Source: a candidate division BRC1 bacterium HGW-BRC1-1 (GTDB lineage Bacteria; Sumerlaeota; Sumerlaeia; Sumerlaeales; Sumerlaeaceae). From it: a stretch of 52,658 bases of DNA. Position numbers and translations under genes: made by a program. The notes below the pieces were generated by a model, which was not told the origin of the DNA, ran no database searches, and saw nothing but the letters and a program-made list of their open reading frames with translations. The stretch's first letter is position 1; every line of letters begins with the position of its first letter. The DNA is taken from the NCBI GenBank assembly GCA_002842095.1, contig PHCB01000008.1, forward strand, positions 316,995 to 369,652, in the 5' to 3' direction. Positions 1-52,658 of this stretch are shown in pieces.

Positions 1-1
1 C

Positions 2-652
2 ATTTCTACGCCCGCCGTGGCCATGGGGTCTGCCCGGCGGGAGATTTCTCGCATGGGCCGATTCGTGGAAGAAATGCTGCGTGCGGCCCGCGCTGGTCTG
101 ATGGAAAAAGACTCGTCGTCGGTCTCGACGATTCACAAGCGCGACAACAAGGTGGACGCGCTCAATCGAAGCATCATGCGCTATCTCAACCAGATTGCCA
201 AGCAGGCCGAGGACACGCCGCAGGGCGAGACGATCATGGACCTCCTGCACATTATCAGCGACCTCGAGGCCATCGGCGATATCATCGACAAAAATCTCGT
301 GCCCCTCGCCGAGAAAATGATCGCCACCGATATGGAGTTTTCCAACGAAGGTGAGTCAGAACTCAACGACCTGTACTCGAAGGTGCAGGAACGACTTTCA
401 CAGATGCTTGTGTCTCTAACCACCGGCGACAGTGAAATCGCCGAGGTGATAATCGGTGGCTTCAGTCCGTTGCAGGCTGAAGGGAAACGTCTGCATACGC
501 GCCACCTTCGCCGGTTGCAGAACGATCAGCCGCAGTCATTGGAAACGAGCAGCGTGCACCTGGATGTGCTTCACTATCTCTTACGGATCGATTACCTGAT
601 TTTCAGCATCTGTCTGCACGTTGCGGGCCGGGCTGACGCAGTCGCAGAATAG
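2..652 (+). CDS. Na/phosphate cotransporter family protein, C-terminal PhoU-like part (5' end outside window)
   Basis: The reading frame is open from base 2, so the gene starts before the window; about 216 C-terminal residues are visible. They form the all-helical PhoU-like domain that follows the membrane part in NptA/YjbB-type sodium-dependent phosphate transporters. The stretch AxxEIxRMGxxVEEML near the start and the PhoU signature DLEAIGDIIDKNL support this. The family moves inorganic phosphate across the inner membrane, with the PhoU-like part cytoplasmic. The TAG stop lies 12 bases before the end of the convergent reductase gene, with no terminator between. A stand-alone PhoU is less likely because the frame continues off the edge and the linker resembles that of the transporter. 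Confidence 0.8.
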   Translation: MSTPAVAMGSARREISRMGRFVEEMLRAARAGLMEKDSSSVSTIHKRDNKVDALNRSIMRYLNQIAKQAEDTPQGETIMDLLHIISDLEAIGDIIDKNLVPLAEKMIATDMEFSNEGESELNDLYSKVQERLSQMLVSLTTGDSEIAEVIIGGFSPLQAEGKRLHTRHLRRLQNDQPQSLETSSVHLDVLHYLLRIDYLIFSICLHVAGRADAVAE

Positions 653-664
653 AGCACCGTTCGG

Positions 665-1558
665 CTATTTCGAGCCCCTGGCAACTCGACGGAGACCTTC
701 CTCAGCACTCATTGGATGATAATCCAAATCGCGGATGGCGCGTTCGACGCATAAACTGACATCCTTGGGGCGCGGCGTCGCACTTATAATGCCTGAAGGG
801 GATGGCTTCCCCACAATGTGATCCTGTGAAAGTCCAAACGCTTCCGCTGCCAATAGTCCGAATTCGTAGCGCGAGGTACGTTCGGCGCCAGACAAATGGT
901 AAATTCCCCACGCTTTGCGGATCAGGATGGCCATCAGCATCTCGCAAAGGTCATCCACGTGGACCGGACTGCGAAATTCGTCCGTATACAACGTGACTCC
1001 ACCCCGTCGTATTCCCGCCAGCATCCAATCGAGGAAACTGTGTCGTGTCGTTTCTCCCGCCGGGCCATAAATAAGGGAACTCCGGACAACGGTCCAGACG
1101 CCCGCGTAGTTGCGGACCGCTCTCTCGGCCTCGATCTTAGTAAAACCATAATGCATCAAGGGACCCGTTGCATCCTGTTCGCGGTACATGCCGCGCTCAC
1201 CGTCAAAAACAAGATCCGTCGAAATGAAAACAAAGTGGGGGAGAGGTGAGAGCATGCTGGCGGCCGCTAACAAATGCTGCGTTCCCTCAACATTTGTTCT
1301 CGTGGCAGACTCGGGGTTTATCTCACAATCGGTCGTGTTGGTCATCGCGCCGGCGTGAACGATCGCATGGGGCTTGAAATCTTTAACGGCCTCTATGCCC
1401 GCCTGCGGATCGGTGAAGTCCAACAGGGCCATGGTAGCCCCTGGCACCACGGTCGGATTGGCAAAATAACATCCAAGAACTTCATGGTCGCTTGCCACAG
1501 CGCAGCGGGTCAGATGCCATCCCAGATAGCCGGATGCTCCTGTGACCATAATCCTCAT
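665..1558 (-). CDS. RmlD-like NAD(P)-dependent sugar nucleotide reductase (extended SDR)
   Basis: This 297-residue protein belongs to the extended short-chain dehydrogenase family closest to RmlD, which reduces dTDP-4-keto-L-rhamnose in the cytoplasm. Visible are the Rossmann glycine motif TGASGYLG (residues 6-13), the STD segment (113-115) and the catalytic pair Y137/K141 in YGFTK. The length fits RmlD. No rmlA, rmlB or rmlC is adjacent, so the exact sugar substrate is inferred only; a general NAD-dependent epimerase/reductase is the alternative. Its ATG overlaps the stop of the upstream recombinase gene by 4 bases, so the two are probably translationally coupled. It is on the opposite strand to the nearby polysaccharide operon. 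Confidence 0.8.
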   Translation of the reverse strand: MRIMVTGASGYLGWHLTRCAVASDHEVLGCYFANPTVVPGATMALLDFTDPQAGIEAVKDFKPHAIVHAGAMTNTTDCEINPESATRTNVEGTQHLLAAASMLSPLPHFVFISTDLVFDGERGMYREQDATGPLMHYGFTKIEAERAVRNYAGVWTVVRSSLIYGPAGETTRHSFLDWMLAGIRRGGVTLYTDEFRSPVHVDDLCEMLMAILIRKAWGIYHLSGAERTSRYEFGLLAAEAFGLSQDHIVGKPSPSGIISATPRPKDVSLCVERAIRDLDYHPMSAEEGLRRVARGSK

Positions 1559-2475
1559 GGTTTGATCTCCGATGATTGAATTCCGTCGAGGGTATTAACC
1601 GCGGTGCGAAGTTTCGTCGTGTTGGTGTGGGTGTAAATCTGAGTACTGGTTATGCTTGCGTGGCCAAGGAGACTTCGAATCTCCAGAATATCGACGTCGT
1701 TTAAATGAAGCAGAGTTGCGAACGTGTGGCGAAGCTTGTGAGGGCTGATCCGGTCTTTGACCAAGCCAGCTTTTCGAACATACTTACACACGATATTGTG
1801 AATGGAGCGACCCGTCAACCTGCGTCCAAGGCGACTCAGGAAAACGGCATCCGGGTCTCCGGTGGCGGGGCGCACCTCCAACCACTTGTTCAATGTTTCG
1901 ACCACAAAGAGATTCATGGGGATCAACCGCTCTTTGCTCCCTTTGCCGGTTACCTTTACCGTGCGCCGTTCGAGATCGATGGATTTAAGATCGAGTCCCA
2001 CCAGCTCCTGGCGCCGCATGCCGGTAAACCCGAGGGTAACGAGAATTGCGTAATCGCGAGCACCCGCGACATTCGAAGTGTCGGGAGACGCGAGCAAGTT
2101 GCGCAATTCGCTTTCCACCAGGAAGATAGGCAACTTCTTGGGGAGTTTTGGATTATGAACGTACGTGGCCGGACTTGCCTCAATGTGTTTCATCTGAACG
2201 CAGTACTCGAAAAAAACCCGGATGGAAGCGATGGTGCGCGACAAAGTGGTGCTTTTGTAATTCCGGCGGCCCTGGAGAAATGCGAGATACTCCTTGATGG
2301 CTCCCGTCTCAACCCGACCCACAACGGGCTCGGTGCCCAAATGGCGAATCAGAAATTCTTTGAACTTCTGCAAATCGTACTGGTAGGCCGTGCGTGTGTC
2401 AGGCGAAAGATTGCGCTCGACCCTGAGGAACTGGTCGAACTCGTGCATGGTTGAGGAAAACAGTAACTGGGCCAT
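1555..2475 (-). CDS. Tyrosine recombinase, XerC/XerD family
   Basis: This is a 306-residue integrase of the usual Xer size. The N-terminal SAM-like core-binding domain covers roughly residues 8-95 (FLRVERNLSPDT is typical). The catalytic domain holds the complete tyrosine-recombinase set: R154 (TGMRRQEL), K178 (TGKGSKER), H246 and R249 (HKLRH), H272 (LLGHAS) and nucleophile Y281 (YTHT). Xer proteins resolve chromosome dimers at dif during division. No flanking att sites or phage genes are seen, so a housekeeping XerC/D role is more likely than a mobile-element integrase; which of the two it is cannot be decided here. The start is supported by a GGAGGGAG stretch about 10 bases upstream. It is cotranscribed with the reductase, with a 4-base overlap. 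Confidence 0.9.
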   Translation of the reverse strand: MAQLLFSSTMHEFDQFLRVERNLSPDTRTAYQYDLQKFKEFLIRHLGTEPVVGRVETGAIKEYLAFLQGRRNYKSTTLSRTIASIRVFFEYCVQMKHIEASPATYVHNPKLPKKLPIFLVESELRNLLASPDTSNVAGARDYAILVTLGFTGMRRQELVGLDLKSIDLERRTVKVTGKGSKERLIPMNLFVVETLNKWLEVRPATGDPDAVFLSRLGRRLTGRSIHNIVCKYVRKAGLVKDRISPHKLRHTFATLLHLNDVDILEIRSLLGHASITSTQIYTHTNTTKLRTAVNTLDGIQSSEIKP

Positions 2476-2669
2476 AGATGTGAATCTCCCTCCGCAGGGC
2501 GAACTGGAACGGTGAACAGTTTAACAAGTCGATGGAATCATGAAAGGCAAGGTCAGGCAATGCAAATGTGGACCCACGCGCCGCCCGACCATTGTCGCTA
2601 ATAGTTGATTGTATTGAAACCAACGCTAAACCCTCGGGCTGCGCGTTGATTGGATAATCTTTTTTTCTT

Positions 2670-3563
2670 GTGGGAGCAAATATCGTGGGTGAAGCGAAGT
2701 CCGTTTGTCCGGTTTGTCGCGGTACAATCTGGCAGCGGTGCAAAGAATTGGAAAAGATCGCTCGCCCCGTTGCAGGTCCGCACATTGTCCGTTGTGAAGG
2801 GTGTGGCTTGAGGCGTATTGACCCTATGCCCTCCCAAGACCAACTGCGTTCGATATACGAAGATGACCAGTTGAAGCATGCATATGCGGCCGAGGGCGGG
2901 GAAACCGTTTACGTGTCCGGTGACAATGATGTCTTACAGCATGTGAAGGATCGATTTGCTCTTCTCGAGCGATTAGCTGGCAAGCCCGGGCGAATTTTAG
3001 ACATTGGTGCCGCGCAAGGAGCTTTCCTCGCCCATGCACGCTCCAGAGGTTGGGAAGTTGCCGGCTTGGAATTTTCTGAAGAAGGACGCTCTCTTGCGAG
3101 CCAGCAATTTGGGCTGTCTCTTCAGGCAGTTCCCGTGGTGGACGCCGGCTTTGAGCCCGATACATTTGATGCCGTAAACATGAGCCATGTTTTAGAACAT
3201 GTACCGGACCTCGAGGCGACGCTCATGGAAATTCATCGAGTGTTACGGCCGGACGGGTTATTTTGTGTAGAGGTACCTAACGAGTTCGATGACCTGTTTG
3301 AGAAAACTCGCGAAGTTTTTCTTCGCAGATCGCGTGAACAATACGCCGTCCCCACCCCTCACACCTATTTTTTTACGCCCCAGACGCTTCCTCGGTTGTT
3401 GCGCAACTTTAGTTTCAAGACTGAGCATTTCGCAACCCCAAGGCGTAATGCCAGTGTGGCCAGTGCTTGGTTTTTAGGGAAGCAAGTCCGGTCTGCTATA
3501 TTCGGATTTGAGCGCCTGCTACAGAAGGGACCGCTCATTGAAGTCATCGCCAGGAAACTGTAG
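2670..3563 (+). CDS. Class I SAM-dependent methyltransferase with N-terminal zinc knuckle
   Basis: This 297-residue protein has two CxxC pairs at its start (C13/C16 and C42/C45), probably a structural zinc site. A class I methyltransferase fold follows, with motif I ILDIGAAQGAF (about 109-119) and the motif IV/post-I pattern FDAVNMSHVLEHV. It resembles the Methyltransf_23 proteins common in O-antigen and capsule clusters, which methylate a sugar or lipid-linked glycan. It opens a run of four co-directional genes (2670-6979) for surface polysaccharide. The start used is GTG; there is no strong ribosome-binding site and a second in-frame GTG lies five codons on. The exact acceptor is unknown. 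Confidence 0.8.
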   Translation: MGANIVGEAKSVCPVCRGTIWQRCKELEKIARPVAGPHIVRCEGCGLRRIDPMPSQDQLRSIYEDDQLKHAYAAEGGETVYVSGDNDVLQHVKDRFALLERLAGKPGRILDIGAAQGAFLAHARSRGWEVAGLEFSEEGRSLASQQFGLSLQAVPVVDAGFEPDTFDAVNMSHVLEHVPDLEATLMEIHRVLRPDGLFCVEVPNEFDDLFEKTREVFLRRSREQYAVPTPHTYFFTPQTLPRLLRNFSFKTEHFATPRRNASVASAWFLGKQVRSAIFGFERLLQKGPLIEVIARKL

Positions 3564-3582
3564 TTCGCCCACAAGCGATCCG

Positions 3583-4764
3583 GTGCAAAAAACCCTTCCC
3601 AGAGTATTGTTTTATTCTGCCCGCATGTGGTCCCTTCTCAATAATTCAGGAGAAGGTTTTGGTGGGGGTGAGACGGAAATGTGGACCATGATGCGTGGTC
3701 TGGCTGACAGGGGAGAGGTGTGTGTGAGCCTCCTGACTGCAGCCGATGTACCCGCCGAAACGGTCATTGAGAATATCCCCGTGGCAGGCATCCCCTCACC
3801 ACGCTTAACGGATCGTGATTCACGTCTGGTTCGCATTGCTGCGCTGATCAGCTATGCTTTTGGTATCGGGCGACGCATCCAGCAGTCGCGGGTGGATGTC
3901 ATTTTCATGAAACTTCCCTCATTTGAAATGTTTGCCGTTGCCGTGGCGGGATGGATATTGCGCAAACCGGTCGTCTTCCGGGGGGTCAGCAACTGGGAGA
4001 CCGATGAGAAGAATCTTGCTGAGCAGATTTTTCACGGGTCCAGGCTCAAGGTGCGTCTGTTTCGCTTTTGCTTGCGACGTTTCAACCGCGTGCTTTGTCA
4101 GACTCAACATCAGCGAAGCGAATTGAACCGGAATTTCGGCGTGGAGGCTGTACTTATTCCCAATGTGCACGCACTACCTGATGTCATTACATCCATTTCT
4201 GCCCGCCAAGGGGTGCTTTGGGTCGGTCGGGCACACCCGGGAAAACAGCCTCAAGCTTTCCTCCAATTGGCCGACGCCAACTGGGATGTCGCACACACAA
4301 TGATCATGGCACCGGCACCGGAGTATTCCGCGCTGTCAGCAGAAGTTGCCAATGCAGCGTCAATCCAGACCAACTTGCAGTTTCAGCCAGGGTTGCCATC
4401 CGGTGAAGTGTTGAAGCTTTATGAACTGACGCGGGTTCTCGCATTGACCTCGGAGGCGGAGGGGTTCTCCAACGTGGTTATCGAGGCGTTAAAAAATGGT
4501 GTACCGGTCGTTTCCCTTTTCTGGAATCCCGACGGACTGTTCTTGCCGATAGGGGAGAGCGACGTTAGCGACTGTGCCGCTGCTCCCGGTTTCGTGACCA
4601 ACGGATCCGTGGGGGTTGCCGCTCTGATGATGAAGCGTCTTAACCAAGATGACATATTCTGGAAGGCTTGCAGCGATATGGCTACGGATTATGTTAGAAA
4701 AACCCATTCGCCCGATGTGGTTCTGCCTCAGTATGAAGCACTCTTCGCCGGTGTAGCCCGATGA
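3583..4764 (+). CDS. GT4-family glycosyltransferase
   Basis: This is a GT-B fold glycosyltransferase of about 393 residues. The N-terminal half carries a glycine-rich loop (GEGFGGGETEM). The C-terminal half carries the nucleotide-sugar pattern of family 4, EAEGFSNVVIEAL, in which the EX7E glutamates contact the donor. It probably transfers a sugar during assembly of the lipid-linked glycan exported by the next gene's product. I chose the GTG at 3583, 19 bases after the methyltransferase stop. An in-frame TTG at 3508 would extend it by 25 residues but overlap the methyltransferase by 56 bases. It overlaps the flippase gene by 4 bases (ATGA), indicating coupling. Confidence 0.85.
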   Translation: MQKTLPRVLFYSARMWSLLNNSGEGFGGGETEMWTMMRGLADRGEVCVSLLTAADVPAETVIENIPVAGIPSPRLTDRDSRLVRIAALISYAFGIGRRIQQSRVDVIFMKLPSFEMFAVAVAGWILRKPVVFRGVSNWETDEKNLAEQIFHGSRLKVRLFRFCLRRFNRVLCQTQHQRSELNRNFGVEAVLIPNVHALPDVITSISARQGVLWVGRAHPGKQPQAFLQLADANWDVAHTMIMAPAPEYSALSAEVANAASIQTNLQFQPGLPSGEVLKLYELTRVLALTSEAEGFSNVVIEALKNGVPVVSLFWNPDGLFLPIGESDVSDCAAAPGFVTNGSVGVAALMMKRLNQDDIFWKACSDMATDYVRKTHSPDVVLPQYEALFAGVAR

Positions 4765-6068
4765 TCCAAGACTTGAAGGTGCGCATTAAAGGTCTAATGT
4801 CCTCAGCGCTCGGCTATTCTGTCGGCGAAGGCACTACCCGCTTCTTTAAGCACCTGAGTTGGATTGGTGCATGTTTCTTCCTGAGCAAAATCGTCGGTAG
4901 TGTTGCGACGGCCTTGGCCGCCCGTTGGCTGGGTAAGACCGCCTTCGGTCAAGCCTCACTCGCTGTGGGAAGCGCCGGCCAGATCTTCTACCTGATCATG
5001 CTGTTTGGGATGCACCTCTCCATCATTCGCTATGTATCGGGTAATAAGCGCAACCCCGGCTCCATCGTGGGACTGGCATTAACCGTAACAACCATTATGA
5101 GCCTGATTGTTTCGGGCGTTGTATTTGTATTCCCTCAGTTCATCAGCCGCATCATGGGTGTCAGTCCCGATATTATATGGTATGGACTCCGCTTCGCTGT
5201 GGTTTTCATTATCTATACTATGTTCACTTTTTTGCTGCAGGCGGTGAACGATTTTCGCGCCCGCGGCATCGTGGAATTAATGTTTTCAATAGTCCTTCTG
5301 CCTGCATTCCTGCTGGGCTTTTGGGTGGCCCCAGGCCGGTTTGAATCCTGGGTTGTGGCTTACATTTCAGCCTATGCCCTTCCGAGTATGCTGCTGGTGG
5401 GATACGCTCTGCGGAAAGTATCGCCTGTCAATCTCTCGGTTACCCCCAACCAAACCCGCGACGTGTTGAACTATGGGTTTCTGAACACCATTGGCTCCGT
5501 CGGCTACGCGGTCATTTTTGCCATCCAGCCTCTCCAGATTAATAACATGCTTTCCGAAGATGACGTGGGGATTTACCGTGTTTACATGATGGGCACCGTG
5601 GGCATCTCGATGTTTGCGACCAATGTACTGCAGGCGGTCTTTTTTCCAAAGGCTTCTGCCTCCACAAACCGACTTGGGATTTGGCACTCTTTAATGGGGG
5701 TCTGGCGATGGGCCGCACCAGTCGTATTCCTCGGGTTTATCGCGATGGGTGCTGCTATTGTTATGGTGTCTGGCGTCAAGGAATACGGCTTTCGGCTTCC
5801 TCTGCTCCTGATGTTTTCCGCCGCCGCCACCCTTATGTCGATCCAAGCGTCGGTGGGCATGCTGATCACCGCGCAGGGAGTTCGCGGAGCGCGTTACGGT
5901 CTGCTCCTTTCGGCGATTACAGCTGCAACAAATCTGATCGGCACGAAGTTTCTTGTTCAAGAATACGCGTTGGTGGGTGCTGCCGCAGCCCTCGTTTTAA
6001 CGTATACCGTTGCGATGGCCGGCACGGTATTGCTTCGATTTGTTTTAAATGAGAAGTCCACAGAATAA
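4761..6068 (+). CDS. Polysaccharide flippase, Wzx/MATE-like (MOP superfamily)
   Basis: This 435-residue, strongly hydrophobic protein has about 12 predicted membrane spans. After a short cytoplasmic N-terminus (to about residue 30) the first span begins at WIGACFFLSKIVGS. The length and the spacing of spans fit polysaccharide biosynthesis proteins of the Wzx/RfbX type, which flip undecaprenyl-linked oligosaccharides across the inner membrane. Its position between a glycosyltransferase and methyltransferases supports this role. Its ATG overlaps the previous stop by 4 bases. No Wzy polymerase or Wzz is visible in the window, so whether the product is polymerised is unknown. Confidence 0.85.
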   Translation: MIQDLKVRIKGLMSSALGYSVGEGTTRFFKHLSWIGACFFLSKIVGSVATALAARWLGKTAFGQASLAVGSAGQIFYLIMLFGMHLSIIRYVSGNKRNPGSIVGLALTVTTIMSLIVSGVVFVFPQFISRIMGVSPDIIWYGLRFAVVFIIYTMFTFLLQAVNDFRARGIVELMFSIVLLPAFLLGFWVAPGRFESWVVAYISAYALPSMLLVGYALRKVSPVNLSVTPNQTRDVLNYGFLNTIGSVGYAVIFAIQPLQINNMLSEDDVGIYRVYMMGTVGISMFATNVLQAVFFPKASASTNRLGIWHSLMGVWRWAAPVVFLGFIAMGAAIVMVSGVKEYGFRLPLLLMFSAAATLMSIQASVGMLITAQGVRGARYGLLLSAITAATNLIGTKFLVQEYALVGAAAALVLTYTVAMAGTVLLRFVLNEKSTE

Positions 6069-6112
6069 GTGCCTGACAATTCAAACTATTACTTCAAGGA
6101 TCGATCTGTAAG

Positions 6113-6979
6113 ATGAGCTTTAACAAAGAAACAGCAAGCACCAACTTCGACAAAGAAGTAACAGCAGGGGAGCGGTTTCAGTTTGGCGACAACTGGCGCG
6201 CTTTCCTGGATGTGCTTGACGATAGGCGCATTCAAACCGCTGTGGATTCCGTCAAAGGCCTGCTTCAAGTGACGACTCTGGAAGGCAGGACGTTGCTCGA
6301 TGTGGGGTCGGGGAGTGGACTCTTTTCCCTCGCCGCAAGGCGCCTCGGGGCGCGGGTTGTTTCCATGGACTTCGACCCCTCGTCGGTTGGATGCACGGCA
6401 GAATTGCGGCGTAGATACGACGGCGACTCCCCCGCAGATGAATGGCAGGTGCTTCAAGGCTCGGCTCTCGACGCAGAATTCATGGCCTCGCTGGGGCAAT
6501 TCGACATCGTGTATAGCTGGGGTGTGTTGCATCACACGGGTGATATGTGGCGTGCATTGGCCACGGTGGAGGCCAACGTGAAGTCTGAGGGCCTGTTTGC
6601 CCTCGCCATTTATAACGACCAGGGACGCACGAGCGAGAACTGGAGACGCACCAAGGAGCGTTATTGTAAGGGGGGACCGGTGACCCGCAGGTTTCTTGAG
6701 GCAACCACCTGGCTTCAATTCTGGGGCTTGTCCTCTGTGGCGGATCTGGTGAAGCGTGGCGATTTCTTCAAGTCGTGGAACGATGCCGGGCGCGAGCGGG
6801 GGATGTCGGCCTGGCACGATCTGGTGGACTGGGTGGGCGGGTTACCCTTCGAGGTAGCCAAGCCCGAAGCGATCTTCGAGTTCTTCAAAACCCGGGGTTA
6901 CAATCTGGAGCGCCTGATCACCATGGGTGGCGGCATTGGCTGCAACCAGTTTCTGTTCGTGAAGAACCGTAAAGCGTAA
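6113..6979 (+). CDS. Class I SAM-dependent methyltransferase
   Basis: This 288-residue methyltransferase has motif I LLDVGSGSGLFSLAA (about residues 62-76), the acidic end of strand 2 (SMDFDPSS) and the motif FDIVYSWGVLHHTGDM. The family methylates small molecules or sugars; here the likely target is the glycan or lipid made by the operon, by context only. It is the last gene of the 2670-6979 run, 44 bases after the flippase. It is followed by an intrinsic terminator at 7015-7061. Its base composition matches its neighbours. Confidence 0.8.
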   Translation: MSFNKETASTNFDKEVTAGERFQFGDNWRAFLDVLDDRRIQTAVDSVKGLLQVTTLEGRTLLDVGSGSGLFSLAARRLGARVVSMDFDPSSVGCTAELRRRYDGDSPADEWQVLQGSALDAEFMASLGQFDIVYSWGVLHHTGDMWRALATVEANVKSEGLFALAIYNDQGRTSENWRRTKERYCKGGPVTRRFLEATTWLQFWGLSSVADLVKRGDFFKSWNDAGRERGMSAWHDLVDWVGGLPFEVAKPEAIFEFFKTRGYNLERLITMGGGIGCNQFLFVKNRKA

Positions 6980-7014
6980 GGCTGCCACGACATCTGATGC
7001 CTTGCTGAAGGGCG

Positions 7015-7061
7015 CAAGGGGGCTGCCTGAGCCGGTAAACCTACTCCCCCCTTGTGTTTTT
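7015..7061 (+). terminator. Intrinsic terminator of the polysaccharide operon
   Basis: CAAGGGGG (7015-7022) pairs perfectly with CCCCCTTG (7047-7054) and is followed at once by TGTTTTT. The 24-base loop can form a small inner stem. It starts 35 bases after the stop of the last operon gene and is in the right orientation for it. Confidence 0.75.
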
Positions 7062-7071
7062 GCCATTTCTT

Positions 7072-7103
7072 CAACTTCCTTAAATGCTAATTTAAGGAAG
7101 TTG
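7072..7103. repeat. Perfect 14-bp inverted repeat with 4-base loop
   Basis: The arms at 7072-7085 and 7090-7103 are exact reverse complements (they start CAACTTCC and end GGAAGTTG), with loop GCTA. It is AT-rich and has no T-run, unlike the GC-rich terminator just before it. It lies between the convergent genes ending at 6979 and 7221. Confidence 0.85.
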
Positions 7104-7145
7104 CTGGAATCCCACAAGCACATCAGGGTTGGGGGAGAAGGTTGG

Positions 7146-7186
7146 GTCGGTATACTTCCTTAAACTCTGACGTAAGTATAGCCGAC
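7146..7186. repeat. Second hairpin sharing the ACTTCCTTAAA word
   Basis: GTCGG-TATACTT (7146-7157) pairs with AAGTATA-G-CCGAC (7174-7186), 12 base pairs with one bulged base. Its left side contains ACTTCCTTAAA (7154-7164), the same 11-base word as in the 7072-7103 repeat. It could be a terminator or processing signal for the minus-strand permease, or part of a dispersed repeat. Confidence 0.65.
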
Positions 7187-7220
7187 GGGCTGTTTATATG
7201 GGTTGGTTACTGGTGTGCAT

Positions 7221-7982
7221 TCAATTGCGCATGAAAAATAGAGCCGTCATGACGGTCCCAACCGCCACGATCCCACCACGCAAAATATGGGGCGGGATTC
7301 TGCGCGCAATCCGAGCCCCCCAATAACCTCCCGCTGTGGCTGCGACCATCATCAACAGCGAGTGAGGCCACCACACGACGCCTCCCGCAGCATAAACGAG
7401 GACTGCCATGGCCGTGAGCAGGGCAGAGACCAGGTTCTTGAGCCCATTCATGGCGTTCAGGTTGGTCTGACCCAACAATCCGAACCACGCCAGCAGCATG
7501 ATGCCCAGACCACCGTTGAAATAACCGCCATAAGCTGTCACCGCCATGGTGCCCAGGACGGATTTAGGGGAGTAACCCGCTCCTTCGCCACCACTCCCCC
7601 TCCTTCGAGTTAGCCAGGGCCCCATCGCAAACATGATGGTGGATGCCGCCATCAGCCATGGAACGATCCGGCCGAAGGCAACGTCTCCTGTCATCAAAAG
7701 CAGGGCGGCACCGGTACCGCCTCCCAGGATGCTCAGGACTGCCAACGAGCGAAGATTCATTCCAGGTGGGGCCTTCATGTCCACCCGGAAGCCCAATGCA
7801 GCAGAAATATATCCGGGCAGAAGGGCCACGGTGCCGGTCGCATTAGCTACCACAGGTGGAACCCCCGTGAAAATCAATGCGGGTAGCGTGAGAAAGCTGC
7901 CGCCCCCCGCCACGGCGTTCAGCGCACCGGCAACGAAAGCTGCTCCAAGCAGAAGGATCAGGCTGGCGGGATCAGTCGGCAT
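7221..7982 (-). CDS. TSUP family (TauE/SafE) membrane permease
   Basis: This 253-residue inner-membrane protein has about eight spans in two related halves. The family hallmark is near the N-terminus: AGALNAVAGGGSFLTLPAL, followed by a GTV loop. A second copy of the half-motif appears around residue 150 (GGYFNGGLGIMLL). TSUP proteins move sulfite, sulfoacetate or related organosulfur anions; nothing nearby identifies the substrate. It begins 78 bases after the end of the upstream secreted-protein gene on the same strand and may be cotranscribed with it. Confidence 0.85.
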   Translation of the reverse strand: MPTDPASLILLLGAAFVAGALNAVAGGGSFLTLPALIFTGVPPVVANATGTVALLPGYISAALGFRVDMKAPPGMNLRSLAVLSILGGGTGAALLLMTGDVAFGRIVPWLMAASTIMFAMGPWLTRRRGSGGEGAGYSPKSVLGTMAVTAYGGYFNGGLGIMLLAWFGLLGQTNLNAMNGLKNLVSALLTAMAVLVYAAGGVVWWPHSLLMMVAATAGGYWGARIARRIPPHILRGGIVAVGTVMTALFFMRN

Positions 7983-8045
7983 GTCTCGTCGGGTTGACTC
8001 CCACCTTGAATTTGGAACGGTCGTCTAACGTCAGACCTGCGACTC

Positions 8046-8066
8046 CCCTGCCGCATTCGGTCAGGG
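8046..8066 (-). other. Hairpin at the 3' end of the propeller-like gene
   Basis: CCCTGCCG pairs with CGG-T-CAGGG (8 pairs, one bulge) around the TGA stop of the upstream gene. There is no T-run, so it is at best a weak terminator or an mRNA 3' stabiliser. Confidence 0.35.
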
Positions 8067-9266
8067 AATATTTACGCGGACCCGGGCCGCATAGATGTGA
8101 CCATTTCCGCCCTCGGCCGCGTTGGAGGTCCATGTTGCCAACCCACCATCGGCGAAGGCGGCCAGCGATGGAGAACCATAATAACGCCCTTCGCCATCGC
8201 TGATGGGCGCTGGGATTTCGAACTCGCCATTGGTTTCCCGGGTGGAAATAAAAACCTGTCGTCCGTCATCGCCGGCTTCTGCGGACCATGCAAGAAGATC
8301 GAGATCCGTCCCAGATGAGCCGGTCACTGTGGAAATACCAAACTCCGCTGTTAGCGCCAGGGGATTGGTATTGGGTGATGGAGCTAATTCCTGAAAGAGA
8401 ACTCGTTCCAGAGAAAATGCCGATTCCTCTTCATCCGGAGTTGTGCTGTCCGCATCACGCCAGACAGCATTTAATTTTCCTGAAGGAGATGAAAACAACA
8501 GGGGCATACGATCAGCCGGCAGGCTGACGCCAGCGAGGCCGGGTTCATACTTCAGCCACTCCCCTGTCAACGGGTTCCATGATTGACCAACCAGCGAGAA
8601 CGTATTATCATGGGCTGTATACCAGACCACCGTTGGGTCGGGTAAAAACAGAATTTCCGGGAGAATGTTATAGTTTAATGAGTCAGATGTAAGATCAGAA
8701 GTATCAATTGTTCCTGATCGCGACAGGCGGGCGCAACGAATGTTGTAGCGGTTGCCGGCTCCTGCAGTTTCCCAGGCAACCCAGGGGCGCCCCTCAGCGT
8801 CTATGCGCAGCGCCACACTGCTGCTGTTCTCTCCGGGTTTGCCCGCATCGACAACGCCCCAGTCGAGCCACTCCCCTGCTAAACGCGAACGCAATTGAAC
8901 ACGGACACTTCCGGCCTGACGGGCTAACCATGCGACATGTGGGTTACCCAATGCATCAACGCCCACCACCGGCGACCGATTGTCCCCCTCCCGATTACTG
9001 TCAATTATCGTCTCGGTCAGCCAAACTCCGTCGCGGTGTTCGCGCAAGAAAATGCGCCTTTGTCCCTGGGGATCCAATCCATCCCAGGCAACGAAGCCGA
9101 TCTGTCCATTGGGCGTGGTCGCGGCCGAAGGGTTCTGATTATCCGTCGAAAAAGTGTTCAGTTGCACCGACGGCTCTGAGCGTGAGTCGGCCATCGCAAC
9201 CCATGGCAGGGCGCAGATAAGAGCCGTCAGGCAGAAGCGACGGAGGAAAAGAGAAGGAGTAGCCAT
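8061..9266 (-). CDS. Secreted protein with beta-propeller-like repeats, function unknown
   Basis: A signal peptide (RRFCLTALICALPWVAMA, cleavage probably after ALA/AMA near residue 26) is followed by about 375 residues. These contain a repeating pattern of the form D.xGxPxVAWxxxxxGxxxIxxxxR. It recurs as GQIGFVAWDG, GNPHVAWLA, GRPWVAWET and GGLATWTS, as in BNR/sialidase-type propeller blades. No Asp-box catalytic set is visible, so binding rather than hydrolysis is plausible. I used the ATG at 9266 because it begins the signal peptide; a GTG at 9287 would add seven residues. No close family is recognised. Confidence 0.65.
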   Translation of the reverse strand: MATPSLFLRRFCLTALICALPWVAMADSRSEPSVQLNTFSTDNQNPSAATTPNGQIGFVAWDGLDPQGQRRIFLREHRDGVWLTETIIDSNREGDNRSPVVGVDALGNPHVAWLARQAGSVRVQLRSRLAGEWLDWGVVDAGKPGENSSSVALRIDAEGRPWVAWETAGAGNRYNIRCARLSRSGTIDTSDLTSDSLNYNILPEILFLPDPTVVWYTAHDNTFSLVGQSWNPLTGEWLKYEPGLAGVSLPADRMPLLFSSPSGKLNAVWRDADSTTPDEEESAFSLERVLFQELAPSPNTNPLALTAEFGISTVTGSSGTDLDLLAWSAEAGDDGRQVFISTRETNGEFEIPAPISDGEGRYYGSPSLAAFADGGLATWTSNAAEGGNGHIYAARVRVNIP

Positions 9267-9307
9267 CTGTGGTAAAAGATATGCCACTGTTCAGAGGATA
9301 TGCAACT

Positions 9308-9327
9308 CAGGAATTTCAAATTTCCTG
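9308..9327 (-). other. AT-rich hairpin just after pepP
   Basis: CAGGAATTTC/AAATTTCCTG can fold into a stem of six or more pairs directly after the TAA stop of the peptidase gene. No T-run follows on the minus strand, so termination here is uncertain. Confidence 0.3.
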
Positions 9328-9330
9328 TGA

Positions 9331-10413
9331 TTAAACATCGCGATACGTTTTGGGTGCGCTGGTCAAATTGCGATATCCGTCTTTGGTAACCACGACCAAA
9401 TCCTCAATTCTCACACCACCAAAGCCCGGAATATAAATACCGGGTTCCACCGTAACCACGTGTCCCTCGGCGAGTATGTCGTTGCTGCGGGCGTTGAGAG
9501 TTGGCCCTTCATGGATTTCCAAACCAACGCCATGCCCCAAACCATGCTGAAATGCTTCGCCGTAACCAGCCTCGCTGATGAAGTTTCTTGCGATGGCATC
9601 CACTTCGCGTGCCGGGACACCCGGTTTTATCATAGCCAGCGCCTTCTTTTGAGCTTCGAGGACAATGTTGTAGATTTCGGCATGGCGGGCCGACGTGGTG
9701 CCCCACCCGACGGTTCGGGTCATGTCGCTGTGGTAGTGGGCCTTGCGAACTCCCATATCTATCAGCAGGTAATCGCCCCTGCGCAACTTGCGAGTTCCCG
9801 GCTCAGCATGAGGCAGTGATGAGTTGGGGCCGGTTGCCACGATGGTACCGAAGGCCTCCTCGGCATCCTCTTCATCGAGGGCAATGCGGATGCGTCGGCG
9901 AATAGAAAGTTCGCTCTCCCCCGCCTTTGTCGCTTCGATGGCCTTACGCCATATCCGTTGATTCAGTTTTTGATTTGTTGCGATAAGCGAAATTTCATCC
10001 TCGTCCTTAACCGCTCGGAGGGTGGAAAGAATCCCCGAGGATGGAACGAACCGCTTCACCCCGAGCCCTTTGGCCAGAGTCTGGAAACCCTGGTAGGTAA
10101 GATTGGGCTCAAAACCGATGCGACCCGGTGCGGCCTTCTTCAGGATTTTAACCGTTTCGGTGAGCAAGCCTTGTCCGACTTGCATGACCTCGAGGTGGGT
10201 CACCATTTGGGAGGCCTTTTCGATGTAGCGAAAATCAGTCAAAAACAGCGTTTGTTTCCCGGTGAAAAGCACCATGGAATTAGAACTCGAAAATCCCGAG
10301 AGATAGAAGACGTTGGCTCGATCGGAAACGATCATGCCGTCCAAACCGCTGTCCCTCATTTTTCGCTTGAGAACTGACACCCTTTTGTGGAATGCACCTA
10401 TATTCGATTTCAT
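9331..10413 (-). CDS. pepP: Xaa-Pro aminopeptidase-like M24B metallopeptidase
   Basis: This pita-bread peptidase of about 360 residues removes N-terminal residues preceding proline in the cytoplasm. A creatinase-like N-terminal domain (to about 130) precedes the catalytic domain. The five metal ligands are visible: Asp in LLIDMG, Asp in HSDMTR, His in HGLGHGVG, Glu in TVEPGIYI and Glu in RIEDLVVV. The length is that of the short bacterial PepQ/YpdF-type enzymes. I chose the ATG at 10413 (MKSNIGAF), which begins the N-terminal domain and lies about 40 bases from a promoter; an in-frame ATG at 10503 is upstream of that promoter. The gene is divergent from the diguanylate cyclase. Confidence 0.88.
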
Positions 10414-10459
10414 GGATTTAGTTGTGCAACCTCTGCGTTTTTGAAATATGCTTGGTTCT

Positions 10460-10490
10460 ATTATAAACGATTGCCAGTCTGGGGGACCAA
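10460..10490 (-). promoter_or_regulatory. Predicted sigma-70 promoter for pepP
   Basis: On the minus strand a perfect -10 TATAAT (10465-10460) follows a weak -35 TTGGTC (10490-10485) with a long 19-base spacer. Transcription would start near 10453, leaving a leader of about 40 bases before the ATG at 10413. Confidence 0.5.
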
Positions 10491-10526
10491 ATTTCTGATG
10501 CATAATGCATTACATGATTTGATTTC

Positions 10527-11528
10527 ATGCAACGAATTCCGAGTGCGGATGAAATGACGGACCCGAAACTAAAGACATTCGAGGGCTCGCATATCCTTGT
10601 GGTGGATGACGAGAAGACCAATGTGATGGTCGTTCAGCGGGCTTTGCAGATTGCCGGCTACGATGTTGTGGGAGCCGGATCTGCCGAGAAAGCCAGAGCC
10701 TGCATCAAGCATCAAATGCCGGATTTGATCCTTTTGGATATTTCGATGCCCGAGGTGAGTGGATTGGAATTCCTCACGGAACTCCGCGGACAATCAAAAA
10801 CATCCCGGGTCCCAGTCATTCTGGTATCAGCCCTCACCGACACGGAGACGATCGTTACCGGTCTGCAGACCGGAGCCAACGATTATATAATGAAACCGGT
10901 GGAAATGCCGGTGCTTCTCGCCCGGGTACAGACTCAACTTTCAGTCGCGGAACGCGCCCGCGTTCTGGAAGTGCAGGCCGGCACGCTGGCTAAATTGGCG
11001 CATACCGACCCTCTTACAGGTTTGATTAACCGTAGAGGTTTTGTTGAGATCTATACCAGTGAGATTTCCCGGGCACGCCGTTACAAACGCTCACTGGTTG
11101 TGGCTATGATGGATTTGGATCATTTCAAAAATATCAATGATCGCTATGGTCACGCCGGCGGCGATGCTGTTTTGAAATCGTTTGCTTCCATAGCGCGGGC
11201 CGCCTTGAGGACGCATGATGTTATCTGCCGCTATGGTGGGGAAGAATTTTGTGTGTTAATGCCCGAAACCAAGATGCGCGGTGCCATGCGCGTCGCGGAA
11301 AGGGCTCGTGACGCCATCGAAAAAATGAACGTAATGCATGAAGGCGAACCCATTGCAGTCACTGTCAGCATTGGCGTGGCATCGGCCTTTGAGGACGATG
11401 ATGAAGATTGCACCGAGGAAGCACTTCTCGAACGCGCTGACAAAGCCTTGTACCGTGCCAAGGCCGCAGGAAGAAATTGCGTAGTCTCTTACAGTCCAGA
11501 GGAAGGCTCGAAAAAACCTCTGAACTAA
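10527..11528 (+). CDS. Response regulator diguanylate cyclase (REC-GGDEF)
   Basis: This 333-residue protein has an N-terminal receiver domain (about 21-140) with the acidic pair VVDDE, phospho-acceptor D71 (LLDISMP) and conserved K123. A GGDEF domain (about 160-325) follows, with active-site GGEEF at 237-241. It should make cyclic di-GMP when phosphorylated. The inhibitory site RxxD is present as RTHD (228-231), five residues before GGEEF, so product inhibition is expected. There is no histidine kinase next to it, so the partner is unknown. It ends 28 bases from the convergent guanylate kinase gene. The promoter is not clear; the intergenic region with pepP is only 113 bases. Confidence 0.9.
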   Translation: MQRIPSADEMTDPKLKTFEGSHILVVDDEKTNVMVVQRALQIAGYDVVGAGSAEKARACIKHQMPDLILLDISMPEVSGLEFLTELRGQSKTSRVPVILVSALTDTETIVTGLQTGANDYIMKPVEMPVLLARVQTQLSVAERARVLEVQAGTLAKLAHTDPLTGLINRRGFVEIYTSEISRARRYKRSLVVAMMDLDHFKNINDRYGHAGGDAVLKSFASIARAALRTHDVICRYGGEEFCVLMPETKMRGAMRVAERARDAIEKMNVMHEGEPIAVTVSIGVASAFEDDDEDCTEEALLERADKALYRAKAAGRNCVVSYSPEEGSKKPLN

Positions 11529-11555
11529 GAGATTAACCCGCCATCCGTTTTAATC

Positions 11556-12185
11556 CTAAACCGACGAATCCGCATCCTCATCGCTGATGGTCATGGTCTG
11601 ATGATTGGCACTGTGGCGCTCCGCTTCCACAATCAGGCGTATGGTGGAAATGGTTTTTTCGATCTCATCATTCACTACCACATAGTCGTACTTTTCGGCG
11701 AAGTGAACTTCCATGCGAGCGTTTCGCAGACGTTTCAGGATAACGGCTTCATCGTCGGTGCCACGGCGCCGGAGGCGTTCTTCCAGAACAGCGAATGACG
11801 GGGGAAGGATAAAAATGAGAACCGCCCCGAGGTTCGCCTTTTTAACATTCAGGCTTCCCGTAACGTCGAGATCCATTACCACGTCGACCCCTTGAGCCAA
11901 CCTGGCATCGACGACATCACGACGCGTACCATAAAAGTTGTCGTGAACCCTCGCCCATTCGTAGAATGAGTCGGCTGCGATGAGGTCCCTAAATTTTTCT
12001 TCCGTGACGAAATTATAATGAATCCCATCGAGTTCGTCATGGCGGGGAGGGCGGGTTGTCGTGGAAATGGAGTAAGCAAGCTGTGAGTCGGATTCCAGCA
12101 GCGCACGGGCGACGGTGCTCTTTCCGCCGCCGGATGGAGCCGCGAGGACAATAAGCATCCCCTGAGATTGAAGAGTTATCGGCAT
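11556..12185 (-). CDS. gmk: Guanylate kinase
   Basis: This 209-residue enzyme phosphorylates GMP to GDP with ATP in the cytoplasm. The P-loop is APSGGGKST (about 16-24). The GMP-binding segment is recognisable in SISTTTRPPRHDELDGIHYNFV, close to the family's TTRxPRxGExDGxDYxFV pattern. The lid region RLRRRGTDDEAVILKRL is also typical. The length is normal. It is the last gene of the eutN-vanZ-gmk run on the minus strand, 66 bases after the VanZ gene. Confidence 0.95.
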   Translation of the reverse strand: MPITLQSQGMLIVLAAPSGGGKSTVARALLESDSQLAYSISTTTRPPRHDELDGIHYNFVTEEKFRDLIAADSFYEWARVHDNFYGTRRDVVDARLAQGVDVVMDLDVTGSLNVKKANLGAVLIFILPPSFAVLEERLRRRGTDDEAVILKRLRNARMEVHFAEKYDYVVVNDEIEKTISTIRLIVEAERHSANHQTMTISDEDADSSV

Positions 12186-12251
12186 GATGGGATCAGAGCC
12201 TGTCTTGGCCGATGCTTGGTTGCAATGGCAAAACCTCGATTTCCGATTGGT

Positions 12252-12701
12252 TCAGGAGAAGAAGGGATAGCCCCCGCGGGCGCGGCGGTAAAGGTGCCAG
12301 GCGGCAATCCCTCCGGCGGCAGCTACGAAATCGACAATAACATCTGAAAAAGTGCAGCTTCGGTGCGGAACGAAGATCTGGTGGAGTTCGTCGAGAATGC
12401 CAAAGGAACCGGCGAAGGCCAGGGCACGAAAATCAGCAGACACAGGAAACCCGAGGGCAGACGAGTTGAGGCGCCACGCGCGCGCAGCAAGCCAGCCCAG
12501 CCCGAAAAACAACAATGCATGCACGGATTTATCAGCCTGGTTGAAGTTCACGTCGGGGTAACGGTCACCCGGAATACTGCTGGCGACCATTATCATAACA
12601 CACCAAATGACGAGCGGTGTTAGTGCGTGAAAAGTGGTGTCAGGGGAAGAAAACGGAGACGATGAGCAGGTGAAAAATCGACACTCTTTGAAAAACTTCA
12701 C
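12252..12701 (-). CDS. VanZ-family membrane protein
   Basis: This 149-residue protein has about four membrane spans and the VanZ-like pattern DKSVHALLFFGLGWLA, then GILDELHQIFVPHRSCTFSDVIVDF, which is diagnostic for the family. VanZ relatives are linked to low-level teicoplanin resistance in enterococci, but most members have no assigned role. The start overlaps the stop of the EutN-like gene by 4 bases, so the pair is translationally coupled. A start a few codons downstream is possible. Confidence 0.82.
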   Translation of the reverse strand: MKFFKECRFFTCSSSPFSSPDTTFHALTPLVIWCVMIMVASSIPGDRYPDVNFNQADKSVHALLFFGLGWLAARAWRLNSSALGFPVSADFRALAFAGSFGILDELHQIFVPHRSCTFSDVIVDFVAAAGGIAAWHLYRRARGGYPFFS

Positions 12702-13012
12702 CGCGCAGCGTTCATCGTTTCATTCGATTTCGTGTAAACGCTGTCCCCACCAATTTTCACAGAATCAACGATGGCGATAATCGCTGCATCCACTGGCTTA
12801 TTTCGCGTTTGGTCCGTTAGTCGGGCACTACTCCCCTGCACTACAATAACCACCTCACCCAAACCGGCCCCCACGGCATCGCAAGCCACGACATAACTCG
12901 ATGTCAGATTCATCTGCAAATCAAGGCTCTGAGCAATGAGCAGCTTGAAACCGTTCATTCCCTCGTCCTTCTGAGTAGCCACGACGTTGCCGACTATTTT
13001 AGCGAGTAGCAT
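12698..13012 (-). CDS. EutN/CcmL family bacterial microcompartment vertex protein
   Basis: This 104-residue protein matches the pentameric BMC-P vertex family: MLLAKIVGNVVATQK at the start, the core DAVGAGLGEVVIVVQGSSAR and the tail PVDAAIIAIVDSV. Pentamers of this family cap the corners of carboxysomes and metabolosomes. The start is supported by GAGGA nine bases upstream. No hexameric shell protein, signature enzyme or encapsulation peptide is seen elsewhere in the window, so this is an orphan copy. It either serves a shell locus elsewhere or has another role. It is the first gene of a run with VanZ and Gmk. Confidence 0.88.
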   Translation of the reverse strand: MLLAKIVGNVVATQKDEGMNGFKLLIAQSLDLQMNLTSSYVVACDAVGAGLGEVVIVVQGSSARLTDQTRNKPVDAAIIAIVDSVKIGGDSVYTKSNETMNAAR

Positions 13013-13334
13013 AGGTTGATTCCTCGACGAATTAACTTCCTGGGGATATCCTGTGGTGAAGTTTGATGCAGAGTGCCGATGGTTCTGATTCTTAATTCCT
13101 CAAAAAGGTTGAAGCTGTTCGGATTCAGCGCAAACTGCTCGTACGGAATGACTTATGATGCACTCCTGCCCCGAAGAGCCTGTAAAACCGTTCTTCCGAA
13201 GGTGGAATCCCCATTGGCAAGAACAAAAATCATTGGTTCGGGCTGTGGATAAGTTTCATTTTTTGTGCTCAAATGCCCAAACCACAAGGCTTGGCTCAGT
13301 GGGGCTCAGGTGCAGGACTTCCTGCCCAGAGATA
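13013..13334. other. Intergenic region with one perfect DnaA box
   Basis: No gene is supported here. It lies between the 3' end of the ADP-ribosylglycohydrolase gene and the start of the EutN gene. It holds a perfect DnaA box TTATCCACA on the minus strand (13252-13244) and a short GC-rich dyad GCAGG/CCTGC at 13312-13325 just after the hydrolase stop. No clear promoter for eutN was found. Confidence 0.5.
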
Positions 13335-14312
13335 TTATTTTTGAGGCTCTCCCAGCTTGCAAAGTTTGTCGGCTAACGCTTCCAATTCCTTGCGAGCCTT
13401 CAGGTCTTCCAACCAACGTTCGGGAATGGCCTGTTCGCCAAACCTTGCGCCGAGTAGTGCCCCAGCCATCGCGCCCAAAGTGCCTGCGTCGCCGCCAAGA
13501 TTAACAGCGCGAACCAAGCCTTCCTCGAAGTCGATGGCTTCCAGAAGCAGCCAATAGGCCGCCTGGGTTGTTTCGATGGCAAGACCATCCGCGCGAAGGT
13601 CATTGTACGAAAGATCGTTCACGGACTTGAGCGCCTTGACCATGTCCTGCTCGGGTTCTTCCTCGCCAACTTCTTCACGATATTCCCGTGTTGTGCGGGA
13701 ATCCATCAGGAAGCGCCAAGTCTTGAACAGAAGCTTGGAAGGGTCCTTGCCCGAGGTCAGGTAGGAAATGCCGAAGTTGAAAGCAAGACACGCATCCACG
13801 CAGCGTGGATCGAAGTGCGTGAGTCGACATACTCCGATGGTGTCGACAACCAGTTCCTTCACAAGAACCCTGCGCAACATTCCAACCGGCGCCACGCGCG
13901 GCACAGAACCGTTGCCCGCCACGTCGCCCCCCTTGGCCTGCCACACTTTTCGTGCCGCGGCAAACAGGTCTTTCCCTTTCGGCTTGATGGCATCCAGAGC
14001 CGCAGTGGTGGTTGGCCCCGCGCTGCGTTGGCCGGTGGTCGCTTCGTGATATTCGCGCATACGCCGGGCGATGTCACGCAAGTCGGTTTCGCCCTTTTCC
14101 ACCAGAGACTCAGCCACAAGAACCATAAGTTGTGTGTCATCGCTCAACGCGCCGGGTTTGGATTTCAGATGTCCGCCACCCACCAGATCGCGATGTATGC
14201 CAAACTTCTCCTTAACCTCTGTACGACTGAGCATATCCACTGTTGCGCCAAGGGCATCACCGATGCCTGCGCCCACGAGCGCCCCGCGATAACTGTCTTG
14301 AGTCTGATTCAT
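13335..14312 (-). CDS. ADP-ribosylglycohydrolase family protein (DraG-like)
   Basis: This 325-residue protein belongs to the DraG/ARH family, which removes ADP-ribose from proteins or small substrates using two Mg ions. Visible are GxGDALG (residues 16-22), the first metal motif SDDTQL (57-62), LTHFDPRCVDAC (about 164) and the second metal motif NLGGDAGTLGAMAGAL (271-286). In the family the second motif normally reads GGDxDT; here the second aspartate is glycine (G277), confirmed in the codons. D275 and T278 are kept. The activity is therefore uncertain. AAGG precedes the ATG by about six bases. It sits 28 bases downstream of panB's stop-side neighbour region on the opposite end, with no DraT partner nearby. 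Confidence 0.88.
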   Translation of the reverse strand: MNQTQDSYRGALVGAGIGDALGATVDMLSRTEVKEKFGIHRDLVGGGHLKSKPGALSDDTQLMVLVAESLVEKGETDLRDIARRMREYHEATTGQRSAGPTTTAALDAIKPKGKDLFAAARKVWQAKGGDVAGNGSVPRVAPVGMLRRVLVKELVVDTIGVCRLTHFDPRCVDACLAFNFGISYLTSGKDPSKLLFKTWRFLMDSRTTREYREEVGEEEPEQDMVKALKSVNDLSYNDLRADGLAIETTQAAYWLLLEAIDFEEGLVRAVNLGGDAGTLGAMAGALLGARFGEQAIPERWLEDLKARKELEALADKLCKLGEPQK

Positions 14313-14340
14313 TGGTGCCTTTCCATGAGGTACGTTCTAT

Positions 14341-15165
14341 TTAATATTCGTTTCGATCAGTGGGAAACTCGGCCTCACGCACTTCCTGTGCATAGGTGCG
14401 GATGGCTTGCGTCATTTGTTCGTGAAGGTTGGCATACTGCTTTGCAAATTTCGGAGGCGAAGCAGGCAGCATGCCGGCGAGATCGGAGATGACGAGAACC
14501 TGACCGTCGCAATGGCGGCTTGCCCCGATGCCGATGGTGGGCACGGTAAGTTCTTCGGAAAGTTGTTTCGCCAGGGTGGGGTCGATTGCTTCGAGTACGA
14601 TCGAAAAAACTCCTGCTTCCTGCAGGCTGAGCGCGTCGCGCCGGATGGTTTCAGCGGAATCGTCCGACCGGCCTTGAACGCGGTATCCTCCCAGCTTATG
14701 AACCGATTGGGGTGTCAGACCCACGTGACCCATGACAGGCACTCCGGCATCCACAACGCGACGCACGATATCTGCAATTTCTTGCCCACCCTCCATTTTC
14801 ACGGCTTCCGCGCCACCCTCCTGCATGAGCCTGGCTACGGTTTCCATAGCCTGAGCGGATGAGGTTTTATAGGAAAGAAATGGAAGGTCGGCGATGAGAA
14901 ACGCAAGCTTGGAGCCCCGTCGGACAGCGGCCGTGTGATGCACCATCATGTCGACGGTAACGGGGATGGTGCTGTCGAAGCCGAGAGCCACCATGCCGAG
15001 CGAATCCCCCACAAGAATTGCATCAGCACCGGCCGCATCGGCGGCAAGTGCCGTCGGATAATCGTACGCTGTCACAACAACGATCTTCTGTTGGCGTTGT
15101 TTCAGCGTCGAAAAATAATGGACCCGACGTTTTACGTCTCGGGCTGCCGCTTTATCTATGCTCAT
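14341..15165 (-). CDS. panB: 3-methyl-2-oxobutanoate hydroxymethyltransferase
   Basis: This 274-residue TIM-barrel enzyme transfers a hydroxymethyl group from 5,10-methylene-THF to ketoisovalerate, the first committed step of pantothenate synthesis. Diagnostic stretches are VVTAYDYPTA, LVGDSLGMV (metal-binding D54), ADLPFLSYK and GHVGLTPQSVHKLGG. The length is normal. The partner gene panC lies 27 kb away at 41424-42275 rather than in the usual panBC pair. Upstream on the minus strand there is a perfect -35 word TTGACA (15206-15201), but only a poor -10. Confidence 0.95.
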   Translation of the reverse strand: MSIDKAAARDVKRRVHYFSTLKQRQQKIVVVTAYDYPTALAADAAGADAILVGDSLGMVALGFDSTIPVTVDMMVHHTAAVRRGSKLAFLIADLPFLSYKTSSAQAMETVARLMQEGGAEAVKMEGGQEIADIVRRVVDAGVPVMGHVGLTPQSVHKLGGYRVQGRSDDSAETIRRDALSLQEAGVFSIVLEAIDPTLAKQLSEELTVPTIGIGASRHCDGQVLVISDLAGMLPASPPKFAKQYANLHEQMTQAIRTYAQEVREAEFPTDRNEY

Positions 15166-15504
15166 GTCCGATTGATTGAATGCGCAGCGCTTTTTCAGAA
15201 TGTCAACACAGTGTTTGGCTGCCCACGGCTTCGACTACAGCGCTGTGGCAGGAATCGTCGCGACCTGATTGACATTGTCGCATGCGAAATGCTGCACGTT
15301 CACAAAATGGTCGCAAAACGCGTGGACGCTCTCAAGACTTCAATCCGCCCGTAGACAAGAGCCCCGCGCCCTTGACCTTCAAAACGTTGCGGTTCGGGTA
15401 GCAATCCTCCGGCGCAAACATGGAAGTGCCGGATGGGAAGCTCATACGGCTTCCTACCCGGCACATTTAAGACTTTCTCCGCACCACGGCGCGAAGTGGA
15501 TAGA
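15166..15504. other. Intergenic region between panB and the secreted-protein gene
   Basis: No gene is supported in these 339 bases. It contains the panB leader, with TTGACA on the minus strand at 15206-15201, and a long hairpin at 15426-15464. An open plus-strand frame of about 44 codons ends at 15354 but runs antisense into panB and resembles nothing recognised. Confidence 0.5.
15426..15464 (-). other. Long hairpin downstream of the matrixin-partner gene
   Basis: GTGCCGGATGGGAAGC (15426-15441) pairs with GCTTCCTACCCGGCAC (15449-15464): 16-base arms with one wobble and one mismatch, and a 7-base loop. It is 40 bases past the stop of the minus-strand gene and is probably its transcript end, although no T-run follows. 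Confidence 0.55.
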
Positions 15505-16245
15505 TCAATTTGATGGAGAGACCACGACTGCCTCAAAAACCTTCTTTCCACCGGTGGTCTTACCATCTTTCGCGGCGAACTTCACCGACGGATTCTTCAC
15601 CGCCTTCATTGCTTGGGCTGCCGCCTTGATGCCATCCAAGTCTGAGGCGCCGTAGTTCTGCAATGTTAACTGAGCCGCCCGGCGGGTGGTCACACGTGTC
15701 TTTTCGGAAGCGGTGAGCCGCCTCTGGACCGGATCGTTATCCACAATCGCCGTGGCCAGCGCCTCCGTGTCGACGCCCTTAAACAATTGCGAGTTCATGA
15801 ACTCGTTACGCACAAACGCCTCGCCGGTATCGACATTGCGATGGACGCGGAACGAGCCCTGCCCCAAGCCATAGGCAGCTTGGAAATCGGTGCCCAGACC
15901 CTTGCCGGCAAGAAAGATCAGATGCTCTTCGCCTGCCGCGTACTTGGGCATGCCCGCCAGTCGGGCCACTTCACCCATGCGGTACTGCAACCACGAAACG
16001 GTGTCACCCGCTTTCACTTCGCCCAGCACGGCTTCCTTCACGGTGGCGGTAACCTTCTCTGCCCAGCCATTGGGTGTCTCCACCACCTCCACGCTCTGGA
16101 TGGTGCCCACAAAGGCTTTCTCAGTGTTTTCAACGATCTGCGCAAGGTTCACAGGCAGCATGCTTACGGCGTTCGCAATGCCCGCCGCGCTGACCAGCAA
16201 AGTGGCTATTGCACAACCCGCGAGGAACTTCTTCATCGTTTTCAT
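15505..16245 (-). CDS. Secreted protein paired with the matrixin protease, function unknown
   Basis: This 246-residue protein starts with a clear signal peptide (MKTMKKFLAGCAIATLLVSA, cleavage near NAV at about 26-28). The body begins LAQIVENTEKAFVGTIQSVEVVE, then a VTATVKEAVLGEVKAGDTV segment. This resembles the beta-rich secreted proteins often found beside matrixins in other bacteria (my recollection, not searched). I chose the ATG at 16245 because AAAGGAA lies about six bases before it; an ATG at 16272 would overlap the protease gene. It follows the protease by 23 bases in the same operon. Its last 44 residues are duplicated as a remnant at 18515-18724. An inhibitor, chaperone or substrate of the protease are possible roles. 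Confidence 0.7.
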   Translation of the reverse strand: MKTMKKFLAGCAIATLLVSAAGIANAVSMLPVNLAQIVENTEKAFVGTIQSVEVVETPNGWAEKVTATVKEAVLGEVKAGDTVSWLQYRMGEVARLAGMPKYAAGEEHLIFLAGKGLGTDFQAAYGLGQGSFRVHRNVDTGEAFVRNEFMNSQLFKGVDTEALATAIVDNDPVQRRLTASEKTRVTTRRAAQLTLQNYGASDLDGIKAAAQAMKAVKNPSVKFAAKDGKTTGGKKVFEAVVVSPSN

Positions 16246-16268
16246 TTTCTGTTCCTTTCTTATCCTGA

Positions 16269-18194
16269 TCATTCGACTTCGAAGCTCGTCAGCGAGACGG
16301 GCACGGTGCCGATGTCGAAAAGACGGCCGGCGTATCCACCATCGAGGCCTTGATTTTGTACTTTCACCGTTGTAACACTGGGGATCCAGCCAGAGAGTCT
16401 GTTGATCGACACATTCAGCTGCGTGGAATTAACAAACGTGACACCCGTCACTTGAATAAGGGGATCGCCCAATGTCACGCTGGGCGCACCATTTGCGTTC
16501 TTAAAGCCGCGCCCCTTGATGGTGAAGCTGCCCGATCCGGCATCAATTGCTCCACCGGGGATTGAATCGAGTGCTACGCTGTCGATGCTGGAGAATGTTC
16601 CCTCAATGGTCAGAGTGTAATTTCCACCAGGCTCACCCGTGTATGTGGACACACCGATGTATGCGGTTTGGTTGGGGAACAGCGTGGTGTCGAAAACGCC
16701 GGTGATTTCGTCTGTCACCCCTTGGCCAATGTTCAGACTTGCGTCAGCTGTTTTTAAAGTCGATCCGTCGAATGTGCACAGGTAGAGGTCGGAGTCATCT
16801 CCCGCCGCCGGTTGGAGCGTTATGCGCGTAATGCGCATCGCCGTGTTAGGCTTAAACGCATACCAATCCTCGATGGGGTCACCACCCAGAAGGTCCACAT
16901 TTCCGCCCTCGCCCTGTAAGGCATTGCCACTGATGGTCATCACCGAGCCAGGTTTCGCGGTTTTGATCTCCATGGCTTCGCCAGGGAAAGTAAACCCCGG
17001 GGGGTCGACCTCAGACACGTTGATCGCCGCGGGATACGATGCGTTCAGGTATGCATTGATGCCGGTGCGCGAACCAGTCGTAAGTTCAAAGCTGGTGGAG
17101 ATCTCAATGGGATCGCTGTTAGTCTCCACCAAGGGTTCGTTGATATACTCTGCCGGCGCGGGTAACGTCAGCGGAGGATCGATGGGACCAACGCTGGATC
17201 CTCCGGAAAAGTCTGTGGGAATCTGCTCAAATTCGAGCGTCCATGTGGTAGCCGGGTCCAGTCCTGGAATCATGTAAATACCATCGGGCGTAATAGTGGG
17301 TGTTCCATCAAGGTAGCCGCTAACGCAACTGACGGTTCGTTTGGGGCTCGCCGCCTGTCGAGCGATCACGTTAACGCCGTTGAGGGTCGTGCTGGTCGGT
17401 GAAATCACTTGCCCGGAGATCGAATGAAGGCTGATAAATGCCCCCGTTGGGTACAGGCTGGAAATCCATGCACGATCATCATCTTCCAGATCACCAATGT
17501 CCCCATGCACAAACGGGTACATCGTGGGCATTGCCGAAAGATCGATGATTGCGTCGGGGACTCCGGGGAAACCGTAGCTGCCATTGAATAATGCGTGATC
17601 GAGATTGAGCATGTGACCCACCTCATGCGTGATCACACCTTGAAATTCGGTTGTAGTTACATCCGATGGCAACGCGTTACCGTCGATAAAAAGACCGTTT
17701 AGGACGACCTGCCCCTCAACAATCGTGGTGCCCACGACGAAAGTCGGACCTGCGAAGCCGAGCACCTGATTTTGCGCCCCAGCAAAGAGACCGGATGTGA
17801 GTATTCCGCTTTGATCAAAAATAACGGGAGTGATACCGTCGGCCACGGTCTCGTCATAATTAGGATCCGTCCCAAGGCCATCGCCGTGATCTTCGCTTAG
17901 CGGCGTTCCCACCGTGAACGATAGTGCGCAGGTTGGCACGTTCGCTGTGGCCCACACGGCAACCGCCGAATTAACCAGTGCAACACCAGCAGCGTTATTC
18001 TGTGTGGCGCTGAGCGGTCCGAGGTCGTAGTTCAACGTGATCGGTGGTGCCCATTTGTACGGTACACCGCCGCTGGTGACGGCCAGGTAGCCGCCGGCGC
18101 CGGCAGGTGCCGATGCCGCCAAGCAAACTGCCACGACCGCGGCTTGAGCGAGGTATGCAAGGCCTGTCCGTAGGCAGACCCGATGATTCCTCAT
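16269..18194 (-). CDS. Secreted matrixin-type (M10) metalloprotease with PPC and IPT/TIG domains
   Basis: This is a 641-residue exported protein. The signal peptide runs to about residue 34 (TGLAYLAQAAVVAVCLAA...GAG). The protease domain carries HEVGHMLNLDH (190-200), the metzincin zinc motif with Asn in place of the usual Gly, and a Met-turn SAMPTMYP (about 220-227). A carboxypeptidase-regulatory-like beta domain follows (about 255-325), then a PPC-like domain (about 442-534, DWYAFKPNTAMRITRI...GNYTLTIEG) and a C-terminal IPT/TIG-like domain (about 536-629). The start at 18194 is fixed by GGAGGA (18208-18203) eight bases upstream and by the signal peptide. The frame stays open upstream to 18443. 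It is the first gene of the operon. Confidence 0.85.
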   Translation of the reverse strand: MRNHRVCLRTGLAYLAQAAVVAVCLAASAPAGAGGYLAVTSGGVPYKWAPPITLNYDLGPLSATQNNAAGVALVNSAVAVWATANVPTCALSFTVGTPLSEDHGDGLGTDPNYDETVADGITPVIFDQSGILTSGLFAGAQNQVLGFAGPTFVVGTTIVEGQVVLNGLFIDGNALPSDVTTTEFQGVITHEVGHMLNLDHALFNGSYGFPGVPDAIIDLSAMPTMYPFVHGDIGDLEDDDRAWISSLYPTGAFISLHSISGQVISPTSTTLNGVNVIARQAASPKRTVSCVSGYLDGTPTITPDGIYMIPGLDPATTWTLEFEQIPTDFSGGSSVGPIDPPLTLPAPAEYINEPLVETNSDPIEISTSFELTTGSRTGINAYLNASYPAAINVSEVDPPGFTFPGEAMEIKTAKPGSVMTISGNALQGEGGNVDLLGGDPIEDWYAFKPNTAMRITRITLQPAAGDDSDLYLCTFDGSTLKTADASLNIGQGVTDEITGVFDTTLFPNQTAYIGVSTYTGEPGGNYTLTIEGTFSSIDSVALDSIPGGAIDAGSGSFTIKGRGFKNANGAPSVTLGDPLIQVTGVTFVNSTQLNVSINRLSGWIPSVTTVKVQNQGLDGGYAGRLFDIGTVPVSLTSFEVE

Positions 18195-18202
18195 GGTGTG
18201 AT

Positions 18203-18208
18203 TCCTCC
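18203..18208 (-). promoter_or_regulatory. Ribosome-binding site fixing the matrixin start
   Basis: GGAGGA on the minus strand, eight bases before the ATG at 18194. The longer open frame back to 18443 has no such site. Confidence 0.75.
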
Positions 18209-18462
18209 ATTCCCATGTTTTGGACCAGCGAATACCGAGGTCCATTATGTTCCCATCTTGGCGCGTTGTGTTCAGGGCCGGAGGATGTCGAGGGTCGGCG
18301 ATTGCGTAACACTCTGCAAAACGACGAGTCCGCTCTGCATGCGGTAGCAGAAAGGGGGTCCGTAATCTGTCAGCCTTAAACTTGAAACCATCGTAAACGC
18401 CTTCGAACAGATGAGTTGTTTCATTTAGAACTTCTCTGAGCATCGTTTATGATGTTAAATGA

Positions 18463-18492
18463 ATTGTAATGCAAGCGTTGTCTGGTCGTCAA
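18463..18492 (-). promoter_or_regulatory. Predicted sigma-70 promoter for the matrixin operon
   Basis: On the minus strand -35 TTGACG (18492-18487) and -10 TACAAT (18468-18463) are separated by 18 bases; both match five of six consensus positions. Transcription would start near 18456, about 260 bases before the ATG. Confidence 0.6.
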
Positions 18493-18514
18493 GACATCAG
18501 ATATAAGGCCTGGC

Positions 18515-18724
18515 ATGCACTTGATGGAGGGTTCACAATGGTCTGCGGAGCTGGCGCAGGTGCCGGTGCCGGTCTCTGCAACCTCACTCAACCTCGCCAC
18601 AGTTAAGAATGCCGCGCAGGTTATGGCCAAAGAGAAGAAACCTTCGGTGAAGTTCGCTGCAAAAAATCCGGCCGAGGCAAGCTCGAAAACAGGCGTCTTG
18701 AAGGCAGTAATCAATACGCCCTGA
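18515..18724 (+). pseudogene. 5'-truncated remnant of a matrixin-partner paralogue
   Basis: This 69-codon frame ends with about 44 residues that align to the C-terminus of the secreted protein encoded at 15505-16245. Shared features include VKxAAQxM, the identical PSVKFAAK, and a final K-x-V-x-x-AV pattern. It lacks a signal peptide and the first 200 residues, and the frame is closed by TAA at 18467-18469. It lies on the opposite strand to the intact gene, on the other side of the protease, and is followed by an intrinsic terminator at 18750. I read it as the leftover 3' end of a former paralogue; a functional short protein is less likely. Confidence 0.6.
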
Positions 18725-18749
18725 GGCTTCGTTTCAATAGTTCGGGTAC

Positions 18750-18792
18750 AGGATGCTTCGAGTTGGTTATCGGCACGAAGCATCCTTCTTTT
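18750..18792 (+). terminator. Intrinsic terminator after the remnant gene
   Basis: AGGATGCTTCG (18750-18760) pairs perfectly with CGAAGCATCCT (18776-18786) over a 15-base loop, followed by TCTTTT. It faces the plus strand, and its tail touches the stop codon of the convergent CCA-enzyme gene. Confidence 0.75.
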
Positions 18793-20174
18793 CAGAAGGA
18801 CGAATCTGAGTTCCGCGTGAACTCACTGAAGAGGTTCTGAGCCATTTCCAGAGCAGATTCGCGGTTTAGCACCCTTCCATCGAGTTGGGCATCGTGCACC
18901 TCTCGCAGGACTTTCCGATAGGCGGGGCCGGTGGGCAGCCCCAGGGCTTTGAGGTCTTTACCGGTTATCAAGGGCGGGGCTAGGACGGTCCCGTTTCCCT
19001 GCTGCTTCAACTCTTCAATGCGGCCCAAAGCGAGATCGCAATTCGCCGTATCGCCATGAGACGCGAGACAGTCTGCGCGATGCAGGGCGATTTCCATATC
19101 GATGGTTTGTGCCGCGAGGAATCGCGTGTAGGTGCTCTGCTTCATGCGTTGCAGGTGCATGAAGCTCATGTGGCGGTGCACCATGGCAACCACATCCTGG
19201 CGCACAGTGTTGGGGATTGCCAGGCGCCGACAAATAACTTCGGCCATATCTCCGCCCACACGATGATGATCGTTGAAGCGAATGCGGTCCGACACAGTCC
19301 GGGTCGGCGGCTTTCCGATGTCATGCAGTAACGCTGCCAATGCCAGCGCAGGGGGCGGATCGGGAGGGAGGTTCGCAAGGACCAACTCGGTGTGAACCAT
19401 TACATCACCTTCCGGATGGAATTGGGCCGGTTGGGTGCAACCTGCCAGAGCCGCGACCTCAGGCAGAATGACATCAAGGATTCCCAGCTCGTGCATCAGT
19501 CGGAGAAACCGATCCGGATGCGGACGGGTTAATCCCTTTATCAACTCATCGCGAATTCGTTCCGCACTGATGTGTGCCAGCGTTGTGGCGGCTTCTGCCG
19601 CGGCAACCCGGGTTTCGGATACGATTTCCATGTCAAATCCAGCCGCAAATCGCGCGGCTCGGAGAATCCGAAGAGCATCCTCCGCAAAGCGTTCCTTGGG
19701 ATCACCTATAGCCCGCAGCAAACCCGCTCGAAGGTCCGACTCGCCATTCACAAAATCGAGCAGCTTGAACGTGGCGGTGTCGAGGAACATGCCGTTCATG
19801 GTAAAATCGCGCCGCAAAGCATCCGCCCGTGCGTTGCTGAAAACGATGCGGTCCGGATGGCGATGGTCCGAATAACCGCTTTCCTCGCGGAAAGTAGCGA
19901 CCTCGATGGGCGGCGAAGTGTCCTTAGGATTATCGGGAAGTACCAGAATGACTCCGAAGGCCTGACCGATATCGATCGTTCGGGGGAAGAGGCGGATAAC
20001 CTGATCTGGCAAGGCACTCGTGGCCACGTCAAAATCCTCGGGCTTTCGATTCAGCAGGATGTCACGAACACATCCGCCCACGAGTAACCCTTCGTGGCCC
20101 GCTGCTTTCAGCCTTTCGATCACCTTCAAGGCGTCGTTGGCACCCAATTCTTGTAATTCCACTTGACCGATCAT
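18792..20174 (-). CDS. cca: CCA tRNA nucleotidyltransferase / poly(A) polymerase family with HD domain
   Basis: This 460-residue class II nucleotidyltransferase adds CCA to tRNA 3' ends, or A tails in some members. The head has GGCVRDILL followed by the catalytic DFD in EDFDVATSALP (about 35-60). The flexible loop and RRDFTMNGMF motif follow, then the neck motif RFAEDALRILRAARFAAGF. A C-terminal HD phosphohydrolase domain (AALLHDIGKPPT, about 280-291) is present, as in many bacterial CCA enzymes. Which of the two activities dominates cannot be decided from sequence alone. The start codon lies two bases from the start of the divergent glycosyltransferase. Confidence 0.88.
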   Translation of the reverse strand: MIGQVELQELGANDALKVIERLKAAGHEGLLVGGCVRDILLNRKPEDFDVATSALPDQVIRLFPRTIDIGQAFGVILVLPDNPKDTSPPIEVATFREESGYSDHRHPDRIVFSNARADALRRDFTMNGMFLDTATFKLLDFVNGESDLRAGLLRAIGDPKERFAEDALRILRAARFAAGFDMEIVSETRVAAAEAATTLAHISAERIRDELIKGLTRPHPDRFLRLMHELGILDVILPEVAALAGCTQPAQFHPEGDVMVHTELVLANLPPDPPPALALAALLHDIGKPPTRTVSDRIRFNDHHRVGGDMAEVICRRLAIPNTVRQDVVAMVHRHMSFMHLQRMKQSTYTRFLAAQTIDMEIALHRADCLASHGDTANCDLALGRIEELKQQGNGTVLAPPLITGKDLKALGLPTGPAYRKVLREVHDAQLDGRVLNRESALEMAQNLFSEFTRNSDSSF

Positions 20175-20176
20175 CG

Positions 20177-21397
20177 GTGCTACTTAAGGCATATCGTGCT
20201 GTGAAATTCAATGACACGTCTCACCCCTCCCCCGCGATTGCTCCGCGAGCCCGACTGGCGTTTTTTCTGCCCGGGTTAGAAGTCGGTGGAACCGAGCGAG
20301 CGCTTGCTGCGCTGTTGCGTGGTTTGCCTCCGGAGCGTTTTGACGTGCATGTTATTTGCCTGTCCGGATTTGGCCCCCTCGAAGAAGAGGTTCGTTCCAC
20401 CGGAGCTCATCTATTCGACCTCGGTTATGCCCGGCGAACCACCCACGGGAACCAATGGTGGCGCACGGCAGCCTCGCTTCCGGGTGTTATCCAACGATTG
20501 GTCAGATTCCTCCGCCATGAGCGGATTGAGATTTTCCACACCATGATTCCGGCTTGTAACATTTATGGCGCGGTTGCAGCCTGCCTGGCCGGAGTTCCCC
20601 ACCTTTGTTGTTCGAAACTATCGCTGGCGAATTATCGCGATTCGAGCCGTCTACTGGCGGCGGCGGAGAGCATCACGGACCGTTGGTTTCAACTCGTTCA
20701 TTGCAAGAGCCTGGGCATCGTTGAGGATGTCGCCCGACGGGAGCCCATTCCGCGGGAGCGGATGCGTGTCATTTACAATGGAATCCAGATCGACGATTAT
20801 CTCGCCGTTGGAAATCGGACGCGTATCCGGGAGGAATTCGGCGCCGGTCCTGCGACTTTTCTGCTGGGTGTGGTGGCGAACCTCAACGCTTACAAAGGTC
20901 ATTCAGACCTCATTGCTGCCATCCGTCTCTGCAGCGAAACCATCCCCCACTTATCGTGTGTCTTCATTGGTCGCGACGATGGTATTGGTCCAGAATTGCA
21001 GCGCAAGATCGACGCTGCCCAGTTGCAAGATCGCATCCGCTTAGTCGGTGCCAGATCAGATATCCCTGAAGTAATGTCGGGGTTTGACGCGCTCGTCAGC
21101 GCATCTCATGAGGAAGGCTTCTCCAACGTAATACTTGAGGCCATGGCTTCTGCTCTTCCGGTCATCGCAACGCGGGTTGGTGGAAACCCCGAAGCAGTGG
21201 AGGAGAATGTTACAGGCCTTTTGGTTGAGCCGCGAAACATCGAACAAATGGCAGCCGCCATTCAACGACTCGCAGTCGATCCGCATGCTGCCCGCAAAAT
21301 GGGAGAGCGCGGACGGGATCGCGTCCGCGCTCTGTTTTCAAACGATGCTTACATCCAGGGGATGCTTGGGTTTTACGACGAGCTGCTGAAGGGCTGA
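20177..21397 (+). CDS. GT4-family glycosyltransferase
   Basis: This 406-residue GT-B glycosyltransferase has the N-terminal glycine-rich loop FLPGLEVGGTERAL (about 30-43) and the family 4 donor motif HEEGFSNVILEAMASALPVIAT (about 312-333). A GVVANLNAYKGHSDLI segment typical of the C-terminal Rossmann domain is also present. It may act on a lipid-linked glycan, but the neighbours give no substrate. The start used is GTG at 20177; an in-frame GTG at 20201 has AAGG about 11 bases upstream and is a realistic alternative. Its stop lies within a hairpin shared with the convergent pilT gene. Confidence 0.82.
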   Translation: MLLKAYRAVKFNDTSHPSPAIAPRARLAFFLPGLEVGGTERALAALLRGLPPERFDVHVICLSGFGPLEEEVRSTGAHLFDLGYARRTTHGNQWWRTAASLPGVIQRLVRFLRHERIEIFHTMIPACNIYGAVAACLAGVPHLCCSKLSLANYRDSSRLLAAAESITDRWFQLVHCKSLGIVEDVARREPIPRERMRVIYNGIQIDDYLAVGNRTRIREEFGAGPATFLLGVVANLNAYKGHSDLIAAIRLCSETIPHLSCVFIGRDDGIGPELQRKIDAAQLQDRIRLVGARSDIPEVMSGFDALVSASHEEGFSNVILEAMASALPVIATRVGGNPEAVEENVTGLLVEPRNIEQMAAAIQRLAVDPHAARKMGERGRDRVRALFSNDAYIQGMLGFYDELLKG

Positions 21398-21409
21398 GCG
21401 TTCAGCCCT
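21390..21409. other. Hairpin between convergent glycosyltransferase and pilT
   Basis: AGGGCTGA (21390-21397) and TCAGCCCT (21402-21409) pair perfectly over a GCGT loop. The glycosyltransferase stop is inside the left arm. No T-run on either side, so it may be a shared weak terminator. Confidence 0.5.
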
Positions 21410-21414
21410 GAGAA

Positions 21415-22515
21415 TCAGCCGGCTGCCTGTTCCGCCTGGTTTTCAGCCGAAAGCATTGCCATCATCTTCTCGCGCATGTCTGCGGGGAAGTGGCAGCGTT
21501 CGAGACAGACTTCGCCGGCGATGAGACCGCGCTTGTACAGCGTGAGCAGATAATCGTCCATGGTGATCATGCCCTGCTTGGCGCTGGTTTGAATCGTTGA
21601 GATAATGCGGTTAATCTTTTTCTCGCGGATCAGGTTGGCGACGGCCGGCGTGTTATGGAGAATTTCATAAGCTGCAATACGTCCTCGTCCGCTCGCTCGC
21701 GGCAGAAGCGTTTGCGCGATAATGGTGCGCAAGGCTACCGAGAGCACGGCACGAATCTGCTCCTGCTGATTCACAGGGAACTGGTCAATGACACGGTTCA
21801 TCGTTTCCGAGGCTGAGATAGTGTGAAGCGTGCCGAAAACCAAGTGGCCTGTTTCTGCCGCGGTAATGGCTGCCTCCGTGGTTTCCAAGTCGCGCATTTC
21901 GCCCACGAGAATGACGTCAGGATCCTGTCGCAAAGCACCACGCAGGGCGAAGGCGAATGACGGGGTGTCGACGTGAAGCTCACGGTGGCTTACGATGGAT
22001 TTTTTATGGGGGTGCGTATATTCCAGCGGATCTTCCACCGTGATGATGTGGCAGTAGCGCTCGGAGTTGATATAGTCGATCATCGTGGCAAGTGAGGTGG
22101 TCTTGCCGGAGCCGGTCGGGCCGGTTACGAGAACCAGTCCGCGGTGGGCGTTAAGAACTTCCATGATGGAGTCGCGGGGCAGACCGAGCTGGTCGAAGGT
22201 CAATAGCTTGGAAGGGATAAGACGCATAACGATGGAAATGTTACCGCGACACCGAAAGACTGCGCACCGGAAGCGAGCCATGTCGCTGTATGCATAGGCA
22301 AAGTCGGCGCCGCCTGTTTCCTGAATCATTTGCTGATAACGAGGGGGGGTGATTTCGCGCATCAGCCGGTCGGAATCGTCGGGGGTGATAACGTCAGGAT
22401 CGACGATATCGAGAGTTCCGTGGAGCCGCATGACGGCCGGTTTACCAACGGAAATATGGAGATCCGATGCCTCACGCTCAACCACGAGCTTCAGCATTTC
22501 GTTCATTTCAAGCAT
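21415..22515 (-). CDS. pilT: Type IV pilus retraction ATPase PilT
   Basis: This 366-residue hexameric ATPase powers pilus retraction at the inner membrane. The N-terminal domain begins ASDLHISVGKPAVMRLHG (about 16-33). The core has Walker A GPTGSGKT (132-139), the Asp box TVEDPLEY (159-166), Walker B DPDVILVGEMRD (198-209) and a His box TGHLVFGTLHT. The PilT-specific motif appears as AVANLIREKKI, close to the AIRNLIRE signature needed for retraction. The length is normal. No pilin or PilC gene is next to it; the PilB-like ATPase at 42431 is 20 kb away. Upstream at 22563-22574 is the small dyad GTCTG-AC-CAGAC. Confidence 0.93.
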   Translation of the reverse strand: MLEMNEMLKLVVEREASDLHISVGKPAVMRLHGTLDIVDPDVITPDDSDRLMREITPPRYQQMIQETGGADFAYAYSDMARFRCAVFRCRGNISIVMRLIPSKLLTFDQLGLPRDSIMEVLNAHRGLVLVTGPTGSGKTTSLATMIDYINSERYCHIITVEDPLEYTHPHKKSIVSHRELHVDTPSFAFALRGALRQDPDVILVGEMRDLETTEAAITAAETGHLVFGTLHTISASETMNRVIDQFPVNQQEQIRAVLSVALRTIIAQTLLPRASGRGRIAAYEILHNTPAVANLIREKKINRIISTIQTSAKQGMITMDDYLLTLYKRGLIAGEVCLERCHFPADMREKMMAMLSAENQAEQAAG

Positions 22516-22602
22516 GACGGATACGCCTTTCGGTCCTGAAAATACAAAGAATGAACTACAAGGTCTGACCAGACTGATGCAATGACCATTTATCGAACCA
22601 GA

Positions 22603-23427
22603 TCAGGGGTGATTGATGGTCGGCTTCCATTGGTCCGGTGGCAGCAAACGCGTGAAACCAGTTTTTTTCAGATCAACTGATTTACCCGAATTCCCAAAGA
22701 GTTCCGTGTTGAAATGAATCCCCCTGGTGCCCTCCTGGGTGCTCCAGTAATGCATACCGACTGGTCTGCCGGAAGTGTCGTATGCCCATCCCACAAAGAT
22801 CACGGAATGCCCCGTCTTGGAATGCCTCCAAAGTTGCACAAAGTCTCCCGGAAGAACCTCTTTGGGGTTGGTGATCACTCTGCCCATGCCGGCAGCGACA
22901 AGTGCATCACCGGGCCCGTTGGCATTGATGGCCTCGCAGAACCAGAGCTTCTTAAAATCGTCTGCAGCTTTTTGATCGGGAATCCGCTGAGGCCCTCCCG
23001 GCAGGTCTTTCAAAATATCGTAAAAGACTTCGAGGGTGAGGCCGCAGCAGAACGAACGGGCTTTGGGCTCACCTTTCATTACGACAAGTCCATTGATTAA
23101 AACATCCGTTGTGCTGCCATCGTAGGTGCTTTCACCCTTCCGGGGCCACCAATACTTGTGGCGTCCATCCCTTGGATATTGCAACAGGGCTTTGACGATG
23201 GAGCGGTTGGGTTCCGGCAGATTGGGCAATGCCGATGTTAAAGCATCAACCGGACTGACGGGCGTCAGTGGAACGGAGATTTCATCCTTTTCGTGATACG
23301 CTATAGCTTCCTTCAGCACTTCGGTTTCGGTCGTCGCGGCAGAAACTGCGGAGATTGTCAGAAAGCAAGTCGCCAATACGGCGAGTTGCTGGAGCAGACT
23401 CTTAAAAAGAAATAGTCGTTTTTTCAT
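22603..23427 (-). CDS. Secreted predicted NlpC/P60-like cysteine hydrolase
   Basis: This 274-residue protein has a signal peptide (KSLLQQLAVLATCFLTISAVSA, cleavage near 30). The body has a papain-like layout: FCCGLTLEVFYDIL with possible nucleophile C128, then PGDFVQLWRHSKTGHSVIFVGW with candidate H207, then MHYWSTQ with H226 or Q231 as third residue. This order matches peptidoglycan amidases/endopeptidases of the NlpC/P60 or CHAP type, but the usual DCSGF box is altered, so the family call is inference. Its ATG overlaps the dapL stop by 4 bases (ATGA), which ties it to diaminopimelate synthesis. The likely site of action is the periplasm. Confidence 0.6.
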   Translation of the reverse strand: MKKRLFLFKSLLQQLAVLATCFLTISAVSAATTETEVLKEAIAYHEKDEISVPLTPVSPVDALTSALPNLPEPNRSIVKALLQYPRDGRHKYWWPRKGESTYDGSTTDVLINGLVVMKGEPKARSFCCGLTLEVFYDILKDLPGGPQRIPDQKAADDFKKLWFCEAINANGPGDALVAAGMGRVITNPKEVLPGDFVQLWRHSKTGHSVIFVGWAYDTSGRPVGMHYWSTQEGTRGIHFNTELFGNSGKSVDLKKTGFTRLLPPDQWKPTINHP

Positions 23428-24593
23428 AGTCCCGCGTTCTCCATCCTTTTACATGCTTCACGGAGTCGGTCTTCGTTTGTGGTGAGCGCGATTCGGAAGT
23501 AACCCTCTCCGCTGGGGCCGAATGCCGTGCCGGGCGTGGTTACAATGCCACATTCTTCAATCAAGGTTCGGGTCATTTCAAGGGAAGAGCGATTGCCCCG
23601 ATTGCGAACCCACACATAGAATGTTGCCTGAGGAGTTGTGAAATCGGTCCACCCGAGAGAGCGGATGCCCTCAGCCAAAACCTTCACTCGCCCTTCATAA
23701 ACCGAAACGATGGAAGGAAACAGCTTGTCATAATTCCTGAGTGCGGCGATGCTGGCCCGTTGGACTGCATTGAAAACGCCGGAGTCGATATTGGCTTTCA
23801 CAGCCATAAGGCCCGACACGAGGTCTGGATGACCCGCAGCAAAACCAATTCTCCAACCGGTCATATTGAACGTTTTGGAAAGACTATGCAATTCGATGCC
23901 CACATCTGATGCCCCTGGAACCGAAAGAAAACTGAGGGCTTTTTTAGCGCCAAAAACAATGTCGAGATAAGCAGCATCATGGGCTACGATGAAGCCATAT
24001 TGCTTCGCCATTCGGACGACCTTCTCAAAGAACTCCATGGTGGCGAGAGCGGCCGTCGGATTGTTTGGATAATTCAAGAACATGAGTCGTGTGCGCTGCA
24101 GGACGTCCTGCGGTATCGCATCCAGATCTGGCAGGAAATCGTTTTCTTTCAGTAGCGGCATCGCCACCGGTATGCCACCGGCAAAAAGTGTCGCCGATTG
24201 GTACACAGGATATCCGGGATCAGGGAACAGCACCACGTCTCCGGGATTAATGAAAGCGAGGGGAAGGTGAGCTATGCCCTCTTTTGAACCAATGAGAGCG
24301 CCCGCTTCCTTGTCGGCGTTCAGGCTGACAGCGTGCTGACGTTCGTAATAATCAGCCACCTCACGCCGAAAATCCGTGAGACCAGAACCCAGGGGATATT
24401 GGTGATTGGCCGGATTGTGTGCGGCCTCGGTTAATGCATCGATAATAATATCGGGGGTGGGTTGATCGGGATCTCCTATCCCGAGATTAATGATGTCCAC
24501 TCCCCTCTCCATTGCTTCACGCTTCATGCGGTCGAGCTCAACAAAGGGGTAGGGCGGCAAAGCGGACAATCGATTTGATACAGAAAAAGGCAT
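23424..24593 (-). CDS. dapL: LL-diaminopimelate aminotransferase
   Basis: This 389-residue PLP enzyme of fold type I matches the DapL subgroup, which makes LL-diaminopimelate from tetrahydrodipicolinate in one step. Diagnostic features are INLGIGDPDQPTP (35-47), PDPGYPVYQ (124-132), FLNYPNNPTAA (172-182) and the PLP lysine K240 in SLSKTFNMTGWRIGF. DapL is known from plants, cyanobacteria, chlamydiae and scattered other phyla and replaces the succinylase or acetylase branch. A generic class I/II aminotransferase is the alternative. The secreted hydrolase gene follows with a 4-base overlap. Confidence 0.85.
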   Translation of the reverse strand: MPFSVSNRLSALPPYPFVELDRMKREAMERGVDIINLGIGDPDQPTPDIIIDALTEAAHNPANHQYPLGSGLTDFRREVADYYERQHAVSLNADKEAGALIGSKEGIAHLPLAFINPGDVVLFPDPGYPVYQSATLFAGGIPVAMPLLKENDFLPDLDAIPQDVLQRTRLMFLNYPNNPTAALATMEFFEKVVRMAKQYGFIVAHDAAYLDIVFGAKKALSFLSVPGASDVGIELHSLSKTFNMTGWRIGFAAGHPDLVSGLMAVKANIDSGVFNAVQRASIAALRNYDKLFPSIVSVYEGRVKVLAEGIRSLGWTDFTTPQATFYVWVRNRGNRSSLEMTRTLIEECGIVTTPGTAFGPSGEGYFRIALTTNEDRLREACKRMENAGL

Positions 24594-24660
24594 GTTCGTG
24601 TCTTTCGAAGGTTGTTAGATGAAATGATTTGGTGCAGCTATAGTCTGTGGACGCTCGGAT

Positions 24661-25767
24661 TTATCCGGCAGAATCCGGGTTTGGGGCAAAAAAAGTTTCT
24701 TCTATCGCGGAATCTGCCAGATCAGCGTTCTGCCGATCATCGACGGCCTCCTGGTGGCGATCACGCAACTGCGCCGGGTAAGCTATTTCGCGCATAACGT
24801 TACCGCCCTCAATCCGATCGCCGGCAAACATGTAACGCTCGAACATGTTGCTGTACTCCCATCGAGTACCGTTCTTTTCTGCCGCAGCGCAATACTCCAT
24901 ATAATTGGAAATCTGCGCGTCGGCCACGTCGGCGTGATGAAGCAGAAGTGCTTCGAGGGTCTTGGGACGTTTGGGCGAACCAAATTCATAGAAGCCATGA
25001 TGACTGATGATCATGTGCTGCACGAAGATTTTCTTCGCATGGGGGAATCCCGGCAGAAGAGAGGCGTGAAGTTCCACCAGAGCCGCCCCCATGGTGATGT
25101 GCCCGATAAGACGTCCTGCGTCGGTATAGCCGATTTTCTTGTCGAAGGAATACTCCAGAGTTTTTCCCATGTCATGGAGCAACGACCCGGCAATGAGTAG
25201 CGACCGGTTGGCAGAAGGATAGTTGTCGGCGAGTTTCAAAGCATTTCGGGTCACGCACAGCGTGTGCTCGAGAAGCCCGCCAAGGTAGGCCTGGTGCATG
25301 GAGCGCGCGCTTGGCGCGATACGAAACTTCGCCCAGAATTCAGGGGACTTGAAAATCGTATCGATCAGCGCATGGTAATCCGGATCGGTGATTTCGTCTA
25401 CGAGTGCCCAGAAATCTTCCTCCAGCTTCTCCAACGGTATTGGGGATGTGGGAATGAAAAAGGCCGGATCGATGGCGCTGTCCTCGACCTTTGCGATCCG
25501 GGCCACGCGGAACTGAAGCTGGTTGTTGTAGGTAAGAACTTCCCCCCCCACTTCCACGTAGTCGTTTTCTTTCAAACGCCCGGATGTTACCGCGTCGAAA
25601 TTGTCCCACATCACACCTGATATTTTACCGGTGGCATCAACCAGGGACATCGTGAGAAAAGACGTTCCATCCTTTTTGGGACGGGTCTGGCAGGAAGCCA
25701 TCAGATAAACCGCTTCCAACTTGGCACCGCTTTTCAGGTCCGATACGGGAATGTACTTCAAGGCCAC
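24661..25767 (-). CDS. YhaM-type 3'-5' exoribonuclease (OB fold plus HD domain)
   Basis: This 368-residue protein has an N-terminal OB-fold nucleic-acid-binding domain (about 5-95: GTSFLTMSLVDATGKISGVMW and DYVEVGGEV). A HD metal-dependent domain follows (about 150-310), with LLEHTLCVT, the HD pair in SLLHDMGKTLEY and downstream histidines in IISHHGFYEFG. This architecture is that of YhaM/CBF1, a 3'-5' exonuclease for RNA and single-stranded DNA. YhaM is best known in Firmicutes. The start is GTG, supported by AAGGGG seven bases upstream. It diverges from miaB across 136 bases. Confidence 0.85.
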   Translation of the reverse strand: MALKYIPVSDLKSGAKLEAVYLMASCQTRPKKDGTSFLTMSLVDATGKISGVMWDNFDAVTSGRLKENDYVEVGGEVLTYNNQLQFRVARIAKVEDSAIDPAFFIPTSPIPLEKLEEDFWALVDEITDPDYHALIDTIFKSPEFWAKFRIAPSARSMHQAYLGGLLEHTLCVTRNALKLADNYPSANRSLLIAGSLLHDMGKTLEYSFDKKIGYTDAGRLIGHITMGAALVELHASLLPGFPHAKKIFVQHMIISHHGFYEFGSPKRPKTLEALLLHHADVADAQISNYMEYCAAAEKNGTRWEYSNMFERYMFAGDRIEGGNVMREIAYPAQLRDRHQEAVDDRQNADLADSAIEETFFAPNPDSAG

Positions 25768-25903
25768 GGGGCACCCCTTGTTTTCGTGTGAGATTGTTTA
25801 ACGATTCCATGGCACGATTCTCTCGCAAGCCAAATGGTTTTTTTGTAAAACGTCCTTTCGGAATTTTGGACAGCCCGATTCGTAACTTCGATAGATTACG
25901 AGC

Positions 25904-27235
25904 ATGGATAAATCCACCCCCACAATACAGCGGCGTACGTACCACATCGTCACCTATGGGTGTCAGATGAACGATAACGATTCCGAAATCATGTCGGGAA
26001 TTCTGGATGCGCGGGGTCTTACACGTGTGGCCACCGAACAGGAGGCTGATCTCGTACTGGTAAATACGTGCGTGGTGCGCGAGGGAGCGGAGGAACGTGC
26101 AGTTGGGCGCCTGGCAGGGATGTCGACCGACCGCAAAACCCGGCCCGGCAAACTGATCGGAGTCACGGGTTGTCTCGCTCAACGCGATGGCGACACGGTC
26201 CTGAAAGCCGTGCCCCATGCGGACCTGGTCGTCGGTACCCGCGATTTATTTCGCCTGGGAGAATTGCTGGATCAGGCTATAACCACCGGCGAACGCGTGA
26301 TTGCGATCGGCGATGTGGACAAGCCCGTATTCTTGCGCGACGAAACGGTCCACCGCAAACACGACATCAAGGCGCTCGTTACGGCCATGTATGGCTGCAA
26401 CAACTTTTGCACCTTCTGCATTGTGCCCAAAACCCGTGGGCGCGAAGTGAGCCGTCCCCTGCCCGAGATCGTCGACGAAGTCCGACGTCTGGTTCGCATG
26501 GGTTATGTTGAGGTGCAATTGCTCGGCCAGAATGTAAATTCATACCGCTGGAACGGGGCCGATTTTTCTGATCTCCTCGAAGCAGTGAACGCGGTTGATG
26601 GCCTCCGCAGAATTCGTTTTATCACCAGCCACCCCAAGGATTGTCCCGACAAACTGCTCGATGCCGTTGCGCAACTCGACAAAGTCTGCGACAGCTTCCA
26701 CCTGCCCGTGCAAGCCGGCTCGAACCGCGTTCTGCGGCGCATGAAACGGTTCTACACCAAGGATGATTATCTGGATTTGCTGGCTCGTGTCCGCTCTCGG
26801 ATACCGGGCGCGGCCATAACCACAGATCTGATCCTCGGTTTTCCCGATGAAACCGAGGAAGATTTTGAAGCCACTTACGATTTGCTGAATCAGGCGCGCT
26901 GGGATAGTGCCTTCGCGTTCATGTACAGCCCCCGGGAAGGCACGAAGGCGGCCACATGGCGCGACTCCATTCCGGACGAGCAAAAAAAACACCGGCTCCA
27001 ACGTTGTCTTGGACGTCAGGAAGTCATCAGTGCTGAAATCAACCAAGCGTTGATTGGTTCCAGCGTTGAGGTGCTGGTCGAGGGTGTATCCAAGCGATCT
27101 GAGTTGGAGATGGTGGGACGAACCACCGGTGACAAGTCCGTAGTTTTTGCGGGAATTCCCGAAATGATCGGCCAACTCGTGCAGGTCCGAGTCACCGACG
27201 CTCATGCACACACGTTGTTTGGTGCCGCCGGGTGA
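25904..27235 (+). CDS. miaB: tRNA-2-methylthio-N6-dimethylallyladenosine synthase
   Basis: This 443-residue radical SAM methylthiotransferase modifies position 37 of tRNAs that read UNN codons, after MiaA has added the isopentenyl group. The N-terminal UPF0004 domain has three cluster cysteines C20 (TYGCQMN), C56 (NTCVVRE) and C90 (TGCLAQRD). The radical SAM site is C165, C169, C172 in YGCNNFCTFCIVP. A C-terminal TRAM domain (about 375-440) binds tRNA. The length is normal. MiaA is encoded 5 kb downstream on the same strand. The ATG lacks a clear ribosome-binding site. Confidence 0.95.
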   Translation: MDKSTPTIQRRTYHIVTYGCQMNDNDSEIMSGILDARGLTRVATEQEADLVLVNTCVVREGAEERAVGRLAGMSTDRKTRPGKLIGVTGCLAQRDGDTVLKAVPHADLVVGTRDLFRLGELLDQAITTGERVIAIGDVDKPVFLRDETVHRKHDIKALVTAMYGCNNFCTFCIVPKTRGREVSRPLPEIVDEVRRLVRMGYVEVQLLGQNVNSYRWNGADFSDLLEAVNAVDGLRRIRFITSHPKDCPDKLLDAVAQLDKVCDSFHLPVQAGSNRVLRRMKRFYTKDDYLDLLARVRSRIPGAAITTDLILGFPDETEEDFEATYDLLNQARWDSAFAFMYSPREGTKAATWRDSIPDEQKKHRLQRCLGRQEVISAEINQALIGSSVEVLVEGVSKRSELEMVGRTTGDKSVVFAGIPEMIGQLVQVRVTDAHAHTLFGAAG

Positions 27236-27297
27236 TTGACCAACCAGATTCTCGGTAGTCATTTAACTATCGACATCCGGTTCGGACGGTTCACACC

Positions 27298-27327
27298 TGT
27301 TGAAAGCTATTGAAAGCTGTTGGAACC
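27298..27327 (+). repeat. Three tandem 10-bp units upstream of the ferredoxin gene
   Basis: TGTTGAAAGC, TATTGAAAGC and TGTTGGAACC follow each other without gaps, 37 bases before the ATG at 27364. The spacing of about one helical turn is what a repeated protein-binding site would show. Confidence 0.55.
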
Positions 27328-27363
27328 ATAGGTTTCATACGGATGAAGTTTTTGGAGGTCGGC

Positions 27364-27981
27364 ATGAGCGTGGCACCCTCCCCCTCTCCCATGGGGAAGT
27401 ATGTATTTAACATTTATAATTCGGTGAAGACAACTCTGGTTGGCTTGGGTGTGACCGGACGTTATCTTTTCAAGAAGCCCGTGACCCTGCAATATCCGAC
27501 CGAGAAGCCCGATGTTCCTGTCGGTTACCGCGGCATCCATGTGTACGAAAAAGATAAGTGCATCGCCTGCGACATGTGCGCGGTGGCCTGCCCGGTGGAT
27601 TGCATCTACATCGAGAGTATCGGGAAAGGCAAAAACGCCGAGATGACCCGTTACGAGATCGATTACAATCGATGCATTTTTTGTGCTCTTTGCGTGGAAC
27701 CATGCCCCACGAGTTGCATCCACATGGGGCAATCTTATGATCTCGCCTCCTATGACAGCCCCTCAGCCTCGGTGGATTTCGTGAAGCTCTGGGATGAACG
27801 CCAGATGCAATCGCCCACCGGAGAAAGAATCGAGTGGAAGCCATCGGCGGACGAAAAAAAGAATCCGCCGCCGAAACCACCACCGGCAGCCGCTGATGCA
27901 TCTGCCCCCGCGCCTGACAAGGCTGTCCCCGCACCAGCGAAAACGCCTACCTCACCTGAAACGGACGCGGCTGCATCATGA
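27364..27981 (+). CDS. nuoI: NuoI-like 2x[4Fe-4S] ferredoxin subunit
   Basis: This 205-residue protein resembles the NuoI subunit of NADH:quinone oxidoreductase, which carries electrons between cluster subunits of complex I. The N-terminal helix region GLGVTGRYLFKKPVTLQYP is typical of NuoI. Two ferredoxin motifs follow: C66/C69/C72/C76 (CIACDMCAVACP) and C104/C107/C110/C114 (CIFCALCVEPCP). From about residue 158 it ends in a Pro/Ala/Lys-rich tail not usual for NuoI. The ATG is fixed by GGAGG (27354-27358) five bases upstream. No other nuo gene is adjacent, so it belongs to a split complex or another oxidoreductase. Confidence 0.82.
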   Translation: MSVAPSPSPMGKYVFNIYNSVKTTLVGLGVTGRYLFKKPVTLQYPTEKPDVPVGYRGIHVYEKDKCIACDMCAVACPVDCIYIESIGKGKNAEMTRYEIDYNRCIFCALCVEPCPTSCIHMGQSYDLASYDSPSASVDFVKLWDERQMQSPTGERIEWKPSADEKKNPPPKPPPAAADASAPAPDKAVPAPAKTPTSPETDAAAS

Positions 27982-28007
27982 CATCCCATGGCCAGCGGCG
28001 CTGAACC

Positions 28008-29408
28008 ATGAGCAACATTCTCGTGTTGGGTGTCGGACCGCTTCCTGTCGATAACGCAGCACGCCTTCATGCGCCCGGAATGCGGACCTGGCAGATTGCC
28101 AAGTTGCTCGCGAATCGTCGTCACGAGGTTTGCGTGGGTCTTATAAATTTCGGAGAATTCACAAGTAAGAGTGCCGAAAAAAACACGGCCCATATGGAAG
28201 AAGCCGGGCCGAACATCCGGTTGTATCATCTAAATTATGACGAGGTGAACTCCCCCGCTGCCCTCGCCACGCTTCACAATCACATGGATTTTGAGTGCTG
28301 TATTTCCACAACCGACATCATGAACAGCGTCGCAGCAGACATCCCTCTTCACATTCCCCTTTGGCTCGATTACAATGGTGATCCCTTTGCGGAGAAGCAA
28401 CTTCAGGGGAATGTTCATGAAAACGATGACACCCTTTTAAAACAATGGCGGATGTATCTGAAAGGCCTCGCATGTGGCGACCGATTCAGCACGGCCACTC
28501 AGCCGCAGAAGAATGCGCTTATCGGACAGCTTGGATTTGCAGGCAGATTAAACGAATTCACTTGTGGTGAAGAGCTCGTTTTCTCCATCCCCAATTGCTC
28601 GCGCGCTGTACGCGACATGGGGCTTCCCCGAAATTTTCAGGTGAAGGGGGGCTACATCCCCTCCGAGTCATTCATGGTGCTGTGGTCCGGTGGCTACAAC
28701 ACCTGGTGTGACCCGGAAACTCTTTTCTACGCCCTGGAACGCGCCATGCGCGAGAACCCCTCAATTTATTTCGTCTCCACCGGCGGAGCTATCGAGGGGC
28801 ATGATACGCTCAGCTTCAAAAAGTTTGAGGACCTCGCGCTTGCTTCGGATCTCAATGGTCGTTTCCGTTTTCTTGGGTGGCGCGATTCAGAGGAAATCCC
28901 CGCGTTCTATCGCCAGGCCGACGCCACCATCGTGACCGATCGGTTTTCGTATGAAGGAGAACTGGGTGCGCGGACTCGCCTTAATGATTGGCTCGATTTC
29001 GGAATTCCAATTATCTGCACCGAACAGTGCGAACTCACGCGCGAACTGGTGGAACGCGACTTGGTCCATAGTCACAAGGCAGGGGATGTTGATGGGCTTG
29101 TGGCGGCGATACTCAAGGTGGCTGCCGGTGGCTCCGAAATTAAAAACAAAACCAAGGCGGCGCAAGCTTACTTCGACAAGAACTACGCTGAAGAGCGGGT
29201 TTTCGCCCCCATGCTTGCCTGGGCAGAAACGCCGCAGTTCGCTGGTGATCGTCGCGAAGATATTGTTGCTGGCAAGGCTGTCACGGGTTCTCACACTGAC
29301 TCGCAACTCACACACATGCTGGGCGAAATGCTTACGGGTTCAACGAGTCCTTCAGGTGGGATATCTGTTTTGCACCGTGTCTGGAAACGCCTGAAGCGGG
29401 GTGCTTGA
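28008..29408 (+). CDS. Glycosyltransferase, divergent GT4-like
   Basis: This 466-residue protein has a GT-B layout: an N-terminal Rossmann start (NILVLGVGPLPVDNAARLHAPG, then TWQIAKLLANRRHEVCVG) and a C-terminal domain with VLWSGGYNTWCDPETLF and FRFLGWRDSEEIPAFYRQADA. The usual EX7E donor motif is only loosely kept (SYEGELGARTRLNDWLDFGIP). It most likely transfers a sugar, but donor and acceptor are unknown. It starts 26 bases after the ferredoxin gene and is followed after 86 bases by mrp. It is not part of an obvious glycan cluster. Confidence 0.7.
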   Translation: MSNILVLGVGPLPVDNAARLHAPGMRTWQIAKLLANRRHEVCVGLINFGEFTSKSAEKNTAHMEEAGPNIRLYHLNYDEVNSPAALATLHNHMDFECCISTTDIMNSVAADIPLHIPLWLDYNGDPFAEKQLQGNVHENDDTLLKQWRMYLKGLACGDRFSTATQPQKNALIGQLGFAGRLNEFTCGEELVFSIPNCSRAVRDMGLPRNFQVKGGYIPSESFMVLWSGGYNTWCDPETLFYALERAMRENPSIYFVSTGGAIEGHDTLSFKKFEDLALASDLNGRFRFLGWRDSEEIPAFYRQADATIVTDRFSYEGELGARTRLNDWLDFGIPIICTEQCELTRELVERDLVHSHKAGDVDGLVAAILKVAAGGSEIKNKTKAAQAYFDKNYAEERVFAPMLAWAETPQFAGDRREDIVAGKAVTGSHTDSQLTHMLGEMLTGSTSPSGGISVLHRVWKRLKRGA

Positions 29409-29494
29409 TTCAGTTCAGCTCAGGTGTTTTGAGAATTCCGGAAGCATGTGTCGGTAGACCAAACACTGCAACCAACACGCATCCCGAGGATAAC

Positions 29495-30613
29495 ATGCCG
29501 CCAACTCCCCCACCCACTGAAGCCGTGGTTCTACAAGCCTTACGCACCGTCATCGATCCCGATATGCAGCGAGATATCGTTTCGTTGAACATGGTACGTG
29601 ACCTCGTCATCGAGGCATCCGGGGAAGTAAGCATGCGCATCGAAGTGAAAGAGGAAGCTGCCGCTTCGAGACCTAAACTCGAGTCTGACATTAAGACAGC
29701 TTTGATCATGCTGCCCGGAGTAAAAAAAGTTTCGGTCGACACCGGAGACGGTGCAGCGGCCCACGGACACTCTCATGATCACGATGGACCTCCGCCAAGG
29801 CAGGACCTCGCCAAAGGGGTGAAAAACATCATAGGTGTCGCGTCGGGCAAGGGCGGTGTTGGCAAGTCGACGGTGTCAGTAAATCTCGCTGTTGCACTGG
29901 CGCAGGCCGGACACCGCGTTGGCCTTCTGGATGCCGACATCTACGGACCCAATGTGCCTCTGATGCTCGGACTATTGGACGCACGTCCCGAGGTTGTTTC
30001 CCATCCGACGAACGATGGTGGTCAGGTTGACATGATTGTTCCTCTGAAGCGACTTGGATTAAAGGTTATGTCGATGGGCTTCCTCATTGATGACGACCAA
30101 CCAGTGGTCTGGCGCGGCCCGATGCTTAACAGCGCGCTGCGCCAATTCCTGGGCCAGGTGGATTGGGGCGAGTTGGATTATCTGATCGTGGATCTTCCCC
30201 CCGGCACTGGCGACGTGCAAATCTCTCTGATACAATTGGTCCAGGTTACCGGTGTTGTTTGTGTGACTACTCCTCAAGCGGTGGCGATTCAGGACGTTCG
30301 CAAAGGTTTGATGATGTTTAAGGCCCAGAACGTTCCCATTCTCGGCGTCATCGAAAACATGAGCTATTTCCAGTGCCAAAAATGTGATGAGAAGGCATAC
30401 ATCTTTGGGCAGGGTGGGGGCCAAATGCTGGCTGAAAACTACGGAATCCCGTTCCTCGGTGAAATCCCCCTCTCCGCCGCCGTGCGAGTAGCGGGCGACA
30501 GCGGTGAGCCGATTGTGACGGCAGATCCGGATTCACTTCAGGCGAAGGTTTTTACTGAAGTTGCGTTGAACTTGGTGGAAAAAATTGGTGCGTCCGTCGC
30601 ACCTGGAATCTAA
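29495..30613 (+). CDS. mrp: Mrp/NBP35-family iron-sulfur carrier ATPase
   Basis: This 372-residue protein has an N-terminal MIP18/DUF59 domain (about 5-85: VLQALRTVIDPDMQRDIVSLNMV). A His-rich linker (HGHSHDHDG) follows, then a MinD-like ATPase with deviant Walker A GKGGVGKST (about 122-130). The CxxC in YFQCQKCDEKAY, needed to hold a bridging [4Fe-4S] cluster, is present. The family delivers clusters to apo-proteins in the cytoplasm, which fits the cluster enzymes encoded nearby (MiaB, RlmN, NuoI). I chose the ATG at 29495, preceded by GAGGATAAC; an in-frame TTG at 29405 has no such support. It is followed closely by rlmN. Confidence 0.92.
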   Translation: MPPTPPPTEAVVLQALRTVIDPDMQRDIVSLNMVRDLVIEASGEVSMRIEVKEEAAASRPKLESDIKTALIMLPGVKKVSVDTGDGAAAHGHSHDHDGPPPRQDLAKGVKNIIGVASGKGGVGKSTVSVNLAVALAQAGHRVGLLDADIYGPNVPLMLGLLDARPEVVSHPTNDGGQVDMIVPLKRLGLKVMSMGFLIDDDQPVVWRGPMLNSALRQFLGQVDWGELDYLIVDLPPGTGDVQISLIQLVQVTGVVCVTTPQAVAIQDVRKGLMMFKAQNVPILGVIENMSYFQCQKCDEKAYIFGQGGGQMLAENYGIPFLGEIPLSAAVRVAGDSGEPIVTADPDSLQAKVFTEVALNLVEKIGASVAPGI

Positions 30614-30632
30614 ACAGCCAGCTCAAACGCCA

Positions 30633-31718
30633 ATGATTGATTCCGCAGACCAGCAGATGCCCCCTCCGAATCGCCCTATCCTTGTTGGAATGGATTCGGG
30701 AGAACTCCAAGCTCTGGCCAAAGACGCTGGTTTCCCCTCTTTCCGCGGGAAGCAGCTCCATCATTGGCTCTATAACAAAGCGGCCATTTCCCTCGACGAG
30801 ATGAAAAATCTCCCGGCCGGATTTCGTGACTGGCTGAGAGAACATTGCGAACTCGGCCACGACTCCATCGCTTCCATTCGAGAATCGTCGGATGGATCAA
30901 AGAAGATTTTGTATGAACTCTCCGATGGTAAAATAGTCGAGAGCGTCCTCATGCCAGAGCGTGACTGGTTTACGATGTGTATTTCATCGCAGGTAGGGTG
31001 CGCCGTTGGCTGCACATTTTGCATGACCGGGTTCGGTGGTTTTCAACGGCAGATGACGCGGGCAGAAATTCTTTCTCAGGTTCTGCTTTCCCGCAAACTC
31101 GTCCATGGAGAATTCCCGCGTAACCTTGTCTTTATGGGCATGGGCGAACCCATGCTGAATCTCGATGAAGTCATCCCGGCTCTGAATGTGCTCACGGAGC
31201 CCGATGGCATCGGCATGACTCCCCGACGAATAACCGTTTCAACGGCCGGGATTTTGCCCGGAATCGAGCGACTTGGTGAAGCCGACCTGGGGGTTAATGT
31301 CGCCATCTCCCTGAACGCGGCAGATGATCGTACCCGGAATGAGATCATGCCCATCAACCACCGCTATCCCATAGCGTCTTTGCTGGATGCATGCAGGCGT
31401 TTTCCCCTTCAAGCACGTCGAAGAGTGACCTTCGAGTATGTGCTGTTGAATGGCGTGAATGATTCGCCTGAGGATGCCTGGCGGTTGAGTCAAATCTTGC
31501 GATGGATGCCCTGCAAGATCAACCTCATCCCATGGAACCCCGACCCCCATCTCCCCTTCCGACGGCCCGAAGAATCAAGCGTGAGACGCTTTCAGGAAGT
31601 CCTTTTATCCGAGAACCATTCCGTCAGCGTTCGTTACTCGAAGGGTCTCGATGTAGGTGCAGCATGCGGGCAACTTGCAGGCCATTGGCGGGGGCAGTCA
31701 AAGGGTGATGAGGTTTGA
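30633..31718 (+). CDS. rlmN: 23S rRNA (adenine-2503-C2)-methyltransferase
   Basis: This radical SAM enzyme of about 361 residues methylates A2503 of 23S rRNA and A37 of some tRNAs. The N-terminal accessory domain has FPSFRGKQLHHWLYNK. The cluster motif is CAVGCTFC. The second catalytic cysteine near the C-terminus is in GAACGQLAG. MGMGEPMLNLDEV is also typical. The start is uncertain: I used the ATG at 30633, which gives the usual short N-terminus. A GTG at 30585 inside mrp has GGTGG upstream and is possible, and ATGs at 30657 and 30690 also exist. It overlaps pgeF by 4 bases. Confidence 0.95.
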   Translation: MIDSADQQMPPPNRPILVGMDSGELQALAKDAGFPSFRGKQLHHWLYNKAAISLDEMKNLPAGFRDWLREHCELGHDSIASIRESSDGSKKILYELSDGKIVESVLMPERDWFTMCISSQVGCAVGCTFCMTGFGGFQRQMTRAEILSQVLLSRKLVHGEFPRNLVFMGMGEPMLNLDEVIPALNVLTEPDGIGMTPRRITVSTAGILPGIERLGEADLGVNVAISLNAADDRTRNEIMPINHRYPIASLLDACRRFPLQARRRVTFEYVLLNGVNDSPEDAWRLSQILRWMPCKINLIPWNPDPHLPFRRPEESSVRRFQEVLLSENHSVSVRYSKGLDVGAACGQLAGHWRGQSKGDEV

Positions 31719-32491
31719 AAGATCGCGTTAATTTTCCGCAAGCCGATGTCAGGTCTACCGCCCCGTTCGTGCAATGTGATGCGTGGTCAGACTTGTCGTG
31801 GCTTAATCATGGATCATCCACCCGTGATCTCACCGCACAGTCGCAGGGGCGTTGCGCAGATGTATTGATGATGCAGAAATTGCTGGGCGGAGAAAACCAA
31901 CCGATCGTACTCCTCAACCAGCGCCACACCGCTGCAGTTGCCTTGCTGACCGAAATCGCCGAACCCGCAAGTATCGATGAGCCTGCATGTGTTTATGACT
32001 CGACGGATGCCATCGTTTGCACAAAGCCGGGCATCACCTGCGCGATTTTCACAGCCGATTGCGTGCCCATTTTTGTGGTCGACACCAGATGTCGAATCTT
32101 TGGGTTGGCTCATGCTGGTTGGAAAGGCACGTTACACGGCATCACTACCAACCTCATAAGCCAGATGATCGAAGCGGGTGCTGATCCGCAACACATGACA
32201 GCCTGGATAGGCCCGTCAGTTAGTGGTAAAAATTACGAGGTCAGCTCGGAAATGATCGAATGGTTTTCGCAAACTTTTGCCTCAGAACGCGAAGCAGGGT
32301 GCGAGTTTGCCGAGGGACGATTGCTCGATCTGCCATTGCTCAATAGTTGCCTTCTGGAAAAAGCGGGGATCGCACCGTCTCGGATTTTTAATAGTGCCAT
32401 CTGCACATTTCGAAATCACACCGCGTTCCACTCCTACCGAGCGGACGGTGAACGCGCCGGTCGCATCGTTTCATTGATGTCCATGGTATGA
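31715..32491 (+). CDS. pgeF: Peptidoglycan editing factor PgeF (YfiH/laccase-domain family)
   Basis: This 258-residue protein of the multicopper-like polyphenol oxidase/YfiH fold removes wrongly incorporated L-serine from peptidoglycan precursors in other bacteria and acts on purine nucleosides in some. Zinc-site residues are visible in QRHTAAVAL (His), FTADCVPIF (Cys) and LAHAGWKGTLHGI (His). The N-terminal LNHGSSTRD loop also fits. The start is TTG at 31715, overlapping the rlmN stop by 4 bases, with GATGAGG just upstream, so it is coupled to rlmN. The ATGA overlap at its end couples miaA. Confidence 0.88.
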   Translation: MKDRVNFPQADVRSTAPFVQCDAWSDLSWLNHGSSTRDLTAQSQGRCADVLMMQKLLGGENQPIVLLNQRHTAAVALLTEIAEPASIDEPACVYDSTDAIVCTKPGITCAIFTADCVPIFVVDTRCRIFGLAHAGWKGTLHGITTNLISQMIEAGADPQHMTAWIGPSVSGKNYEVSSEMIEWFSQTFASEREAGCEFAEGRLLDLPLLNSCLLEKAGIAPSRIFNSAICTFRNHTAFHSYRADGERAGRIVSLMSMV

Positions 32492-33432
32492 GAAACCTGC
32501 CGAACAAAGATGGCGAAGTTATTGTCATCGCCGGTCCAACCGCCGTTGGCAAGACCGCCATTGCAGTCGAGCTGGCAATACGCAGTCGGGGCGAAATCAT
32601 CTCCGCGGACTCCATGCAGGTGTACCGTCACTTGAGCATTGGAACCGCCAAGCCCTCGCCGGAGGAATTGCGCGATGTGCCCTGTCATCTCATCGACTGT
32701 GTAGAACCGGACCATCAATTCAACCTCGGTGATTATGTTGCTGCTGCCACCCCCATAGTGGAAAATCTGCTTTCGGTCCAGCGGTTCCCGATCGTATGCG
32801 GAGGTACGGGATTATACATTAAAGGACTTCTGCACGGCGTCTTCGAGGGCGAGACCCGGAACCAGCAGGTGCGTGAAAACTTGAAGCAACGCGCCTCATC
32901 AGAAGGCTTGCACATATTGTATGAAGAGCTGGAAAGGTTCGATCCCGAAGCCGCATCCCAGATCAAGCCCACGGACGGGGTCAGAATTAGTCGGGCGTTG
33001 GAAGTTTGGTACACGACCGGAAAACCCATTTCCGAATTTCAGCAACAGCATTCCCGGCCGCCACGCTGGCCCACCCGATACTTTGTGTTATCGATCTCCA
33101 ATGAATTGCTGAACGAACGAATCGATCAACGTGTTCACGCGATGGTTGAACGCGGTCTGGTGCAAGAAATTAAAAATTATCTAATGCGGGATTTCTCACT
33201 GGATAACCCCGCTTTGCGCGCCTTGGGATATAGAGAACTTATCGAATCCATCGAGGGAAAACGAAGTTTGGAGAACGCGTTGGAAGCCATGATTCAAAAG
33301 TCGCGTCAATATGCAAAGCGGCAAAGAACATGGTTTCGATCCGTAAAAAATACAACTGTTATAGACTTGACTGGAAGGACGGTGGAAAGCGCCTGCGACG
33401 AGATTGCGTCCATGTGCTTTTCGCTTGCATGA
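32488..33432 (+). CDS. miaA: tRNA dimethylallyltransferase
   Basis: This 314-residue enzyme transfers a dimethylallyl group to N6 of A37 in tRNAs. It has the P-loop AGPTAVGKT (15-23), the ISADSMQVYRHLSIGTAKPSPEE segment (catalytic Asp and tRNA contacts), VCGGTGLYIKGLLHG and the C-terminal ALEAMIQKSRQYAKRQRTWFR. The length is normal. It supplies the substrate for MiaB, encoded on the same strand at 25904. It overlaps pgeF by 4 bases and is followed by hfq after 85 bases, the miaA-hfq order known from gamma-proteobacteria. Confidence 0.96.
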   Translation: MRNLPNKDGEVIVIAGPTAVGKTAIAVELAIRSRGEIISADSMQVYRHLSIGTAKPSPEELRDVPCHLIDCVEPDHQFNLGDYVAAATPIVENLLSVQRFPIVCGGTGLYIKGLLHGVFEGETRNQQVRENLKQRASSEGLHILYEELERFDPEAASQIKPTDGVRISRALEVWYTTGKPISEFQQQHSRPPRWPTRYFVLSISNELLNERIDQRVHAMVERGLVQEIKNYLMRDFSLDNPALRALGYRELIESIEGKRSLENALEAMIQKSRQYAKRQRTWFRSVKNTTVIDLTGRTVESACDEIASMCFSLA

Positions 33433-33440
33433 CATCAGCG

Positions 33441-33456
33441 AAAAACCAAAAACAAC
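33441..33456 (+). promoter_or_regulatory. A-rich ARN-like tract in the hfq leader
   Basis: AAAAACCAAAAACAAC holds 12 A in 16 bases and contains consecutive A-R-N triplets, the pattern bound by the distal face of Hfq. It lies 62 bases before the hfq ATG, in the miaA-hfq gap. Autoregulation is inference. Confidence 0.35.
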
Positions 33457-33517
33457 GGCCACCAAAGTTATCCGGCAACCGGCCTTGTTAACCACCATAA
33501 ATGGAGTCCATGGACAG

Positions 33518-33958
33518 ATGAAGTCCGGCATGAATCTACAAGATAGTTTTTTGAACCAGGTCCGTCGCGAGGCTACCGAGGTTCAAATATTGCTCACCAA
33601 TGGCACGCTGTTGCGCGGCATGGTTAAGGGCTTCGATAATTTTACGCTGATCCTGAACACCAGAAACGGTCGACAGAATCTCGTCTACAAACATGCCATC
33701 GCCCAGATTGTAAGTGCCCGGGCTATGCGCAATGATGACGACACTCCGAAGGATCAGGACGCTGAACAAAGTGTTTCAGAAAAGTCTGAAGTTGCAGTGA
33801 CAGAACCTCCATCTTCCCCATCCCCCGAAAAGCAACAACCGCCCCCGGTTGCAGCTGTGAAGGCCAAGGCCGCGCCGGCCAAGGAGACTTTCAATTCTCT
33901 CGATCTTTCCAAGATCAAACTGGCTCAAGCCGAGCCGACGGAAGTTCCCTCGAAATAA
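33518..33958 (+). CDS. hfq: RNA chaperone Hfq with long C-terminal tail
   Basis: This 146-residue protein begins with a full Hfq core: MKSGMNLQDSFLN (proximal-face Q8), rim residues R16-R17-E18, the Sm1 region and the Sm2 signature YKHA (57-60). Hfq forms a hexamer that pairs small RNAs with mRNAs. After about residue 68 comes an 78-residue tail rich in Asp, Glu, Pro and Ala, ending in a more ordered FNSLDLSKIKL segment. I chose the ATG at 33518 because it aligns with the family's start; an ATG at 33404 would overlap miaA. A perfect palindrome GTCCATGGAC (33506-33515) sits between a GGAG and the ATG. Confidence 0.93.
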   Translation: MKSGMNLQDSFLNQVRREATEVQILLTNGTLLRGMVKGFDNFTLILNTRNGRQNLVYKHAIAQIVSARAMRNDDDTPKDQDAEQSVSEKSEVAVTEPPSSPSPEKQQPPPVAAVKAKAAPAKETFNSLDLSKIKLAQAEPTEVPSK

Positions 33959-34004
33959 TTCTCTTCAGGCCTCGAACCAGAAACTCGATTTGATGTCTCG
34001 GGTG

Positions 34005-36038
34005 TTACTTTTTCCGAAACAAATCACGGACGCGATCCCCGAGGCCTTCTTCACGATTCGGCGTGTGGTCGCGAAGTTCTGCATATGCTTTTTCAAGCCG
34101 AAGTATTTCTTCATGCAACTCTGAGATGCGCTGCGCCTTTTGATCGCGCTCCCGGCGGGCAGCCAGTTCCTTTTCTTCTGCGAGCCCTGCCGATTCTCTG
34201 GCCTGGACCACTTCCCTCTCCAACTGCGAGATTCTTGCTTCCACACTTTTTAGCCTTTCCACCGACGCAGGGACTAAACCTCCCTCTGTCCGTAGACAGG
34301 GGTTCCCCCACAGGATATGACCCTGGGTCCTTTTTTTCTGACCCGCCGCCGTAAGGTAGTTGGCTCGAAATACCAAATAGCCTTGCTCGGGGAGAGTCGA
34401 GGGAAGCAGGCAGGTGCATGATTGCCACTGAGGCGGCCTGCTGCTTTCGCTATCCGTAAAACTGCGAAAGAAAAGGGGGGTCTCTCCGGATGCTGACGCC
34501 CACACCACCTCGGCAGCCAGGGGTACTTTCAGTTCTTTCACCGTCCTCAAAGCTTCCGGGGAGGGCATGAGACTCAACACAAGCATTTCCCCTTCAAGCG
34601 GGGCCCGAGAGAAACGACATTCTCTGCCCACCTGCAACTTGAGGGAATGGATCTCCTGCCCATCTACAACTGCTGATAGAACCTCAACTTCGCCGGGGTC
34701 CTGTACCGTTAAGCGGGCTTCGGGCAGATGTTTGACAAAGTCATAGTGACCCGATGAGGCCGACAAGTTTGCCAATGTTCGTCCAAGTGACATGAAATGA
34801 AGTCGCAGGCGGTGCGCTTTCAAACTTTCACCTGAAAGCTCGGCCCCGACAAAAACAGGCTGGGTAAAATCAGTCTGCGCCCCCTTCTCCCCATGTGGAG
34901 TTGGAGACGGCAAAAGTGAGTCGGGAACAGGGTGGTAGAAATGAGAGCGAACAGAAACCTTTTCGAAAGTTCCAATGGCAGTTTCGGTTTCTTGCAGAAG
35001 TTGCAAAGATTCCATGGGCACTCCCGATAGGGTGTGCATCTCCACCGCCATCTGGTGACGTGTCGCTTCGTTGACAATTTGACGCAACCGATCGCTGGAG
35101 AGATTCCGCTGGGCTATACGCCGACGAAATGAATCGCTGCCAGTTTCGAGCCCCAACCGGATAAGAGTGCAGCCCGCCTTTTTTAACAGGTCCAGGGTCG
35201 TTGCATCGACGCGTTCAGCCGGCAAGGTCACCGCGATGCCATTTTTCACCAGACCCGCTAATCTCGTTGATAGCTCCTCAAGCCACGCACGCTCTGTTGG
35301 AAAAATCTCATCCACGAACTCGACTTGAGCATCCGGCGTTTGTCTCAAGAGGTGCGAAACTTCTGATGCGATGTTCGATGGAGATCGAAACCGGTAGTAG
35401 GAACCTTTGCCCGAGTTCAAACGCTTCAACAGCGGGCTGTAACAGAAAGCACATTCGAATGGGCAACCGCGGGAAGCGCTCAGGATAATCTGAGGATGGC
35501 CCGAGGCACCTTCATCCGCGTGTTTATCAAGTAAAGTACGATGGGCAAACGGTAAGGTGTCCAGCGACTGAATCGGTGCCCGAAGTGGGTTGCGACGAAT
35601 TTGATCGGAGGATTTGATCCATACGTTACGCAAAGCCCCCAGATCACCTCCGCGCATCATTTGGGACGCAAGATCGGCCAGGGGCAAATCGCTCTCACCG
35701 ATGATGAGCATGTCCACTCCCATCGCTGCGATAGACGCATCTGGGTCGAGCGTCGGGTATGTGCCTGCCAAAGCCAGTGGCGCATGAGGCAAAAGTTCCC
35801 GAATTCGTTGAGGAACACCGAGCCACCCGCCGGCGTGTTCATCCAAAAAAAGAACGACGAGTCGCGATTCGGATTCAGGATTGATCAAGCCGTCCAGTCG
35901 CGCTTCGGGGGATGGCAGAAATATTGAATCCACCTTATAGCCCGCATCAGCCAGCATCTGGTGGCAAACGCCCATCTCCAACATATGGAGTTGGCGGGAA
36001 GGGCCTCCTGAATCACCGAAGATCAGTAGAAAATCCAT
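34005..36038 (-). CDS. B12-binding-like radical SAM protein with C-terminal coiled coil
   Basis: This 677-residue protein has three parts. Residues 1-135 form a cobalamin-binding-like Rossmann domain (LLIFGDSGGPSRQ; PLALAGTYPTLDPD; VDMLIIGESDLPL). The radical SAM core holds C192, C196 and C199 in SRGCPFECAFC, then VEFVDEIFPTERAWL and LIRLGLETGSD. After about residue 440 comes a beta-rich region of unknown type. Residues about 591-658 form a charged coiled coil (LEREVVQARESAGLAEEK and on). The substrate is unknown. The start at 36038 begins the Rossmann domain and has AGAGGT about 13 bases upstream; an ATG at 36080 would add 14 residues. A canonical cobalamin DxHxxG motif is not visible, so B12 binding is uncertain. 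Confidence 0.75.
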   Translation of the reverse strand: MDFLLIFGDSGGPSRQLHMLEMGVCHQMLADAGYKVDSIFLPSPEARLDGLINPESESRLVVLFLDEHAGGWLGVPQRIRELLPHAPLALAGTYPTLDPDASIAAMGVDMLIIGESDLPLADLASQMMRGGDLGALRNVWIKSSDQIRRNPLRAPIQSLDTLPFAHRTLLDKHADEGASGHPQIILSASRGCPFECAFCYSPLLKRLNSGKGSYYRFRSPSNIASEVSHLLRQTPDAQVEFVDEIFPTERAWLEELSTRLAGLVKNGIAVTLPAERVDATTLDLLKKAGCTLIRLGLETGSDSFRRRIAQRNLSSDRLRQIVNEATRHQMAVEMHTLSGVPMESLQLLQETETAIGTFEKVSVRSHFYHPVPDSLLPSPTPHGEKGAQTDFTQPVFVGAELSGESLKAHRLRLHFMSLGRTLANLSASSGHYDFVKHLPEARLTVQDPGEVEVLSAVVDGQEIHSLKLQVGRECRFSRAPLEGEMLVLSLMPSPEALRTVKELKVPLAAEVVWASASGETPLFFRSFTDSESSRPPQWQSCTCLLPSTLPEQGYLVFRANYLTAAGQKKRTQGHILWGNPCLRTEGGLVPASVERLKSVEARISQLEREVVQARESAGLAEEKELAARRERDQKAQRISELHEEILRLEKAYAELRDHTPNREEGLGDRVRDLFRKK

Positions 36039-36101
36039 GGATATGAAATTACCTCTGCGGTCGCGAACTTTGTGGTGCACCCTCCCTGATGCCGGAGAGT
36101 T

Positions 36102-37508
36102 TTACAAGTCGAAGGATTGACCGCGCTCGGGCACGATGATCTCTACGTTGGGGATGTCTTCACGCAATACTGAAGCCAACGTCTGCATCGCAGTTTCCTC
36201 GCCATGGACAAGGAACACACGTTTCAATTTTCCGCCCTTCGCCACGTCCGCGGCAAACCGCCTCAAATCCGCTTGATCTCCATGGGCACTCATCCCGTTC
36301 GCAGTCATGATCTCAGCGCGAACCTGGTGCATCTCGCCAAGGATCCGAACCTCCGGCAGCTTCTCAACGAGTTTGCGCCCAAGGGTGTGTTCGGCCTGGA
36401 AACCCACAATCATGACACCATTGCGAGGGTCTTCGATGTTGTTCGAGAGGTGATGAAGCACACGCCCGGCTTCCGCCATGCCTGAAGCACTAATGATGAT
36501 AACCGGGGTCTTGATCGTGTTGATCATCTTGGAAGTCTGAACGTCTCGCACGTAGGTCAGGCTATCGAAACCAAACGGATCGGAATCGGTTTTCAGCACC
36601 TCCTGGATATTGTCATTCAGGAGCGGAAGGTGCCGCCGAAAAATTTGGGTGGCGTTGGTGGAGAGAGGGCTGTCGACAAACACCGGCACCTTTGGCAGTT
36701 TTCCTTCGTTCCAGAGGTTGTTGAGGGCATAAACGATTTCCTGTGTACGTCCCACGCTGAACGCCGGGATAATCACCTTTCCGCCGCGACCGAGCACCCT
36801 GTTGAGGTTGTCTGAAAACTCATGGAGAAGATCCTCACGAGTGGGGTGAAGACGGTTCCCGTAGGTAGACTCGAGGATGAGTGTGTCGCCCGCTGGCGGC
36901 GAAGCAGGGTCGCGCAACAGGGGCATCTCTCTTCGCCCCAGATCACCGGAAAAAACCAATGTTCTGTCAGCGCCATTTTCCGCTTTGTAGGAAATCTCAA
37001 CAAACGCGGCTCCAAGAATGTGTCCTGCTATATGAAACTTCGTTTGTGCCGCCCCTCCCATGACAGACCTTGACTGACCGAAGTCGATGCCTTTCAACTG
37101 GGGCAAAACCTGTTCAACGTCATTTGTCGTGTAGAGGGGTTCCACCGGTGGTTCGCCCTTGCGCAGATTGCGGCGGGTCATGAACTCCGCGTCTTTTTCC
37201 TGAATGTGGCCGCTGTCCCGAAGAAGAATTTCAACCAGATCACGCGTTGCATTTGTGCAGTAGATATTACCTGAGAAACCGTAGCGCGACAATGCGGGTA
37301 GGTTTCCGCTGTGGTCGATGTGTGCGTGAGACAGAATCACTTCTTCAATTTCCGCGGGGTTCAGTACGAAATGAAGGTTCAGTTCACGGGTTTGCTGGCG
37401 TCGTCCCTGAAAAAGACCGCAATCCAACAATGCCTTATGCCCGTTCAATTCAAGCAAATGGGATGATCCTGTCACCGTGCGTGCTGCGCCCCAGAAAGTC
37501 GCTTTCAT
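36102..37508 (-). CDS. MBL-fold beta-CASP ribonuclease/exonuclease family protein
   Basis: This 468-residue metallo-beta-lactamase-fold nuclease has the metal motif SHAHIDHSGNLP (about 60-71), a further His in FHIAGHILGAAFVE and Asp in VFSGDLGRREMPLL. The beta-CASP motifs A-C are present, including the late GFQAEHTLGRKL and SAHGDQADLRRF. It resembles the CPSF-73-like bacterial and archaeal RNA-processing enzymes. The start is fixed by AGGAGAAGCGC directly before the ATG. It lies 31 bases after the acyl-CoA synthetase gene on the same strand. The RNA targets are unknown. Confidence 0.9.
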   Translation of the reverse strand: MKATFWGAARTVTGSSHLLELNGHKALLDCGLFQGRRQQTRELNLHFVLNPAEIEEVILSHAHIDHSGNLPALSRYGFSGNIYCTNATRDLVEILLRDSGHIQEKDAEFMTRRNLRKGEPPVEPLYTTNDVEQVLPQLKGIDFGQSRSVMGGAAQTKFHIAGHILGAAFVEISYKAENGADRTLVFSGDLGRREMPLLRDPASPPAGDTLILESTYGNRLHPTREDLLHEFSDNLNRVLGRGGKVIIPAFSVGRTQEIVYALNNLWNEGKLPKVPVFVDSPLSTNATQIFRRHLPLLNDNIQEVLKTDSDPFGFDSLTYVRDVQTSKMINTIKTPVIIISASGMAEAGRVLHHLSNNIEDPRNGVMIVGFQAEHTLGRKLVEKLPEVRILGEMHQVRAEIMTANGMSAHGDQADLRRFAADVAKGGKLKRVFLVHGEETAMQTLASVLREDIPNVEIIVPERGQSFDL

Positions 37509-37539
37509 GCGCTTCTCCTAACGGATCTAAAGTGGTGTT

Positions 37540-39411
37540 TCAGGTTTGATAAAGGGCGGCTGCTTCGACTGCAAATTTTTCGAGGATAACCCGCCGGCGT
37601 AATTTCATCGTCTGGGTCAGAGTCTCATTTTCGTCGGAAAAAACATAATCCAGCAAAGCAACCCGATGGACAAATTCGCATGATTTGAACCCGCCATTTT
37701 GATTCATGACGTCGGAGATGTCCTCGCGAACAATGCGCGCGGCCCGCGGGTCTTTAATCAAACTTCCGGGAGGTGTCTCCGGTGAAGTCCCCAATGCCGT
37801 GGCAAGTGCCGGCCAGTGGGGAATAACCAACGCGGCGAGGTTTTTCTTGTCCTGCCCGATCACAATGATTTGCGAAACGAGAGCACTGCGGCGGGCGACC
37901 ACCTCGATATTATCCGGCTCCACGTTTTCACCGCTGGATAGTACAATCGTGTCCTTGGCTCGGCCGCTGATTACGAGATCGCCCGTGGTGGCAATCCATC
38001 CCAGGTCACCGGTGTTCAGCCACCCCTCCGCGTCCAGTAAACTCTTGGTGCCCTCGGGGTTTTTGTAATATCCGAGCATGATCTGTGGCCCCCGCACCCA
38101 GATAACACCCGTCGAGCCCTGCGGCAAAGACTCCCCGTCTTCATCCCGAATGGATATTTCGGTTTTAGCTATGGGCTGCCCAACGCTGCCACGCACATTG
38201 TGAGAAAACTGGCGAAGTGATAGAACCGGGGATGTCTCCGTGAGGCCATATCCATTCAGAATTCGCACGCCAATTACTTCAAAGAAGTCGTCAATGTAAG
38301 GAGCGAGGCTCCCTCCCCCACTTACAGCGGCTTTCACGCGCCCCCCGGTGATCTTGCGAATGTGCCCGTATATTTTTTTATCGGCGATCCGGTGTATGGG
38401 TTGAAGATTCCAGGCAGCCATTCGTGCCAGAATTCTGGTGGACCGCGAAGCTGGCTTACGCCGCAGATCGCGCCCCTCGGCTATTCTGAGCATGCGGACG
38501 TACATTTGACTGGCCGAAAGCAATCCCCTTGCGACGCGTTGTTTCTTTTCGGGTTCTCGCTTTAATTTATCCTGAACACCGTCATAAACCATCTCCCAAA
38601 CGCGAGGAACACAGGGGATGATGTGGGGACGCAGGCTGATCATATCGTCGCGGAACGAACGTTTATCGGAATAGGCCAGGGTCCACCCGTTGCGGAGGGC
38701 AACATACTCCACCGCCCGTTCGTAAGCATGCCAACTTGGCAGCAAAACCTGCAGGATGTCACCCGGTGCGGTGTCGCCACCAAAATCAATGTTATCGCTT
38801 TGGTGCGTCAGATTGACGTGAGTAAGCATCACCCCTTTGGGTTGGCCCGTCGTTCCTGATGTATAGATTATGGTTGCGGGGTCTTGCGGTTGTATCGTCT
38901 CCAGAGGAATATCAATCCCCACAATGCCGGTTCGTCCAAGTTGTTCAACGGTGGAGAAGTCCTGAATAGAGACGTTTGGCAATGAACTGCAGCTTGCCGA
39001 AGAGTCATCCATCATAACGATGTTTCGTACATCCCCGGATGCTGCAATGGCCGGCCGAATTTTATCGTAGAGTTTCTGATCCTGAACAAAGACCGCTCCA
39101 CACTCCGAGTGGCGGAGGATGTAATCCAGTTCCAGTATGCTGCTGTCGCTCCCCCGGGGAACGTCGATAACCCCGATGCTTTGCATCGCTAAATCCGACT
39201 GAATCCACAGAGGGTGATTGTCGCTGAAGAGGGCAACCTTGTTCCCCTTGCGAAAACCCAATGTTAACAATCCAGCGGCAAGCGCGCGAACCTTCTCGGC
39301 AAGTTGGTCGTACGTGAGATCAGCATTGTCTCCCACGCGCGGATTTCGCACGGCAACAACATCGCCGTGCGCTGCGACAGAATCAAAAAACATGGTTCCG
39401 ACCGTTCGCAT
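37540..39411 (-). CDS. Long-chain acyl-CoA synthetase (AMP-forming)
   Basis: This 623-residue ANL-superfamily enzyme activates fatty acids to acyl-CoA through an acyl-adenylate. The P-loop motif IIYTSGTTGQPKGV (about 182-195) is intact. The motif LNGYGLTETSPV and the hinge region GWLNTGDLGWI are present, with SGRAKDTIVLSSGENVEP after it. The length and the C-terminal HRVALLDYVFSDENETLTQTMKLRRR fit the FadD15/ACSL-type long-chain synthetases. GAGG lies about seven bases before the ATG. It is presumably cytoplasmic or membrane-associated, and has no other lipid gene beside it. Confidence 0.92.
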   Translation of the reverse strand: MRTVGTMFFDSVAAHGDVVAVRNPRVGDNADLTYDQLAEKVRALAAGLLTLGFRKGNKVALFSDNHPLWIQSDLAMQSIGVIDVPRGSDSSILELDYILRHSECGAVFVQDQKLYDKIRPAIAASGDVRNIVMMDDSSASCSSLPNVSIQDFSTVEQLGRTGIVGIDIPLETIQPQDPATIIYTSGTTGQPKGVMLTHVNLTHQSDNIDFGGDTAPGDILQVLLPSWHAYERAVEYVALRNGWTLAYSDKRSFRDDMISLRPHIIPCVPRVWEMVYDGVQDKLKREPEKKQRVARGLLSASQMYVRMLRIAEGRDLRRKPASRSTRILARMAAWNLQPIHRIADKKIYGHIRKITGGRVKAAVSGGGSLAPYIDDFFEVIGVRILNGYGLTETSPVLSLRQFSHNVRGSVGQPIAKTEISIRDEDGESLPQGSTGVIWVRGPQIMLGYYKNPEGTKSLLDAEGWLNTGDLGWIATTGDLVISGRAKDTIVLSSGENVEPDNIEVVARRSALVSQIIVIGQDKKNLAALVIPHWPALATALGTSPETPPGSLIKDPRAARIVREDISDVMNQNGGFKSCEFVHRVALLDYVFSDENETLTQTMKLRRRVILEKFAVEAAALYQT

Positions 39412-39489
39412 TACCAGACCTCGACCTCACCAACGGAATCTCTTTCACAGAGACCACAAAGGACGAAAATCAGCAGCGCTCCTGGCGGG

Positions 39490-39777
39490 TTATTGGAAAG
39501 TATCGAATTGATAAACCATGAACCCCTTCTCGTTCGATACCACGAAGCTTTTGCCGTCTCCCAAAGAGATGACTTCCTTTAACCCGGTTATTTCGAAACC
39601 GCGCACAGGTTTAACATCATAGGTGCGGGAACGATCTCCACTCCCCTTGTTGATCTGAGCTTGGGCGCTCGATTCAAACAAAGGCATCATGCGACTTCCG
39701 GCGGTAAACGCCAAATTCAGTGCGAGCAGCACAGCTATCACTGCCAGCATGGTGCGGGTATACTTGTCCTGCTTCAT
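39490..39777 (-). CDS. Small membrane-anchored protein, function unknown
   Basis: This 95-residue protein has an N-terminal hydrophobic segment (TMLAVIAVLLALNLAFTAG, residues 9-27), an anchor or uncleaved signal. A short exported part follows, ending with GFEITGLKEVISLGDGKSFVVSNEKG and an aromatic tail. No family is recognised. It is probably real: GGAGG lies eight bases before the ATG, and it sits in line between the sugar transferase and acyl-CoA synthetase genes on the same strand. Confidence 0.6.
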   Translation of the reverse strand: MKQDKYTRTMLAVIAVLLALNLAFTAGSRMMPLFESSAQAQINKGSGDRSRTYDVKPVRGFEITGLKEVISLGDGKSFVVSNEKGFMVYQFDTFQ

Positions 39778-39878
39778 TCCTCAATCCTCCGAGTCTTGGC
39801 GCAATGCCGTTGGATGCTTCGTAAAGCCCCTCGTTGGGGCAAGCAATTTGTGCAGCTTCCCACTTCAGAGCTTCAAAA

Positions 39879-41357
39879 TTACATGGCCCCATAACCTGTC
39901 GCGACAACGTAAATCGTCTTGAGAAGGATTTTCAAATCCAACATCAGCGACCAATTATCGATATACTCCAAATCCATCTTCATCCAAGTGTCGAAGGGAA
40001 GTTGGTTTCGGCCGTTCACCTGCCACAGGCAGGTGATTCCGGGTTTCATGGACAGGCGACGCAGTTGCCACTGGTCATACTTCTCCACCTCCGCCGGAAT
40101 GGGCGGCCGCGGCCCGACCAGGCTCATTTTCCCGATCAGCACGTTCCAGAGTTGAGGCAACTCATCCAGAGACGTTTTGCGCAGGAGCCGGCCAACGGGT
40201 GTAATGCGGGGGTCTCGTTTGATTTTAAATACGGGCCCCTTCATTTCATTTTTAGCAGCCAGTTTGGCCAACTCCAGATCAGCCCCCAGGCGCATCGAAC
40301 GGAATTTCCACAGTTTGAAGGGGCGTCCGTTCAGCCCCAGACGCGTTTGGCCATAGAAAATCGGATCGCGCCAGGACGGAGAGGTTGCCGCGACAGCTAT
40401 CGCAAGCACCACCATGACAGGGAAAAATATAATCAAGAGGATGAAAGCAGCGACTCGGTCGAAGGCGTACTTGAAGAGCAAGGCAGCGTTTAGATCCTGC
40501 ACCGGCGAGTATGTCAGAACGGGCAGATCATCAAAGGAATCAAGCACCGGGCGAGTTATCTTGCGCGGGAAAAAGTTCAGCGTCAGGCGAGTTCGGGTTC
40601 CCATCGTTTCGCATTTCTGAAAGTAGGGAGCCAGGTCATCCAGCGATCGTCGGCCCGGAACAAATACGATCTCATCCACCGGATGGGCCCGTACGTAATC
40701 CAACATCGAAGCCAGATTACCCACCACGGGAATGTCATCCACAGCAGTGGCTTCGCGCCCCGTATCATCGATAACACCCTGCAACTTAAATCCCCAAAAT
40801 GGATGCGATCGAATCACAGAAATAACCTGACGAAGATTCTCACCACTCCCCACCAGCAAAATCGTGCGCCAGTTTCGGCCGCCCCTCCGCAGGGACACGA
40901 GGAAACGTCGCAAGAACCAGCTTTTGATCATCAGGAAAACGAAAAGAACCATTGGCATCAGTACCAGCACACCGCGACTCACGGCCTCGCCCACCACCAG
41001 GCCTGAAGCGAGATTCGACGCCCGATTGCGCGAAAAGAAGAAACTGAGCGCCATGGCAGCTACCGCGGTCTCCAGAGAACCAAGCGCCACCGCCCTTGCC
41101 GTTGTGCCGAAAACCTTAATTCGCTGACTTTGATAATAACCATGGAAACGGAGAAAGATGACCGTGAGGAAGGGAAGAATCCAGATCAGACCAACATGAT
41201 CAGAGAAGGGGACGAAGGCAGGATACACATCCGGCAAGAGATAAGGCACGACCACGTAATTCCGCAACAGATGGGCCACCCATAAACTGGTGGCCGCCAG
41301 TGCGAAATCGGTCACCATGTTCAGGCGACTGAAGATATATTGATGTTCTCTCAGCAT
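39879..41357 (-). CDS. Undecaprenyl-phosphate sugar phosphotransferase (WbaP/CpsE-like)
   Basis: This 492-residue polyisoprenyl-phosphate hexose-1-phosphate transferase starts surface glycan synthesis at the inner membrane. The N-terminal part has about four spans (to about 120), followed by a CoA-binding-like Rossmann region (ILLVGSGENLRQVI, about 162-175). A further span precedes the catalytic domain (about 300-492). Signature stretches are LWKFRSMRLGAD, RITPVGRLLRKTSLDELPQL, SLVGPRPP and KPGITCLWQVNGRN. It could initiate the glycan handled by the 2670-6979 operon, but this is inference from co-occurrence only. Confidence 0.92.
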   Translation of the reverse strand: MLREHQYIFSRLNMVTDFALAATSLWVAHLLRNYVVVPYLLPDVYPAFVPFSDHVGLIWILPFLTVIFLRFHGYYQSQRIKVFGTTARAVALGSLETAVAAMALSFFFSRNRASNLASGLVVGEAVSRGVLVLMPMVLFVFLMIKSWFLRRFLVSLRRGGRNWRTILLVGSGENLRQVISVIRSHPFWGFKLQGVIDDTGREATAVDDIPVVGNLASMLDYVRAHPVDEIVFVPGRRSLDDLAPYFQKCETMGTRTRLTLNFFPRKITRPVLDSFDDLPVLTYSPVQDLNAALLFKYAFDRVAAFILLIIFFPVMVVLAIAVAATSPSWRDPIFYGQTRLGLNGRPFKLWKFRSMRLGADLELAKLAAKNEMKGPVFKIKRDPRITPVGRLLRKTSLDELPQLWNVLIGKMSLVGPRPPIPAEVEKYDQWQLRRLSMKPGITCLWQVNGRNQLPFDTWMKMDLEYIDNWSLMLDLKILLKTIYVVATGYGAM

Positions 41358-41423
41358 GCGCTGGCAGATTGAGTCTTTTCAATTCACCACGTCAAACGTG
41401 AAGAGTGACCACGACGAATGAAA

Positions 41424-42275
41424 TCAGAACCGGACGTTGTCGATGAGGCGCGCTGAAGGGAACTGCACGGCCACGGCGAGAAGAGTATTGCCAGGCTCCA
41501 CGCGGTCCAAAGGCCTCAGACCATCCAGACTGACTATCTCGACGTAGTCTATTTTAGACCGGGTGCCTTCCCGAATGCGACGCTTCACCGCATCAATCAA
41601 ATAGTCGCAGCGGAGTTCACCGTCTTGAGCAACCAGCCTTAGTGCTTCTGCCAGAGCCCCTTGAATGGTGGGTGCTTCATCCCTCTCTTTTTGAGTCAGG
41701 TAGGAATTTCTGGAACTCATGGCTAGACCATCGGATTCACGCACCGTCTCAACTGCGACCATGTTGATCGCGAAATCTAAATCGGCCACCATTCGTTTCA
41801 GGATCAAAAACTGCTGCGCATCTTTCCAACCGAAGAAGGCGAAATCTGGCTGAACGACGTTGAACAATTTCGCCACGATGGTACAAACCCCGTCAAAATG
41901 TCCCGGCCGGGAGCGTCCACAAAGCGCGGTAGCCATCGCGCCCGGTTTAACCTGCATCATCATGTCGGCAGGCGTGAAGTCTTCAGCGGTGGGCGCAAAA
42001 ATCAGATGAGCCCCGCACTCCCCTGACAATGCAACATCCCCGCTTAAATCCCGCGGATAACGGGCCAAATCTTCACTTGGGCCAAATTGGAGCGGATTAA
42101 CGAATATGGAAACAACCACAACGTCAGCGGATTGCGCGGCATGGCGAATCAGAGTGCCATGCCCCTCATGAAGAAAACCCATGGTAGGAACCAGGCCGAC
42201 GGATTTTCCCGCCGCACGATGAAAAGCGAGCACCTCTCGCAAATCGCTTTTGTGATTATAGATTTCGGGCGTCAT
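41424..42275 (-). CDS. panC: Pantothenate synthetase
   Basis: This enzyme of about 283 residues joins pantoate and beta-alanine with ATP. It has the HIGH-like motif in VGLVPTMGFLHEGH, then VVSIFVNPLQFGPSEDLARYPR, FGWKDAQQFLILKRM and the KMSKS-equivalent AMSSRNSYL. The start is uncertain: I used the ATG at 42275 (MTPEIYNHK), and an ATG at 42299 adds eight residues. Neither has a clear ribosome-binding site. It is separated from panB by 27 kb, and panD is not seen. Confidence 0.95.
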   Translation of the reverse strand: MTPEIYNHKSDLREVLAFHRAAGKSVGLVPTMGFLHEGHGTLIRHAAQSADVVVVSIFVNPLQFGPSEDLARYPRDLSGDVALSGECGAHLIFAPTAEDFTPADMMMQVKPGAMATALCGRSRPGHFDGVCTIVAKLFNVVQPDFAFFGWKDAQQFLILKRMVADLDFAINMVAVETVRESDGLAMSSRNSYLTQKERDEAPTIQGALAEALRLVAQDGELRCDYLIDAVKRRIREGTRSKIDYVEIVSLDGLRPLDRVEPGNTLLAVAVQFPSARLIDNVRF

Positions 42276-42430
42276 AAACTTACACCGAACATAAACCATT
42301 CCATGGGCAAACAGTTTCTCCTTTCAAGCCTGTGGTTGGCGGAAGCACCAATTGACGAAGCGAGATTGACAGGGCTGCCTTGTAAATGCAGAAACGAAAT
42401 CATGATATCTCAGTCTATCCGGGCCCTTCT

Positions 42431-45004
42431 ATGAAACCTATTTATCTGATCATTGCCTTAGCCGTTTGCGTCCTTACTCCCGATCTCAGCCACGCCGATG
42501 TTATCCATTTCAAAACCGGCGGACAACGCGAAGTGGTCATTCTCAGCGAAACCGACGAGATCATCACATACAGGGACCCTTCCACCAATAGCGAAATGCG
42601 TTTACCGCGCAATCTCATCGACCGCATCGAACGTACAGGCAGCGATTCCGGACAAGAAGTAGGCCGACGTGCTCGCAGCGCCTTTGATAATGGACAGCCG
42701 GAGGAAGCCTTTAAAATCATCATCGAAGCCGCGAAGACTTCTCCCGGAGATGCTGCCACGCTTGCACAAATTTTCCCAAGCCTGATCAGTCGCCAGATTG
42801 CATCAAGCCGCGCTCGATTAGCCTCCGAGCCCAATGCAGCCGTTGCGGGGTATGAGTTAGCCCTGAAGACATTACGAGACCCCGCCTTGAAGGCGCTTGA
42901 TAAACCCGCGGGTTCATTTGACTCGATGATTGTAACCGCCAACAACGAGCTTGCTCAGGTGTGGGCGGACGCTGCAACGAAACAACCCGCCGATGCTTTA
43001 CCAATGCTTCGCAAGGCCACCGAACTGGCCCCTGCTAACATTGAATATCAGCTCCGCCTTGCTGCGGTTGCCAAAGCTGCGGGAGACAACGCTACTGCTC
43101 AGTCTGCGTTAAAAGCTGTGATTGCCAGCCCCGATGCTCGGGCCGAACAGAAAGCCATGGCAGACGCACAGATTCAAGGCTTGGGCGTGACCCCTTCATC
43201 CTCACAAACTCCTCAGACGATCGCCTCCCCCACGCCCGTTGAAGTGTTCCCCATGAACAATACATCCAACGTTACCCCTCCCGGAACCATGCCCCCCCCA
43301 AGCCAAACAGCTCAGACTGCACCGGGATCTTCCAACATAACGCCTGAGCAGGTACAGGAATCTGCCAAGGGAATGGTGGACCGGGTTAAGCATTTCTTTA
43401 CCACGTTTAAGTGGAACGAACTTCCCGGCCAAATGTCCGGTTGGTTCCAATCTGCCATTCAGGCCGGTGTCCACATTCTCGTTGGAATACTCGCGGCCGT
43501 CTGGCTTCTCTTGTATGCCCTGCCAAATTGGTTTTTGAAAATGCGGTCGAAGCACGGTGACATAGCAGCCGCCGAGAGCAGACAAATCGCCAAGCGTTAT
43601 GGCATCTTCGCCCTCTTCCCGTATCTCTTAAAGGCGCGCAAAGCCGGACCCACCAAAAACAAATGCCCCTTCTGTAACAAAGGCATCGACAACATCGAAG
43701 CCTATCGGGATTTGAACTTCTACGTCTGCCCCCATTGTCAGGAAAACATCACTCCCATTTACGACCTGAAGGACTACATCTCTCATCTCATTCAGCAGCT
43801 TGATTTCGAATCGCGCCGCGTAAAGGATAAGGGCAGCGAGAGCGTTGTGGAGCGCGATGCCATGCAGAAGCTTGTGAGGGCTGTCCTCACACTGGCCGTG
43901 CGACGCCGTGCAAGCGATATCCATCTCGACACCGAATCCGATGGAACAGCAAAGCTGCGTTCGCGCATTGATGGTTTGATGTATGACATGATCACCCTGC
44001 CCAAGGGGGTGGCTATCGCATTTATCTCCGCGTTAAAAATCATGGCAACGCTCGACATTACCGAGCGCCGTACCCCGCAGGACGGCAAAGCGAGCCTGTG
44101 GGTGGACAAGAACGACCTTGATCTGCGCATCAACACCAGCCCCGCCTCGCAGGGAGAGAAAGTCTCCATCCGTATCCTGAACCAGAAAAGCATTCAGGTC
44201 GACCCCAGCCGGCTTGGGTTGGAGGGAGATAACCTGGAGAAATTCCAGCGCTCTATCCATCGTCCCCATGGTGTTATCATCGTCACCGGCCCCTCGGGAT
44301 CAGGCAAATCCACCACGCTTTACGTGGCCCTCAACGAGATCAACACCGGCGAAAAAAACATCGTCACCATCGAGGATCCCATTGAGTATCAGCTCAAAGG
44401 CATCTCGCAGATGCAGGTGAATCCGGCGGCGAACTTCACCTTCGCCACGGGCCTGCGTTCCATCCTTCGTCAAGACCCCGACGTTATCATGGTCGGCGAA
44501 ATCCGAGACAAGGAAACGGCGGTCATTGCAGTCGAATCGGCCATGACGGGCCACCTGGTTTTCACGACCCTTCACACCATCGATGCTCCCACGGCATTTG
44601 GCCGTCTGGCTGACATGGCCGTCGACTCCCGCCGACTCGCAGAATCTGTCATCTGCGTGCTGGGCCAACGTCTCGTTCGAACGATTTGCCCCATTTGCCG
44701 CAAGGCTTATAAGCCAAAGAAAGCCGATCTGGAGATGCTGGAACTCGCAGACTCAACCATTGAATTTGTCCATGGTTCGGGTTGCGACAATTGCCTCAAC
44801 ACCGGCTACCAGGGGCGTCTCGGTGTTTTCGAATTCCTTATGCCCGATGATGCCATTCGCGAGGTTCTTGAAACCCGTGCCCAGGTGTCGGTGCTACGTG
44901 AACTGGCTCGGAAAACAGGATATCGTCCCATGCGTGACGAGGGAATTCTACGCATTAACCAAGGTGTCACGACCGTGGAAGAAGTAATCCGGGTAACGAT
45001 CTGA
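42431..45004 (+). CDS. PilB/GspE-type ATPase with exported N-terminal half and membrane span
   Basis: This 857-residue protein has an unusual order. A signal peptide (1-22, ending DLSHA) is followed by a small beta domain (23-75: DVIHFKTGGQREVVI, PRNLIDRIER) and a TPR-like helical region (about 78-250, LRKATELAPANIEYQLRLAAVA). A Pro/Thr/Ser-rich linker (about 250-310) leads to one membrane span (343-363). A zinc ribbon (CPFC 412-415, CPHC 433-436) comes next, then a full secretion/pilus ATPase: SDIHLD, Walker A GPSGSGKS (620-627), Asp box TIEDPIEY, Walker B DPDVIMVGEIRD and the C-terminal tetracysteine CPIC...CDNC (753-788). The span is followed by positive residues, placing the ATPase inside. 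The ATG at 42431 starts the signal peptide. Confidence 0.88.
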   Translation: MKPIYLIIALAVCVLTPDLSHADVIHFKTGGQREVVILSETDEIITYRDPSTNSEMRLPRNLIDRIERTGSDSGQEVGRRARSAFDNGQPEEAFKIIIEAAKTSPGDAATLAQIFPSLISRQIASSRARLASEPNAAVAGYELALKTLRDPALKALDKPAGSFDSMIVTANNELAQVWADAATKQPADALPMLRKATELAPANIEYQLRLAAVAKAAGDNATAQSALKAVIASPDARAEQKAMADAQIQGLGVTPSSSQTPQTIASPTPVEVFPMNNTSNVTPPGTMPPPSQTAQTAPGSSNITPEQVQESAKGMVDRVKHFFTTFKWNELPGQMSGWFQSAIQAGVHILVGILAAVWLLLYALPNWFLKMRSKHGDIAAAESRQIAKRYGIFALFPYLLKARKAGPTKNKCPFCNKGIDNIEAYRDLNFYVCPHCQENITPIYDLKDYISHLIQQLDFESRRVKDKGSESVVERDAMQKLVRAVLTLAVRRRASDIHLDTESDGTAKLRSRIDGLMYDMITLPKGVAIAFISALKIMATLDITERRTPQDGKASLWVDKNDLDLRINTSPASQGEKVSIRILNQKSIQVDPSRLGLEGDNLEKFQRSIHRPHGVIIVTGPSGSGKSTTLYVALNEINTGEKNIVTIEDPIEYQLKGISQMQVNPAANFTFATGLRSILRQDPDVIMVGEIRDKETAVIAVESAMTGHLVFTTLHTIDAPTAFGRLADMAVDSRRLAESVICVLGQRLVRTICPICRKAYKPKKADLEMLELADSTIEFVHGSGCDNCLNTGYQGRLGVFEFLMPDDAIREVLETRAQVSVLRELARKTGYRPMRDEGILRINQGVTTVEEVIRVTI

Positions 45005-45016
45005 GCGCCGCAAACC

Positions 45017-46228
45017 TTAGCGATTTTTTGGTGTTTTGCTTTCGGTTGCGCAAAGATGGGCGACGCAAGGATCCGGTTCGCGCGGCTCGCGCTCTGCCAA
45101 TACATCGTCGTAAAGGTCTTCGTAGAGTTTGAGAATACGAGTCGACTCAAAACAGCAGGTTGCCCGCTTACGACCATCTGTCCCCATGGATTCGTGCAAT
45201 TTAGAATCCGAAAGGATATCAATCGATGCGGCTGCTAAAGCCTCTATATCCCCCACTGGACGAAGATAGCCTGTTACCCCGTCCATCACCACTTCGCTCA
45301 AACCACTCCCAAGGGTTGCAACTACGGGAACGCCACTGCTCATGGCTTCCAGAGCCGCGACACCAAAGCTCTCATAACTGCTTGGGAACAGGAGAAGATC
45401 GGCGATGGCAAAGTAGTTTTCGATCATCGCCTGCTTTCCGAGAAAGTAGGTCGCATCCATCACGCCTAATTCCCTCGCCAGTTCGAGGGTTTTCTCTCGC
45501 TCTGGGCCATCACCGATCAGCAACAATTTCGAGGGGACTTTTTTACGGATCAGAGCGAACGAGCGGATCACATCTGCGACTCTTTTCACCGGGCGAAAAT
45601 TGGATAGATGTAGAATGATCCGTTCTTCCGGCTTCGCAAAATTACACCGGTAGTCACAAGTCGACCTCGGCGAAAAGCGTTTGGTATCAACCGAGTTATG
45701 AATTACCATGACCTTCTTGCTATCTCCGAACGTGCGATAGGTTTCATCGCGCAGCCAGGTTGAGACTGCTGTCACAGCGTCGCTGTTCTGAATTGCCCAC
45801 TGGGTAAGGGGATAATAGGCCGGCGCACTTCCGACGAGGGTGATGTCGGTACCGTGAAGTGTCGTAACAATTTTCAAGTTACGCGGTCGCAGAACCTGTT
45901 TTGCTATAATCCCGCTGATGGCGTGAGGCACGGCATAATGCGCATGGATCAGGTCGAGCTTTTCATCATCCACAATCTGGACAATCTTCGATGCCATTTC
46001 CAAACCGTATGAACGCGCGGGCATGGCATCATACACCATTCCGGCCACTTCGTGGAAATAGATGTTCTCGTAGAACTCCCCCGTCTCTAAACGAAAGGGC
46101 ATTTGGTTACTGATGAAATGCACTTTGTGACCAACACGGGCCAGCTCTCGCCCGAGTTCCGTTGCCACGACCCCACTGCCGCCATACGTCGCATAGCATA
46201 CGATGCCGATCCGTTTCTGTGCAGACAT
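45017..46228 (-). CDS. bshA: N-acetyl-alpha-D-glucosaminyl L-malate synthase
   Basis: This 403-residue GT4 enzyme makes GlcNAc-malate, the first step of bacillithiol synthesis. The family-specific N-terminus [20 protein letters not shown] (20 residues) is near-diagnostic. [18 protein letters not shown], the LSNFRPVKR segment and the donor motif [23 protein letters not shown] follow. Bacillithiol is the major thiol in Firmicutes, Deinococcus and several Bacteroidetes-related and Acidobacterial lineages. I chose the ATG at 46228, with GGAG seven bases upstream; a TTG at 46234 is too close to that site. No bshB or bshC is in the window. It follows mnmG by 128 bases. Confidence 0.9.
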
Positions 46229-46256
46229 GGACAACTCCGTTTTCGAGCAGATCAGA

Positions 46257-46273
46257 GATGGGTTCGCCCCATC
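46257..46273 (-). other. Hairpin in the mnmG-bshA gap
   Basis: GATGGG and CCCATC pair over the loop GCGAA (minus strand), 29 bases before the bshA start and after mnmG. No T-run follows. It may be an mRNA processing or attenuation element. Confidence 0.35.
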
Positions 46274-46356
46274 AGAGGTGAGTCTCCAAGATTTCTCTTC
46301 GTGAGGATCAAATACAAACGTAAAATTTCAGCACGGGCATTCAGAACCTACACCGG

Positions 46357-48267
46357 TCAGGCTGCAGCTTCCCGGGTGCGAAGGTGAATGAGAAGGACGG
46401 AAATGTCCGCCGGGTTGACACCTGCAATTCGCGATGCCTGTCCCACCGTAGCGGGGCGCATAACCGCCAGCTTCTGAGCGGCTTCCGTCCGTAAACCTCG
46501 GATGGTTGCATAGGGAAGGTCAGCAGGAAGAACCATATGTTCCATTCCCGAGACTCGACGTACTTGTTCGTGTTGACGCGCCACATAACCCTCATACTTT
46601 ATGGCCAGCTCAACCTGTTCCTGAAGCCGCAGGGCGTCACGCTCGGAAAGTCCAGCTGTTCCATTGTTTCCTGTTTGAGCAAGCCCCCAACCAACGAGGT
46701 CTTGGTATTGCACCTCCGGACGCGAGAGAAATTGAGCCAGCGAAATCCCATTGTCCAATCGCTCCAAACCATGGCGCTCTGCGTCGGCAACTGGCAACTT
46801 GGCCGGGCGCAGGATGGTGCTCTTCAGTCGCGCCACTTCTGCGTGAATCGCTTCCCGATATTTTAAAAGGCGTTCGATGTCGGCCTCATCAATAAGACCA
46901 GCACGGCGACCATGCTCCAACATTCGCAAATCCGCATTGTCCTGCCTTAACAACAAACGATATTCGGCCCGGGAGGTGAACATCCGGTAAGGCTCGCGAT
47001 GTTCCTTGGTTACGAGGTCATCCATCAGCACGCCCATGTAAGCTTCGTCGCGTGCCAGAGTGAACGGCTCTTCGCCTCGCATCTTCAACACCGCGTTAGT
47101 GGCCGCCAATAGACCTTGAGCCGCAGCCTCCTCGTAACCAGTCGTGCCGTTGATCTGACCGGCCAGATATAGCCCCTCCACGTCGCGCACCTGCATGGTC
47201 ATGGAAATCTGCGAAGGCGGCACGAAAGTGTATTCGATGGCATAGCCAACCCGGGTTATACGGGCATTTTCCAGTCCTCGGATCGAGTGGATGAAGTCGC
47301 GCTGAACATCTTCAGGCAGCGAAGTGCTGACGCCATTCACGTAGATTTCCGAGGTGTGCAATCCTTCCGGTTCGAGGAAAATCTGGTGTCGGTCCTTCTC
47401 TGCAAACCGCACAACTTTGTCCTCAATGCTTGGACAATAGCGCGGTCCGACCCCTTGAATGTGCCCGCCATACATGGCGCTGCGATTGAGGTTGGCGCGA
47501 ATGATGTCATGCGTCTGTTCGTTCGTGTGCGTGATGTGGCAGGAAACCTGTGGCAGCGGAATGGTGCGGGTTCGAAATGAAAACGGCTGGGGAGGATCGT
47601 CGCCCGGCTGAGCCTCGAGAATATCCCAATTGATGGTGCGACGGTCGAGACGCGGTGGGGTTCCTGTCTTCAACCGTTCCGTTTTGAGGCCGACTTCCCT
47701 GAGCGAGCCAGACAATTTATCCGCGCTACACTCCCCCGCTCTTCCAGCAGGGAACGAATGGTCACCCACATGAATGAGTCCATCCAGAAAGGTGCCCGTT
47801 GTTAGAATCACTGCCCGGCACGGGATACGCACACCGTGATCCGTTTCAATGGCTTCGACCCGGGTTCCTGTTCCTGTGGATGCGTATTCGATGCGGTCAG
47901 CGGTTCCCTGCAGCATCTCGAGGTTGGGTTGCGCTTCCAGGTATTCTTTCATCCACTGCGAGTAAGCTCGTTTATCGCACTGAGCCCGGGGGGCGCGGAC
48001 CGCCGGGCCTTTGCTCATGTTGAGCATACGGAACTGAATCCCGTTTTGATCCGTTGCGATGCCCATGACGCCGCCCAGCGCATCAATTTCGCGGACGAGG
48101 TGCCCCTTGGCCAGGCCACCTATGGCAGGATTGCAACTCATCAGGGCAATGTGATCGAGATTCATCGTAAGCAGCAACGTACGCACGCCCAAGCGCGCCG
48201 CAGCGCAAGCCGCCTCCACGCCCGCGTGACCGGCGCCCACTACTACTATGTCGAATCCGTTGTTCAT
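46357..48267 (-). CDS. mnmG: tRNA uridine-5-carboxymethylaminomethyl modification enzyme MnmG (GidA)
   Basis: This 636-residue FAD enzyme works with MnmE to modify wobble uridine 34 of tRNAs. Visible are the FAD-binding VVGAGHAGVEAA (about 9-20), CNPAIGGLAKGHLVREIDALGG with the catalytic cysteine, SFPAGRAGE, TGTPPRLDRRTI and GQINGTTGYEEAAAQG. The C-terminal helical domain binds MnmE. The length is normal. The ATG at 48267 (MNNGFD) is preferred over a TTG at 48279. It diverges from fabI across 105 bases. mnmE is not in the window. Confidence 0.96.
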   Translation of the reverse strand: MNNGFDIVVVGAGHAGVEAACAAARLGVRTLLLTMNLDHIALMSCNPAIGGLAKGHLVREIDALGGVMGIATDQNGIQFRMLNMSKGPAVRAPRAQCDKRAYSQWMKEYLEAQPNLEMLQGTADRIEYASTGTGTRVEAIETDHGVRIPCRAVILTTGTFLDGLIHVGDHSFPAGRAGECSADKLSGSLREVGLKTERLKTGTPPRLDRRTINWDILEAQPGDDPPQPFSFRTRTIPLPQVSCHITHTNEQTHDIIRANLNRSAMYGGHIQGVGPRYCPSIEDKVVRFAEKDRHQIFLEPEGLHTSEIYVNGVSTSLPEDVQRDFIHSIRGLENARITRVGYAIEYTFVPPSQISMTMQVRDVEGLYLAGQINGTTGYEEAAAQGLLAATNAVLKMRGEEPFTLARDEAYMGVLMDDLVTKEHREPYRMFTSRAEYRLLLRQDNADLRMLEHGRRAGLIDEADIERLLKYREAIHAEVARLKSTILRPAKLPVADAERHGLERLDNGISLAQFLSRPEVQYQDLVGWGLAQTGNNGTAGLSERDALRLQEQVELAIKYEGYVARQHEQVRRVSGMEHMVLPADLPYATIRGLRTEAAQKLAVMRPATVGQASRIAGVNPADISVLLIHLRTREAAA

Positions 48268-48339
48268 GAGAGTCGGCAAAATCTACTCTCGGCGGGGCGT
48301 ATCAATCAAACGAGAGCAATTGTCCGTTTTTCCTTGTCA

Positions 48340-48370
48340 GAGCGCATCCGCTCCGCAGGGTTAGGAGCGG
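48340..48370 (+). promoter_or_regulatory. fabI leader with a stem covering the ribosome-binding site
   Basis: CCGCTCC (48348-48354) pairs perfectly with GGAGCGG (48364-48370), which includes the AGGAG ribosome-binding site of fabI two bases before its ATG. GAGCG (48340-48344) can pair instead with CGCTC (48349-48353), freeing the site. The two folds exclude each other. Confidence 0.5.
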
Positions 48371-48372
48371 TC

Positions 48373-49149
48373 ATGGAAAAAGGAATGTTAGCCGGCAAAA
48401 CCGGACTTGTTTTCGGCGTCGCAAACCGACGCAGTATCGCTTGGGCCATCGCCCAGGCCTGGGCGGCGCAAGGCGCGCGCTTGATTTTCAGCTATGCTGG
48501 CGACCGTATCCGCGGTAATGTGGAAGAGTTGGCGGCCAGCCTCGGGGGCGAAGTGCTCATCGCGCCCTGCGATGTGAGCAAAGACGAAGACATTACTACT
48601 TTCTTCGAGTATGTGAAGTCGAAAACCGACCGGGTTGACATGATCCTTCACAGCATCGCATTTGCTCCCAAGGAAGCGCTGGAGGGCGAGTTCCTCAACA
48701 CCTCCCGTGACGCATTCCTGACGGCGCAGAACATCAGCGTCTATTCCCTTATTGCCCTCATGCGCGCAGCATCTCCCCTTTTTACTGATGGGGGAAGTGT
48801 CGTCACGCTCTCATTTTATGGTGGGGTGAAAGTTTTCCCCAATTATAACGTGATGGGTGTGGCGAAAGCGGCTTTAGAGGCCTCGGTGCGCTATCTGGCA
48901 GCCGAATTGGGACCCCGCCAGATACGCGTCAACGCCATAAGCGCCGGTCCGGTAAACACGCTTGCTGCTCGCGGTATCGCAAAGTTCAGCGAGTTACTCA
49001 AAGTATACGGAGACCGCGCACCGCTGGGACGCACTTGTGAACTGGAAGAGATTGGCCAAACCGGAGCATTCCTGGCGTCATCGGCGTCCAGCGGAATCAC
49101 AGGGCAGACTCTCTATGTTGATGGCGGCTACGAAATAACAGGTTGCTGA
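48373..49149 (+). CDS. fabI: Enoyl-[acyl-carrier-protein] reductase (NADH)
   Basis: This 258-residue SDR enzyme reduces enoyl-ACP in the last step of each fatty-acid elongation round. It has the FabI-type cofactor loop GLVFGVANRRSIAWAIA (about 11-27), CDVSKDEDI, LHSIAFAPKEALEG and the active-site pair Y-x6-K in NYNVMGVAKAAL. SAGPVNTLAARGI and the C-terminal GITGQTLYVDGGY are also typical. The start at 48373 is fixed by AGGAG (48363-48367) five bases upstream. The frame is open far upstream but only antisense to mnmG. It is the target class of triclosan; no resistance substitution is claimed here. Its last 22 bases overlap the convergent EamA gene. Confidence 0.95.
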   Translation: MEKGMLAGKTGLVFGVANRRSIAWAIAQAWAAQGARLIFSYAGDRIRGNVEELAASLGGEVLIAPCDVSKDEDITTFFEYVKSKTDRVDMILHSIAFAPKEALEGEFLNTSRDAFLTAQNISVYSLIALMRAASPLFTDGGSVVTLSFYGGVKVFPNYNVMGVAKAALEASVRYLAAELGPRQIRVNAISAGPVNTLAARGIAKFSELLKVYGDRAPLGRTCELEEIGQTGAFLASSASSGITGQTLYVDGGYEITGC

Positions 49150-50087
49150 GGGATCGTAGCCGTAACACGGGAGGCGTTTTCCTTCCCGCGATACATGAGC
49201 ACCAATGCCGCTACGACCAGCGAGAAACCCACCCCGTGATTCAGCGTCAGGGGTTCTCCGAGAATGATCACGCTCAGGCCTGCGCCCCAAATGCCGATCA
49301 GGAACCAATAGACGGCAACAGACGTTACCTTATAGCGACGAACGATGCCGTACCAAATGCGGAACGCCACGGCCGAGACCAGCGCCAGCCACAGAACAAT
49401 GATCAGAAACCGCCAATCTGCCAGCGAGGCCCAATGCCTTTGGTTTTCTGTTAAGGCTGCCACCGCAAGAAGAAGCAACCCCCCGAACAACTGCTGCGAT
49501 CCGGTAAGTCGAACCAACCCCAAGCCCCCCTTGTAGTTTATGACGAGCATCGTTCCCGCCGAGGAGACGACCAATCCTCCCAGTATGAAAAGACAGCCGA
49601 TGATGGAGGTCGACTGACTTGCCACCCCATGGGGACGCCCGGCGGCGATGATGGCGATGCCTCCGAAAGCCAGCAAAATGGCCATGGCCTTGCGTCGATC
49701 AATGCGGTCATTATGCAAAACGAAATGCGCCATGATGGAATTGATGATGGGACTTGCCGAATCGATCAGTGCGCCGCTGGCTCCCGAGGTTCTCGCCATC
49801 CCGAGAAAGAACATGCCATAAAAAATGGCCGTGCTGAGAAGTCCAATCAAAGCAACAGACCGCCACAACGCCGGGAGCGGGGGGTAGATAGTTTTCTCGC
49901 CCTTATCCCGTGATCGAATGACTTTCCAAACCAGTGATGCCACCAGCAACAATATGCCCGCGAAGGTGAACCGTAGTCCTGCAAAACCGATCGGGTCTGA
50001 GTATTGAAGGCCAAGTTTCACAAACGGAAAAGCCGTTCCCCACAAAAGTGTGGCCAGAAGCACTTTGAAAAAATCCACAGGTCGCAT
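49128..50087 (-). CDS. EamA/DMT-family transporter
   Basis: This 319-residue membrane protein has about ten spans in two EamA repeats (LLWGTAFPFVKLGLQYSDPIGFAGLRF near the start). The motif ASPIINSIMAHFVLHND in the first half and SVIILGEPLTLNHGVGFSLVV in the second are typical of drug/metabolite exporters. Substrates are amino acids, nucleosides or other small molecules and cannot be told from sequence. Its 3' end overlaps the convergent fabI gene by 22 bases, so the two transcripts are complementary there. Confidence 0.88.
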   Translation of the reverse strand: MRPVDFFKVLLATLLWGTAFPFVKLGLQYSDPIGFAGLRFTFAGILLLVASLVWKVIRSRDKGEKTIYPPLPALWRSVALIGLLSTAIFYGMFFLGMARTSGASGALIDSASPIINSIMAHFVLHNDRIDRRKAMAILLAFGGIAIIAAGRPHGVASQSTSIIGCLFILGGLVVSSAGTMLVINYKGGLGLVRLTGSQQLFGGLLLLAVAALTENQRHWASLADWRFLIIVLWLALVSAVAFRIWYGIVRRYKVTSVAVYWFLIGIWGAGLSVIILGEPLTLNHGVGFSLVVAALVLMYRGKENASRVTATIPQQPVIS

Positions 50088-50226
50088 AGGCGTCGGATTG
50101 CGCGTTATCCGGTATGCTTTCCAGCAAAAACTTTACGCCTCGTTGAACAGGCTCTTTACAGACCGATTATGATGACGCATGCAGAGGATGTTTCCAACCA
50201 ACGATATTGCCTGAGGTTAATCTCCC

Positions 50227-51708
50227 ATGCCACTCACCACTTCGTTCAGAATCTCCCTTGCGATTTGCGCAGCGTTCTTTGCCTCTCCCCTGATTGCGCA
50301 AGGATCAGCCGCTCAAACTCAATCCGCCGAATTCTCCGCCTATGTGGAAGAGGTGGCCTCATCCAAACCCTACGAGTCCGGTGTTTTTGCGGTTTGTTTT
50401 ATGAACCCGGATGGCCGCACCGAGTTGCTGAACGTCAACGGTGGGAAGAGCGTCCTGCCTGCGTCGTGCATGAAAACCGTCTCGTCTGGAATCGCCATGT
50501 CGCATCTGGGCCCCGACCACCGTTTTCACACAGACGTCATCACAAGCGGAAGCGTCGTGAATGGCCTGCTCAATGGCGACCTTGTCGTGCGTGGCGGGGG
50601 TGACCCAACCCTCGGTAGCGACCGCGTGAAGGGCAGCCTGAATGCCTTGCAGGTTATCGACGAGATTGTCTCAACCACACGCGCGGTCGGCATCCAGAGC
50701 ATCACCGGCGATGTCGTGGGCGACGACTCCTACTTCCCCTGGGATCCCATCCCGGACGGCTGGGACTGGCAGGATATCGGAAACTATTACGGCGCGGGCA
50801 CGAGTGGTCTATGCTTCAGTGACAACCTCTACCACCTGCGCTTTAAGCCGGGGAAATCTGTCAACGATCCAGCCCAAATCATTGCCTCAGACCCACCCCT
50901 TCCCGGCGTCGAATGGGTAAATGAGATGCGTACCGGTGCTGCTGGTAGCGGAGATCAAGGTTATATATACGGGGCGCCGGCAGGAAGTTTGCGGTGGGTG
51001 CGGGGAACTGTACCCGCCGGAGACATATTCAGTATCCGCGGTTCACTTCCTGACCCGGCGCTGACCTGTGCCCATATGTTGAAGGCCGCTCTGAATTCGC
51101 AAGGAATCAGGGTCGGGGGCATCGCGCGCTCCACTCGCGGGAAATCTGAAGGGACTGGTGGATCAAAAATTCTGACTCTCGAGTCCCCAAGAGTTGCGGA
51201 TATTATGTTTAACCTCAATAAGGAGAGCTTCAATTTATACGCCGAGATGATGCTGATGCACACCTCCCGATCAGCGGACGACGGGCTTCGTGCAGCGGGG
51301 GTGAAGCTCGAAGAGAAGTTCCTCAAAGAAGCCAACGTCCCGATGAACGGATGGAACATTACTGACGGCAGCGGATTGGGCAGAACCAACACCGTCACCG
51401 CCATCGGCATGGTTCATTACCTCTCTGCTTTGATGAAAAAGCCTCATTTCAAAGAATGGAAGAACACCATCGCCGTGATGGGCGTAGACGGCGATCTCGC
51501 GAAGCGGAGCATTGGCACGCCGCTGGTTAAGAACGTTATCGGAAAAACCGGTTACATTGGGGGTTCCCGGGGCCTGGTTGGATATTTGACAACGCACTCG
51601 GGCAAAGAACTTACATTCGCGATCCTTGCCAACCACTTCGATGGCACTATGAAGAGTGTGGATGCCGACATCGACAAGGTTCTGCTGAAGGCTTACGAAA
51701 CCTGGTGA
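50227..51708 (+). CDS. dacB: D-alanyl-D-alanine carboxypeptidase/endopeptidase (PBP4, family S13)
   Basis: This 493-residue periplasmic penicillin-binding protein trims or cleaves peptidoglycan cross-links. The signal peptide ends near residue 27 (FFASPLIAQGSA). The three active-site motifs are intact: SCMK (S80 to K83), SFN (334-336) and KTG (440-442). The DGSGLGRTN segment typical of S13 is also present. The length matches E. coli DacB. GAGG lies about ten bases before the ATG. A possible promoter (TTGAAC 50143-50148, TATGAT 50168-50173) has a long 19-base spacer. It ends 4 bases before the convergent membrane-protein gene. Confidence 0.93.
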   Translation: MPLTTSFRISLAICAAFFASPLIAQGSAAQTQSAEFSAYVEEVASSKPYESGVFAVCFMNPDGRTELLNVNGGKSVLPASCMKTVSSGIAMSHLGPDHRFHTDVITSGSVVNGLLNGDLVVRGGGDPTLGSDRVKGSLNALQVIDEIVSTTRAVGIQSITGDVVGDDSYFPWDPIPDGWDWQDIGNYYGAGTSGLCFSDNLYHLRFKPGKSVNDPAQIIASDPPLPGVEWVNEMRTGAAGSGDQGYIYGAPAGSLRWVRGTVPAGDIFSIRGSLPDPALTCAHMLKAALNSQGIRVGGIARSTRGKSEGTGGSKILTLESPRVADIMFNLNKESFNLYAEMMLMHTSRSADDGLRAAGVKLEEKFLKEANVPMNGWNITDGSGLGRTNTVTAIGMVHYLSALMKKPHFKEWKNTIAVMGVDGDLAKRSIGTPLVKNVIGKTGYIGGSRGLVGYLTTHSGKELTFAILANHFDGTMKSVDADIDKVLLKAYETW

Positions 51709-51712
51709 GGGT

Positions 51713-52561
51713 TTACATTTCCCAAGGCTTGATAAGATCTCGGAACCCCCGATGTTGCTTACGTGCTTCTGCCTCGGAGGCCAGCAGCAAGGCTTTTCGC
51801 CGATAGGCATTCACGTTCTGATTGTCGCCTAATTCTTCACGGGCTTTCGTCAAAAAATCCGTAAATACAACGATCTCGTTGAGTGCGGTGGTTGAACCGC
51901 TCGCAATCAGAGGCAGCACGAATACGGACCCTGCAATGGAAGCCAGCGCCAGAACGAGCAATGATCCGATAAAGATGGCCACTCCCACCCAATAAAACGG
52001 TGCCAACGCGAAAACTACGAACGCTTTTCGAGCCGAGGTTTTCCAACGTTTCTCTGCCTTGAACCGTGCCATGGAAGCGAAATAAGGAAGGCCAAAAACA
52101 AAGATACCCGCCAACAACCAGACAAAGAGAATTGTGGCAAAAACCGTGGCAAGGCGGGCAGTGGAGCTTTCAAGGTTGGGAGTGATCTTGAGATAAAACA
52201 AAATGTTCGTGGCGGCAATCAGCACCGCTCCTCCGTAGACCAACCACGCAATTGCAAAGCGTCGCCAGAGAAGACGCATCCCTTCGCGAAAATGGACCCA
52301 TCGTGCAGGCTCGTCTCGCGAAGAAATATCTGCGAAATAAAACATTCCCGCCGTCGCGAGGACAATGATGGTTGCAATGACAATGGTTCCAAGAACCACC
52401 ATAGCGCTCTGAAGCAGGACCCCCGAGGCTGCCGAAGTCATGAAGGCGAAAAAAATATAAAGGGCAAAGGCCGGAAAAGTGACCAGCATTCCGGCGAGTA
52501 GATAGGTGCCCAGAGAATCGTAGAAGTTCCAGAAGAAGTAATAGAGGAAACGTCGAAACAT
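51713..52561 (-). CDS. Multi-span membrane protein, function unknown
   Basis: This 282-residue protein has about six hydrophobic segments (around 20-40, 50-75, 105-125, 140-160, 180-205 and 210-225) and a soluble, charged C-terminal tail (from about 235: DFLTKAREELGDNQ). It resembles no family I can name with confidence; a DUF624/YesL-like topology is a loose possibility. Its ATG shares one base with the stop of the upstream murA gene (TGATG), indicating translational coupling to peptidoglycan precursor synthesis. Confidence 0.75.
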   Translation of the reverse strand: MFRRFLYYFFWNFYDSLGTYLLAGMLVTFPAFALYIFFAFMTSAASGVLLQSAMVVLGTIVIATIIVLATAGMFYFADISSRDEPARWVHFREGMRLLWRRFAIAWLVYGGAVLIAATNILFYLKITPNLESSTARLATVFATILFVWLLAGIFVFGLPYFASMARFKAEKRWKTSARKAFVVFALAPFYWVGVAIFIGSLLVLALASIAGSVFVLPLIASGSTTALNEIVVFTDFLTKAREELGDNQNVNAYRRKALLLASEAEARKQHRGFRDLIKPWEM

Positions 52562-52658
52562 CAGGGTGTCTCGGCGGGGGGAGGCTCGGCTGTGCCGTCG
52601 TTTGTCCGAACAATGTCTGCACCGATACCGCTGAGCTTTTTCTCGATCTGCTCATAAC
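52561..52658 (-). CDS. murA: UDP-N-acetylglucosamine 1-carboxyvinyltransferase, C-terminal end (rest outside window)
   Basis: The last 31 codons of a minus-strand gene are visible, reading YEQIEKKLSGIGADIVR and a Pro-rich tail before TGA (52563-52561). The pattern GYExIExKLxxLGAxIxR is the highly conserved C-terminus of MurA, the first committed enzyme of peptidoglycan precursor synthesis. The visible part is too short for other domains. It overlaps the next gene's ATG by one base. Confidence 0.7.
   Translation of the reverse strand, partial: YEQIEKKLSGIGADIVRTNDGTAEPPPAETP

Follow-up and report, generated by a model that had tools for sequence, protein, structure and literature searches.

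Within the window, the whole 52,658-nucleotide stretch of DNA from a Sumerlaeota genome that we analysed, a single open frame without internal stop encodes an ATPase of the GspE/PilB type that carries its own membrane anchor (Table 1). Translation may start at either of two in-frame ATG codons (42386 or 42431), and a clear Shine-Dalgarno sequence is found at neither. The encoded protein is composed, in order, of a signal peptide (MKPIYLIIALAVCVLTPDLSHA followed by DV) of typical Sec type with a cleavage-like end, a small beta domain, a TPR solenoid, a proline-rich linker, a transmembrane helix (TM1), a zinc ribbon and the ATPase. An earlier, sequence-only reading of this DNA had described a signal peptide, an exported half, a Pro-rich linker, one span with a positive C-terminal flank, a zinc ribbon and an ATPase, all in one uninterrupted frame, and we recover each of these elements in the sequence and the same continuous frame in its orthologues.

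Table 1. Features of the anchored ATPase gene in window coordinates.
Feature	Position	Strand	Basis or remark
Whole gene	42431..45004	+	857 aa; the in-frame ATG at 42386 would give 15 residues more
Signal peptide, residues 1-22 (SHA/DV)	42431..42496	+	Hydropathy and AxA-like site common to homologues
Small exported beta domain, residues 23-68, weakly Sm/Hfq/SH3-like	42497..42634	+	AlphaFold strands, pLDDT ~79-93
TPR solenoid, residues 71-252	42641..43186	+	Pfam, AlphaFold, structure matches
Pro/Thr/Ser-rich disordered linker, residues ~253-325	43187..43405	+	Sequence; pLDDT mostly <50
TM1, residues ~346-364, then MRSKHGD (RARRGD in relatives)	43466..43522	+	Hydropathy, alignment
H2, short hydrophobic/amphipathic stretch, residues 388-404	43592..43642	+	Conserved G391; KD 0.50
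Zinc ribbon C412-x2-C415-x17-C433-x2-C436 (CPFC-x17-CPHC)	43664..43738	+	Cysteines invariant in alignments A1 and A3
ATPase (N2 and catalytic domain), residues 476-854	43856..44992	+	PF00437, E 6e-119; motifs aligned
Walker A GPSGSGKST, residues 620-628	44288..44314	+	Motif alignment

The anchored ATPase aligns nearly end to end with proteins from genomes of the same family (51-56% identity), and the order of signal peptide, exported part, transmembrane helix, zinc ribbon and ATPase, for which a search in related genomes had been proposed, is found in frame across most Sumerlaeota families. In same-genus pairs, dN/dS amounts to 0.15-0.54 for the exported part, 0.04-0.38 from the transmembrane helix to the zinc ribbon and 0.01-0.16 for the ATPase, on which selection is thus very strongly purifying. 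The fusion gene is genuine and under purifying selection, not an artefact; a frameshift, chimera or assembly join near 43400-43600 is excluded because orthologues in many genomes read through this region in frame, as well as by the selection acting on it. That the two halves are nevertheless produced as separate proteins, through an internal start or through cleavage in the linker, has in our view only a very slight chance of being correct: residue 478 is encoded here by an ATG with a GGAG sequence 9 nt upstream, yet a start at this position would cut into the N2 domain, the methionine is replaced by threonine in two relatives (L062/L063) and absent from other branches, and promoter-like sites are no more common than expected by chance. 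The internal start envisaged in the sequence-only reading thus has a candidate in this gene but is not conserved across the family.

The motor half retains the full set of catalytic elements that had been ascribed to it. The T2SSE family (PF00437) is matched with 397 bits against a gathering score of 24.9, and alignment with conventional paralogues places Walker A, the Asp box (EDPIEY), Walker B (VIMVGEIRD), the His box (TGHLVFTTLHT), the arginine motif and the C-terminal tetracysteine zinc site, all of them kept. In the full-length AlphaFold model this half is unusable because the alignment is shallow. Of the family-specific models, those for GspE (TIGR02533, 476 bits against a cut-off of 630.25) and PilB (TIGR02538, 430 against 675.65) give the best scores, yet the protein stays far below both cut-offs, and it likewise does not reach those for TfpB (NF053534, 382 against 850), PilT (TIGR01420, 164 against 319) or ComGA (NF041000, 239 against 300). 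No MshEN/N1 domain (PF05157) was found at this locus, whereas each of the six remaining strong ATPases of PilB/GspE type in the genome has one; with its signal peptide and TM1, the protein also departs from the PilB/GspE trait of being soluble, without transmembrane helix or signal peptide.

The conserved core of the family comprises TM1, a positively charged loop (RARRGD..AA), H2, the zinc ribbon and the ATPase. TM1 is one strong span (KD 2.29) with a net charge of +2 after it, and nearly all full-length homologues combine a signal peptide upstream with a positive flank following TM1. Together, the signal peptide and TM1 put the ATPase on the inner and the TPR part on the outer side of the membrane, in a predicted N-out/ATPase-in topology that would tether the motor, as the sequence-only reading had proposed, and that is supported by features common to about 25 homologues. 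H2 is here weakly hydrophobic (KD 0.50) with Lys/Arg on either side, and for these reasons is probably interfacial or re-entrant; were it to span the membrane, this topology would be broken, and H2 therefore leaves it in some doubt. A hairpin of TM1 and H2 with both ends in the cytosol, and an N-terminal half that is not truly exported, would suit the short forms L102, L103 and L153, which begin at TM1-H2, the weak reach of the anchor profile to small PLDc_N-like membrane proteins, and L036, in which three TM-H2 units can be made out by eye in tandem. We nonetheless consider such a hairpin highly improbable in view of the cleavage-like signal peptides in about 25 homologues, the positive residues that come right behind TM1 in almost every one, and an H2 that is too short and bears Lys/Arg on both sides in this family. 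The anchor profile also weakly matches small membrane proteins (L148, L149, L150 and L154) that combine a zinc ribbon with a PLDc_N-like TM hairpin, with per-genome E values of 1e-8 to 1e-6. Proteins of this kind are a possible source of the anchor. That the anchor is itself a PLDc_N-like module is a lead at most, as PLDc_N is weakly matched by small stand-alone zinc-ribbon proteins (E 2.5e-4 and 1.9e-3) and not by the ATPase anchors.

Modelled alone, the exported part (residues 23-253) yields a confident AlphaFold prediction (mean pLDDT 90.9) of beta strands followed by ten helices, in keeping with the beta domain and TPR-like helices first read from the sequence. A Pfam TPR match covers residues 177-238, and the solved structures that match the exported part are generic TPR solenoids. 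For the small beta domain no Pfam family was found, and an Hfq-like nature was set aside, as the domain profile (A6) matches Hfq-like chains only weakly (E 0.018-0.09). Elsewhere in the window, at 33404-33958 (+), lies a gene whose product looks Hfq-like by eye and has a long tail rich in Pro and Ala.

The exported half is also the fastest-evolving part of the protein, with an amino-acid identity of about 30% between related genera compared with about 75% for the ATPase, and its composition varies across the family: most members have both beta domain and TPR, G016 and G022 have the beta domain without TPR, several families have TPR without the beta domain, G020 has a very short version, and in G008, G023 and G017 a multi-span membrane part stands in its place. 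By eye, the replacement in L036 and L038 (from G008 and G023) consists of three tandem TM1-H2 units, and in G017 (L109 3145-8958) the multi-span anchored ATPase directly follows genes that resemble, again by eye, those for flagellar export (fliP/Q/R and flhB). At least three stand-alone signal-peptide proteins of this genome (L156, L159 and L160) carry the same beta domain in front, with TPR-like helices after it; these and L157 are stand-alone signal-peptide proteins in which this small beta domain is combined with either TPR or a Pro-rich tail. In f158, a stand-alone beta-TPR protein is encoded two genes upstream of the fusion, and in the second phylum (L100 12508-14583 and L101 11422-13655) genes for an FGE-sulfatase-domain protein and a stand-alone beta-TPR protein precede the fusion on the same strand. 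Since the exported half is modular in make-up and has stand-alone exported counterparts in this genome, the description of it as a sensor in the sequence-only reading is unsupported, and this half is best seen as a recruited exported scaffold rather than a dedicated sensor. A motor with a true gate, along the lines of the sequence-only reading, whose TPR/beta domain would sense tension or a ligand and switch the ATPase via the linker and the TM helix, is permitted by the topology and consistent with purifying selection on the exported half in same-genus pairs (dN/dS 0.15-0.54). We regard a gate of this kind as distinctly unlikely, however, as the sensing part would be the most variable region of the protein, lost or replaced in lineages that retain anchor and ATPase, with fold matches to generic TPR solenoids and with a disordered Pro-rich linker of about 70 residues before the membrane that would make a poor transmitter.

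The profile of the anchor region (A1) has a strong match in 32 of the 40 Sumerlaeota genomes, one per genome. When only good genomes are considered (completeness of 90% or more, contamination of 5% or less, n=20), 19 encode the anchored ATPase, and in the remaining one (G002) the gene is truncated at the end of a contig. Among 346 genomes outside Sumerlaeota, the full architecture appears in two genomes of the f158 family and a short form in two genomes of another phylum; the phylum to which f158 belongs has an anchored ATPase in 9 of the 14 genomes covered, with the full architecture known from f158, and the third phylum has the short form (anchor, ribbon and ATPase) in both of the genomes covered. 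A broader anchor profile run over 385 genomes added one more case, L153, a 488-residue ATPase with a TM-H2 anchor and no zinc ribbon. In a tree of 66 ATPase cores, built with the anchor left out and including 27 conventional ATPases, the Sumerlaeota anchored forms make up one group (support 99/94) that is joined with those of the second phylum at 100/97, and a branch with support 94/85 separates every anchored form from the 27 conventional PilB/GspE proteins, in agreement with an earlier quick tree. This grouping of anchored forms by their ATPases alone argues that the anchor was probably gained once.

Seven strong GspE/PilB-type ATPases, the anchored one included, are encoded in this genome together with about eight of the PilT type, five PilC genes, some of them without an ATPase alongside, and about four PilM/GspL-like proteins. 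A search for another PilB and for PilC, suggested by the sequence-only reading, was thus productive on both counts: all six further PilB/GspE ATPases carry MshEN, two of them adjoin PilC, and the five PilC genes lie elsewhere than the fusion locus. That reading had also entertained the fusion as the standard PilB of the phylum; its phylum-wide presence agrees with this, but an identity with the plain PilB is rejected given the six MshEN-type paralogues that coexist with it. The window also encodes a PilT/PilU-type ATPase of 366 residues (21415-22515, minus strand), apparently solitary and 20 kb from the fusion gene.

The gene at 42431-45004 has neither a pilin nor a PilC or secretin gene as its neighbour, as had been noted, and in most relatives, too, it lies next to no pilus gene. 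The observation holds for this locus but not for the deepest Sumerlaeota lineage (G039), where the ATPase gene is directly and closely preceded, in the same orientation, by genes for a PilC/GspF protein (PF00482, 9e-43) and an ARMT1-like protein; such an apparent operon of PilC with the anchored ATPase is found in this one genome. Across relatives we found no conserved neighbours that would name a pathway, synteny with housekeeping genes (panC, a glycosyltransferase gene and mnmG) being restricted to near relatives at the family level, and no specific PilC orthologue that tracks the anchored ATPase across Sumerlaeota. Two near-identical tandem PilC genes without an adjoining ATPase (G000:C3:248033-250968; L066 6001-9173), with prepilin-like genes (by eye) some 3-4 kb away, are candidate platform partners.

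Our preferred explanation, which we hold with about even confidence, is that the anchored ATPase serves as an extension-type assembly motor for type IV filaments, in a pilus or a T2SS-like machine, with its stator supplied in cis. The retention of a single-copy gene across nearly all Sumerlaeota points to a pilus motor that would bring its own mooring rather than borrow one. Where PilB and GspE have the N1/MshEN domain by which they dock on PilM/GspL, this protein has the TM helix, the probably interfacial helix H2 and the zinc ribbon, with the linker and beta/TPR scaffold on the predicted outer side of the membrane. Six subunits would assemble into a ring beneath a PilC/GspF platform, and their six TM helices, rather than PilM/PilN or GspL, would hold it in place. 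The ATPase would drive a platform protein that may be encoded elsewhere in the genome, among the five PilC genes, and the exported TPR arms could bind an envelope partner, such as the alignment complex, peptidoglycan or a secretin-side protein, whose engagement may place or license the motor.

A solo gene without pilus neighbours, on a branch apart from all conventional ATPases, might instead belong to a protein that has left filament assembly for envelope signalling or remodelling, its TPR recruiting envelope proteins and its hydrolysis reporting or regulating without moving pilins; the PilB of Myxococcus, too, has been described as a signalling protein (PMC5544727). We consider this departure from filament assembly possible but unlikely, since all motor motifs are kept, the arginines and the tetracysteine zinc site included, and PilC/GspF shares an apparent operon with the ATPase in G039. 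A wider generalisation of the cis-stator motor, which we offer tentatively, would see in these proteins a transmembrane class of traffic ATPases, spread over at least two phyla and a single-copy core component of one, in which stator and envelope receptor are fused to the motor and the state of the envelope licenses the filament without PilM/GspL or c-di-GMP acting via MshEN.

With a self-anchored motor kept throughout a phylum, two questions that are difficult to disentangle in model systems can be taken one at a time: what purpose the PilM/GspL dock serves, and whether the ring has to be immobile with respect to the membrane. Should a ring with a covalent anchor be able to drive a platform protein, it would be unlikely to rotate freely as a whole against the membrane in that system. 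The gene also provides a conserved envelope-machine candidate for Sumerlaeota, which are known here from metagenome-assembled genomes only.

The motor ATPases of known type IV filament machines lie in the cytosol and dock on a stator that is a separate component, and we found no description of a membrane-anchored or TPR-fused GspE/PilB in the open-access literature. The anchored ATPase has in common with PilB of the type IVa pilus (TIGR02538) the N2 and catalytic domains, all motifs and the tetracysteine zinc site, and differs from it in lacking N1/MshEN and in having a signal peptide, TM helix, zinc ribbon and exported domain of its own. GspE of type II secretion, for example Vibrio EpsE (1p9r/4kss), is closest in score (PDB E 2e-107) and also has the tetracysteine, but is soluble and held by GspL via its N1 domain, whereas the protein described here is tethered covalently. 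The fused part would work like the GspL and PilM-PilN stators, with a cytosolic dock, one TM helix and a periplasmic arm; we found no sequence relation to them, and the fused exported part is made of beta domain and TPR, unlike the ferredoxin-like domain that forms their periplasmic arm. ComGA, the competence ATPase, is likewise a traffic ATPase without an N1 domain, and we know of no membrane anchor in it. Absence of N1 has been described for some such ATPases (PMC10191384), and it is for the N1 domain of PilB that contacts with its docking socket, formed by PilM, have been inferred (PMC11656802). TfpB of Acinetobacter baylyi is similarly an additional, phylogenetically distinct extension motor that acts beside PilB (PMC8213720); it belongs to a different family, and we know of no TM or exported half in it. 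Set against these systems, the anchored ATPase stays within the traffic ATPases as a conserved form that defines its clade, and does not make up a category of its own.
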